This document shows positions 1 to 43,545 of a DNA stretch of 43,545 bases, piece after piece. A program made the position numbers and the translations under genes. Positions within the stretch are counted from its first letter, which is position 1, and every line of letters starts with the position of its first letter. The stretch is from Verrucomicrobiota bacterium (GTDB lineage Bacteria; Verrucomicrobiota; Verrucomicrobiia; Verrucomicrobiales; Akkermansiaceae), in the NCBI GenBank assembly GCA_030835305.1, contig JAURPJ010000085.1, positions 1-43,545 on the forward strand. Direction: 5' to 3'. Below the pieces are notes generated by a model. The model did not search any database. It saw nothing but the letters and a program-made list of their open reading frames with translations, and was not told the DNA's origin.

Positions 1-82
1 GCCGTCCCCTCCGATCTTCTCGAACAGGGTCATCGGGAAGGTGTTTTGAGACGGCATTCCATTGTTCATCAGTGAGGTCCAT
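1..82 (-). pseudogene. IS5-family transposase, N-terminus only (runs off the left edge)
   Basis: Read on the minus strand from the ATG at 82-80, the frame begins MDLTDEQWNAVSKHLP and continues to DRRGR at the window edge. The MDLTDEQW start followed by a basic Gly-Arg segment is characteristic of the N-terminal domain (DUF4096-type) of IS5-family transposases. Only 27 residues are inside the window, so whether the gene is intact beyond the edge cannot be told. It lies beside the truncated IS4 transposase and the Tn3 element, as one part of a cluster of insertion elements. The frame is too short for automatic gene calling but the motif is specific. Confidence 0.75.
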
Positions 83-368
83 CCACCCACTGTGAGTAAC
101 CTTGTGAATAGTACCAGCCTATTTATGAGATGGCTTCTAGAATAAGTCCCTGCCGGACGGTTGATGATTCGGAAACGGCTGGAGGTCTTCGACCCGCATC
201 ATCTTTTCCTCGATGACGGAAAAACAATCGCCTTCGATATGGCCAAGCGCGTCGCGCCCCGATGTGGGCAGCATCTCTCCGGACCACAAAGTGGCTCGGG
301 GTGATTGGCGATTTGGACTGATTGAAAACATGGAAGTGATTGGCTGCTGGGGCGGGAAGCCATTCGCG
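83..368. other. Intergenic stretch between two transposase genes, no convincing gene
   Basis: This 286-bp gap separates the IS5-type start from the end of the IS4-type transposase. It should contain the outer end of both elements, but I could not identify a terminal inverted repeat. A 64-codon minus-strand frame (137-331) has no recognisable family, so I do not call it a gene. Confidence 0.4.
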
Positions 369-1496
369 TCAGTTTAAGGCTAGAATGCCTGATTCTATGG
401 GGGATTGCGTGGAGCTCTTCCCTCTCGAAATATGCCGCGGGTCGGGGTTGAAGTTGATGAGTTCGGAGAAATCTTTTAGTTTGATCAGATAGATCGCCAG
501 AAGATCATAGAGCCTTTCATAGCTCAATCGGGCGCGGCCAATCTGACCGACCAGCACTCCGGCAATCTTCATTCCGAGCTGGTGGACGATCATTCCCGCA
601 ATCACAAGGCCTTGCATGTGATGTTCGTTGCTCTTGCGATTGAGTGCTTTGTCCAGATTGAGCGACTGCTTCCACGCCCGGAATTGAATCTCCACGGCCC
701 AACGCGCACGGTAGATCGCCACCAGTTGCGAGACCTTCATTTCCTCCTTTCTGAGATTGGTCAGCATGAGATGCCAAGCGTCCCGAATCAGCCCCTTGCG
801 GCACGCCTTCTTGCCGGATTGCACTGCTCTTTTACGGCGTTCGTCACGGCGTTTGCGGGCCACCTTTTGGTCCGCACGCACTGCAATCAAACGGCATTTT
901 TTACCGACTTCCCCGACGCTCACTTCGAGATCAAGAACATCCTGCCGCCTGCGGTTGAGACGAGTTTCGAGAGCCTTTCCATTTTCCAGTAACACGCCGG
1001 TGGTCAAGGGCAGACGGGTGAGCCACCGTGCTCCACGCAGTTCGATTTCGCCGAACTCATCGAGGCTGAAATATCCCATGTCGCGCAGGACGAGATCCCC
1101 GGGCCGGACCTCCACCATGACCTCTTTGCCAATCACTTTATCCTGGGTTGTGGCCGCTTCGAGCGAGTGGGAGACGATGGTCTGGGAAAGCAGATCGAAG
1201 GCCAGATCGATCTTCACTCCGGCGGTCGCGCCATGGTGATTTCCGTGCGCAGGAAAGGCCTCCGAGTTGGCCTTGGGAAAACCCACGCCCGAAGCATCCT
1301 CGATCATGATACGGAGAATCCTGGTTCCCACCAGGGCGGTTCCGGCAGGCTTGAATCGCTGCTCCATGAGGTCGCAAACGACTGCCATGAGGAAGGCGGT
1401 GGACTTGGGAGTGAAGCGGTCGTGAATGGATTGGCGGGCCATCGCGGCCTGGACCCGGTCCCCGAGTTCCGATGCGATCTGGTTGGGTCTAACCAC
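369..1496 (-). pseudogene. IS4-family DDE transposase, 5' end truncated by the Tn3 element
   Basis: The DDE catalytic core of an IS4-family transposase is complete. D67 lies in ILRIMIEDAS, D139 in DLVLRDMGYF, and the YREK signature of the family is perfect with Y262, R265, E269 and K276 (YRARWAVEIQFRAWK). The N-terminus is missing: the first catalytic Asp is at 67, whereas family members usually have roughly 60-70 more residues in front. The apparent GTG start at 1496 lies inside the left terminal repeat of the Tn3 transposon, so the first four codons are transposon sequence and the true gene stops at 1484. I infer that Tn3 insertion, or a rearrangement driven by it, removed the 5' end. The protein, if made, is unlikely to transpose. 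Confidence 0.85.
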
Positions 1497-1520
1497 GTAA
1501 AGGTACCCAATGTATCATAG
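1485..1520 (+). repeat. Left terminal inverted repeat of the Tn3-family element
   Basis: The outer end starts GGGTCTAACC and the inner end finishes TGTATCATAG. The reverse complement of 4802-4837 matches 33 of 36 positions; mismatches are at repeat positions 6, 10 and 24. The length of 36 bp and the GGG start fit Tn3-family ends. The repeat overlaps the apparent start of the truncated IS4 transposase. Confidence 0.85.
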
Positions 1521-1576
1521 CCATTTCCTCAAGTGGTTGATCAATAGCGATTTGGAGATGTTTTCCGTTCCCAAAA

Positions 1577-4500
1577 TCACCTGGGTGTGACGTTGAGATT
1601 TTTGGGAGACTGAATTCCGAAGGAATCGCGGAGCTTTTCCTCCGAGAAATCGTATTCACCAAACAGGTTGATGTGTCGCCAAGAGACTACCGAACCAGCG
1701 GCTACAGAGCGAAGCATTGCGGCCCGCCGATCCAGGTCGCTTTCCCCGGAAATTTCCTGGGTCAGGTAGAGGTAGTTCCAGCAGACGATGGCGTTTTTCA
1801 CAAGCCGTTTGCAGGCCTGGGCGATCTCCTGTTCTTGTCGGTCGGTTTGAAAAATTTCGCGCCCCTGACCGACGGAGACCTCTCGCGAAAATCGGTTGGA
1901 ACTCTCTACCTTATTGAGCTGTTTCTCGATGGACTGGCGCAGCTCGAGGTCGTCGATATAGCGGAGAATGAAGATGGATTTGAGAATTTTCCCGAAGGCT
2001 TTGAGCGCAGCATAGAGAGCGTGCTTTTTTGAGTAGGAGTTGAGGCGTCGGAAAAGGTCTGAGGCTGAAGTTTTCTTGAGCTTAATGGTGACGATGAACC
2101 GGAGAATATCGTCCCAGTGCTTCCTGATGAGTTCGTCGTTGATGTAACCATCTGGAGTGACATCCCAAGTCGAGCGGTCTACTTCCCGACGCGATTTGAA
2201 CAGGTAGAGGTTCTGGACTTTGAAATTCTTAATTCTCGGCGCGTAGGAGATGCCCAGAAAATGCATGACTCCGAAGATGGCCTCGGTATAGCCATGAGTG
2301 TCCGTCGAGTGGATGTCGCTCTTGATGACATCATTGTGCATGAGTCCGTCGATGACCCAGGCGCTTTCGCGTTCGGCGGCACTGACGACAAGTGTGTGGA
2401 AGAGCAGGTGCCGCTCGTCGATGAAGCTATGAACACTGGAAGCCTTGGTCTTCCGAGAATACTTGTGCGAGTAATTTGCATTGAGGGATTCTCCTCGGAC
2501 TTCGAATTGCTGTCCATCGCTGGAAGTGTGCAACTGATCTTGAGATCTTCGATAGACCTGAGCGAGTTCAAGCCGGTCCATGAAGGATAGAAGCCGGTCA
2601 TTGACCCTTTGCAGGCCTTCGGGATGGAAATACCAGTTAACGGTGTTCTCCAATTCCGAAGAGTTGATCTCCCTTGAAATTTTCAGAATCTTGCCGGTTC
2701 CGATGTCACATCCCAGAGCTGAGATCGCGGCAATAAAAGTTCCTTTGGAAGGCTTGGCCCGGTTGTAGCGCTGCTGCCAGTGCTGGAATTCTTCGAGGAA
2801 TCCACTATGGCTATCGACCGTGGCGAGAACCTCGCAGAGCGAAATATATTGCCTCTCGGGAAAGAGTTCCTGGAGTGGCTCAGAGTCCGTCTCTTCCAGC
2901 TTCGGAGTCGCCACTCGTAGCGAGCCAGCCTTGGTAAAGTTGGCGTGCTCGTTGCTCCCGTCTCGCATACGATCGTTGGTCCTCAAATACTGGGAAAAAA
3001 GCTCACCATCCAAATCCTCCAGAACTTTTTTCGGATCGGGAAACTCGCTGAGACCAGCCCGCTGCAGGAGGATGTCCCTGTCCTTTTTCCACTGCTCGTT
3101 GGAAATCAAGTAATCTTCCAACGGTCGATACTTGTATGAGTGTTCGAGGTTAAGCGTTCCGGCTTTGATCCCGATTCTGACATGAATGAAGAGGAGTGCC
3201 TTGTAGAGAGAGATCCGGAACTTCCCCTTCATGACCGCAGTGCGCTCATCGGGTTTGAGGAACTCCATGGGCGCGCTCTCATCGAGAACTCCATTCTTGT
3301 CTCTGAAGTGATCAATGGCCTGATTCAGGGAGCTGCCATCGCTTTGCGAACTGAACTTAATGCTCTTTAGAATTGGCGAGACCCGGTTTTGCATCCGAAG
3401 ACTTTTCTCTTCCAGGACATTAAGATAGTCCGGTTCGCTGAGGTCTGATTAGAGCTCTTCCTCGAAGGCGGGAACTTCTTCCCGGGTTTCGCGTGCCCCT
3501 CGCAAGAGAGAACGAATTTCACCGATCTTTTCGGCATCATCGAGTTTCAGGTTCTCCGCAATTCCGTCCACCGATTTGATGACCTGTAAGCTCTTGTCGA
3601 GTTGATCCATCAGCAACTTCACGGCCTCGCCACGAGCAGCTCGCTGTTCATAGCAGCGCTCTTTGTGCTCCCTCTGGGCCAGATTGATGGCCGACTGCGT
3701 TGTCGTCAGGAGCACATCGATCAGGTTGTCATGAAGCCTGTAAAACTGGTGGGTTATGAACGCGATCAGGTGGAGGTAACGATCTTCCTCTGTTCGACGC
3801 GTGACATCGAAGGTGTTCGACCTGATCACGGTGTTGGCATAGTAGCTGATGCCCTCATGTGAGAGGCCGAGCTTCTCCAGCATGGGCCGAACTCGTTCCT
3901 GGAGGCTGCGAATCGACTCCAGGTCACTGACACTCTCCTTGATTTTTCCTGGCTTGGTGGATTGAGAGCATCTCTTCAGTAGTGTCAGCTGAAACCGGTT
4001 ACTGGGTTCGTCACCATCATCGGCAACCTTTTCCAGGAGTTGGTCCAGAAGTCCACGCGTTTCGTCAGAGAGGTTCTGGTCGATGATTTTTACCAGCTCT
4101 TGTCGCCGGTGATTGATCGCTTCCAGAATCAGCTTTCCCAACGCATCGCTGCTTGGCAACGCGACTTTCTGCTCGGTGAGAATATCGACAGCGCGATGAA
4201 AAATGAGTCTCGGCTTGAGCTGCGAGCACACCATTGATGCGATCTCGGTTTCAAGCTTTCCACGGGCTTGGTCAAACTCCTGAAATCCGTAGTGGAAAAG
4301 AATCAATCTCCGGTGTCGCATCGCAGTAGCCCGATGATAGGCATCAATGCAAAGCTCCTCGGGCTGATCCCCCAATTTTGCACAAACGTATTCGAGGTCT
4401 CTTGGATGTGGAGACTGGGAGAAAAATCGTCTGGCAGCGCGGAAGTATCCACAAGCCAGAACAAAACAAACGCGGTTGGTAGGATTGCGTAGCTCGGTAA

Positions 4501-4618
4501 CAACACTTCTCAAGTTCTTGGGAAGATGAAAGTAGATCTTCCTTTCGGCACTGTTCAATCGGGGTGGCTCATCATGCGTCTGTTCCTCGAGGGAGCTGAG
4601 GATGTTCATTCGTGGCAT
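1577..4618 (-). pseudogene. tnpA: Tn3-family transposase TnpA, interrupted by one in-frame TAA
   Basis: Two minus-strand frames, 4618-3449 (389 codons) and 3394-1577 (605 codons), are one gene. They are in the same phase (4618-3394 = 1224 = 408 codons) and are separated by a TAA at 3451-3449 plus 18 further sense codons. Together they would give about 1013 residues, the normal size of Tn3 TnpA. The first part starts MPRMNILSSLEEQ and resembles the DUF4158 N-terminal domain. The second carries the DDE core: D293 in HTSSDGQQFEV and D365 in STDTHGYTEAIF (numbered from the ATG at 3394), then VSWRHINLFGEYDF near the C-terminus. No frameshift is present, so this looks like a young nonsense mutation that splits the protein after the N-terminal DNA-binding region. 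Confidence 0.88.
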
Positions 4619-4637
4619 AGCGAAGTGAAGAGGAAGG

Positions 4638-4757
4638 ATGAGGCCTTTCCGACTGCCAAATAGGGTTCACCACAAAACAGGGGCGAACGCTCCCGAGATC
4701 GCCAATGCTCTTAACATCAGCGAAAGGACGGTATTCCGATACCTTGCGACAGAATGA
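4638..4757 (+). pseudogene. Remnant of a Tn3 resolvase (tnpR), C-terminal helix-turn-helix only
   Basis: A 39-codon frame from ATG 4638 ends in TGANAPEIANALNISERTVF followed by RYLATE and a stop. This matches the C-terminal helix-turn-helix of serine resolvases and invertases (pattern GAxxxEIAxxLxIxxxTVxxxL). The catalytic serine domain is absent. It sits between the start of tnpA (4618) and the right terminal repeat, divergent from tnpA as in Tn3, which fits an internal deletion that removed the res site and most of tnpR. The ATG is probably not an original start. Too short for automatic gene calling. Confidence 0.65.
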
Positions 4758-4801
4758 ACGCTCCACGGCCTCCACAAGAGCTTCCCAGGATCTGGGGAAT
4801 C

Positions 4802-4837
4802 CTATGATACATTAGGTACCTTTACGTTGTTTGACCC
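4802..4837 (-). repeat. Right terminal inverted repeat of the Tn3-family element
   Basis: On the plus strand it begins CTATGATACATTAGG at the inner side and ends GTTTGACCC at the outer side. Read inward on the minus strand it starts GGGTCAAAC and matches the left repeat at 33 of 36 positions. Confidence 0.85.
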
Positions 4838-5160
4838 GACACGCCGAGGAACTGAAAGCCCCTCTCTTCCGGTCAGTCAGTAATAACGAAAAACGTCGCA
4901 ACTCCCCCACTCCGCTCCAGCAATCATCACTCTACAAGAACGTAATCCAGAAATGGGCATTGGAAGCTGGCCTGGATATCAACGTCGTTTCAAATCACGC
5001 GATGAGAGCAACAGCCGCAACAAATGCCCTTTCACATGAAGCGGACATTGCAAAGGTCCAAGAGTGGTTGGGGCATAGTAACGTTTCGACAACAAGGCTC
5101 TACGACCGGAGGAAATCAAAGCCAGAGGATAGCCCGACTTTTCGCGTTGAATACAAATGA
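4831..5160 (+). pseudogene. Tyrosine recombinase/integrase, C-terminal catalytic remnant
   Basis: The frame keeps the last part of a phage-type integrase catalytic domain. Visible are a box-II-like [12 protein letters not shown] with the Arg, then [18 protein letters not shown] with the Gly-His pair and the nucleophilic Tyr. The N-terminal DNA-binding domains and the first catalytic Arg are missing. The nominal TTG start at 4831 lies inside the right repeat of the Tn3 element, so true integrase sequence begins at about 4838. I infer that the upstream part was lost in the same event that truncated the IS4 gene on the other side. No attachment site is recognisable. Confidence 0.8.
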
Positions 5161-5171
5161 TCAGGAAAGAA

Positions 5172-5203
5172 GTGGCCGTCTCCTTTCTCAAGAAAACGGC
5201 CAC
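5172..5203. terminator. Hairpin between the integrase remnant and the PEP-CTERM gene
   Basis: GTGGCCGT at 5172-5179 pairs with ACGGCCAC at 5196-5203 around a 16-base loop. It sits between two convergent genes (plus strand ending at 5160, minus strand ending at 5229), the usual place for a terminator. There is no strong T-run on either side, so efficiency is uncertain. Confidence 0.5.
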
Positions 5204-5228
5204 CTCACTTGGATTTCCTGCGGAAACT

Positions 5229-5855
5229 TCAGCGTTTTCTCCGTAGCAACATTGTTCCACTCACAAAGGCCAAAATAATTGAGGACGGCTCAGGAATGGC
5301 TCCAGCCATAATCGGAACTCCCGGCTCACTTTCGTAAGCCCACGAATTAATGAATCCTCCGGGATCCCGACCTGAAACGACATTAGGATTGGAAAAACCA
5401 ATATAATGAACCCACCCATAATGGATGTTTCCTTCGATTTCCAATTCTACTCCGATGTAGGTATCCTCAAATTGTAAGAAGCTCAGTCCGAATCCAGAAG
5501 CCCCTCCATTATCGGTATGGCTATACCAATCGCCGGAAAGATTTGTAGTATCCCCTCCAATGATTGAACCACCTGAAACAGGCTGGACCTTCCCACCACG
5601 ATTTGGCGGAGCTGACAAACTGCCAATGAAGCGGGTTTCTCCGCGAGATTGCATCACTGCGATCAAACCTCCATCCGTGCCGAAGAACAAATCCGGGGCT
5701 CCATCATCGTTAATATCCAATTCTCCTTGAGAGGGAACCGGAAGATAGGGTTCCAGGATATTCGGGTCATCACCCCGATAACCGACGATAATGGTTGCGT
5801 GTGTTGCATTTAAAAACACACAGAAAGTCAACAGAAAGAAGAAAGGAACTTTCAT
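5229..5855 (-). CDS. PEP-CTERM sorting-signal surface protein
   Basis: The 208-residue protein starts with an N-terminal signal peptide (MKVPFFFLLTFCVFLNATHA). It ends with IPEPSSIILAFVSGTMLLRR at about residues 187-206, the PEP motif, hydrophobic segment and basic tail that mark substrates of the exosortase/PEP-CTERM system. The body (ELDINDDGAPDLFFGTDGG) has an FG-GAP-like Asp-rich segment that may bind calcium. The protein should be exported, processed by an exosortase (not encoded in this window) and anchored or released at the surface. It follows the chimeric YD-repeat/subtilase frame by only 11 bp, so the two may be cotranscribed. Substrate or partner is unknown. Confidence 0.85.
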   Translation of the reverse strand: MKVPFFFLLTFCVFLNATHATIIVGYRGDDPNILEPYLPVPSQGELDINDDGAPDLFFGTDGGLIAVMQSRGETRFIGSLSAPPNRGGKVQPVSGGSIIGGDTTNLSGDWYSHTDNGGASGFGLSFLQFEDTYIGVELEIEGNIHYGWVHYIGFSNPNVVSGRDPGGFINSWAYESEPGVPIMAGAIPEPSSIILAFVSGTMLLRRKR

Positions 5856-5866
5856 TGGTCCTGTCT

Positions 5867-7909
5867 CTATTCGCCACGACGAACTCGCCAGAACTGTTTG
5901 GATTGTGCAGAGTTTCTGTTTGTCAGAACTGTTGTCGTAGAATCCTCAGCCTTGAAAGTAGCTACATCGGACCATGATCCGTTTTCGAGATTAAATGAAG
6001 TTTCGAGCGTGTAGAATGCTCCGGGGTCCGTGCTCACAGTCACTGAAAACTCGTCCGCATTGTTCGGATTCTGGGTGAACCCGCTGCCTGTTATTTGAGG
6101 GTCGTCCAACTGAACGCCAGAGAGAATCAAGGACACTTTTTGGGAGCCTCCTTGCAACGCACCGTTTGCAGAGACGGTAATTTTTAGTCTCCGCTCTTGG
6201 GCTGATGCGTCAACCGTGACCTTTTCAACATTGTTGCGGTTATCTGTGCTGGTTCTTACTGCTGGCGCGCCTCGCAGTGCCGGGTCTTCACCGACTAAAT
6301 CCGGGTTCAACGTCCAAGGGAAGTATGTCGTAACCAGATTGGCGACTTCATCGATCACAACTAAATCAAGATCATTGACGAGCATTGCAGTATCATCATC
6401 GACAATAGTTCCAAAAGCGGGAGGGCTTCCTGCCGGGTCCGACCACGCGAGAGTAAAACCAGCTTGGGTGTTAGAGGGAACTGTGACGTAGAAAGTTTTG
6501 GAAGCTCCGCTATTGATCGTGAATTCCTTCATCAAAGAACCACGGCCTACGCTCTCTTCGTCCTCAAGAAGCTGGACAATATTCACTGCGTTGAAAATAC
6601 CCCATCCCGAACGGTAGTTGGGGCCACCATTTCCTAACGCCGATACTGTGTGGATTGCAGCGGCCCTCCATGTGGAGGCCAATAAAGGCGAAGCAGTCGG
6701 AAATAATTCCTGCCTGCGCTCTTCGGCAAGCATAAGCCCTCCCGTCACTGATGGAGCAGCAAAGCTGGTTCCGTCTAAATTGATGGTCCCATTCACATTA
6801 GTGAGACCATTGTAGTAGGAAAAATTATTGTTCCTGTTGGCCTCAAAGAGCGAATTTCCCAAATTTAGATCAGGATTCCTTTGGCCTACCGCCACCAAGT
6901 CGGGCTTTATTCTACCATCATCTGTTGGGCCTGCTCCAGAGAAGTTAGAAAAGAAGATATTAGGGCCAGCCTGATCCTCTATCGATCCAACTGTTAGGAC
7001 GTTCTTAGCTGTTGCTGGAGAAAGGAGACTGTCGAAACTATCTTCGCCATTTCCATTGTAGCCCCATTCTTCCTGATCAAGGGAGGCTCCCTGAAGGGTG
7101 CGGTGAGCTTCGAGGCGTTGCCCGATAGCGTTGACGGCATCGCTTCCGGCTGCCAAAGATCCATAGGTGATTGAGGACAGGGCATTCGGGGTCGTGGCCC
7201 GGTCATCATGGGTTTTTGACCTGAGGACATTCCGATGTGATTCCCAAGCATTGCTCACGGTGTGGGCCGGAGCAGTCAAATCATCAACCAAGTTGGAGTT
7301 TGCGACATAACTCTGGGAGAAGGTCTTTGGCGTGAATCCGAGGAAGGGGTTGCCGTGGGTGATGCTCTTCAAACGACCGGTCTGGCCATCAAATCCAATC
7401 AAAGTGGCGTGATCATAAGTGGTGCCATCACCGAGAGCGCGGGAAGTGCGACGCCCCAGAACATCATAGGTGTAGGTCATGGTGCGCGGGATGGCAACTT
7501 CCTGCTGAGTCGCCGTGAGGGAAGAAATCTCTTCGGTTTCCAAAGCGAGATCGAGGGATTCACGGTAGGTCAACTCCCGAACGCCAGTGACGTCAGTCAC
7601 AAGATGAGCCCCTCCCCAGCGATGATACTTGTAAGAAATATTGGGAGTGCTGTCGGAGTAATCGATCCGGGCCAGATCCCCGGCATCCGCATTGGTGCCT
7701 TGTCCGGCATCTTCGCCTTCAAAATCGTAGTAGTAAGTGGTGGTGACTCCACGGGCCCAACTGCGGGTTTTTAGACGTCCTGCTGTGGTGTAAGTGTAGA
7801 CCATCTTTTTGCCATCGTCATACTCTTTGTTAAGGAGGTAACCTCGGGCGGCCTCATATTCCCATTCGGTGGTGGCATTCTGGGTGCCAGAGGTGGTCAT
7901 GGATACCAT
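5867..7909 (-). CDS. Chimeric reading frame: YD-repeat (RHS-like) fragment joined to the C-terminal half of a subtilase
   Basis: Residues 1 to about 284 are YD-repeat/RHS-like, for example MTYTYDVLGRRTSRALGDGT at 144-163 and GVTTTYYYDFEGE. From about residue 290 the sequence changes to an S8 subtilisin-type peptidase: LSPATAKNVLTVGSIED, then GRIKPDLVAVG, then LDGTSFAAPSVTGG with the catalytic Ser at 382. The Asp and His parts of the catalytic triad, which lie upstream in subtilases, are absent. The C-terminus (SKQFWRVRRGE) is typical of secreted verrucomicrobial proteins. There is no signal peptide, and the frame upstream of the ATG closes quickly at a TAG. Both halves are therefore truncated, joined in frame near 7050. 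I treat it as the product of a deletion between two genes, probably not an active protease. A natural fusion is less likely. Confidence 0.75.
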   Translation of the reverse strand: MVSMTTSGTQNATTEWEYEAARGYLLNKEYDDGKKMVYTYTTAGRLKTRSWARGVTTTYYYDFEGEDAGQGTNADAGDLARIDYSDSTPNISYKYHRWGGAHLVTDVTGVRELTYRESLDLALETEEISSLTATQQEVAIPRTMTYTYDVLGRRTSRALGDGTTYDHATLIGFDGQTGRLKSITHGNPFLGFTPKTFSQSYVANSNLVDDLTAPAHTVSNAWESHRNVLRSKTHDDRATTPNALSSITYGSLAAGSDAVNAIGQRLEAHRTLQGASLDQEEWGYNGNGEDSFDSLLSPATAKNVLTVGSIEDQAGPNIFFSNFSGAGPTDDGRIKPDLVAVGQRNPDLNLGNSLFEANRNNNFSYYNGLTNVNGTINLDGTSFAAPSVTGGLMLAEERRQELFPTASPLLASTWRAAAIHTVSALGNGGPNYRSGWGIFNAVNIVQLLEDEESVGRGSLMKEFTINSGASKTFYVTVPSNTQAGFTLAWSDPAGSPPAFGTIVDDDTAMLVNDLDLVVIDEVANLVTTYFPWTLNPDLVGEDPALRGAPAVRTSTDNRNNVEKVTVDASAQERRLKITVSANGALQGGSQKVSLILSGVQLDDPQITGSGFTQNPNNADEFSVTVSTDPGAFYTLETSFNLENGSWSDVATFKAEDSTTTVLTNRNSAQSKQFWRVRRGE

Positions 7910-8022
7910 ACGGGAAAGGGCGGGAAGCTAAAGATCGTCCACGACAAGATCAACCTAAAAATATATCATTTGTTACAAAACCTTTTCATCAACAAATCAC
8001 GATACGTCATCAGGATTAATTC

Positions 8023-9405
8023 TCACTTCAAAGGGGTGTGCGACCGGGTCATTAATTCCTCCAACTCCTTCACCAACTCAGGCTTCTTTGAAGCAAGGTC
8101 AACCTTCTCTCCGACATCGGTGCTTAGATCGTAAAGCTCAATCGGCAGGAACTCCTGCCCCTTGTTTCCTTTGGAGCGCTGAACCCCTTTCCAGTTACCT
8201 TTCCGGATCGCCCTGGCAGTGTAGGATTTCGCGCGACCTTGAATGAACTCAAAGTAGAGATAGGGGTACTTCTTCTGCCCCTCTTCTCCGAGCAAGGTTG
8301 GCAACATCGATATCCCATCGCACTGCTCCGGCACCTCCGCGCCAATCAACGCGGCCATCGTCGGAAGAATATCCCAATGTGCGCTAATCAAATCAGTCGT
8401 CGATCCCGCCTCAATCTTCCCCGGCCACCATGCCAACATTGGGGCATGAATCCCGCCCTCATAAAGGTCCCGCTTGATCCCGCGATAAGGCCCGTTGGAG
8501 TCCCAAAAAGCCGGATCGTGCCCGCCCTCCTTGTGCGCGCCGTTGTCACTCGAGAACATCACGATGGTATTCCCAGCCACTCCCTTCTCTCTGAGAAGCT
8601 CAAGGAGCTCTCCGACCTGGTTATCGAGATTCTCCATCATTGCGGCAAAGCCCGCAACCGGGTTCACCACATTCGGGGTTTTCTCACCGGGACCTGCTCC
8701 ATATTTGCCAATCCTCTTGTCGAACTGAGGATAGACCTTGCGCCACTTTTCGTGCAGCTCCTTTGGAGCGTGCATGGCGGCATGAGGGATTGCAGTTGGA
8801 ATATAGCAGAAGAAGGGCTTCTTCGACGCGATGCTTTCCTCCACGAACTGAAACGCATCCGCCATGATGAGATCATGGACAAAGGTTCCCTCTTTTAGCG
8901 GGACCTCGCGGCCATCTCGTACGAGACACGTTGGATAATAGGTATGAGCAATGGTCTGACTTTTCCAGCCGCTGAAGTGATCAAAACCATGCTTCATGGG
9001 ATTTGAAGCATCGTCCCGGCTGGTCGTTCCAAGTCCCCACTTCCCAAAGGCTCCGGTGGCATATCCGGCATTCTTGAACATCCGGGGCATCGTCGTCATC
9101 TTCGGGTCAAGAGCCCAATTGTTCTCCGCGCCATTCCCGCGGCAGTGCACTTCGCCCGGTTGGTTCCCGGTCATCAAAACCGCCCGTGTAGGCGAACAAA
9201 CCGTATTCCCGGAGTAGTGGTTTCGGAAAAGCATCCCTTGCTTCGCCAGGCGATCAAGATTGGGGGTCTTCAACTTTTTCTGCCCATAGCAACCGAGATC
9301 TCCGATCCCCAGATCGTCCGCCAGGATGTAAATCACATTGGGGCGGGATTCGGCGCGAAGAATGCAAACCAGAAGGCCCAAAATTGGAACAAACTTAAAA
9401 TTCAT
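8023..9405 (-). CDS. Secreted arylsulfatase-type sulfatase
   Basis: This 460-residue member of the alkaline-phosphatase-like sulfatase family hydrolyses sulfate esters. It has an N-terminal signal peptide (MNFKFVPILGLLVCILRA) and the first metal-binding motif ILADDLGIGDLGCYG at 28-41. The sulfatase signature is NTVCSPTRAVLMTG, with C70 as the residue that becomes formylglycine (CxPxR). Further family features are GKWGLG and the second metal site FSSDNGAHKEGG. The length is normal. No formylglycine-generating enzyme is encoded in the window. It is divergent from the second sulfatase at 9892 across a 486-bp gap. Marine Verrucomicrobiota typically use such enzymes on sulfated algal polysaccharides; the substrate here cannot be read from sequence. 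Confidence 0.93.
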   Translation of the reverse strand: MNFKFVPILGLLVCILRAESRPNVIYILADDLGIGDLGCYGQKKLKTPNLDRLAKQGMLFRNHYSGNTVCSPTRAVLMTGNQPGEVHCRGNGAENNWALDPKMTTMPRMFKNAGYATGAFGKWGLGTTSRDDASNPMKHGFDHFSGWKSQTIAHTYYPTCLVRDGREVPLKEGTFVHDLIMADAFQFVEESIASKKPFFCYIPTAIPHAAMHAPKELHEKWRKVYPQFDKRIGKYGAGPGEKTPNVVNPVAGFAAMMENLDNQVGELLELLREKGVAGNTIVMFSSDNGAHKEGGHDPAFWDSNGPYRGIKRDLYEGGIHAPMLAWWPGKIEAGSTTDLISAHWDILPTMAALIGAEVPEQCDGISMLPTLLGEEGQKKYPYLYFEFIQGRAKSYTARAIRKGNWKGVQRSKGNKGQEFLPIELYDLSTDVGEKVDLASKKPELVKELEELMTRSHTPLK

Positions 9406-9891
9406 AACCTCAAGAAAACGTCCTACTCATCGCTAATATTCCAAAGAATTACGTCTTCACATCTTTAATCTCCACCACACCAACTAACTCTTCGTCCCTG
9501 CCATAATCATCCGACCCTCTCCCATGAACTCAAGCACCTGATACTCTCTATCACGGCATCTAAACTTATGATAGTCTCGCCGGGTTTCAAATCTCAAAGC
9601 TTGATTTGATTTTCGCAGTCTCCTGTGGCGATGGTTTCTCCGAACGATCAATTCCTATAAAGGTGCCTGGATCTCCAGTCGATTCAGACGCCGCCTCTTT
9701 CCCGTCACTTTCGCTACCTTTTTTTCGAAGGTGAACGCCTGGCAACCTGGGCTGCGCGGACGGAATCACTTTAGCGGTGACATTGATGGCTTTCATTTCA
9801 ATGATTATGGGGTCGCAGGCAAGCTCGTGACCATGCCGTAGGAAGCAGGCTTTTATTTGAAGAGCAACTCCGGCAAAAACTACTCAGTCAA
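9406..9891. other. 486-bp gap between divergent sulfatase genes
   Basis: This region must hold the promoters of both sulfatases. Two overlapping frames look protein-like but neither is convincing: a 69-codon minus frame (9796-9587) and a 78-codon plus frame without a start (9605-9841), ending in NHFSGDIDGFHFNDYG followed by a short tail. One may be a gene remnant. I could not identify a family or a clear promoter. Confidence 0.4.
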
Positions 9892-11580
9892 ATGATCAAA
9901 CTACTCTCCTTCTCCTTCTTGCTAATGGCAGCTCCATTCCTTTCTGCTGAAGCACCGGACAAACCCGACATCCTCTTTATTTCGGTCGATGATCTCAACG
10001 ACTGGATCAGCCCGCTTGGTGGTCACCCGCAGAGCATCACCCCGAACTTCCAACGCCTCGCCTCCCGATCTGTTCTTTTCACCAATGCCCACTGCCCCGC
10101 ACCCGCTTGCGGCCCCTGCCGCGCTGCCATCCTCTCCGGGATCGCGCCGCACCAATCAGGTCTCTACGAGAACATGCAACCACTGAGGGAGGTGATGCCA
10201 GATGTCACCCTTATGCCCCGCCATTTTTCAAATCACGGATATCATTCGTCGGGCTCCGGAAAGATTCTACACTACGTTATCGATCCCCGTTCATGGGACG
10301 ATTATTTTCCGGACAAAGAGAAGGACAACCCGTTCCCCTTCACGCGTTATCCCGACCAGCGCCCGGTTTCGCTTCCCCGTGGTGGACCCTGGCAGTATGT
10401 CGAAACCGATTGGGGGCCACTTAATGTCACTGATGAAGAGTTTGGGGGGGACTTTTCGGTGTCACAATGGGTATCGAAACAGCTCACCAATCCACCCGCC
10501 GACAAACCATTCTTCCTGGCCTGCGGCCTCTATCGGCCGCACGAGCCCTGGTTTGTTCCAGCCAAGTACTTCAAACCCTTTCCGCTTGAGAAAGTGCAAC
10601 TGCCTCCCGGCTACCGGCCGGACGATCTTGATGACGTCCCTACTGCCGGACGCGCACTGGCCCGCAATCGTTATTTTCCGCATATTCAGTGGCACGGCGA
10701 ATGGCGGGCAGGTGTTCAAGGCTACCTGGCCTCCATTCACTTCGCAGACGCCATGCTCGGAAACGTCCTCGATGCCCTCGATCAATCCCCTCGTCGGGAC
10801 AATACCATCGTGGTTCTTTGGTCGGATCACGGCTGGCATCTTGGTGAGAAACAACATTGGCAAAAGTTCACCGGGTGGCGCGCCTGCTCAAGAGTCCCCC
10901 TGATGATTCTCGCTCCCTGGATTCAACCGGGAGTCTGTGATCAACCGGTCTCGACCATAGATCTGTTCAAAACCCTCACTTCACTGACAGGCATCCAAAC
11001 CCCTGAAAACGCTTCCGGAAACGACCTTTCCCCCCTGCTCAAGAACCCGGAATCGGACTGGCCGCACATTTCCCTTACCCAACTGCGCGGCCCCAAAGCC
11101 TACGCTCTCTCAGGACGAAAATTCCGATACATTCACTACACCAATGGCGAAGAGGAACTCTACGATATTGCGAGAGATGGGTTCGAACATACCAACCTTG
11201 CTGGAAAGAAAGACTATGAGAAAATCATGATGAAGTTCCGCTCAAAAGCACCAAAGAAAGGAGTGCCATATCGGCGGGCGGGACAATCTGCGAAGGTTCA
11301 AAACGCACCACTAGTAAAACTTCGAAAGACCAAAGCCCCCCCGTCTCAAAAAAACTCCTTTCAAGTTCCTCTCTCAATCAAGAATTCGAGCGGCGAGCAT
11401 CTTCGCCTTTTCTGGATTGACCAGCAAGGAGAACGCAAACCCTTCGGAAAAATCGCCACGGCTTCAAATCGTGTCGTTTCCACCCATGTCGGCCACACCT
11501 GGGTAATCGAAACCAGGGGTGGCGAAGCTCTGGGCAATTTGGTCATTCCGCAAAAGGGTGCCCGGGTTATCATTGAGTAG
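9892..11580 (+). CDS. Secreted sulfatase (iduronate-2-sulfatase-like) with a C-terminal VHL-beta-like domain
   Basis: The protein is 562 residues with a signal peptide (MIKLLSFSFLLMAAPFLSAEA). The sulfatase domain shows DILFISVDDLNDW (metal binding), the formylglycine motif ACGPCRAAILSG with C73 in C-G-P-C-R, and LWSDHGWHLGEKQHWQKFT. The last pair resembles iduronate-2-sulfatase and its bacterial relatives. After a basic linker (about 450-490), residues about 495-555 look like the beta domain of the von Hippel-Lindau protein: LRLFWIDQQGERKPFGKI, then VVSTHVGHTWVIE, then LGNLVIPQ. These align by eye with the VHL pattern VWLNFDGEPQPY, HSYRGHLWLF, GLLVNQ. Small VHL-beta domains are known in bacteria; their function is not, though a binding role is plausible. 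Confidence 0.9.
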   Translation: MIKLLSFSFLLMAAPFLSAEAPDKPDILFISVDDLNDWISPLGGHPQSITPNFQRLASRSVLFTNAHCPAPACGPCRAAILSGIAPHQSGLYENMQPLREVMPDVTLMPRHFSNHGYHSSGSGKILHYVIDPRSWDDYFPDKEKDNPFPFTRYPDQRPVSLPRGGPWQYVETDWGPLNVTDEEFGGDFSVSQWVSKQLTNPPADKPFFLACGLYRPHEPWFVPAKYFKPFPLEKVQLPPGYRPDDLDDVPTAGRALARNRYFPHIQWHGEWRAGVQGYLASIHFADAMLGNVLDALDQSPRRDNTIVVLWSDHGWHLGEKQHWQKFTGWRACSRVPLMILAPWIQPGVCDQPVSTIDLFKTLTSLTGIQTPENASGNDLSPLLKNPESDWPHISLTQLRGPKAYALSGRKFRYIHYTNGEEELYDIARDGFEHTNLAGKKDYEKIMMKFRSKAPKKGVPYRRAGQSAKVQNAPLVKLRKTKAPPSQKNSFQVPLSIKNSSGEHLRLFWIDQQGERKPFGKIATASNRVVSTHVGHTWVIETRGGEALGNLVIPQKGARVIIE

Positions 11581-11788
11581 TTCCTCTCAAAGCCAAAATT
11601 CCGGAATGCCGCATTATCACCCAAGGCACGAGTGACGACACCGGCCAACTGGTTCTTGATGGTGGCGGACTTCCCGATTCCTTTGATCAGCACATCGTTG
11701 ATGGCGACGAGACTGATGCCTTATCCTCCGGCTCTGCTGGTTTACCCGCCGGCGGCTTCTTCCGGCTCGGGCAAGCTCACTCGCCCTC

Positions 11789-12154
11789 TTAGAATTCACC
11801 GCGAAAGGAGCACCGGGCAGTGGGAGTCTCATAAATGACGATTTCGCACAACCCGGGCAAATCCTTCTCAAGTTTACGCCAAAACCAAGCCGCCATCACT
11901 TCGATCGTTGGGCTTTCCAGCCCTTCAATATCGTTCAGGTAGCTGTGATCCATGCGGTCGATCAGCGGTTTCATGGCGTCCGAGATACATTTGTGGTCGT
12001 AAACCCAGCCGATCTCAGGGTTCACCTCGCCCTCAACATGAATCTCCACCTTAAAGCTATGGCCGTGCATCTGCCGGCATTTATGATTAGCGGGGAGGCT
12101 CGGTAGAGTGTGGGCTGCTTCAAAGCGAAAGTCTTTGATGATTCGTGCGCGCAT
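11789..12154 (-). CDS. queD: 6-carboxy-tetrahydropterin synthase (QueD / PTPS family)
   Basis: At 121 residues this is a full-length member of the 6-pyruvoyl-tetrahydropterin synthase family. In bacteria the usual role is conversion of dihydroneopterin triphosphate to 6-carboxytetrahydropterin on the queuosine/7-deazaguanine pathway. Zinc ligands are visible as H15 (FEAAH) and H30 and H32 (CRQMHGHSF). C26 is the likely catalytic Cys, H70 lies in DRMDHSYLND and the conserved Glu is in IYETPT near the C-terminus. It is transcribed away from trpA, with about 77 bp between the starts. No other queuosine gene is nearby, so the specific reaction is assigned by family only. Confidence 0.88.
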   Translation of the reverse strand: MRARIIKDFRFEAAHTLPSLPANHKCRQMHGHSFKVEIHVEGEVNPEIGWVYDHKCISDAMKPLIDRMDHSYLNDIEGLESPTIEVMAAWFWRKLEKDLPGLCEIVIYETPTARCSFRGEF

Positions 12155-12231
12155 GATTCGTAAAAGAGTTGATGGCTGGCGCGAGGATAGACTTGTGTCC
12201 TCCGCCGTCCATCGCCAAGTTCACCCAGTTT

Positions 12232-13035
12232 ATGGCCAATCGCATCGACACCACTTTCGCCCGCCTTCGCGGCCAAAACCGCAAAGCCTTTGTCGCCTAC
12301 GTCGCCGGGGGAGATCCGGATTTTGATCGCTCCCTCGAAATCCTGCTCGCTCTCTCGGACGCCGGAGCCGACGTCATCGAACTCGGAGTGCCATTCTCCG
12401 ACCCGATGGCGGACGGAATTGTCAATCAATTGGCAGCCGACCGGGCCCTCAAATCAGGAATGAGCGCGCATCGGATTATCGACCTCATCAAGGCCTTCCG
12501 CGCAACCTGTGATACCCCGCTGGTTCTATTCACATACTTGAATCCGATTTACGCCTATGGTTTCGAGGCTTTTCATAATGACGCGGCGGCAGCTGGGGCG
12601 GACGGTATTCTTTTGCTCGACCTTCCGCCATCAGAAGCAGCTGTGGGCCAGGATTTTCTTCATGGAGATGCACTCCATCACATTCATCTTATCGCTCCCA
12701 CCACGCCTCCCACCCGCCGCAAATCACTTGCGGAATCCTCCCAGGGATTCATCTACGCTCTCTCCCGGACCGGAGTAACCGGAGGCCATTCGGCCCCTTC
12801 GGAAAGCATCGCGACGCAAGTTGCAGAGATCCGCAAACTGACTGACACTCCGATCTGCGTGGGATTCGGAATCACCACCCCCGAGCAAGCCGCCCAGGTT
12901 GCGGGCTATGCCGATGGCGTTATCGTTGGTTCGGCAATCGTTCGCACGGTTCAGGATAATGCCGACGATCCGGAAGTTGCAAAGACACTGCAGGCATTTG
13001 TGACCCCTCTCATCGAAGCAACCCACTCAGCCTAA
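12232..13035 (+). CDS. trpA: Tryptophan synthase alpha chain
   Basis: This is the 267-residue alpha subunit, which cleaves indole-3-glycerol phosphate to indole and glyceraldehyde 3-phosphate for the TrpB partner. E50 in VIELGVPFSDP and D61 in MADGIVNQ correspond to the two catalytic acids. SRTGVTGG and CVGFGITTPEQA are the phosphate-binding segments. I chose the ATG at 12232 because it gives the family N-terminus MANRIDTTFARL; an in-frame ATG at 12169 would add 21 unrelated residues. trpB is not in the window. dapF follows after 6 bp, so the two are probably cotranscribed. Confidence 0.93.
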   Translation: MANRIDTTFARLRGQNRKAFVAYVAGGDPDFDRSLEILLALSDAGADVIELGVPFSDPMADGIVNQLAADRALKSGMSAHRIIDLIKAFRATCDTPLVLFTYLNPIYAYGFEAFHNDAAAAGADGILLLDLPPSEAAVGQDFLHGDALHHIHLIAPTTPPTRRKSLAESSQGFIYALSRTGVTGGHSAPSESIATQVAEIRKLTDTPICVGFGITTPEQAAQVAGYADGVIVGSAIVRTVQDNADDPEVAKTLQAFVTPLIEATHSA

Positions 13036-13041
13036 TCCGAC

Positions 13042-13845
13042 ATGACACTAAATTTCACCAAAATGAACGGAGCCGGAAACGACTTCGTGATCATCGATAA
13101 TCGCAATCTCGATAAAAATCTTACGAAGGAGCAAATCGCGCGGCTTTGCGACCGTCACCGTGGCGTTGGTGCCGACGGCCTTTTGGCAGTCGAGCCTGCG
13201 GAAAACGGAGCCGACGTTAGATTTCGATACTACAATGCGGATGGTGGAGAGGCTGAAATGTGTGGCAACGGGGCCCGCTGCTTCGGACGCTACACCGCCA
13301 GACTTCTGGGCGGTGATCTCACCAGTCTCACCTTTGAGACCATCGCCGGGACGCTCCGGGCGGAACTGATCGGAAACGAGGTCCGCATCGACATGTCCGA
13401 CCCCGTTGACCTTGAGATGGAGGCTCCAGTCAAATCTGTCGGACCGGTCCACAACCTCAACACCGGAGTCCCCCACGCCGTCGTTTTTGTCGATGATCTC
13501 GAAAATTGTGACATCGTCAAAAATGGTGCCGGGATCCGCTACCACGATCATTACGCACCACATGGCACCAATGCGAACTTTGTTGGGGTCTTGGCACCAG
13601 ATTACCTTTCCGTTCGGACCTACGAACGTGGAGTTGAAGGGGAAACCTTGGCTTGCGGAACCGGGATCACCGCTTGCGCGCTCATTCACCACCTTCAAAC
13701 CGGTATCTCCTCTCCAATCAAGATCGATGTTCGTGGTGGCGAAACTCTCTCAATTGGCTTCGAACCCGGCCCTGATCGAACATTCACCAATGTCACCCTC
13801 ACCGGTCCGGCCGACTTCGTTTTCGACGGGGTGATCACGATCTAG
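13042..13845 (+). CDS. dapF: Diaminopimelate epimerase
   Basis: DapF interconverts LL- and meso-diaminopimelate for lysine and peptidoglycan synthesis. The 267-residue protein has both active-site cysteines: C74 in EMCGNGARC and C205 in TLACGTGITA. The start FTKMNGAGNDFVIID is the typical N-terminus. The 6-bp spacing from trpA suggests an operon of amino-acid genes. Length and motifs are normal and I see no defect. Confidence 0.95.
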   Translation: MTLNFTKMNGAGNDFVIIDNRNLDKNLTKEQIARLCDRHRGVGADGLLAVEPAENGADVRFRYYNADGGEAEMCGNGARCFGRYTARLLGGDLTSLTFETIAGTLRAELIGNEVRIDMSDPVDLEMEAPVKSVGPVHNLNTGVPHAVVFVDDLENCDIVKNGAGIRYHDHYAPHGTNANFVGVLAPDYLSVRTYERGVEGETLACGTGITACALIHHLQTGISSPIKIDVRGGETLSIGFEPGPDRTFTNVTLTGPADFVFDGVITI

Positions 13846-13899
13846 GAAAGATGCGGCTTTCCACAATGGAAATTGTATGGTTACCTTAAGCAAGCGTTT

Positions 13900-14178
13900 A
13901 TGGAACTTGATTTCACAGATACTCCGTTCGACACCAAATCGATCAAGCCCCACGAGATTGAGGAAGTCTTCGAGGACCCGTTTTCAATACGGTTGCTGCC
14001 AGACAACGATCGGGCAGATGGCGAGGCCCGTTTCTATATGATTGGCAAGACCATTGGCAGCCGCGGCCTTTTCCTCGCTTTTTGGTCAAACGGGAAGAAA
14101 GCACGGGTGGTTTCCGCCCGCGATCTCGTTCACGAAGAAGACACCTACTATGAACGTAAGTTGGCTGAAATGAAGTAA
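13900..14178 (+). CDS. BrnT-like type II toxin (probable ribonuclease)
   Basis: From the ATG at 13900 the 92-residue protein shows the BrnT pattern: FDTKSIKPHEIEEVFEDPF near the start, then FYMIGKTIGSRGLFLAFWS and ARVVSARDLVHEEDTYY. BrnT toxins are small RelE-fold ribonucleases whose gene precedes that of a CopG-like antitoxin, as here. A TTG 27 bp upstream (13873) could extend the frame by nine residues, but the ATG gives a more typical N-terminus. The antitoxin gene starts 19 bp after the stop. The assignment rests on motif pattern and gene order; toxicity is inferred. Confidence 0.75.
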   Translation: MELDFTDTPFDTKSIKPHEIEEVFEDPFSIRLLPDNDRADGEARFYMIGKTIGSRGLFLAFWSNGKKARVVSARDLVHEEDTYYERKLAEMK

Positions 14179-14197
14179 CTAACGACCCCTCGAAAAC

Positions 14198-14485
14198 ATG
14201 AATACCATCTTAGACTGGAACGACGTTCCTGATTTTGAAACCGTCGACGAGGAACATGCATTTTGGTCCGGGCATTCATTGAGCCCCAGGCTTATAAACG
14301 CCTCGGTTCACGCCCCCGATTCCAAGGAATCAACAACAATCACCCTAAGATTTGATCCCCGTATGCTCTCCCGCATAAAGCGGATCGCACGGTCTCGTTT
14401 CCTCAATTATCAGTCGATGATGAAGCAATGGCTCGCCGAGCGAATGGAGGAAGAAATGCGCCGCAGCGGAGATCAAGATTCCTAA
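14198..14485 (+). CDS. BrnA-like CopG/ribbon-helix-helix antitoxin
   Basis: The 95-residue protein has the expected antitoxin layout. An acidic N-terminal toxin-binding region (DWNDVPDFETVDEEHAFWS) is followed by a ribbon-helix-helix DNA-binding segment (STTITLRFDPRMLSRIKRIA) and then NYQSMMKQWLAERM. BrnA antitoxins neutralise BrnT and repress their own promoter. The gene lies 19 bp after the toxin gene, so both should be on one transcript. It is 28 bp upstream of the VanZ-like gene, so readthrough into the following genes is possible. Confidence 0.75.
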   Translation: MNTILDWNDVPDFETVDEEHAFWSGHSLSPRLINASVHAPDSKESTTITLRFDPRMLSRIKRIARSRFLNYQSMMKQWLAERMEEEMRRSGDQDS

Positions 14486-14513
14486 TCCGGACCCGAAGAA
14501 ACCGGATATTGAT

Positions 14514-14912
14514 ATGATTCCCAAGAGCCTCCGCCAAAATCCGCGATTCTGGATTGGCTGCCTCATTCTCTGGTTTACTCTCCTCAACCTGCTTTCCCAC
14601 GGAGACAAGTTCCATCCCCCCGGCACCTTTTTCTTTGACATTCCCCACTTTGATAAAGTCGTACACTTTGGCTATTTTTTTGGCGGGGGCGGTCTGCTCT
14701 CAGCTTCTCTTTTTTTCGCAAAAAAATCTTCGTGGCGAAGTCTCATCCTGACAGTAACGGTTTCTCTTTCCGTGGTCGGAATCTGGGACGAATTCCATCA
14801 GTCTTTTTTCGAAAACAGGACAGGCAACGACCCCGGTGACTGGCTTGCAGACACCCTCGGTGCATTTTGCGGGGCAACCGTCTTTGTTAGACTACACAAG
14901 CTGCTCTTGTAG
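14514..14912 (+). CDS. VanZ-like integral membrane protein
   Basis: This 132-residue membrane protein belongs to the VanZ-like family. Conserved features are DIPHFDKVVHFGYFFGGGG, then IWDEFHQSFFENRTGNDPGD, and WLADTLGAFCGA. About four hydrophobic segments are visible. The namesake VanZ gives low-level teicoplanin resistance, but most members are of unknown role and there is no glycopeptide-resistance cluster here. It lies between the toxin-antitoxin pair and the lipid operon, 63 bp from the next gene. Confidence 0.8.
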   Translation: MIPKSLRQNPRFWIGCLILWFTLLNLLSHGDKFHPPGTFFFDIPHFDKVVHFGYFFGGGGLLSASLFFAKKSSWRSLILTVTVSLSVVGIWDEFHQSFFENRTGNDPGDWLADTLGAFCGATVFVRLHKLLL

Positions 14913-14975
14913 ACTCACACTCGCCCCTTTCCGCTTGCGAATCATGGAATCCGCCCGATTTATGCCAACGAAGTT

Positions 14976-15593
14976 ATGATTTCCTTTCTTACCCATCCCG
15001 TGACAACCTTTTTTGGTGGAGCAATTTTAGCTCTTATCGGGGTTGGCATTCTCCTCAACGCGAAAATGGAAAGCAATCAAACCGCGCAATTCGTGAAGGA
15101 TTATCGGGAAGCGATGGCCAAGGCCGGGGAGAATGGACCAACCACAGGATCGAGCAAGGAAGCTGCAGCCATCAAACGGTTCACTGATTTTCTTAAAAAC
15201 GTCGGCGACAAAACCTACATCAAGGAGCAAACCGCAAATTCCTATGCAGCCGACGCCTATCTGGATGACACCATTGTCACCCATTACGGCCCCGAAGAAA
15301 TCAGGAAATATTTCCTCCAAACGGCTGAGACAATGACCGCTTTTGAAGTGAATATCCTCGATTCATCGCGCTCCGGAGCAGACCACTACATTCGCTGGGA
15401 AATGATCTTTGCCGCTCCAAAACTGGCTAACGGCGAACCAATTCACTCGGTCGGAATCAGTCAGGTGAGATTCGACAAGGAGGGCAAGGTGGCATTTCAC
15501 CAGGATTTTTGGGATTCGGGGAGGCACATCTACGGGCAGATCCCGGTTGTTGGCGGGTTGATTGGAATTATTCGAAGTCGAATGAAGGAATAG
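14976..15593 (+). CDS. Membrane-anchored NTF2/SnoaL-like protein at the head of the lipid operon
   Basis: The protein is 205 residues. Residues about 9-28 form a transmembrane anchor (FLTHPVTTFFGGAILALIGVG region). The rest resembles the NTF2/SnoaL cone fold, with THYGPEEIRKYFLQTAETMT, SGADHYIRWEMIF and the C-terminal VRFDKEGKVAFHQDFWDSG. Related NTF2-like proteins are often encoded beside the amine-oxidase/DUF1365/Cfa lipid-modification genes, as here, but their role is not established. The desaturase gene starts 6 bp after its stop. A binding or accessory function is inferred only from context. Confidence 0.7.
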   Translation: MISFLTHPVTTFFGGAILALIGVGILLNAKMESNQTAQFVKDYREAMAKAGENGPTTGSSKEAAAIKRFTDFLKNVGDKTYIKEQTANSYAADAYLDDTIVTHYGPEEIRKYFLQTAETMTAFEVNILDSSRSGADHYIRWEMIFAAPKLANGEPIHSVGISQVRFDKEGKVAFHQDFWDSGRHIYGQIPVVGGLIGIIRSRMKE

Positions 15594-15599
15594 CTCATC

Positions 15600-16568
15600 A
15601 TGCCGGAACCGATTCACGAGAACCGCGGACCATTCTCGACCACCCTGCGGGTGATCGGTCAATGGCTTGATTCCGATTTCCGGAGAACCGAGGCTCCCGA
15701 TCCAGCCTCCCTCCCGGACCAGGTCAATTGGGAAAGGACACTCCCGTTCATCTTTCTTCACTTCGGGTGCCTGGCTGTATTTTGGGTTGGCTTTTCATGG
15801 GTCGCGGCGGGAGCTGCCATCTTTCTTTATCTCGTCCGTATGTTTGCCATCACGGGCTTCTACCACCGCTATTTTTCACACCGGACCTACAAGACATCGC
15901 GGGTGGTTCAATTCCTCTTCGCACTCCTCGGGAATAGTTCAATGCAACGCGGTCCGCTTTGGTGGGCGGCGACTCATCGTCACCATCACAAGCACTCCGA
16001 CGAAGAAGTCGATTCACACTCTCCCGTCCACCACGGTTTCGCGTGGTCGCACATCGGCTGGTTGACCTCGATGAAAAATTTTCCCACCGACTACCAAAGC
16101 ATCCCCGACCTCAGAAAGTTTCCCGAGCTAGTTTTCATCAATCGCTTCGATCAAATCGTCCCACTTGTTTACGGCTTGATCATGCTCGGTATCGGCGTTC
16201 TTCTGGAAACTTTCGCCCCTGGCTTGAATGTCACTATTGGGCAGTTCTTCGTGTGGACGTTTTTCATTAGCACGACAGTCCTTCTTCACGGAACTCTCTT
16301 CATCAACTCGCTGGCTCACGTTTGGGGAAAACGCCGGTATGAAACAAGCGATGACAGCCGGAATTCCTTTCTGCTATCCGTAATCACCCTGGGTGAAGGC
16401 TGGCACAATAATCACCATCGCTACCCTCACTCGGTGCGCCAAGGATTTCGATCATGGGAAATTGACTTCACCTATTACGGACTTAAAGCCCTTTCTTGGC
16501 TGGGACTGATCTGGGACCTCAAGCCCGTGCCCGAACGAATCAAAGAGGAGGGTCGAAATCACTCATGA
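15600..16568 (+). CDS. Acyl-CoA (delta-9 type) fatty acid desaturase
   Basis: This 322-residue membrane di-iron desaturase has all three His boxes: HRYFSH at 89-94, HRHHH at 126-130 and HNNHH at 269-273. Several hydrophobic segments surround them (about 50-85 and 185-235). The family introduces a cis double bond into acyl-CoA or lipid-bound acyl chains using O2 and an electron donor not encoded here. In this operon it could supply the double bond that the Cfa-type methyltransferases downstream act on. Its TGA overlaps the ATG of the flavoprotein gene (ATGA at 16565-16568), a sign of translational coupling. Confidence 0.9.
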   Translation: MPEPIHENRGPFSTTLRVIGQWLDSDFRRTEAPDPASLPDQVNWERTLPFIFLHFGCLAVFWVGFSWVAAGAAIFLYLVRMFAITGFYHRYFSHRTYKTSRVVQFLFALLGNSSMQRGPLWWAATHRHHHKHSDEEVDSHSPVHHGFAWSHIGWLTSMKNFPTDYQSIPDLRKFPELVFINRFDQIVPLVYGLIMLGIGVLLETFAPGLNVTIGQFFVWTFFISTTVLLHGTLFINSLAHVWGKRRYETSDDSRNSFLLSVITLGEGWHNNHHRYPHSVRQGFRSWEIDFTYYGLKALSWLGLIWDLKPVPERIKEEGRNHS

Positions 16569-17809
16569 GCGCCGGACGCGAAGAGATCGCAATTGTGGGA
16601 TCTGGAATCTCCGGGATGGCATGCGCTCACTTTCTCCACCCTCATCACGACATCATTCTCTTCGAAAAGGACGATCGGATCGGCGGACATTCGAACACAG
16701 TCAAGGCCGGCAACGACTCGCTTGATACCGGGTTTATGGTTTACAACGAGGTCACCTATCCCCTACTTACCAGGCTCTTTAAGGAGCTCGAAGTTGCCAC
16801 CAAACCGACCTCAATGTCGTTCAGTGTGCAACACACTTCCGATAGACTCGAGTTTAACGGAGGGAGTCTCAACCTGCTTTTTGGTCAGCGCAGGAATCTT
16901 CTGAGGCCACGATTTTGGAAAATGTTGATGCAGATCGATCGCTTCAACAAAGAAACTGTTGCCGAGCTACAGAAGAATGAGGAGACCAAGCTCACCCTCG
17001 CCGAATATGTCAAAGAGAGAGGCTATGGTCGGGATTTTTTGAAGTGGTATCTCTCTCCGATGGCGGCCGCGGTGTGGTCCAGCCCGCCAAAAAAAATCGA
17101 ACAGTTTCCCGCCATCACCTTGATGCGCTTTTGGCACAACCACGGATTCCTCGGATTGGATACCCAGCATCCATGGAGAACAGTGGTTGGCGGATCAAAG
17201 GAGTATGTCAAAAAACTCGTTGCTCCATTTCGTGACCGCATCACAACAGGAGACCCGGTGGTTGCAATCTCTCCGGACAATGAAATCATTCTAAACTCCG
17301 GACATCGGAAAAAATTTGATCGCATCATCAGCGCTGTCCACGGAGACCAGGCCCTCGACCTGTTGACCTCACCCACCGAAATTGAGGACGCAATCCTCTC
17401 GGCTTTTCCCTACCAGGCCAACAAGGCAGTTCTTCACACCGACCCACGATTCATGCCCCGCAACAAAAGATGCTGGGCTTCGTGGAATTATCGAGTTGAG
17501 GAAGGCAGACATTCCACGATTTACTGGATGAACAGCCTTCAGGGTGCCACAGCTCCAAAGAACTTTTTCGTCTCAATCAATCCCTCCCAAAAAATTGACG
17601 ACGCGCACGTCATCAAAGAGCTGGACTATGAGCACCCGCTTTTTGACCTCACGAGCATCGCAGCACAAAAGAATGTGCCTGAACTCAACGCTTCCAGAAC
17701 CGGAAGATACTTCTGCGGGGCCTGGCAACGATATGGCTTTCACGAAGACGGCCTGTGGTCAGCCTTTCGACTTTGCGAACAATTACTGGGGAGAAGTCCG
17801 TGGTCATGA
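16565..17809 (+). CDS. FAD-dependent amine-oxidase-like protein of the Cfa lipid operon
   Basis: The ATG at 16565 gives 414 residues starting MSAGREEIAIVGSGISGMAC. The dinucleotide-binding fold has G12-x-G14-x-x-G17, followed by the FAD motif FEKDDRIGGHSNTV. The C-terminal FAD-binding segment is YFCGAWQRYGFHEDGLWSAF. This subgroup (NAD(P)-binding/amine oxidase) is repeatedly found next to DUF1365 and cfa in bacteria. In plant cyclopropane fatty acid synthases a similar flavoprotein is fused to the Cfa domain, so a redox step on a fatty acyl substrate is likely. The gene overlaps by four bases with its neighbours on both sides. Confidence 0.85.
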   Translation: MSAGREEIAIVGSGISGMACAHFLHPHHDIILFEKDDRIGGHSNTVKAGNDSLDTGFMVYNEVTYPLLTRLFKELEVATKPTSMSFSVQHTSDRLEFNGGSLNLLFGQRRNLLRPRFWKMLMQIDRFNKETVAELQKNEETKLTLAEYVKERGYGRDFLKWYLSPMAAAVWSSPPKKIEQFPAITLMRFWHNHGFLGLDTQHPWRTVVGGSKEYVKKLVAPFRDRITTGDPVVAISPDNEIILNSGHRKKFDRIISAVHGDQALDLLTSPTEIEDAILSAFPYQANKAVLHTDPRFMPRNKRCWASWNYRVEEGRHSTIYWMNSLQGATAPKNFFVSINPSQKIDDAHVIKELDYEHPLFDLTSIAAQKNVPELNASRTGRYFCGAWQRYGFHEDGLWSAFRLCEQLLGRSPWS

Positions 17810-18588
17810 GCGCTTACCTCTACGAATGCAAAGTAATGCACCGCCGCCTTATGCCGGCGCAAAAACGTTTTGACTATCGCGTCTTCATGCTGAGCTTCGA
17901 CCTCGAAGAAGTCCCTTGGAATACGTTTCTCGGAATCAACCGGTTCAACCTCTTCAGTCTTAATAGCGAAGACCACGTTGACCTTGGCAAACCCGGCGGC
18001 ATTCGTCCCAACCTCATGGCATGGTTTGAGGAGCAGGGAATCGATTGCCCCAGCGATGCTCGCATTCAACTGGTCACCCTTCCCCGCGTTCTGGGCTACA
18101 CCTTTAATCCGGTTTCATTCTACTATGTTTGCGACAAAAAAAATACTCCCCTTTTTGCCGTTGCCGAGGTTTGTAATACCTACCACGAAATGAAGCTCTA
18201 CATAATCGACAATCGCACCGAGACGGGCTGGCGGCGGAAAGTTGAAAAAGGATTCTATGTCTCGCCATTCTCAAGCGTTTGCGACTTCTTCGACTTTAAT
18301 CTGGGGCTCCCTTCGGCTTCGTGGGATGTCACCATCAACAACTTTGATTCCAAGGGGCTCACCCTGACTTCTTCAATCCGCGGCACGGCCAAAGCTCTCA
18401 CCACCGGACGCCTCCTATTGTTTGGCTTTAAATACCCCCTTCTTTCGCTCAAGGTAATCGCCATGATTCACTGGCAGGCCTTGAAACTATGGCTTCGGAA
18501 AGTGCCCTACTCTCCAAAAGCCAAAAACAAGCACGCCCAAACTAATGTGCTTCGCCCCCATTCTTCACTGACTTCCAAAGATGAGTAA
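17806..18588 (+). CDS. DUF1365 protein of the Cfa lipid operon
   Basis: From the ATG at 17806 the protein is 260 residues. Family features are YLYECKVMHRRLMPAQKRFD at the start, then LPRVLGYTFNPVSFYYVCD, AEVCNTYHEMKLY and KGFYVSPFSSV. DUF1365 genes are associated with the flavoprotein and Cfa genes across many bacteria; no biochemical activity is firmly assigned. Its start overlaps the preceding stop (ATGA) and its end overlaps the cfa start by 8 bp, so expression should be coordinated and near-stoichiometric. Confidence 0.88.
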   Translation: MSAYLYECKVMHRRLMPAQKRFDYRVFMLSFDLEEVPWNTFLGINRFNLFSLNSEDHVDLGKPGGIRPNLMAWFEEQGIDCPSDARIQLVTLPRVLGYTFNPVSFYYVCDKKNTPLFAVAEVCNTYHEMKLYIIDNRTETGWRRKVEKGFYVSPFSSVCDFFDFNLGLPSASWDVTINNFDSKGLTLTSSIRGTAKALTTGRLLLFGFKYPLLSLKVIAMIHWQALKLWLRKVPYSPKAKNKHAQTNVLRPHSSLTSKDE

Positions 18589-19825
18589 TTCCAAACTCCA
18601 TTTCAAAAACGGCCTTTCCGAACGACTTGTCGTTGGATTACTGAATAAAATGCCCGACAGCCATCTCAAGATGACTTATGCCAACGGGGATTCACGTCAT
18701 TTTGGAAATCCCGAGGAACCGGTCAGCGCGGAAGTCACGATCAATGACGATGCCGAGTTCTTTAAACGCTGCGCCTATTATGGAAATGTCGGAATGGGCG
18801 AAGCTTACACCGATGGCATCTGGGATACCCCCGACATTCGCGCGGTGATTAGTTGGTTCGTTCTCAACATGCAAGCCCTCCAGGGGGCCGACACCTCGTC
18901 GGACAAACTCCCCGGCGTTGGTTTGCTCAAGGTTGTCAATTGGTTCCGCCACCTTCGCCGGGCCAACACCGTGGACAACAGCCGTCGGAATATCTCGGAG
19001 CACTATGACCTTGGTAACGAATTTTACTCCCTCTGGCTGGATGCCACCATGACCTATTCATGCGCAAAATTTGAACAAACCGACCAGGAATTCGAGGCAG
19101 CCCAGAATGCAAAGTACGATGCGCTCTGCCAGAAACTCAAACTCAAGTCAGGCGACCACGTCCTAGAAATCGGTTGTGGTTGGGGCGGATTCGGAACCTA
19201 TGCCGCAAAAACCTATGGCTGCAAAGTGACAGGTGTCACCATCTCCGAAGAGCAGGCCAAGTTCGCCCGTGAACGAGTGAAGCGAGAAGGCGTTGAAGAT
19301 CAATTCGAGGTCCTCGTCCAGGACTATCGCCATATCAAAGGGCAGTTCAATAAGATCGTTTCCATCGAGATGATCGAAGCGGTGGGCGACAAATTCCACG
19401 AATCTTTTTTTGCAAAGTGTCACGAGGTTTTAGCCCCTGATGGCATCCTCGCCCTCCAGATGATTACCGTACCCGATAACCGATATAAAAGTCTTACAAA
19501 AGGTGTCGATTGGATCCAGAAGGTGATATTCCCGGGCTCGCTTCTTCTCAGTGTGGGCCGGGTCAATGAGGTTCTCTTGAAAACAAGCGACCTTTTCCTG
19601 CACGACCTTGAGGATTTTGGCGCTTTCTATGTTCGCACCCTCCAAAACTGGCATAAGCGCTTCAACGCCGCGAAAGATTCACTGCACAAACTGGGCTTTG
19701 ATGCCCCCTTTATGAGGACTTGGAATTACTATCTCAAATACTGTGAGGCCGGCTTTGCGACACGAAATATTTCAGTCGTTCAGGCAATTTACACCAGGCC
19801 AAACAATCCCTCATTGATGGCGTGA
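18581..19825 (+). CDS. cfa: Cyclopropane-fatty-acyl-phospholipid synthase family methyltransferase (first of two)
   Basis: This 414-residue SAM-dependent enzyme has the N-terminal Cfa lipid-binding region and the family motif SEHYDLGNEFYSLWLDATMT at 139-158, followed by YSCA. The SAM site is VLEIGCGWGGFG at 194-205. Cfa enzymes add a methylene or methyl group from S-adenosylmethionine across the double bond of membrane phospholipid acyl chains. It sits in the middle of the operon after the desaturase, flavoprotein and DUF1365 genes. A cyclopropane, a mid-chain methyl or a furan product are all possible; sequence alone does not decide. Confidence 0.9.
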   Translation: MSNSKLHFKNGLSERLVVGLLNKMPDSHLKMTYANGDSRHFGNPEEPVSAEVTINDDAEFFKRCAYYGNVGMGEAYTDGIWDTPDIRAVISWFVLNMQALQGADTSSDKLPGVGLLKVVNWFRHLRRANTVDNSRRNISEHYDLGNEFYSLWLDATMTYSCAKFEQTDQEFEAAQNAKYDALCQKLKLKSGDHVLEIGCGWGGFGTYAAKTYGCKVTGVTISEEQAKFARERVKREGVEDQFEVLVQDYRHIKGQFNKIVSIEMIEAVGDKFHESFFAKCHEVLAPDGILALQMITVPDNRYKSLTKGVDWIQKVIFPGSLLLSVGRVNEVLLKTSDLFLHDLEDFGAFYVRTLQNWHKRFNAAKDSLHKLGFDAPFMRTWNYYLKYCEAGFATRNISVVQAIYTRPNNPSLMA

Positions 19826-20328
19826 ACGTCGAAGTGTCAGAAGCGGATCCCTGGTGGAAATGTTGGTTCATCAATCCGATCTTAAACCAACTCCGCCAGG
19901 GCATCAGTGCCGACAAACTGTCGTGGACCATCGCGCTCGGTTGCGCTTTTGGTATCTTTCCGGTGATGGGCACAACCTCTGTTGTCTGCCTCATTCCTGC
20001 CGCGATTTTCAAACTCAACCAACCCGTCATCCACGCCGTCCGGCTCGCTCTTTGGCCAGTACACCTCGCTCTGATTCTTCCCTTCATCAAAATCGGTCAG
20101 TGGTTCTTCGGGTCGGAACAGATCACCGGTTCGGTCCCCATCTTACTTAAAGAATTTTTCGAAAGCCCCGCTCGATTTTCGGAAAACTACTGGCTCGCTG
20201 CCTTGCAGGGGATCGCGGCTTGGTCGGTCGCCATCATTCCGCTCATTTTCATCGTCCGGGCAATCACGTTCCCTATCCTGAGAGCGACGGCTGCCAGGAT
20301 TGAACTGACTAAACAAGCACCAGCATGA
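19822..20328 (+). CDS. DUF2062 membrane protein
   Basis: GTG at 19822 overlaps the cfa stop (GTGA). The 168-residue protein matches DUF2062: SADKLSWTIALGCAFGIFPV, then TTSVVCLIPAAIFKLNQPVI, and WPVHLALILPFIKIGQWFFG. There are about three transmembrane segments, the last near 130-150. Function is unknown; DUF2062 proteins are small inner-membrane proteins often found beside lipid or glycan genes. Its place inside a coupled lipid-modification operon suggests a membrane or transport role. Confidence 0.8.
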   Translation: MNVEVSEADPWWKCWFINPILNQLRQGISADKLSWTIALGCAFGIFPVMGTTSVVCLIPAAIFKLNQPVIHAVRLALWPVHLALILPFIKIGQWFFGSEQITGSVPILLKEFFESPARFSENYWLAALQGIAAWSVAIIPLIFIVRAITFPILRATAARIELTKQAPA

Positions 20329-21107
20329 ATGACCTCACTCTCCTCGGAATCGTGGCCGCCCTCGTCGTCCTGGACTTTACAAGTGGATGGTGGTTCGGCG
20401 GTAAAATCAAAAACTACTCGTTGGTTGATGCAATGTGGGCCTTCTGGATCGGGCTTGCGGGAGTCATTTACTCCTTCTTTGGGACCGGCGACTTGGACAA
20501 GAGGATCGCAGCCGGATCGATGACGGCGATCTGGGGATTTCGACTGTCCTATTACTTGCAAAAGCGCATTCGCAAACATCACCCCGAGGAAGACTTACGC
20601 TATCAAAAACTTCGCGAAGTCTGGGAAGGGAGGGTTTCATCTGCCTTCTTTTGGTTTTTCCAAGCCCAGGCAATCTCAGTGCTACTTCTCGCTCTCCCCT
20701 ACTTTCTCATATCCCGGGATTCATCGCCCTGGGGCGTTTTCGAAACCATTGGTTTCACCATCGCCGTGATTGGGATTAGCGGAGAGATACTTGCGGACCA
20801 CCAGATGTCAGAATTCAAGTCCAGGGACACGCGGTCATCGTCAGTCTGTCGCGACGGACTGTGGAAATACTCCCGCCATCCCAATTACTTTTTTGAGATG
20901 GTAATCTGGATTGGAATCTACCTCTTCGCCTGCGGATCGGCCTGGGGATGGACCACCTTCTTCGCTCCCGCAACCGTCACCTTCCTTCTTCTCAAAGTGA
21001 CCGGTATTCCGCCCACCGAGGCATCCGCTGTCAAACGCAAGGGAGCCGCCTATCGAGAGTATCAACGCTCCACCAGCCCCTTCATCCCACTTCCACCAAA
21101 ATCATGA
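20325..21107 (+). CDS. DUF1295 (steroid 5-alpha-reductase-like) membrane protein
   Basis: The 260-residue polytopic protein has the DUF1295 signature, with DAMWAFWIGLAGVIY, the central SYYLQKRIRKHHPEEDLRYQ and the C-terminal CRDGLWKYSRHPNYFFEM. The RHPNYF segment is the conserved core shared with steroid 5-alpha reductases and isoprenylcysteine methyltransferases. NAD(P)H-dependent reduction of a lipid double bond is the usual inference. It overlaps DUF2062 and the second methyltransferase by four bases each. In this operon it could reduce an unsaturated intermediate made by methylation. Confidence 0.88.
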   Translation: MNDLTLLGIVAALVVLDFTSGWWFGGKIKNYSLVDAMWAFWIGLAGVIYSFFGTGDLDKRIAAGSMTAIWGFRLSYYLQKRIRKHHPEEDLRYQKLREVWEGRVSSAFFWFFQAQAISVLLLALPYFLISRDSSPWGVFETIGFTIAVIGISGEILADHQMSEFKSRDTRSSSVCRDGLWKYSRHPNYFFEMVIWIGIYLFACGSAWGWTTFFAPATVTFLLLKVTGIPPTEASAVKRKGAAYREYQRSTSPFIPLPPKS

Positions 21108-22144
21108 TCAATATCGACGACCTTCTCGCCAAGGACATCATTCCCGATGCGCTGATCCGGATCGGCATCCGCTCAAGGCTCAAGGATACTTTGAAGCCAT
21201 TTGAAAAGCTGGATTGCGAAGGCCGACAGGCGGCGCTGATGAGACACATAAGGGAACTCAAGGAGAGTCCGGTGGCAATCGCCACGGATGAAGCAAACGA
21301 GCAGCACTATGAATTACCAACCGCCTTTTTTCGCAAAGTGCTGGGTCCACACATGAAATACAGTTCGGGGTATTGGGATTCAGAGAACACTGACATTGAG
21401 ACCTCCGAAGCTCGCATGCTCAAGCTGAGCTGCGAACGGGCAGAACTGGAAAACGGGCATCGCATTCTAGAACTTGGGTGCGGATGGGGATCACTCACGC
21501 TCTGGATGGCCAAGAAATATCCGGATTCTGAGATTACTGCTGTTTCAAATTCGAGAACGCAGAAGGAATACATCTATTCACAAGCGGCAGAGCAAGGACT
21601 CACCAATATCGAAGTCAAAACGGTAAACATGATTTCTTACGAGGGAGAGGGAGAGAGCGTCTTCGATCGCGTGGTCTCAGTAGAAATGTTCGAGCACATG
21701 AAAAATTACGAAGAGCTACTCGACCGAATCTCACGATGGCTCAAACCAGAAGGAAAACTCTTCGTGCACATCTTCACCCATCGTGAATACGCCTATCACT
21801 ACGAGACCAAAGACGAGAGTGATTGGATGGCTCGCTACTTTTTCACGGGCGGACAGATGCCATCGGACGACCTCCTGCTGTATTTTCAAAATAAGCTTTC
21901 CATCGATGATCACTGGCAGGTCAACGGCACCCACTATCAAAAAACTTCGGAAGCCTGGCTGACGCGTATGGACGAAGCCAGCGACGAATTGAAACCACTT
22001 ATCGCTGAAACTTATGGCGAAGCGGAAGCGAAGAAATGGTGGGTTTGGTGGCGCTGCTTTTTCATGGCCTGCGCCGAACTCTGGGGCTTTCGAGGTGGCG
22101 ACGAGTGGATCGTTTCACACTACCGTTTCACCAACTCGAAGTAG
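21104..22144 (+). CDS. Second Cfa-like SAM-dependent methyltransferase
   Basis: ATG 21104 overlaps the DUF1295 stop (ATGA) and gives 346 residues. Family features are NEQHYELPTAFFRKVLGPHM at 65-84 followed by KYSSGYW, and the SAM site ILELGCGWGSL at 121-131. The C-terminus (WWVWWRCFFMACAELWGFRG) is typical of the branch that includes plant coclaurine-N-methyltransferase-like and bacterial operon-linked methyltransferases. It lacks the N-terminal lipid domain of true Cfa, so it is not a duplicate of the gene at 18581 but a different subfamily. The target may be lipid or another small molecule. It is the last gene of the run. Confidence 0.85.
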   Translation: MINIDDLLAKDIIPDALIRIGIRSRLKDTLKPFEKLDCEGRQAALMRHIRELKESPVAIATDEANEQHYELPTAFFRKVLGPHMKYSSGYWDSENTDIETSEARMLKLSCERAELENGHRILELGCGWGSLTLWMAKKYPDSEITAVSNSRTQKEYIYSQAAEQGLTNIEVKTVNMISYEGEGESVFDRVVSVEMFEHMKNYEELLDRISRWLKPEGKLFVHIFTHREYAYHYETKDESDWMARYFFTGGQMPSDDLLLYFQNKLSIDDHWQVNGTHYQKTSEAWLTRMDEASDELKPLIAETYGEAEAKKWWVWWRCFFMACAELWGFRGGDEWIVSHYRFTNSK

Positions 22145-22168
22145 CGATCCCCATAGGGTAAGCCGTCA

Positions 22169-22681
22169 CTATTCTCTCTTGTGATCGGCGATTTCAGCAA
22201 CCTCACCGTTGGGGTAAAATATTACCGATATCACATGGGGGCTAGATCCGAAAAAGTCATCGATCTGTAAATCAGGCCTCCAATAGAGAAATTCTTCATA
22301 ACGTCATAACTCCATTCTTCAAAATTGAGAGAAGCCCTTGAGGCCGGGGAAATTTCCCTCGGAACCGTCTCGTCCTTCCGATGTTAAATCGTTAGATTGA
22401 AGCTCACTCGAGAAAAATTGAGCAATTTTAGGTAACTAGACTTTATAAAGATGCTCCTTAGCTTTCTTGATCAACTCTGGGATAGTGGATTTTTTCTCGG
22501 AAATATTTTTGTGCGATGAATTTTTCATTAGCGATTTTTCAGCACGGAAATGATTCCTTTTTATTTCGGAGGTTTTTGAAATCAGAATACGAATCTCCTC
22601 CGGGGTAGATTCCTCGCCACAGGAAAGTGCACATGAACAAATCCAAATCAAACGCGCCTCTACTTTCCTCATCGTTTTCAA
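22169..22681 (-). pseudogene. Decayed small lipoprotein-like gene with an in-frame stop and two probable frameshifts
   Basis: An 81-codon frame starts at 22681 (or the second ATG at 22672, MRKVEARLIWICSCALSCGE, lipoprotein-like). It stops at a TAG (22438-22436), then continues in the same phase as LPKIAQFF and so on to GNFPGLKGFSQF. A stop follows a run of four T at 22322-22325. One base out, the next phase reads FEEWSYDVMKNF; another shift gives LYWRPDLQIDDFFGSSPHVI, then SVIFYPNGEVAEIADHKRE and a TAG at 22171-22169. The pieces follow one another smoothly, which is why I read them as one broken gene. No family is recognised. If the breaks are assembly or sequencing errors in homopolymers, the gene would be intact. 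Confidence 0.5.
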
Positions 22682-22707
22682 GGTAACTACTTTAGGTCCG
22701 GCTCATT

Positions 22708-23055
22708 TCAATCTTCCGGACGGGACACTGGAATCGCTTCGCATACCGCCCGCCAATTTTCGAAATTCCAGCGATTGGGAAATCCGGTGCATTGAAAGGG
22801 TTTCACTCCTTGAAGCCGGCAATCAATACCATCCAGCATGATACACTCGGTGGTTCCTTTCTTATCGATCAAAGAGAGTCCCTGTCTATTATCACGCAAT
22901 CGGGTGTAGTCCTTGACAAACTCGTAAAGAGGAATCTTGAGAAACTGCGCAATCTTTTCAACCTCGCCATCAGCAAGGACAACATCGCCCTCCCACTTGC
23001 AGCAATTCGTACAACGCTGGCATTGATACCAAACTTCTTCCTCCTTGTCCGCCAT
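22708..23055 (-). CDS. YkgJ-family cysteine-cluster protein
   Basis: The 115-residue protein carries the cluster QCQRCTNCCKWEG (CxxCxxCC) near residue 11. Further cysteines are in TTECIMLDGIDCRLQ and KPFQCTGFP. The family (zinc- or iron-chelating Cys cluster, formerly UPF0153) is proposed to bind a metal ion; the physiological role is unknown. It lies 11 bp downstream of the amidase gene on the same strand, so the two are probably cotranscribed. Confidence 0.85.
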   Translation of the reverse strand: MADKEEEVWYQCQRCTNCCKWEGDVVLADGEVEKIAQFLKIPLYEFVKDYTRLRDNRQGLSLIDKKGTTECIMLDGIDCRLQGVKPFQCTGFPNRWNFENWRAVCEAIPVSRPED

Positions 23056-23066
23056 ATTGACTCAAA

Positions 23067-23903
23067 CTATCGCCCCAGCATGCCACGGCGATAGACATCG
23101 ACCGCCTTCAAAAAGCCCTGCCACTTTGCCCCGGGCCGGCCGTTCGAAAGAAGGAAATGTGGGCAGTTTTTGTTGGGAGGATTTTTGCCGCGTCGGGGCC
23201 ACTTGTAGTGGGGGACAACCCGGGAAACCGGCAGATCATATTTCACGCAGAGCCATGCCGTGAGTTTCGCAGTCCGCTCAAGCGTCATGCTTCGGCTATT
23301 ACCTGGATGCTCACACATCTCAATTCCGATGCTATAGCGGTTTCCGGGACCATCAAAGTCCGCGTGATTTCCACGCTCGTTGGTGGGAAGATGCTGGACG
23401 GCACGATCCTCATCGACGGTGTAGTGCCACGAAAGACGGCCGAGAGCGCCATTCTTGAGTGCCTTGGAGTGGCGCAACGCATCAGCACCCCTACTCCAGT
23501 TTTGAGTCGAATGAATTGTGATGTATCGAGGAGACATACTCTTTCGAGATCTGCCGCGGGCACTGTAGGACAGAAAATCCTTTCTGACGTTCACCTGACG
23601 GTAAAGAGATGACGGGCTTCTCGACGGGGCAGAAGCTGACCTCGAACTCCGAATCATCGGATCGCTGTTCAAGGAGGCCGTCGATGGCCCGGCCGAAGTC
23701 ACGGTGCGACCGTATTGCCGCTTCCAGATCTCTGCCCGTGTATCACTTGCCCGGTCGTGAATTCCAGTATACGGGTTGCGGGTTGCCACCCAATATGGCG
23801 TGTAAATATCACCCACACTGACAACAGGGGGGTCTGCGGAACAAGCCACGAACAAGCCAACGCCCGAGCCGAAGAGCGATAACCAAAGTGATCTCTTTCG
23901 CAT
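23067..23903 (-). CDS. Lipoprotein N-acetylmuramoyl-L-alanine amidase (Amidase_2)
   Basis: The ATG at 23903 gives 278 residues with a lipoprotein signal (MRKRSLWLSLFGSGVGLFVA, lipidated Cys at 21). A Ser/Arg-rich linker (about 70-125) precedes the catalytic domain. Zinc ligands are H131 in YITIHSTQNW, H232 in VVPHYKW and C247 in NKNCPH, and SIGIEMCEHPG carries the conserved Glu. Enzymes of this class cut the bond between N-acetylmuramic acid and L-Ala in peptidoglycan. A longer frame to 24152 lacks a signal and is not family-like, so I reject that start. It is divergent from the gene at 24155. Confidence 0.85.
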   Translation of the reverse strand: MRKRSLWLSLFGSGVGLFVACSADPPVVSVGDIYTPYWVATRNPYTGIHDRASDTRAEIWKRQYGRTVTSAGPSTASLNSDPMIRSSRSASAPSRSPSSLYRQVNVRKDFLSYSARGRSRKSMSPRYITIHSTQNWSRGADALRHSKALKNGALGRLSWHYTVDEDRAVQHLPTNERGNHADFDGPGNRYSIGIEMCEHPGNSRSMTLERTAKLTAWLCVKYDLPVSRVVPHYKWPRRGKNPPNKNCPHFLLSNGRPGAKWQGFLKAVDVYRRGMLGR

Positions 23904-24154
23904 AACAAAAATTTCATAGCAACTTAATGAGTAGAAAGAAAGACCATGTTTCCGAAAAGAGCATTTTGTTGCGGTTTCCTGACTCCACCCCAAAAGGTAC
24001 GCGCCGCCCAAAGGTATCGGGAGATTAACACGCCAATATTTCCCGGCGAGAAAACCATCAACCTGAATGCCTCGATTCAACCCAACCCATTTTTTCAGCT
24101 GGTCATTCTCCCACCCACCGACGAAAAATCCTTCGGTCAGAGGCCCTCTCACTC

Positions 24155-24829
24155 ATGAAACCACGAAAAATCGTCGCGCAGGCCACAACCTGCACTCAGC
24201 TCAATCTGGACTTTATCGAACATGATGAAAGGTTCTTTTTGGAGTGCGAAGGTCGACAAGTTGATGGCAGCAACCAGGGATTTGCCACGAGGAAACTCAT
24301 CGAATTAATGAGTCGCCCCTTTCGCCCTGCACGCCAACCGAGGATACTGTTTCTCGGGCTGGGGTTAGGACATGCAGTGGCAGCAGCCCGCGAGTCTTTA
24401 CCTCAGGAGAAAGCCTCCTTTGTTGTCCTCCCCGAAGCTGCGGAGCTTGCCGATTTAATTTCAGCCAATCTAACTGCCGACCCACTTGATGATGAACGGG
24501 TGCATCTTGACGAACTCAATCCATTCGCTCCGCTGCCTTCGGAATACACGGCAAGCCAGGGAATCTTCGCCGACTTGGATCAACTTGAAGCTCTTTCTCC
24601 GAAGAATTGGTCAATCACCAGTCCTTCTGTTCTTGGTAATTTTCAGGAACGACTCAAGAACGGCGGGCTTCTCGGATTGATTGTGAACCGCCCGGTTACG
24701 GGCCTTGAGAAAGAACTCCGAAAATCAGGATTCGACGTTGCCACGGATCACGCTGCCTTTTCCGAAAAATCAAAGAAAAATCGAACCCTTTACCTCGCTC
24801 GCAAAGGGCAGTATCAACGCACTCATTAA
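24155..24829 (+). CDS. Spermidine-synthase-like / class I methyltransferase-fold protein
   Basis: The 224-residue protein has a glycine-rich nucleotide-binding segment, RILFLGLGLGHAVAAARES at 63-81, in the position of the SAM motif of spermidine synthase-like proteins. It ends with a strand and helix pattern typical of Rossmann methyltransferases. The catalytic aspartates of true spermidine synthase are not evident; the segment after the motif (SFVVLPEAAELADLI) has Pro where the family normally has an acidic residue ending strand 2. I therefore expect a related fold with a different or lost activity. It is 12 bp upstream of the HlyD-like gene. Confidence 0.6.
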   Translation: MKPRKIVAQATTCTQLNLDFIEHDERFFLECEGRQVDGSNQGFATRKLIELMSRPFRPARQPRILFLGLGLGHAVAAARESLPQEKASFVVLPEAAELADLISANLTADPLDDERVHLDELNPFAPLPSEYTASQGIFADLDQLEALSPKNWSITSPSVLGNFQERLKNGGLLGLIVNRPVTGLEKELRKSGFDVATDHAAFSEKSKKNRTLYLARKGQYQRTH

Positions 24830-24841
24830 GACGCTTGTTCA

Positions 24842-26239
24842 ATGAAATTACCTTATCTTCTCCCAGCTCTCTTTCTAGTAAATTGCTTTGCCGGCGAATT
24901 GACGATTAAGTCACAACCTCTGGAAACGAGCCTCGAGCTTGATGCCACTTTCATTCCCGATCAGCCAAAGGTCTTTAAGATTGAAGCCAATCAATGGTCG
25001 CAGTTTGTCATTGCCAGACTTGTCAATCACGGCGCCAAAGTCAAAAAAGACCAAGTGATCCTAGCGTTCGAGGCGGAGGACTATCAACGACACCTCGCTG
25101 AGACAAAGGAAGCTGCCAAGGGGCGCAAGATCGCTCTGGTCAACGCTGAACGTGAACTCGCTGACCTCAAGGTCTCCACTCCCAGGCTACTCGAAGGATT
25201 AAAATTGGCACGTGACCGGGCCAAGGAATCGCTCGATTATTACACCGAGACGGGACGAGCACTCCAAGAGGAGGAGGCCAGGGAAAGCCTCGATCGCGCA
25301 AAGCGGAGCCTCAGCTATCAAGAGGAAGAGCTTAAGCAGCTCCTTAAAATGTATCAGGAAGACGGTATTACCGAAGAGACCGAGGAGATCATTCTTAAGC
25401 GCCAACGAGCTTCGGTGGAAAGTGCCAAGTTTGCACTCAAGAAGGCTGAGAAAAGTTCCAAATGGGCACTTGAAAAGACGATTCCACGGCAGGCTATCGA
25501 TCTTAAAAGAGCCTATGATGATGCGCTCCTCGCTCATGAAACCGGCATGATCAAGCTACCGAACGCCCTTGAGGAGAAGATACTCTCTTTTGCCAAGACC
25601 CAGAGGTTCCACGCTAAATCAGACCAAGATCTGCAGGAACTGATCAAGGATGGGGAATTGATGACTTTGAAGGCGCCAGTTGATGGGACCATCTATTACG
25701 GAGAAATAAGCGACAACTCATGGTCAGTCGGCGGAACTGCCAAGTTTCTTTTTGAAACCGGAGTCGCCCCCGCCAACACGGCCTTACTGTCTCTCGTGCC
25801 GGATGGCAGCACGCTCACCCTGCAGGGAGCGATTTCGCAGAAAGACCGGTTGCAAGTGCCTGCCGAAGCCAAAGGAACTGTCTCAGTCGAAGGCTTGGAA
25901 GATGCCAATCTCCCTGTCACTCTGACGCAACTTGATACTGCGCCGAATGCCTCGGGACAATATGGAGTTGGTCTGAATGTAGAACTTCGTGAAGAATCTC
26001 CCATTGTCGCGGGAATGGAGGGCAAAGTCCGCCTGGTCACTTACCGGAAGGAAGCCGCGATCAGCATTCCCCCGAAAGCCATCACCAATGAAAATGGAAA
26101 GTCTTCCGTAAAACTAAAGATGGCGGACGGTAAACATGAGATGCGTGAAGTCAAAACTGGCCGTAACGTCAACGGTAAAATCGAGATCCTTGAAGGGCTC
26201 GAAGTGGACCAGGTCATTCTTGTTCCAGACCCTGAATAA
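24842..26239 (+). CDS. HlyD-like periplasmic adaptor (membrane fusion protein), orphan
   Basis: The 465-residue protein has an N-terminal export signal (MKLPYLLPALFLVNCFAGEL). The adaptor layout is visible: a lipoyl half (VIARLVNHGAKVKKDQVIL) and a long charged coiled-coil hairpin at about 80-260. The second lipoyl half is DGELMTLKAPVDGTIYYGEI, then a beta-barrel and a membrane-proximal domain ending in GRNVNGKIEILEGLEVDQVI. Such adaptors link an inner-membrane pump to an outer-membrane channel. No ABC, RND or MFS pump or TolC is adjacent, and the next gene encodes a secreted toroid protein, so the transporter partner is unknown. Confidence 0.8.
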   Translation: MKLPYLLPALFLVNCFAGELTIKSQPLETSLELDATFIPDQPKVFKIEANQWSQFVIARLVNHGAKVKKDQVILAFEAEDYQRHLAETKEAAKGRKIALVNAERELADLKVSTPRLLEGLKLARDRAKESLDYYTETGRALQEEEARESLDRAKRSLSYQEEELKQLLKMYQEDGITEETEEIILKRQRASVESAKFALKKAEKSSKWALEKTIPRQAIDLKRAYDDALLAHETGMIKLPNALEEKILSFAKTQRFHAKSDQDLQELIKDGELMTLKAPVDGTIYYGEISDNSWSVGGTAKFLFETGVAPANTALLSLVPDGSTLTLQGAISQKDRLQVPAEAKGTVSVEGLEDANLPVTLTQLDTAPNASGQYGVGLNVELREESPIVAGMEGKVRLVTYRKEAAISIPPKAITNENGKSSVKLKMADGKHEMREVKTGRNVNGKIEILEGLEVDQVILVPDPE

Positions 26240-26257
26240 TTGATTCTTTTGATCTCC

Positions 26258-27418
26258 ATGCGGCTCCTACTCATAACTTCGACGCTCCTTCTTCTCAAGA
26301 TCGGCGCGCAACCCCTCCCTAAGCTGGGAACACTGCCTGTGGTTGAATCATTGAAGGAAGGCGAACTAGAGGCTTCGATCAAACGTGGAGTCGATTATCT
26401 CGTCGGAAAACAAAACAAGGATGGCTCATGGGGAGGGCCCACTCGCACCAAGGGACTCAATATCTACGCGCCAGTTCCCGACTCACATCTCGCCTTTCGG
26501 ACAGGAGCCTCGACTCTAGCACTCAGCGGATTGCTAGACAGTGGTGACCGGAGGCCTGAAGTCGTCGCTGCGATAGAGAAAGCGGAGGCCTGGCTTTTTG
26601 AAAAACTTCCAAAACTGAGACACCTCGATCCAACGACAACCTACAACGTCTGGGGACATGCTTATGGACTTCGTGCAATTGCTGATCTTTATGAGTATCG
26701 AAAGGGCGACGAGGCCAAGCTTTCCCGTTTGAAACAACTCGCGGCCAAGCAGGTCGGCATGCTGATTAAGACCGAGGATGTCAACGGCGGCTGGGGATAC
26801 CTTGACTTCAACAATCACACCGCTCACTTCTCCGGTATTCCCACTTCATTTACGACCGCAACAGTATTGCTAAGCATGAAGGACGCCGAAAAAACCTTTG
26901 GACTTTTTATTCCCGAGAAGGAGGTAAAACGTGGACTCGTTTCCATTAATAAGCAACGGACACCCGACTGGTCATTTGTTTATTCCTATGATCACCGTTA
27001 CCGACCGAGATACGGAATCAATCGCCCTGCCGGCTCATTAGGGCGCTCACAAGTCTGTATGGCTGCGATGCGCAAATTTGGAGATAAGCGGGTCACCGAC
27101 GATCTGCTCGAACACTGGCTCCATCGACTCTGCCTCAGAGAGGGCTGGTTTGATATTGGTCGTAAAAGACCGGTCCCTCACGAGACCCACTTTTCAATTT
27201 CCGGTTACTTTTATTACTACGGATTCTACTACGCGACCGAGTGCCTGCAAATGCTTCCCGATGATCGTCAGAAAACATACATCCCCCACCTCGCACGGCA
27301 CATCATGAGCAAACAAGAGAAGGATGGTTCATGGTGGGATTATCCTCTTTACGACTACCACCAACCTTACGGGACCGGTTACGCGCTCACCACCCTATCA
27401 AGACTGCGAACGAAGTAG
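26258..27418 (+). CDS. Secreted alpha/alpha-toroid protein (squalene-cyclase/prenyltransferase repeat family)
   Basis: From the ATG at 26258 the 386-residue protein has a signal peptide (MRLLLITSTLLLLKIGAQ). QW-type repeats of the terpenoid cyclase/protein prenyltransferase toroid are clear: KQNKDGSWGG at 51-60, EDVNGGWGYLDF in the middle and KQEKDGSWWDY near the end. I see neither the DxDD motif of squalene-hopene cyclases nor the DCTAE motif of oxidosqualene cyclases. With the export signal, this argues against a cyclase and for a binding or surface role. An in-frame TTG 18 bp upstream (26240) is a less likely start. It follows the HlyD-like gene by 18 bp. Confidence 0.8.
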   Translation: MRLLLITSTLLLLKIGAQPLPKLGTLPVVESLKEGELEASIKRGVDYLVGKQNKDGSWGGPTRTKGLNIYAPVPDSHLAFRTGASTLALSGLLDSGDRRPEVVAAIEKAEAWLFEKLPKLRHLDPTTTYNVWGHAYGLRAIADLYEYRKGDEAKLSRLKQLAAKQVGMLIKTEDVNGGWGYLDFNNHTAHFSGIPTSFTTATVLLSMKDAEKTFGLFIPEKEVKRGLVSINKQRTPDWSFVYSYDHRYRPRYGINRPAGSLGRSQVCMAAMRKFGDKRVTDDLLEHWLHRLCLREGWFDIGRKRPVPHETHFSISGYFYYYGFYYATECLQMLPDDRQKTYIPHLARHIMSKQEKDGSWWDYPLYDYHQPYGTGYALTTLSRLRTK

Positions 27419-27436
27419 TTAAACGCACGACCGCTT

Positions 27437-27937
27437 CTAGCGCACCACCACATCGTCGTCGGTCCAGTGCTCCCTATCGGGACCTGCGGAACGGTATTCA
27501 AAACAAAGACCACTCAAACGGTGAAAAAAGATCGGAATCCCATTTCGATCCATCAATACTCCGTCGGACCTAATTAAGGGATGTTCCGCTGGCATCCAGG
27601 CAAGTTTTTCCGGGTTTGCTCCCTGCAGAAATCGGACAATCTCCGGATTCCCGGGTAAGTGGAAGGTATCGAAGTTTTTCATGAGCAACTGGCAATGAGT
27701 CACAACATCTCGAAGCGCTTCCAAATCTCGCTTCGTGTCTGCATTTTTCTCACCATATTCCTCAGTGAACGGATTCCCCGTGATAAACTTCAACTCATCT
27801 CTTTCAAAAGTCAGAGGAGCACTCTTCTCTTCCTCCCGAAAGCTCTCCTCTTTAACTGGGTACGGCTGATCGATCCCTTGGAAATAGAACCCGAGAAATA
27901 CCAGGACGATAGCGATCCCTACGCAAAAAGCCTTCAT
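27437..27937 (-). CDS. Small membrane-anchored protein of the DUF1800-DUF1501 operon
   Basis: The ATG at 27937 overlaps the DUF1501 stop (ATGA). The 166-residue protein has an N-terminal anchor (MKAFCVGIAIVLVFLGFYF) and a soluble part with DLEALRDVVTHCQLLMKNF, EIVRFLQGANPEKLAWMP and DRNGIPIFFHRLSG. The C-terminus is AGPDREHWTDDDVVV. The last segment recalls the C-terminus of GspG-type major pseudopilins (a GPD near the end), so it may share that calcium-binding corner, but no prepilin cleavage site is present. The position suggests a role with the two exported proteins upstream. The convergent toroid gene ends 18 bp away. Confidence 0.65.
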   Translation of the reverse strand: MKAFCVGIAIVLVFLGFYFQGIDQPYPVKEESFREEEKSAPLTFERDELKFITGNPFTEEYGEKNADTKRDLEALRDVVTHCQLLMKNFDTFHLPGNPEIVRFLQGANPEKLAWMPAEHPLIRSDGVLMDRNGIPIFFHRLSGLCFEYRSAGPDREHWTDDDVVVR

Positions 27938-29358
27938 TCGCACATTTTCATAAAGCCAAGAGGAGCACCATCTTCAACGACATCATGAAAGTTGGCCAGA
28001 TTGGGAAGCACCAAATCTCTCACATTACTTGGAGAAACGCCCATCCAGAGGGCCAAGTCGGCCACGTATTGATCCACAGAGATCGTGGGAATAAATCGTC
28101 CGCGTCCGGTATCGAGATCGTTACCAAGATCGAGTGAGGGATACTCACCAAAAAACCTTCCGCCATCGACACCTCCACCAACGACGAATTGGTGCCCACC
28201 CCAAGCATGGTCGGTTCCATTTCCGTTTGGCGTCAGGGTCCGACCAAAATCCGACGCAGTAAAGAGTGTCACTTGGTTCTCCACCTTCAAGTCGACCATG
28301 GCCTGATAAAACTGGCCGATAGCCTCACTCACCTGCCCTAGCATCGCCGGATGATCTTCCAACCCATTGTGATGATCCCACCCTCCAAGCTCGACAAAGA
28401 ATGTCTGTCGTTTTTTCGCCAGAGCCCCCCGGGCGGCAATCGTTTCTGCGACAGCTTTAAGTTGTGATGCCAGTCGATTCTCAGGGCTAAACTCAGTGCC
28501 TAACGTGCCTGTGGCCTCCAGAGCCGCCCGATATTCGGCACTGGCTGAAATCGCAGCTTTTTTGGTGGAAGCAAAAGCCTTTTCAAAGGCATTTTGGTAT
28601 TCAGCTTCCAAAATCGATTCCTGGGCTGCCTGCTTGTGTCGATTGACCCATCGATTCCAGAAGCGGATCTCAGGAACACTGGAAGCACTTCGAGAAAGGA
28701 CCGAGGTTGCACTCCCGCTTTGGAAAAGATTAATTCCGGCAAGAGACAAGTTCATCGAAACCTGGCTCTCGCCATTCAAGTCATTTACAAGTTCCGCCAA
28801 ACGTCCGCCCCAACCGCTTTGTGGTGAACGATTGGTGGGTAGACCAGAATGCCAGTGGAGCTGTTGGTCCGAGTGTGAATATAATCCCAACGGCAAATTT
28901 GCAGATTGGTTTTGAATCTCAAGCTTGGTGACAGGCTCGACAAGAGTTCCGACATTGTTAACAAAAGACGCCTTTCCTGAATCGAAAAGGGCCTTCAACT
29001 CGGGCATTTCCGCATTCAGACCCAGCGTCCGGCCATCCGGCGAGGGCAGCGGATTTCCTATTGGGGTGAAATCAGTTTCAGGGAGAGCGACATCACCCCG
29101 TGCTGCCACGTATTCAGGATAGCCTCGTGAAGCGTCGACTGGAGCCAACATATTAAAGGAGTCATTACCACCAGCGAGAAAAACACAAACCAATGCTTTG
29201 TAATCTTCCGCCCCTTCATTGTCCGCCGCCGCCAAAGATCCGGTAAGCCTCAAATTGATCAGCGAAGAAAGAAGTGAAGTGGATCCAACTGCCGAACAAC
29301 TCGCTTGCCCAAGGAAGCGTCGACGATTCACGACGCTATTTTGCTGATTATTTCTCAT
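27934..29358 (-). CDS. DUF1501 protein with a Tat signal
   Basis: I start this gene at ATG 29358, which forms a TGATG overlap with the DUF1800 stop; a second in-frame ATG at 29376 would add six residues. The 474-residue protein has a twin-arginine signal (NRRRFLGQASCSAVGSTSLL) and then the family core LVCVFLAGGNDSFNMLAP. Near the C-terminus are VTLFTASDFGRTLTPNGNGT and HAWGGHQFVVGG. DUF1501 proteins share the alkaline-phosphatase/sulfatase fold and are nearly always encoded with DUF1800 in Planctomycetes and Verrucomicrobiota. They are folded in the cytoplasm before export; the substrate is unknown. Confidence 0.92.
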   Translation of the reverse strand: MRNNQQNSVVNRRRFLGQASCSAVGSTSLLSSLINLRLTGSLAAADNEGAEDYKALVCVFLAGGNDSFNMLAPVDASRGYPEYVAARGDVALPETDFTPIGNPLPSPDGRTLGLNAEMPELKALFDSGKASFVNNVGTLVEPVTKLEIQNQSANLPLGLYSHSDQQLHWHSGLPTNRSPQSGWGGRLAELVNDLNGESQVSMNLSLAGINLFQSGSATSVLSRSASSVPEIRFWNRWVNRHKQAAQESILEAEYQNAFEKAFASTKKAAISASAEYRAALEATGTLGTEFSPENRLASQLKAVAETIAARGALAKKRQTFFVELGGWDHHNGLEDHPAMLGQVSEAIGQFYQAMVDLKVENQVTLFTASDFGRTLTPNGNGTDHAWGGHQFVVGGGVDGGRFFGEYPSLDLGNDLDTGRGRFIPTISVDQYVADLALWMGVSPSNVRDLVLPNLANFHDVVEDGAPLGFMKMCE

Positions 29359-31478
29359 CAATTTAAAACGATGCATTCCATTGATTGACTCACAAGGTAG
29401 ATTGCAGCACGCACTCTCTCAAGTTCAGTGATCTCGCTTTGCACGGCTGTCAAAATCGCGCCTCTTGTTTCGGCTCTCAACCTTCCCCCAGTCATCAGAA
29501 GATCAACCCTGTCAATCAATGCACCTGGGTCGTCGGCAAGCGCAAGTTCCTGGCTAAAATCGAAGCTTCCAAACACGTCTGATTCCGCGACCGTGGCTGC
29601 AAAGCGCGAGTCCGACCTCAGCATCTGTGACAAGGAAGCAAGCTGAAGTTCAGGACTCACCATTCTTGCCACACGAAACTCCCCCTCCGGAGAAAAGTCG
29701 GGGCGATAGAAATTGAAAACACTTGGGGCAAGCATAGGAAACTGACCAAAATCATCGTTCAGCAACGGTTGATTGGTCGCATATTTCCCATCGTCCGAGA
29801 CAAGATCGAACGCCCTCGAAAGGCTGGCATAACGAATAATTGGTTCGCGAACTTTTCCACGAAAACGACCACCCGAGCCATCGTTGAGGACCTCGGGATC
29901 TAACAAAATCGCCTTCATCACCTCTCCAAGGTCATAAGGTTCACCACTGGAATCGTCTCCCCAAACTCTGGAAACCCGAGACAAATATTCCGGAGATGGG
30001 TTTGAACTTGTAAAACGTTGGATCAGGAGCCGACTCAAAAACGGAGGGAGCGAGGGGTGCGATACAAGAGCATCGAGGGTGGCTTGCACTTCCTCCTCAC
30101 CGGTTTGCGAACCATCCAACTCGACACCGTTAATGATGGACTTGGGACCAGGTTCATGTTCTTCGTCCCAAACCTTCATCTTATAAAAATAATCGTTTCC
30201 CCGGGCCACATTGTAAAAGCTCGTCGCCGTCCGGCCATTATTGGTCGTTGAGTGGCTCATCCCTGTAAAAACCTTTGCCATCTCGGTGATCGTGTCGTTG
30301 TCGTAGGTCGGAATAAAATTACCATCCTCGTCGAGCTTTCGCGATCCGTCCGGATTCAACTCCCACAAGCCAATCGTAAAAAGCTGCATAATCTCACGCG
30401 CAAAATTTTCATCAGGGAAGCGCGTTGGGTTAACTGGGTCATCCGATTTGCGATTGTTCAAGTGAGACAAGTAAAACCCCATTACAGGGCTGTAGGTCAC
30501 GTTCTCAAGGATGTCACGATATGACCCAAACGCTCGCGCCGTGAAGATATCGTAATAGCGAGCCTGGGTGATGTAGTTATCACCGATAACACTGCCTCCC
30601 TTGAAGTTCACGACAAGGATTTGGCTCAGCGCATAAGCAATTCGTTGCCTCAACTGGTCAGGTGCAATATTAGCAGATCGCCACCAACCATCACGCCCTC
30701 TGGAACTATTAATACTTAGGGCGTTCCTCGAAATGGAGGTCTGCAAGCGCGTTGTTGGAATTGTCGTTTGATTATCCATCCACCCGGTCAGTCCCATCGC
30801 CATCACGTCTGCAATCGACTCGTCGGTTGGTCCAAAGGTTGCTCTCAACAAAAACTGGGCCGCCTCCTTCTCGTCCGGAAGCCTTCGAGCAAGCTGCCTA
30901 CCGTCCGTCAAAAGAGCACCTTCTTCCGCCTCAAGGGCGCGAAGGGCTGTTATAAAGTCACTTTCACCAGAGTCATCCATCCCAGCAACACTTTCATCGC
31001 TCGTCCCAAGTAGAATCTCCTCCCACGCATTCAACCCGTCTCCGTCCATGTCGACATCGGCGACTGCGACACGAAAAACACCACCGGCGGAAGACTCCAA
31101 ACTGACTGTTTCAACAGCAGCTACACTCGAAGGAAGGACCCAGGCCGCTTCAGTCCATCCATCCAAATTCGGGTCCCAGCGTTCAAGTCGATAGATTTTC
31201 CCGGGCTCGGCTGACCACGAGAATTGAACCCCGGTCTCATCCACAACCGGATTCTCAAGGAAGAAAAGACTGGTTGGATCTTGCGGATTAGTCCCCGCAA
31301 CCCCTTCCGCATGGTTTGAAATCCCGTCACCATCAGAATCAAAGTCATTTGCCACAATCCCTGTATACTGCAACTCCCACAATTCGGACACCCCGTTGCC
31401 ATTGAAATCAATCGCGCCAAAGGCAAACGGAGAAGATGCCAAAACGGCCGCTGCGGTTGGATTTAGTGGGAATTTCAT
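29358..31478 (-). CDS. DUF1800 protein with N-terminal calcium-type repeats
   Basis: The 706-residue protein has a signal peptide (MKFPLNPTAAAVLASSPFAF). Asp-rich thrombospondin-type-3-like repeats follow (NDFDSDGDGISNHAEGVAGT and VDMDGDGLNAWEEILLGTSD). The DUF1800 domain starts near residue 205 with AAQFLLRATFGPTDESIADV. Later conserved parts are NFAREIMQLFTIGLWELNPD and FTGMSHSTTN. It is the first gene of a three-gene coupled operon (DUF1800, DUF1501, small membrane protein). The pair is thought to be surface or periplasmic; no enzymatic role is proven. The start faces carA across 158 bp. Confidence 0.92.
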   Translation of the reverse strand: MKFPLNPTAAAVLASSPFAFGAIDFNGNGVSELWELQYTGIVANDFDSDGDGISNHAEGVAGTNPQDPTSLFFLENPVVDETGVQFSWSAEPGKIYRLERWDPNLDGWTEAAWVLPSSVAAVETVSLESSAGGVFRVAVADVDMDGDGLNAWEEILLGTSDESVAGMDDSGESDFITALRALEAEEGALLTDGRQLARRLPDEKEAAQFLLRATFGPTDESIADVMAMGLTGWMDNQTTIPTTRLQTSISRNALSINSSRGRDGWWRSANIAPDQLRQRIAYALSQILVVNFKGGSVIGDNYITQARYYDIFTARAFGSYRDILENVTYSPVMGFYLSHLNNRKSDDPVNPTRFPDENFAREIMQLFTIGLWELNPDGSRKLDEDGNFIPTYDNDTITEMAKVFTGMSHSTTNNGRTATSFYNVARGNDYFYKMKVWDEEHEPGPKSIINGVELDGSQTGEEEVQATLDALVSHPSLPPFLSRLLIQRFTSSNPSPEYLSRVSRVWGDDSSGEPYDLGEVMKAILLDPEVLNDGSGGRFRGKVREPIIRYASLSRAFDLVSDDGKYATNQPLLNDDFGQFPMLAPSVFNFYRPDFSPEGEFRVARMVSPELQLASLSQMLRSDSRFAATVAESDVFGSFDFSQELALADDPGALIDRVDLLMTGGRLRAETRGAILTAVQSEITELERVRAAIYLVSQSMECIVLN

Positions 31479-31636
31479 AAGACGATCAGATGCCCGCTGA
31501 ACTGTTCTAATGTCACGGTAAGCATGCCATGTAACTTGGCAAACTCAAATCCCTCGTAATTCACGCAGGTCAAAACCGATCCCCCCTCAAAAGTAGCTCT
31601 TGCACCAAACCCCGAGCTAGCCTCTAATCCGGCGCC

Positions 31637-34059
<2,423 letters not shown>

Positions 34060-34068
34060 TTCAACGCC

Positions 34069-34785
34069 ATGGGCGAAGCTCCGTCAATTTCAATCCCGAG
34101 ACACGTCGCCGTCATTATGGATGGCAATGGCCGATGGGCGAAGGCACGCGGCCTCCCCCGCAAGGCCGGGCATCGGGCCGGCGCCGAATCAGTTCGCCAA
34201 GCTGTTGATGTTTGTCTGGAAAAAGGAGTCAAATTTCTCACCCTTTACGCATTTTCCTCGGAAAACTGGAATCGTCCCGAGAAAGAAATCAACGCGCTCA
34301 TGAAGCTCCTTGAGCAATTCCTAAGAACCAAGGGCAAGGAATTCCGCAAAAAGAATGTCCGCCTCAGAACGATTGGCCGGACCCACCTTCTCCCCGAATC
34401 CTGCCGGTCGGAATTGGCGAAAGTGATTAACGACACCTCATCAAACACGGCTCTCACGGTGATTCTCGCCCTCTCATACGGCAGTCGCGAGGAAATCACC
34501 GATGCCACCCGCCGCATTGCCGAAAAAATCGCTCTTGGAGAGCTCGAGCCGGATCAAATCGAAAAAAGCACCATCGTAGAACACCTCGACACCGCTGAAC
34601 TCCCCGACCCCGACTTTCTGATCCGCACTTCCGGGGAATTACGTCTCTCTAATTTCCTCCTCTGGCAGCTGAGTTACGCCGAATTTTTCATCACCGAGAA
34701 GAATTGGCCGGATTTTCGAAAATCAGACTTTAACGCAGCCCTCGAAATTTATTCTCGCAGGCAACGGCGCTTCGGGAGAGTCTGA
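34069..34785 (+). CDS. uppS: Undecaprenyl-diphosphate synthase (cis-prenyltransferase)
   Basis: The enzyme extends farnesyl diphosphate with isopentenyl diphosphate to undecaprenyl diphosphate, the lipid carrier of peptidoglycan and other glycans. The 238-residue protein has VAVIMDGNGRWAKARGLPR with catalytic D18, then LTLYAFSSENWNRP, and DFLIRTSGELRLSNFLLWQL with the substrate-binding RTSGE..RLSNFL motif. Length is normal. It lies between purA and the response-regulator gene in a plus-strand housekeeping run. Confidence 0.95.
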   Translation: MGEAPSISIPRHVAVIMDGNGRWAKARGLPRKAGHRAGAESVRQAVDVCLEKGVKFLTLYAFSSENWNRPEKEINALMKLLEQFLRTKGKEFRKKNVRLRTIGRTHLLPESCRSELAKVINDTSSNTALTVILALSYGSREEITDATRRIAEKIALGELEPDQIEKSTIVEHLDTAELPDPDFLIRTSGELRLSNFLLWQLSYAEFFITEKNWPDFRKSDFNAALEIYSRRQRRFGRV

Positions 34786-34800
34786 ACACGCATACCAGTT

Positions 34801-36192
34801 TTGAGCACAGAACCGGAACATCATCTTCTGCTTGTCGATCAGGATCTCGACTACCTTGATTGGGCTACCAAGCACCTCGGTGCCGAAGGCCTCAAAATCT
34901 TGCGTTGTGATCGTGCAGACAAGGCAGCCCAAGTGATCAAAAAGGCTCCGATCGATGTCGTGATCTGCGACATCAAGCTGGAACCCTTTGACGGCGTCGA
35001 ATTACTCCAGCGCGTCCGGGCCGCTTATCCGGAAACAATCACCATTCTCACTGCAGTCTCGCCCACCACGAGCCAAATTATCGAAGCCACTCAAAAAGGC
35101 GCTCTCGATGTTCTTCGCAAGGAGTCACTGGCATTTGAACTCCGCCAGGTTGTCGAATCCGCACTCCAGACCGTCGACCAACGGCGTGAGGTGGGCCCCC
35201 TTTCCGAGCAACGCCCAGGACTCGCCGGCAAAACCACGATCATTGGAGTATCCCGCCCTCTTCAAGACGTCATGAAAGTCGTTGGTCGGGTGGCACACTC
35301 CGACGCTCCCGTTCTTGTGACGGGCGAAAGCGGCACCGGAAAGGAGCTGATTGCCCGCTCGATCCACGCATATAGTCCGCGTCGCAAAAAGGAGATGCTT
35401 GTCATCAATTGCGGTGCCATCCCCGAGAACCTTCTCGAATCGGAGCTCTTTGGCCACGAAAAAGGATCCTTCACCGGAGCCATTGCCCGACGTGCCGGCC
35501 GTTTCGAAGATTCGCACGAAAGCACCCTTTTCCTGGACGAAATTGGAGATCTCCCGGCGAGTGTCCAAGTGAAGCTTCTGCGGGTGCTTCAAGACGGAAC
35601 ATTCTCGCGCGTGGGCAGCAACGAAACCCAGCAGACCGATGTCCGTATTGTCACCGCGACCAACAAGGACCTCGCCCAGGAAGTCAGCCTGGGTCGCTTC
35701 CGCGAAGACCTTTTCTATCGCCTGAATGTGGTCGAGATCGAACTCCCGCCACTTCGCGACCGACAGGAAGACATTGCAATTCTTGCCGAGTTTTTCCTCG
35801 ATCGCATTGCTCGCAGGAATGGTACGGCCCGCATGCGACTGACCGGAGAAGCGATCGAGCATCTTCAAAAACATCGCTGGCCCGGGAACGTTCGCGAACT
35901 CGAAAACACAATGGCGCGGGCCTGTGCCCTTGCCCTCAATGACATCCTCCTGCCCGAGGACATTCCGATCGGCAGAAACCCGGCTAATATGGGAGGGTCT
36001 CTCAAAGACGCCCTCGCTCTGATTTTGGAACTGTCGGAACGGGGCCAGCAAAACGCGCTCGAATTCGTCCGCGATGAACTCATCCGATACACCCTGGAAC
36101 AATGTGACAACGACCTTAAGGAGGCTTCCCGCCTTCTCGGCGTGACTCAAGCAAACTTGAAGAAACGCCTTCCAACCGCGAGTAATGCCTAA
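34801..36192 (+). CDS. NtrC-family sigma-54-dependent response regulator (orphan)
   Basis: The 463-residue protein has a receiver domain, a sigma-54 AAA+ domain and a Fis-type helix-turn-helix. In the receiver, D57 (VVICDIKLEPFDG), the acidic D13/D15 pair, T84 and K107 are present, so it should be phosphorylatable. The AAA+ part has Walker A GESGTGKE at 175-182, GSFTGA at 222-227 (a GAFTGA variant) and Walker B LFLDEIGD at 243-250. The C-terminal HTH is about 430-458 (LKEASRLLGVTQANLKKRL). The start is TTG at 34801, since the receiver begins at once and no ATG is available. No histidine kinase is adjacent. The end overlaps upp by 8 bp. Confidence 0.93.
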   Translation: MSTEPEHHLLLVDQDLDYLDWATKHLGAEGLKILRCDRADKAAQVIKKAPIDVVICDIKLEPFDGVELLQRVRAAYPETITILTAVSPTTSQIIEATQKGALDVLRKESLAFELRQVVESALQTVDQRREVGPLSEQRPGLAGKTTIIGVSRPLQDVMKVVGRVAHSDAPVLVTGESGTGKELIARSIHAYSPRRKKEMLVINCGAIPENLLESELFGHEKGSFTGAIARRAGRFEDSHESTLFLDEIGDLPASVQVKLLRVLQDGTFSRVGSNETQQTDVRIVTATNKDLAQEVSLGRFREDLFYRLNVVEIELPPLRDRQEDIAILAEFFLDRIARRNGTARMRLTGEAIEHLQKHRWPGNVRELENTMARACALALNDILLPEDIPIGRNPANMGGSLKDALALILELSERGQQNALEFVRDELIRYTLEQCDNDLKEASRLLGVTQANLKKRLPTASNA

Positions 36193-36805
36193 TCTTCAAA
36201 ATCACCCACTTGTCGCAGATCGGCTGGCCCGCCTTCGCTCCACGAATTGTCCTCCCAAGGAATTCCGCCAACACGTTTCCGACATAGCACGACTCATGGT
36301 CCTACCCGCGACCGCCAATCTGGCGACGACCGACACCGAAGTCACTACCCCTCTCACCTCAATGAAAGGGCAGGCATTGGCCCGGCCCATCGTACTCGTA
36401 CCCATTCTCCGAGCAGGACTTGGGCTCAGTGAATCTTTCCTCCAAATGCTCCCGGAAGCAACCGTAGCTCACTACGGCATGGCCCGAAATGAGGAAACGC
36501 TTCAACCCGAGGTCTATCTGGAACAGATTCCCGATCAGATCGGGGAAGCTGAAGTCTTCATCCTCGACCCCATGCTGGCAACCGGCGGAAGCGCCCTTGC
36601 CGCCATAGACGGGTTAAAAAAACGGGGCGCCCGGCACCTCCATTTCGTTTGCCTCGTGGCCAGCCCCGAAGGAATTGAGCTTCTCAACGAAAATCACCCT
36701 GATGTGCCCGTCACAACAGCGGCCATCGACCAAGGGCTTAACGAACATGGATACATCGTACCCGGACTTGGAGACGCCGGCGACCGGATCTTCGGAACCT
36801 TATAA
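36185..36805 (+). CDS. upp: Uracil phosphoribosyltransferase
   Basis: Upp salvages uracil with PRPP to make UMP. The 206-residue protein has the PRPP-binding loop VFILDPMLATGGSA at 124-137, the family segment LVPILRAGLGLSESFLQ and the C-terminal uracil-binding GLGDAGDRIFGT. Its start lies 8 bp inside the response-regulator gene, so they should be cotranscribed. No uracil permease is adjacent. The TPR gene begins two bases after the TAA (stop ends at 36805, ATG at 36807). Confidence 0.95.
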   Translation: MPNLQNHPLVADRLARLRSTNCPPKEFRQHVSDIARLMVLPATANLATTDTEVTTPLTSMKGQALARPIVLVPILRAGLGLSESFLQMLPEATVAHYGMARNEETLQPEVYLEQIPDQIGEAEVFILDPMLATGGSALAAIDGLKKRGARHLHFVCLVASPEGIELLNENHPDVPVTTAAIDQGLNEHGYIVPGLGDAGDRIFGTL

Positions 36806-36806
36806 G

Positions 36807-39425
36807 ATGGCGCCGGACACGACTTGGGGTTACACTTCCTCCGTGCGAACACTGGCATTGGTCTTCCTCATCTGCATCTCATCCTCCTTCGTTGGAAAGG
36901 GTGCGACTTGGGGCGAAGTGCAACGGTCACCGGGATATCTTGCGGCCAAGAAATACATCTCGGACTATCTTCCCGATCTTGCCATCCCAAGGATCAAAAA
37001 AATCCTGACCCGTAAAGATCTGGACACTACAGCCCGGGCCACTCTGCTCATCCTTCTGGGCGAATCCGAGGTCCGGGCCAGTATGCCAGGCCTGGCACTG
37101 AAGACGCTTGACGACCCGCTTTTGAGAGATCTCAGCCCCGCCCACCTCTGGCGTAGCTACGCTCTCGTTCAGATGGGCAGATACCGGGATGCCATCGGCG
37201 AACTCGAAAAAATTGACCGCGCGAACATGCGGGAAAACGCCGACCTCCAGACCGGCAAACTCCTGCTGGCACTGGGCAATACCAACGACGCTCGACCCAT
37301 CTTGGAGCCACTTTTAGAATCAAAAGACACCTCGATTCGGAAAGAAGCCACACTTCAACTCACCTCGGTTGCCCTCTCACAAGATCGACTTGATGATGCG
37401 GATGCTCTCCTCGAAAATACCTCCCCCGAAAATCCGGTCGAAGAAAGCCTCGTCCGCTATCTTGGAGGAAGACTTCAACTCGCAAAAGGAGAACGACTGT
37501 CAGCAGTGGGAACATTCCAAACCCTAATTAAAGATCCTGAAATTCGCAAAAAACTCCCTGCTCCACTTTTTCACGAAGCAACCGTAGCACTTGCCGACAG
37601 CCTCGCCCTCGGGGGGAATGAATCCGCCGCCGTCGACTCGCTCATCGAGACTCTCAACAAAAATCCGAATCCTCCAAATCTCGACGCCATTTTTGCGCGA
37701 TTGAAAGCTTGGTCGGGCAAAACCGATACGACCGCGCTGATTACTATGATTTCAAAATGGGCTCCGCCTCTTCCAAAACCACCGGAAAATCCCCTTACTA
37801 AGAATTCCAGCTCCGCCCAAACCATAATCCCCCCCGCATTCGCTGCACTTCCCCCAACCACTCCGGTCCAGCCGAGGAGCCTTTACTCACTCTCATTTCT
37901 GGCAACCATTCAACTTGAATCAGACGATCCCGAGCAAAGAAGAGCTGGTCGCAGGAGAGTCGCACAACTCCTCCTGATCAGCCCAAGCGGTTCCCCGCTC
38001 GTCAATCGCTCGCTGCTCGAACTCGGCATCTTGGACTTTAAGGAGAAAAAATTCGAACAGGCCCTTTCCATCTTCTCCCTATTCGACGACGAAAAGGCCG
38101 CTCCAGAAACCAAGGCCTACGCCAAAGCTCTCGCCGCCAAGGCCGCATTCGCCATTAAACAACCAACCAAAGCGAGCCAACTCTTTCTCGAGGCCGAGGA
38201 GATTGCTCGGGAAATCAGGCAAGATGAACTTGGGTCACTGGCGGCCTTGAATGCGGGAATCACGCTTCTCACTTCAACCCGATCCAAGGAACTTGATGAA
38301 ATCACGCACAACCTCGACAGCCCTGAGGCCCGCTCTTTTCTCATCCTCGAACGCGGGTTGTTCCTCTCGTCAAAAAGAGACCCCGCAGCGAGGGACCTTC
38401 TCATAAGCTTCCTCGAAAAATTCCCCGATAATCCCCGCACGCGAGAGGCTGCGCTGGCACTTGCCGAAAGCGCCATCTTCACTCCTCCCTTCAATCTAGA
38501 ACTGGCCAAGGAAAAGATCAGCCCACTTAAGTTCGATATCCAGAGCGAATCGGACCTCGAGGCCCGTCGACTCCTCGTCTTACTGGCACTCAACACCGGA
38601 ATTCAACAAGCCCAAGATTTCCTTTCCAAAGCCCCGTCACATCCTTCTGCTCCGCGAATCCTCTTTCAACTCGGTCAATCTTATCGCAAACCCGGGCAGG
38701 AAAAAGGCAGGGGACCCGGAAAGGCAAATTACCAATTTGAACTGCTTATCGAGAAGTATCCCGAGAGCGAATTCGCAGATGCCGCCCGCTACCTCAGCGC
38801 AGTAACTTCCATCGCACTTAAGACGGAATCGGCCAACAAAAAGGCCATCGATCATTTCCGCAAACTCATCGCGCAAAAAGGTGTCCTTGCAAATGAAGCT
38901 GCCATCAACCTTTGCAGTCTTCTCATAGACCGCAACCAACAGGAAGCGGCCATCGACGAGATCGAAACATTCCTGGAAGACGAAAAAATGCCCGACAGCG
39001 ATCGTCGGCGCTTTCTCGTTCTTGGAGCCGATGCCTCCAACCAGGTTGGCCAGCATAAGAACGCCCTGAGGTTCTACGACCTCCTCCTCAAACTCAAAGA
39101 CCTGCCTGTTTCGACCCGGAACCAAGCCCAGTATATTCGTGGCCAGGCTCTTGAAAAACTAGGCCGAAACGTCCAAGCCCTCGAATCCTACTATGAGGTC
39201 ATCAATAGAAACTTTGATCCGGAATCCATCACTTCTCTCGAATGGAAATGGTATGATAAGTGTGGCATCGAAGGAGCGCTCGCCCTTCTGGAAAGAGAAG
39301 GGCGGTGGAAAGCCGCCATCCAACTCGCCGAAAAGGTTGGACGGAGTGGCAGCCCGCGTGCCAAAGATGCCAAGGAAATCGCCGAGCGCATTGGGCTTGA
39401 GCATTTCATCTATCGGGGACGTTAA
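36807..39425 (+). CDS. Large secreted tetratricopeptide-repeat protein
   Basis: From ATG 36807 the 872-residue protein has a signal peptide (VRTLALVFLICISSSFVGKG within the first 35 residues). Many degenerate TPR-like helical pairs follow, for example LWRSYALVQMGRYRDAIGEL, LQTGKLLLALGNTNDARPIL and RNQAQYIRGQALEKLGRNVQ. A proline-rich insert lies near residues 310-350 (PLPKPPENPL region). I see no enzymatic motif. Such proteins scaffold cell-envelope complexes or resemble the TPR lipoproteins of outer-membrane assembly, but there is no lipobox here. The longer frame from 36675 runs inside upp and is rejected. Function is unknown; export is likely. Confidence 0.8.
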   Translation: MAPDTTWGYTSSVRTLALVFLICISSSFVGKGATWGEVQRSPGYLAAKKYISDYLPDLAIPRIKKILTRKDLDTTARATLLILLGESEVRASMPGLALKTLDDPLLRDLSPAHLWRSYALVQMGRYRDAIGELEKIDRANMRENADLQTGKLLLALGNTNDARPILEPLLESKDTSIRKEATLQLTSVALSQDRLDDADALLENTSPENPVEESLVRYLGGRLQLAKGERLSAVGTFQTLIKDPEIRKKLPAPLFHEATVALADSLALGGNESAAVDSLIETLNKNPNPPNLDAIFARLKAWSGKTDTTALITMISKWAPPLPKPPENPLTKNSSSAQTIIPPAFAALPPTTPVQPRSLYSLSFLATIQLESDDPEQRRAGRRRVAQLLLISPSGSPLVNRSLLELGILDFKEKKFEQALSIFSLFDDEKAAPETKAYAKALAAKAAFAIKQPTKASQLFLEAEEIAREIRQDELGSLAALNAGITLLTSTRSKELDEITHNLDSPEARSFLILERGLFLSSKRDPAARDLLISFLEKFPDNPRTREAALALAESAIFTPPFNLELAKEKISPLKFDIQSESDLEARRLLVLLALNTGIQQAQDFLSKAPSHPSAPRILFQLGQSYRKPGQEKGRGPGKANYQFELLIEKYPESEFADAARYLSAVTSIALKTESANKKAIDHFRKLIAQKGVLANEAAINLCSLLIDRNQQEAAIDEIETFLEDEKMPDSDRRRFLVLGADASNQVGQHKNALRFYDLLLKLKDLPVSTRNQAQYIRGQALEKLGRNVQALESYYEVINRNFDPESITSLEWKWYDKCGIEGALALLEREGRWKAAIQLAEKVGRSGSPRAKDAKEIAERIGLEHFIYRGR

Positions 39426-39868
39426 TTCCCTGCAAAGAATGGGCGAACTCAAGTTATCACATTTATAATATGACTTTGTGAAAATCAGATTCAATGTGAA
39501 ACGCCGTTTTCCCGGCGATAATCTGGCCGAAACCCAAGTCAGCCTTCCGTTTTCAATACCAGGAGTGCAATACCAAGAGTGGACGAGCCGGTCCAAGCAA
39601 CTCCTCGGTTACTTGGGGAACTCAAGTGAATCCCGGCTCAACCCACGGCAACGCCATTTGTGCATCAGTAATTCAAAACAAGGAAAAACCCGCCCAAATC
39701 ATCAGAACAAAATCCCTTCGAGCCAGTCGACTCGCTTTCATCAATGACGAGCTTCCTCCACCGCTATTCCGTGACAATCAAGAAGTCTTCAAAAAAGCAT
39801 TTTTTCCTTTAGTTTGGGAGCCTTAAGAGTTATCCCGCCCGCCCCTTAGTTCAAAAACCTTTACGACT
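39426..39868. other. 443-bp region upstream of korA without a convincing gene
   Basis: Two overlapping plus-strand frames are open here. One is 39478-39747 (GTG start, no family). The other runs from about 39495 to 39826, has no start and ends EVFKKAFFPLVWEP. Neither has a recognisable domain and their codons give no clear preference, so one may be a gene remnant or a small unknown protein. A TATAAT box is at 39464-39469. The stretch is unusually long for this otherwise dense region and may hold the korAB promoter and a leader. Confidence 0.4.
39464..39469 (+). promoter_or_regulatory. Candidate -10 box (TATAAT) about 400 bp upstream of korA
   Basis: A perfect TATAAT lies in an A/T-rich stretch just after the TPR gene. 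No convincing -35 box is seen at the right spacing. It could drive a leader of korAB or a small transcript in the 443-bp gap. Confidence 0.3.
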
Positions 39869-41647
39869 ATGCCGCAAACAGCCAACCCACCCGCCGCCTC
39901 TTCCGATCTTCGTAACGCTGTCATTCGACTTGCCGGCAATTCCCAGGACGGAATTCAGTCGGTGGGAGCTTTTCTTGGTCAACTCGCCGGCACCACCGCC
40001 CAGGAGGTCATGACCTACATGACGATTCCCAGCACCATTTCAGGGGGGCCCTCCATTTTCCAGGTCCATCTCGGCTCGGGCGAAGTCCTCCACCCCGGCG
40101 ACCGCGCCGACACTCTCGTTGCCTTTTATCAGCACTCCTACGACGGTCATTTAAATACCCTCAAGGACGGCGGCATCTGCTTTTATGACAGCGATAACGT
40201 CGAGGAACTGAAGGAAGAACGTGGCATCATTCACATTGGCGTCCCCTTCACCTCCGCCACCATCGAAGCGATTGGCGGAAGCGCTAAATCACGGGGCAAA
40301 AACATCTTCGTCCTCGGTCTCCTCTGCGCGGTTTACCAATTGGATCGCGAAAAAATGACCGAGATCATTACCAAAAAATTTGGCAAAAAGTCGGAGGATA
40401 TTCTCCGCAATGCCATGCTCGCATTCGATGCTGGTTACGCCTGGCCGGTGCACGACATCGAGCACATGCCCATGGCTCCTGGTGAAAACGATGCTCCCAA
40501 TCGAGTCTCGACCGACGGCAACACTATGCTTGCTCTTGGTTTGATCGCAGGCGGTTGCCGCTTCGGAGCCGGCTACCCCATCACCCCATGGACAACGATC
40601 ATGGAGTTTCTCCGCTCCGAACTTCCTAAATACAATGGGATGTTCATCCAGTGTGAGGATGAACTTGCCGCAGTTTCACTCGCCCTCGGAGCTTCCTATT
40701 CCGGCCACCTAGCCATCACAGGATCCTCCGGCCCAGGTCTTGCCCTAAAAGCGGAGGCCCTCGGCTACGCCAGCATGGCAGAACTTCCGCTCATCGTGGT
40801 CAATATCCAGCGCGGAGGACCTTCCACAGGCCTTCCAACTTCGGTTGAACAATCCGATTTAATGCAGGCCATTTACGGATCACACGGCGACGCTCCCCGC
40901 ATCGTCCTAGCTCCCAGAAATGTCGAAGACTGCTTTTACACCGCGCTTGAGGCCTGCCGCCTCGCCAAGGAATATTCCACGCCGGTTTTCATCCTTTCTG
41001 ACCAGGCCATCGCAACCCGCCTTGAGGCCTTCGAAGAGCCTGATCTCGAAACCCACTGGCAGGACCCGGAACTCGATCTCTCCGAGCGCGGAGCAGACTT
41101 CAAACCATACCCACTTGACCTGTTGACCCGCCACTCACCTCCGGGAGCACGCTCCAGCGAAGGGAAATACCCGGTCGTCACCGGTCTCGAGCACGACGAA
41201 TGGGGCCACCCTTCGGGCAACCCGACCAATCACGAGAAAATGACCGCGAAGCGGCGCGACAAGCTAGTCAAACTCGCCAAATCCCTCCCTCTCCCGAACG
41301 TACACGGTGAGAAGGAAGGCAGCCTTCTCCTTGTCGGGTGGGGATCCACCTACGGGCCCATCAAGGAAGCCACCGACCGCCTGAACGCCACCGGTCACAA
41401 GGTTGGCTCGATCAATATTCGCCATGTCCATCCGCTTCCAGACGGTTTGGGAGAACTCTTTGACAGATACGATCATGTCCTGGTTCCCGAAATGAACGAT
41501 TCCGGAATGTATGGCTATGGACAACTTGCCACTCTTCTGAGAGCCAAGACGTGTAATCCCAAAATCGAATCCGTGAACAAGGTTCAGGGCATCAGTTTCC
41601 GAGTACAGGAAATCACCGATGCGGCCGAAACGCTCATCGAGTGCTAA
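39869..41647 (+). CDS. korA: 2-oxoacid:ferredoxin oxidoreductase, fused gamma-alpha subunit
   Basis: With KorB this enzyme oxidises 2-oxoglutarate (or a related 2-oxoacid) to the acyl-CoA and reduces ferredoxin. The 592-residue protein joins the gamma domain (about 15-195, IRLAGNSQDGIQSVGAFLGQ) to the alpha domain (from about 215, ALGLIAGGCRFGAGYPITPW and ITGSSGPGLALKAEALGYAS). The C-terminal domain II is present (LLVGWGSTYGPIKEA). This gamma-alpha fusion is common in the KorAB type. The korB gene follows 32 bp later. The substrate is not proved by sequence; 2-oxoglutarate is the usual one. Confidence 0.92.
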   Translation: MPQTANPPAASSDLRNAVIRLAGNSQDGIQSVGAFLGQLAGTTAQEVMTYMTIPSTISGGPSIFQVHLGSGEVLHPGDRADTLVAFYQHSYDGHLNTLKDGGICFYDSDNVEELKEERGIIHIGVPFTSATIEAIGGSAKSRGKNIFVLGLLCAVYQLDREKMTEIITKKFGKKSEDILRNAMLAFDAGYAWPVHDIEHMPMAPGENDAPNRVSTDGNTMLALGLIAGGCRFGAGYPITPWTTIMEFLRSELPKYNGMFIQCEDELAAVSLALGASYSGHLAITGSSGPGLALKAEALGYASMAELPLIVVNIQRGGPSTGLPTSVEQSDLMQAIYGSHGDAPRIVLAPRNVEDCFYTALEACRLAKEYSTPVFILSDQAIATRLEAFEEPDLETHWQDPELDLSERGADFKPYPLDLLTRHSPPGARSSEGKYPVVTGLEHDEWGHPSGNPTNHEKMTAKRRDKLVKLAKSLPLPNVHGEKEGSLLLVGWGSTYGPIKEATDRLNATGHKVGSINIRHVHPLPDGLGELFDRYDHVLVPEMNDSGMYGYGQLATLLRAKTCNPKIESVNKVQGISFRVQEITDAAETLIEC

Positions 41648-41679
41648 AAAAACTTTCCGAACTTTAATCCACTTTCATC

Positions 41680-42579
41680 ATGTCAGATACCACCTCAGCC
41701 GCCCCCGCCGAAAAGCTCACAAAAAAACAACTGAAAGCAGACCACCCCACCTGGTGTCCGGCCTGCGGCGATTTTGCAGTTCTTGCCTCCTTCTTTAATG
41801 TCGTCCAAAAGCTTGGCATTCCTCACGAAAAAATTGTCTGTGTGGCGGGAATTGGATGCTCTTCCCGCTTTCCCTACTTCGTCAACACGCATGGGATCCA
41901 CTTTATCCACGGCCGGGCTCTTCCTCTCGCCACCGGGATTTCACTTTCCCGCCCCGATCTTCACGTCTTCGTATTTGGCGGAGACGGTGACGGATTCTCC
42001 ATCGGAGGAAACCACCTCAACCACGCCGCGCGGAAAAACGTGAACCTCTCCTACGTCGTAATGGACAACTTCGTTTATGGTCTGACCAAAAACCAGACTT
42101 CACCGACGACTCCGATTGGACAACGTTCCAAGACGGACCCACGCGGGGCCATTGACCGACCCATCAACCCAATGGCCCAGTTGGTCTCGAGTGGCGCCAC
42201 CTTCATTGCCCGCACGCACGCAGCTCAGGTCAAGCACATGAACGAGATGTTCGAGCGCGCCATCCTGCACCCCGGCTTCGCTGTTGTGGAGACTCTCTCG
42301 GAGTGCACTATGTTCAACCCCGGATCATTCGACGACAGCATCCCCCGTAAAGGCGGTGTTTTCGATCTCGTCAACGAAGAGGAGCAAGACCTTGAATCCA
42401 TCGCCGCAGCCATGGAACTTTCACAGGACCTGTCTCCCGGGAAATTCGGTGTCTATTACGAAACCAAACGGCCCACCAAAAACGAGCTCGAGCGCGAATG
42501 GCTCGCCGACGCCCGCAGCAAAGTGGGTGATCTGAGCGAACGCGACTTGCTCCGCCAGCGCTTCGCTTCCATGCGTTAG
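41680..42579 (+). CDS. korB: 2-oxoacid:ferredoxin oxidoreductase beta subunit
   Basis: The 299-residue beta subunit binds thiamine diphosphate and a 4Fe-4S cluster. The TPP motif is FVFGGDGDGFSIGGNHLNHA. Cluster cysteines are C26 and C29 (HPTWCPACGDF), C60 (VAGIGCSSRFP) and the late Cys in SECTMFNPG. No ferredoxin-like delta subunit is encoded nearby, so this is the two-subunit KorAB form in which electrons leave to free ferredoxin. It implies an oxidative or reductive TCA link through ferredoxin. A strong hairpin terminator follows 28 bp after the stop. Confidence 0.93.
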   Translation: MSDTTSAAPAEKLTKKQLKADHPTWCPACGDFAVLASFFNVVQKLGIPHEKIVCVAGIGCSSRFPYFVNTHGIHFIHGRALPLATGISLSRPDLHVFVFGGDGDGFSIGGNHLNHAARKNVNLSYVVMDNFVYGLTKNQTSPTTPIGQRSKTDPRGAIDRPINPMAQLVSSGATFIARTHAAQVKHMNEMFERAILHPGFAVVETLSECTMFNPGSFDDSIPRKGGVFDLVNEEEQDLESIAAAMELSQDLSPGKFGVYYETKRPTKNELEREWLADARSKVGDLSERDLLRQRFASMR

Positions 42580-42607
42580 TTCCCTCTGGACCAACGGGTT
42601 TTTCAAT

Positions 42608-42644
42608 CACAAAAAGGGCGATCATTTCGATCGCCCTTTTTGTG
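42608..42644. terminator. Perfect bidirectional rho-independent terminator after korB
   Basis: CACAAAAAGGGCGATC at 42608-42623 pairs base for base with GATCGCCCTTTTTGTG at 42629-42644, leaving a five-base loop (ATTTC). The A-run and T-run at the stem sides give a U-tract in both directions. It lies between korB (plus) and the convergent membrane protein (minus), so it should end both transcripts. Confidence 0.9.
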
Positions 42645-42665
42645 AAGTAATTAGCAGCAAAGCGC

Positions 42666-43511
42666 TTACTGAATCTCCATCCCGCTCTTGGCGTAAACCC
42701 AGCGCTCGATTTTTCCGTCATTGATCAAGGCCTTGGCCTGAACGGGACGAACTCCAAAAATGGTGGCAGCCTCATAGACAGCCAGACCGGTTTGATACTC
42801 CGTGCCATCAATCGTCTCGTCTCCGTTGGGTTTCCAACCCTTGACCTGGTCACTGGTAAACTCTTTCACCGCCCCTCCAGCGATGCTCTCTTTCATGAGG
42901 GCGATGATCTCATCATCAGTCAACTTTGCACCACCCACGGGAGCAGGCGTCGGAGCTGGCTCGGGTTCGGGCTCAACCACCGGCATTGGCTCAGGTGTGG
43001 GCGTGGGCGTTGGATCGACCCCGGCCACAGGAGTGGGATTGGGAGCAGGAACCGGATTGGGGACCGGAACCGGGACAGGCGCTGGTGGCGTCGTAACAGC
43101 GACAGCGCCCCCGGCTTCCTTCTCATAAATCTGTTTCGCCAACTGCTGGAAGAGATCGGTATCTTTCGGAGAAATTTCACCTTTGCCGTTTGAATCAGGT
43201 TTTTCGACAATCAGTACATCATTGTTGCGGTTCAAAAGGGTCACGACGTCACCTTTCCGCAACCTAACTTGCCCCTCTCCGCTGAGGGTCGGAATTTCAG
43301 TCGCGTTCTCAATTTTAACGGTCTTGGGAAGTTCATTGTCGCGCACCTCATCCAGATTAATCGTGTAGTTGGCGCCTTTGTATTTCACAATTGCAACCAA
43401 CCCGCCTGTATCTTTCTTCACGTCGACGAGCGCGTGGGTAATAGTGGGACCCAGAATATATCCCAAAAAGTAGAGAACAAAGACAACTGCAGCAAATTGG
43501 GCGTATTTCAT
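42666..43511 (-). CDS. Membrane-anchored protein with a proline-rich linker, function unknown
   Basis: The 281-residue protein has one N-terminal transmembrane segment (about 5-27). A small domain follows (30-130) with basic and beta-like stretches such as GQVRLRKGDVVTLLNRNNDV, which could be SH3-like. Residues 141-192 are a Pro-rich spacer of PVPVP, PTPTPTPEP and PEPEPAPTPAP units, like the periplasm-spanning linkers of TonB. A C-terminal domain follows (about 195-281) with LTDDEIIALMKESIAGG and VYEAATIFGVRPVQAKALI. No family is recognised for either domain. The layout suggests an envelope protein that reaches across the periplasm. It is the last gene in the window and is convergent with korB. 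Confidence 0.8.
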   Translation of the reverse strand: MKYAQFAAVVFVLYFLGYILGPTITHALVDVKKDTGGLVAIVKYKGANYTINLDEVRDNELPKTVKIENATEIPTLSGEGQVRLRKGDVVTLLNRNNDVLIVEKPDSNGKGEISPKDTDLFQQLAKQIYEKEAGGAVAVTTPPAPVPVPVPNPVPAPNPTPVAGVDPTPTPTPEPMPVVEPEPEPAPTPAPVGGAKLTDDEIIALMKESIAGGAVKEFTSDQVKGWKPNGDETIDGTEYQTGLAVYEAATIFGVRPVQAKALINDGKIERWVYAKSGMEIQ

Positions 43512-43545
43512 AACAAGTCGAAGGTGTTGGGAGAATTTAGAAGAA

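Follow-up and report, generated by a model that had tools for sequence, protein, structure and literature searches.

Which lipid would be made by a chain of coupled genes that includes a desaturase and two different Cfa-type methyltransferases? Such a chain lies at positions 14976 to 22144 of the window (the whole stretch of 43,545 nucleotides that was analyzed), where eight genes follow one another on the plus strand. The original prediction described them as an operon with short overlaps from 15600 to 22144, and the reading frames confirmed this: six junctions overlap, from the desaturase to Cfa2 by 4, 4, 8, 4, 4, and 4 nt in order, and the junction between the SnoaL-like gene and the desaturase gene is a gap of 6 nt. 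Each of the eight gene names is backed by a Pfam match. No NCBIfam family reached its cut-off for any of the eight proteins among the matches listed (for the two Cfa proteins, the best 25 of 32 and the best 25 of 30), and a PHROGs comparison of two proteins was uninformative. A scan for sigma-70 promoters gave 2 hits, against 5.8 expected by shuffling. A gene for a VanZ-like membrane protein (14514 to 14912, plus strand; PF04892, 35.7 bits) precedes the operon and may be the first gene of the transcription unit, since 12 of the 19 loci from the same genus (window included) carry a VanZ-like homologue immediately before the SnoaL-like gene.

The locus was compared with its counterparts in the genus (19 loci, including that of the window), family (4 loci), and order (18 loci), and the operon core was found to be kept across all three. 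The coupling of the genes is not due to chance, as identical junctions recur across the 19 genus and 4 family loci: with starts picked by similarity and pairs more than 400 nt apart left out, the flavoprotein and DUF1365 genes overlap by 4 nt in 20 of 23 pairs, DUF1365 and Cfa1 by 8 or 4 nt in 19 of 23, DUF2062 and DUF1295 by 4 nt in 19 of 20, and DUF1295 and Cfa2 by 4 nt in 16 of 18. The flavoprotein gene adjoins that for DUF1365 in 41 of 41 loci. The full eight-gene set is present in 13 of the 19 genus loci; five of the six incomplete ones stop at a contig edge on the side of the missing genes, and the sixth (L051) is without Cfa2 though its contig continues. All eight genes have dN/dS values between 0.08 and 0.33 relative to the nearest relative (L035).

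Fish, plants, and microbes contain furan fatty acids, a group of antioxidant lipids, and the enzymes that make them in bacteria were elucidated not long ago; the available part of that study describes UfaM (RSP2144), UfaD (RSP1091), and UfaO (RSP1090) of Rhodobacter sphaeroides and RPA2569-2571 and FufM (RPA0924) of Rhodopseudomonas palustris, which convert an unsaturated phospholipid acyl chain first to a monomethyl and then to a dimethyl furan fatty acid (PMC7380195). The gene beside fufM, RPA0923, was deleted in that study as well. The operon has the same four enzyme types as these systems, to methylate, to desaturate, to close the ring with O2, and to methylate a second time. By family and context, including relatives such as those in Afipia and Tardiphaga, the flavoprotein, the DUF1365 protein, Cfa1, and Cfa2 would correspond to UfaD, UfaO, UfaM, and FufM, respectively. 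Judged by their locus numbers, ufaM in Rhodobacter or fufM in Rhodopseudomonas lies at a distance from the other genes (PMC7380195, available part), whereas in the window all four genes stand in one operon, to which a desaturase, DUF1295, and DUF2062 are added. ChrR was not found in this genome: a PF12973 search for ChrR-type cupins across the assembly of the window (97% complete, 133 contigs) returned none at an E value of ≤0.001, and a sigmaE-ChrR (ECF11) singlet-oxygen regulon in this genome was rejected.

We consider it highly probable that the operon encodes a self-contained route to methylated furan fatty acids. The desaturase would set a cis double bond in a membrane acyl chain; Cfa1, acting as UfaM, would methylate that bond from SAM and leave a shifted trans double bond; the flavoprotein, as UfaD, would add a second, conjugated double bond to give a conjugated methyl-diene; the DUF1365 protein, as UfaO, would close the furan ring with O2; and Cfa2, as FufM, would add a second methyl group to the ring. 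The steps from UfaM to FufM are those shown for the Rhodobacter and Rhodopseudomonas proteins in the accessible sections of the published work (PMC7380195). Since published steps are available for counterparts of all the core genes, a mono- or dimethyl furan fatty acid is the expected product, and it would be expected to serve as a membrane antioxidant. DUF1295, whose fold is reductase-like, would regularly belong to the pathway as well. The idea of a dedicated operon that desaturates, methylates, and oxidizes a lipid is borne out by published counterparts, as is the connection that the original prediction drew to the furan fatty acids of Rhodobacter (PMC7380195, in part). The suggestion that the product is unknown and could be a novel membrane lipid has become less likely; a known lipid class is expected, perhaps with another ring position. 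A search for furan fatty acids together with Verrucomicrobi- in the papers searchable here returned, judging by titles, only gut, diet, or animal studies.

Cfa1 (18581 to 19825, plus strand) is a UfaM-like SAM methyltransferase (PF02353, 296.4 bits). Where the classical Cfa enzymes carry the bicarbonate ligands Glu239, His266, and Tyr317 (Escherichia coli numbering), it has Glu, Gln, and Tyr, and the same Gln is found in 77 of 77 Cfa1 proteins longer than 340 amino acids from these clusters. This absence of His266 speaks against an ordinary cyclopropane synthase, with the flavoprotein and DUF1365 modifying cyclopropane acids. In favor of such a synthase, Cfa1 retains the Cys, Glu, Ile, and Tyr that belong to the bicarbonate site in E. 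coli, and cotton cyclopropane synthases carry the same His-to-Gln change in the part of the study that was available (PMC3132707). Because of the cotton enzymes, we dropped the change as a diagnostic of UfaM. Two further points nevertheless make a cyclopropane operon very improbable, namely, the fusion of UfaO and UfaM into a single reading frame, seen at four loci in the phylum, and the furan role of UfaD and UfaO demonstrated in two bacteria (PMC7380195, available part), and this reading was rejected. E. coli expressing the UfaM of Halomonas formed cyclic acids and a methyl olefin, and E. coli has its own cfa. UfaD, UfaO, and UfaM occurred together in only 29 of 56 untruncated loci in a scan of named genomes.

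The UfaD-like flavoprotein (16565 to 17809, plus strand) matches PF01593 (74.2 bits) and NAD_binding_8 (53.1 bits), both above cut-off. It is of the amine-oxidase type, unlike TmsA/BfaA, which are of the FAD-binding oxidoreductase type, and this bears on a route to saturated mid-chain methyl acids of the tuberculostearic type, in which Cfa1 would methylate and the flavoprotein or DUF1295 would then reduce. That route would also leave DUF1365 without a role, and on both grounds we find the 10-methylstearate pathway scarcely credible and rejected it, although this pathway, too, combines a methylase with a flavoprotein (PMC5660069, as far as available) and the fold of DUF1295 is reductase-like. 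DUF1365 itself (17806 to 18588, plus strand) matches PF07103 with 221.5 bits and is a UfaO-like candidate for the O2-using enzyme that forms the furan ring. Its model (pLDDT 92.5) is a beta-barrel with weak fold matches (best Z score, 7.0; best Foldseek match, 3bdr, E value of 5.7e-4), and because these lie in the range typical of models with no clear match, we propose no cofactor.

Cfa2 (21104 to 22144, plus strand; PF02353, 143.5 bits) starts at an ATG within a longer frame of 398 amino acids and shares 28% identity with Cfa1 over 225 residues, much like the 26% between RPA0924 and UfaM given in the available part of the Rhodopseudomonas work (PMC7380195). The genome thus holds, besides UfaM, UfaD, and UfaO homologues, another SAM methylase only distantly similar to UfaM, and this FufM-like protein would add the second ring methyl. 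Its best solved relative is coclaurine N-methyltransferase (6gkv, E value of 1.6e-76; the cyclopropane synthase 6bqc follows with 4.2e-31), and it keeps the Glu, His, and Tyr ligands, has Phe at position 268, and groups with N-methyltransferases. Alternatively, the pathway would stop at a monomethyl furan acid and Cfa2 would methylate something else, e.g., an amine head group, in the manner of its coclaurine N-methyltransferase relatives; the solved structures closest to it are those of plant alkaloid N-methyltransferases. We regard this as unlikely. In a sample of 288 genomes of the phylum, DUF1365 accompanies FufM in 53 of 53 genomes (the two lie within 10 kb of each other in 38 of these and not in the other 15), and among the best 80 loci of the scan of named genomes, which include relatives in Afipia, Tardiphaga, and Rhodoplanes, the flanking sequence retrieved contains both a UfaD and a UfaO homologue in 61. 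Cfa2 is 46% identical to the Afipia relative and 45% identical to the Tardiphaga relative. The Arabidopsis protein AtFUFM1 (AT4G33110) is of the coclaurine N-methyltransferase type as well. It was named for its 38% identity to FufM in a study that lists the UniProt accessions Q6NBA4 for FufM and Q3J4I7 for UfaM (PMC10940516, available part), and FufM, a C-methylase of the furan ring in the accessible text (PMC7380195), is the closest published functional match to Cfa2 by type and setting.

We return to a furan pathway with two methylations and to the genes that surround its core. The desaturase (15600 to 16568, plus strand; PF00487, 71.9 bits) is an SCD1-type membrane fatty acid desaturase with the histidine boxes HRYFSH, HRHHH, and HNNHH in its translation, and its best solved relative is acyl-CoA desaturase 1 (4ymk, E value of 1e-34); two more PF00487 proteins are encoded elsewhere in the genome. 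The relationship to SCD1 suggests a delta-9 desaturase, in which case the ring should sit closer to the carboxyl end, by two carbons, than it does in Rhodobacter, giving 7M5/7D5 from 16:1 and 7M7/7D7 from 18:1. The DUF2062 membrane protein (19822 to 20328, plus strand, GTG start; PF09835, 29.1 bits at a cut-off of 27.4) and the small SnoaL/NTF2-like protein (14976 to 15593, plus strand; PF12680, 34 bits), which has an N-terminal hydrophobic stretch, are putative auxiliary members. The SnoaL-like gene heads 16 of 19 genus, 4 of 4 family, and 2 of 18 order loci, and lipocalins occupy its position in three loci (L063, L064, and L074). The test of whether the partners are conserved came out positive for DUF1295 and the second methyltransferase and, less strongly, for the desaturase (17 of 19 genus versus 11 of 18 order loci) and for DUF2062 (18 of 19 loci in the genus, 3 of 4 in the family, and 10 of 18 in the order).

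DUF1295 (20325 to 21107, plus strand; PF06966, 205.2 bits) is an integral membrane protein and a near-obligate partner of the pathway, an association that is new relative to the literature searched. It occurs in 58 of the 64 genomes of the phylum sample that have DUF1365 and in 4 of the 224 that do not, and among the best 80 loci of the named-genome scan, 77 have it immediately in front of FufM. A tie to FufM only was ruled out, since DUF1295 is still present in 7 of the 11 phylum genomes with DUF1365 but without FufM. Among those seven, it shares a stretch with DUF1365 in five of the five loci inspected (at a distance of about 14 kb in L172); of the remaining two, G201 has it on a separate contig and G214 at a distance of more than 1 Mb. 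Because it travels so faithfully with the pathway, DUF1295 is probably a missing pathway enzyme.

The fold of DUF1295 suggests what kind of enzyme this might be. Its model (pLDDT 96.4) resembles, over nearly the whole protein, sterol delta-14 reductase 4QUV (Z score, 15.4 over 238 residues) and the steroid 5-alpha-reductases 7C83 (15.2) and 7BW1 (13.3), albeit at only 13 to 14% identity, and the top seven rows of the ranking all belong to the sterol reductase/steroid 5-alpha-reductase superfamily or are AtTam46, with the next row at a Z score of 6.7. Helical models can reach Z scores of 13 to 14 without kinship, and for this reason the Pfam match carries weight: PF02544 (Steroid_dh) is above cut-off in the protein of the window (34.7 bits) and was matched in 34 of 35 DUF1295 proteins. 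We propose that DUF1295 is a so far unassigned reductase of the pathway; methyl transfer of the ICMT type is also compatible, as ICMT methyltransferases share the superfamily (Z score of about 12). In the papers searchable here, nothing was found on steroid 5-alpha-reductase together with DUF1295, and a search for DUF1295/PF06966 with furan fatty acid/UfaD gave no mention of DUF1295; a combined search for DUF1295, DUF1365, DUF2062, DUF3833, and singlet oxygen found DUF1295 only in a study of Chlamydomonas.

Similar gene sets were seen in other organisms. FufM, DUF1295, DUF1365, and the flavoprotein are present in all of the six plasmid regions compared (out of 40 records listed), a UfaM-type Cfa in five (it is absent from the Shinella stretch), and paired sigma and anti-sigma factors in four, ChrR-type in three. 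On a plasmid of Acinetobacter sp. WY4 (L075), the desaturase, flavoprotein, DUF1365, Cfa, DUF1295, and FufM genes have the order and orientation of the window, with protein identities of 26 to 51%; the cluster differs in having no DUF2062 and a lipocalin at its head, and it is followed by a two-component system, a chalcone-isomerase-like gene, and a SnoaL-like gene. In Arabidopsis, AtUFAMD1 resembles both UfaM and UfaD, AtUFAO1 is a DUF1365 protein, and AtFUFM1/LIME1 is a FufM-like methyltransferase, so that the plant has another fusion pattern, and its proteins are on lipid droplets; DUF1295 was not found in the available part of that study (PMC10940516). In Chlamydomonas, CFA1, CFA2 (for the same locus, Table 9 gives coclaurine N-methyltransferase), DUF1365, DUF1295, and DUF2177 are induced together in the SAK1-dependent response to singlet oxygen, as a regulon of scattered nuclear genes, unlike the operon; a furan acid was not found reported in the portion of the study at hand (PMC4067076).

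One speculative possibility, to which we give a low probability, is that DUF1295 is an enzyme of furan fatty acid metabolism common to bacteria and algae, namely, a membrane NADPH reductase acting on the ene-dione left after the furan has quenched singlet oxygen, and that it detoxifies this product or restores the furan by cyclization of a 1,4-diketone, giving an antioxidant lipid recycled in the membrane. If so, the operon would pack the synthesis and the regeneration of a furan lipid into one unit. An operon for an antioxidant of the furan class that holds every published step and also provides the olefin would offer a portable system in which to study mono- and dimethyl furan acids, whose ring position may be one unseen in Rhodobacter. 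The strict link between DUF1295 and the pathway across bacterial groups, together with the induction of DUF1295 in the algal singlet-oxygen response, points to a missing step and makes the function of this protein family directly testable.

The operon consists of eight plus-strand genes (14976 to 22144) whose products fall, in gene order, into the Pfam families SnoaL_2, FA_desaturase, Amino_oxidase, DUF1365, CMAS, DUF2062, DUF1295, and CMAS, each exceeding the curated cut-off of its family. The seven genes from position 15600 on overlap their neighbors by 4 or 8 nt, and the first gene sits 6 nt upstream of the second. The original prediction of a coupled eight-gene operon is upheld: the overlaps are present and recur at the junctions in related loci, and the operon is real and conserved. 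The two CMAS proteins, Cfa1 and Cfa2, are the strong ones of the assembly (297.7 and 143.9 bits; two further matches reach only 39.4 and 20.5 bits), which also carries a single copy of DUF1295 and three PF00487 desaturases, two of them outside the operon. Upstream lie a VanZ-like gene (14514 to 14912), which has the same position in 12 of the 19 genus loci (window counted) and may be a ninth operon gene, and before it a BrnT toxin/CopG-type antitoxin pair (13873 to 14485; PF04365, PF12441). The DUF1501/DUF1800 pair on the minus strand (27937 to 31478) is unrelated to the operon.

A search of 97 relatives gave a DUF1365 match in 43, including 19 of the 27 genomes of the genus (the window's own counted). 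Regions were compared for 40 of the 42 other positive genomes (G086 and G088 were left out), with losses at contig edges scored as absent. At the 19 genus loci, window included, the flavoprotein, DUF1365, and Cfa1 were each found 19 times, DUF2062 18 times, the desaturase and DUF1295 17 times each, the SnoaL-like gene 16 times, and Cfa2 14 times. All four family loci had every operon gene, save DUF2062 (3/4). At the 18 order loci, the flavoprotein and DUF1365 were always present, followed by Cfa1 (17), DUF1295 and Cfa2 (16 each), the desaturase (11), DUF2062 (10), and the SnoaL-like gene (2). In three loci (L063, L064, and L074), a lipocalin-like gene heads the operon in place of the SnoaL-like gene, which suggests that small ligand-binding proteins at this position are interchangeable.

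The available text of PMC7380195 describes four enzymes of furan fatty acid synthesis: in Rhodobacter sphaeroides, the cis-vaccenate of phospholipids is converted by the methylase UfaM into 11Me-12t-18:1 and by the FAD protein UfaD (RSP1091) into a conjugated methyl-diene, from which the DUF1365 protein UfaO (RSP1090) forms the furan ring using O2; in Rhodopseudomonas palustris, FufM (RPA0924) adds the second ring methyl. Deletion of RSP1087, RSP1088, or RSP1089 left the fatty acids unaltered according to the same text, so some operon neighbors are dispensable. By family and context, the window contains counterparts of all four enzymes. Among solved structures, Cfa1 is closest to cyclopropane synthase 6bqc (E = 1.1e-59), and the desaturase is closest to acyl-CoA desaturase 1 (4ymk, E = 1e-34); Cfa2 matches coclaurine N-methyltransferase 6gkv best (E = 1.6e-76; 6bqc, E = 4.2e-31). 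AT4G33110 was named AtFUFM1 on 38% identity to FufM (PMC10940516, in part).

By analogy with the cited bacteria, where the enzyme steps were demonstrated, we infer them for the window; the desaturase would provide the olefin locally. Its relationship to SCD1 suggests a delta-9 enzyme, for which the expected mono- and dimethyl furan acids would be 7M5/7D5 and 7M7/7D7, a shorthand of PMC7380195 that we extend to the window. The DUF1365 model (17806 to 18588), a beta-barrel with C-terminal helices, weakly (Z about 7) resembles the spirocyclase OlmO, Ycf58, and nitrobindin; the likeness may give a clue to how UfaO, which forms the ring with no known cofactor, accommodates its lipid.

The bicarbonate ligands of Escherichia coli Cfa (PMC3132707 and PMC11387697, in the portions available) were compared in 77 Cfa1 proteins longer than 340 amino acids, of 80 collected, and in 120 Cfa2 proteins. 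All 77 Cfa1 proteins have Glu239, Gln for His266, Ile268, and Tyr317, with position 139 variable (Cys 19, Ser 45, Ala 13); the residues corresponding to 239, 266, 268, and 317 are Glu, His, Phe, and Tyr in every one of the 120 Cfa2 proteins. This pattern distinguishes Cfa1 from Cfa2 but is no proof of the product, since cotton cyclopropane synthases also carry the Gln (PMC3132707).

In a sample of 288 genomes of the phylum (cut-offs of E ≤ 1e-30 for Cfa2, E ≤ 1e-10 for DUF1365, and E ≤ 1e-5 for PF06966), a FufM-like Cfa2 was found in 53, DUF1365 in 64, and DUF1295 in 62. All 53 FufM genomes have DUF1365, no more than 10 kb away from FufM in 38, and 51 have DUF1295 (exceptions, genomes G144 and G180), immediately upstream on the same strand in 38 and elsewhere in 13, eight of these on a different contig. 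DUF1295 accompanies DUF1365 in 58 of 64 genomes and is present in 4 of the 224 others, where three matches are weak (Fisher P < 1e-40, kinship among genomes ignored). Twenty extra regions, partly selected for long frames and for genomes lacking FufM, serve as examples and not as frequencies. Four of them contain single-frame UfaO-UfaM fusions (L170, 7901 to 9904; L172, 3881 to 5842; L175, 9170 to 12376; L178, 11237 to 13849), a different pairing from the plant protein, which resembles UfaM plus UfaD in the text available. Two loci without FufM (L171 and L182) still have a desaturase, DUF1295, and Cfa1 in one run.

A scan of named genomes with Mesorhizobium FufM gave 504 related stretches, of which the best 80, mostly Alphaproteobacteria by title, were analyzed. 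In 77 of these 80, the gene immediately preceding FufM is DUF1295, and in 53 the two overlap by 4 nt; the exceptions, in which DUF1295 is not beside FufM, are L150, L154, and L155 (two Caulobacter and one Novosphingobium by title). UfaD and UfaO homologues occur together in 61 of the 80 and Cfa1 in just 35. Within the 56 of these loci of at least 16.8 kb, UfaD and UfaO are found in 47 and all three with UfaM in only 29, so UfaM is often farther away or elsewhere. Six annotated plasmid regions, from 40 records among 291 matched, all have DUF1295 adjoining FufM, together with DUF1365 and the flavoprotein; five have a UfaM-type Cfa (the Shinella stretch lacks it). Four carry a sigma factor with an anti-sigma factor: in Rhizobium, Shinella, and Mesorhizobium the anti-sigma factor is ChrR-type, and in Burkholderia its type is unnamed. 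In place of such a pair, the Acinetobacter region encodes a two-component system and the Cupriavidus region a TetR regulator. A desaturase lies within the cluster only in Acinetobacter, whose plasmid, typed mobilizable, has the same desaturase-to-FufM cluster as the window (L075, 2894 to 9020), near a photolyase, a lipocalin, and the two-component system. The pathway may therefore be mobile.

The DUF1295 structure model (pLDDT 96.4; 35 sequences) aligns best with sterol delta-14 reductase 4quv (Z = 15.4, 4.0 Å, 238 residues) and steroid 5-alpha-reductases 7c83 (Z = 15.2, 4.0 Å, 202 residues) and 7bw1 (Z = 13.3, 4.7 Å, 205 residues), although mostly helical models may score Z = 13 to 14 without kinship. 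The ICMT methyltransferases (Z = 12.3, 11.9, and 11.8) and AtTam46 (10.7) follow, and then scores fall to 6.7; Foldseek gave weak matches (best E = 5.5e-3). Kinship with the reductase superfamily is supported by sequence matches, because PF02544 (Steroid_dh) is hit by 34 of the 35 members (PEMT by 17, ICMT by 9) and the profile finds AtTam46, SRD5A2, PbSRD5A, and ICMT among PDB sequences (E = 9e-5 to 8e-3). We favor a reductase and regard a methyltransferase as the less probable reading.

Furans react with singlet oxygen to give ene-diones and can be obtained by cyclization of 1,4-diketones. In Chlamydomonas, singlet oxygen, through SAK1, induces the CFA1, CFA2, DUF1365, DUF1295, and DUF2177 genes, CFA2 being listed as coclaurine N-methyltransferase in Table 9 (PMC4067076, available text). 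DUF2177 also occurs within the Rhizobium, Shinella, and Mesorhizobium plasmid clusters. The authors of PMC8491031 report seeking such a modification in Chlamydomonas. The predicted pathway is of a known kind, here compact and complete, and DUF1295 is the new, testable element of the operon.
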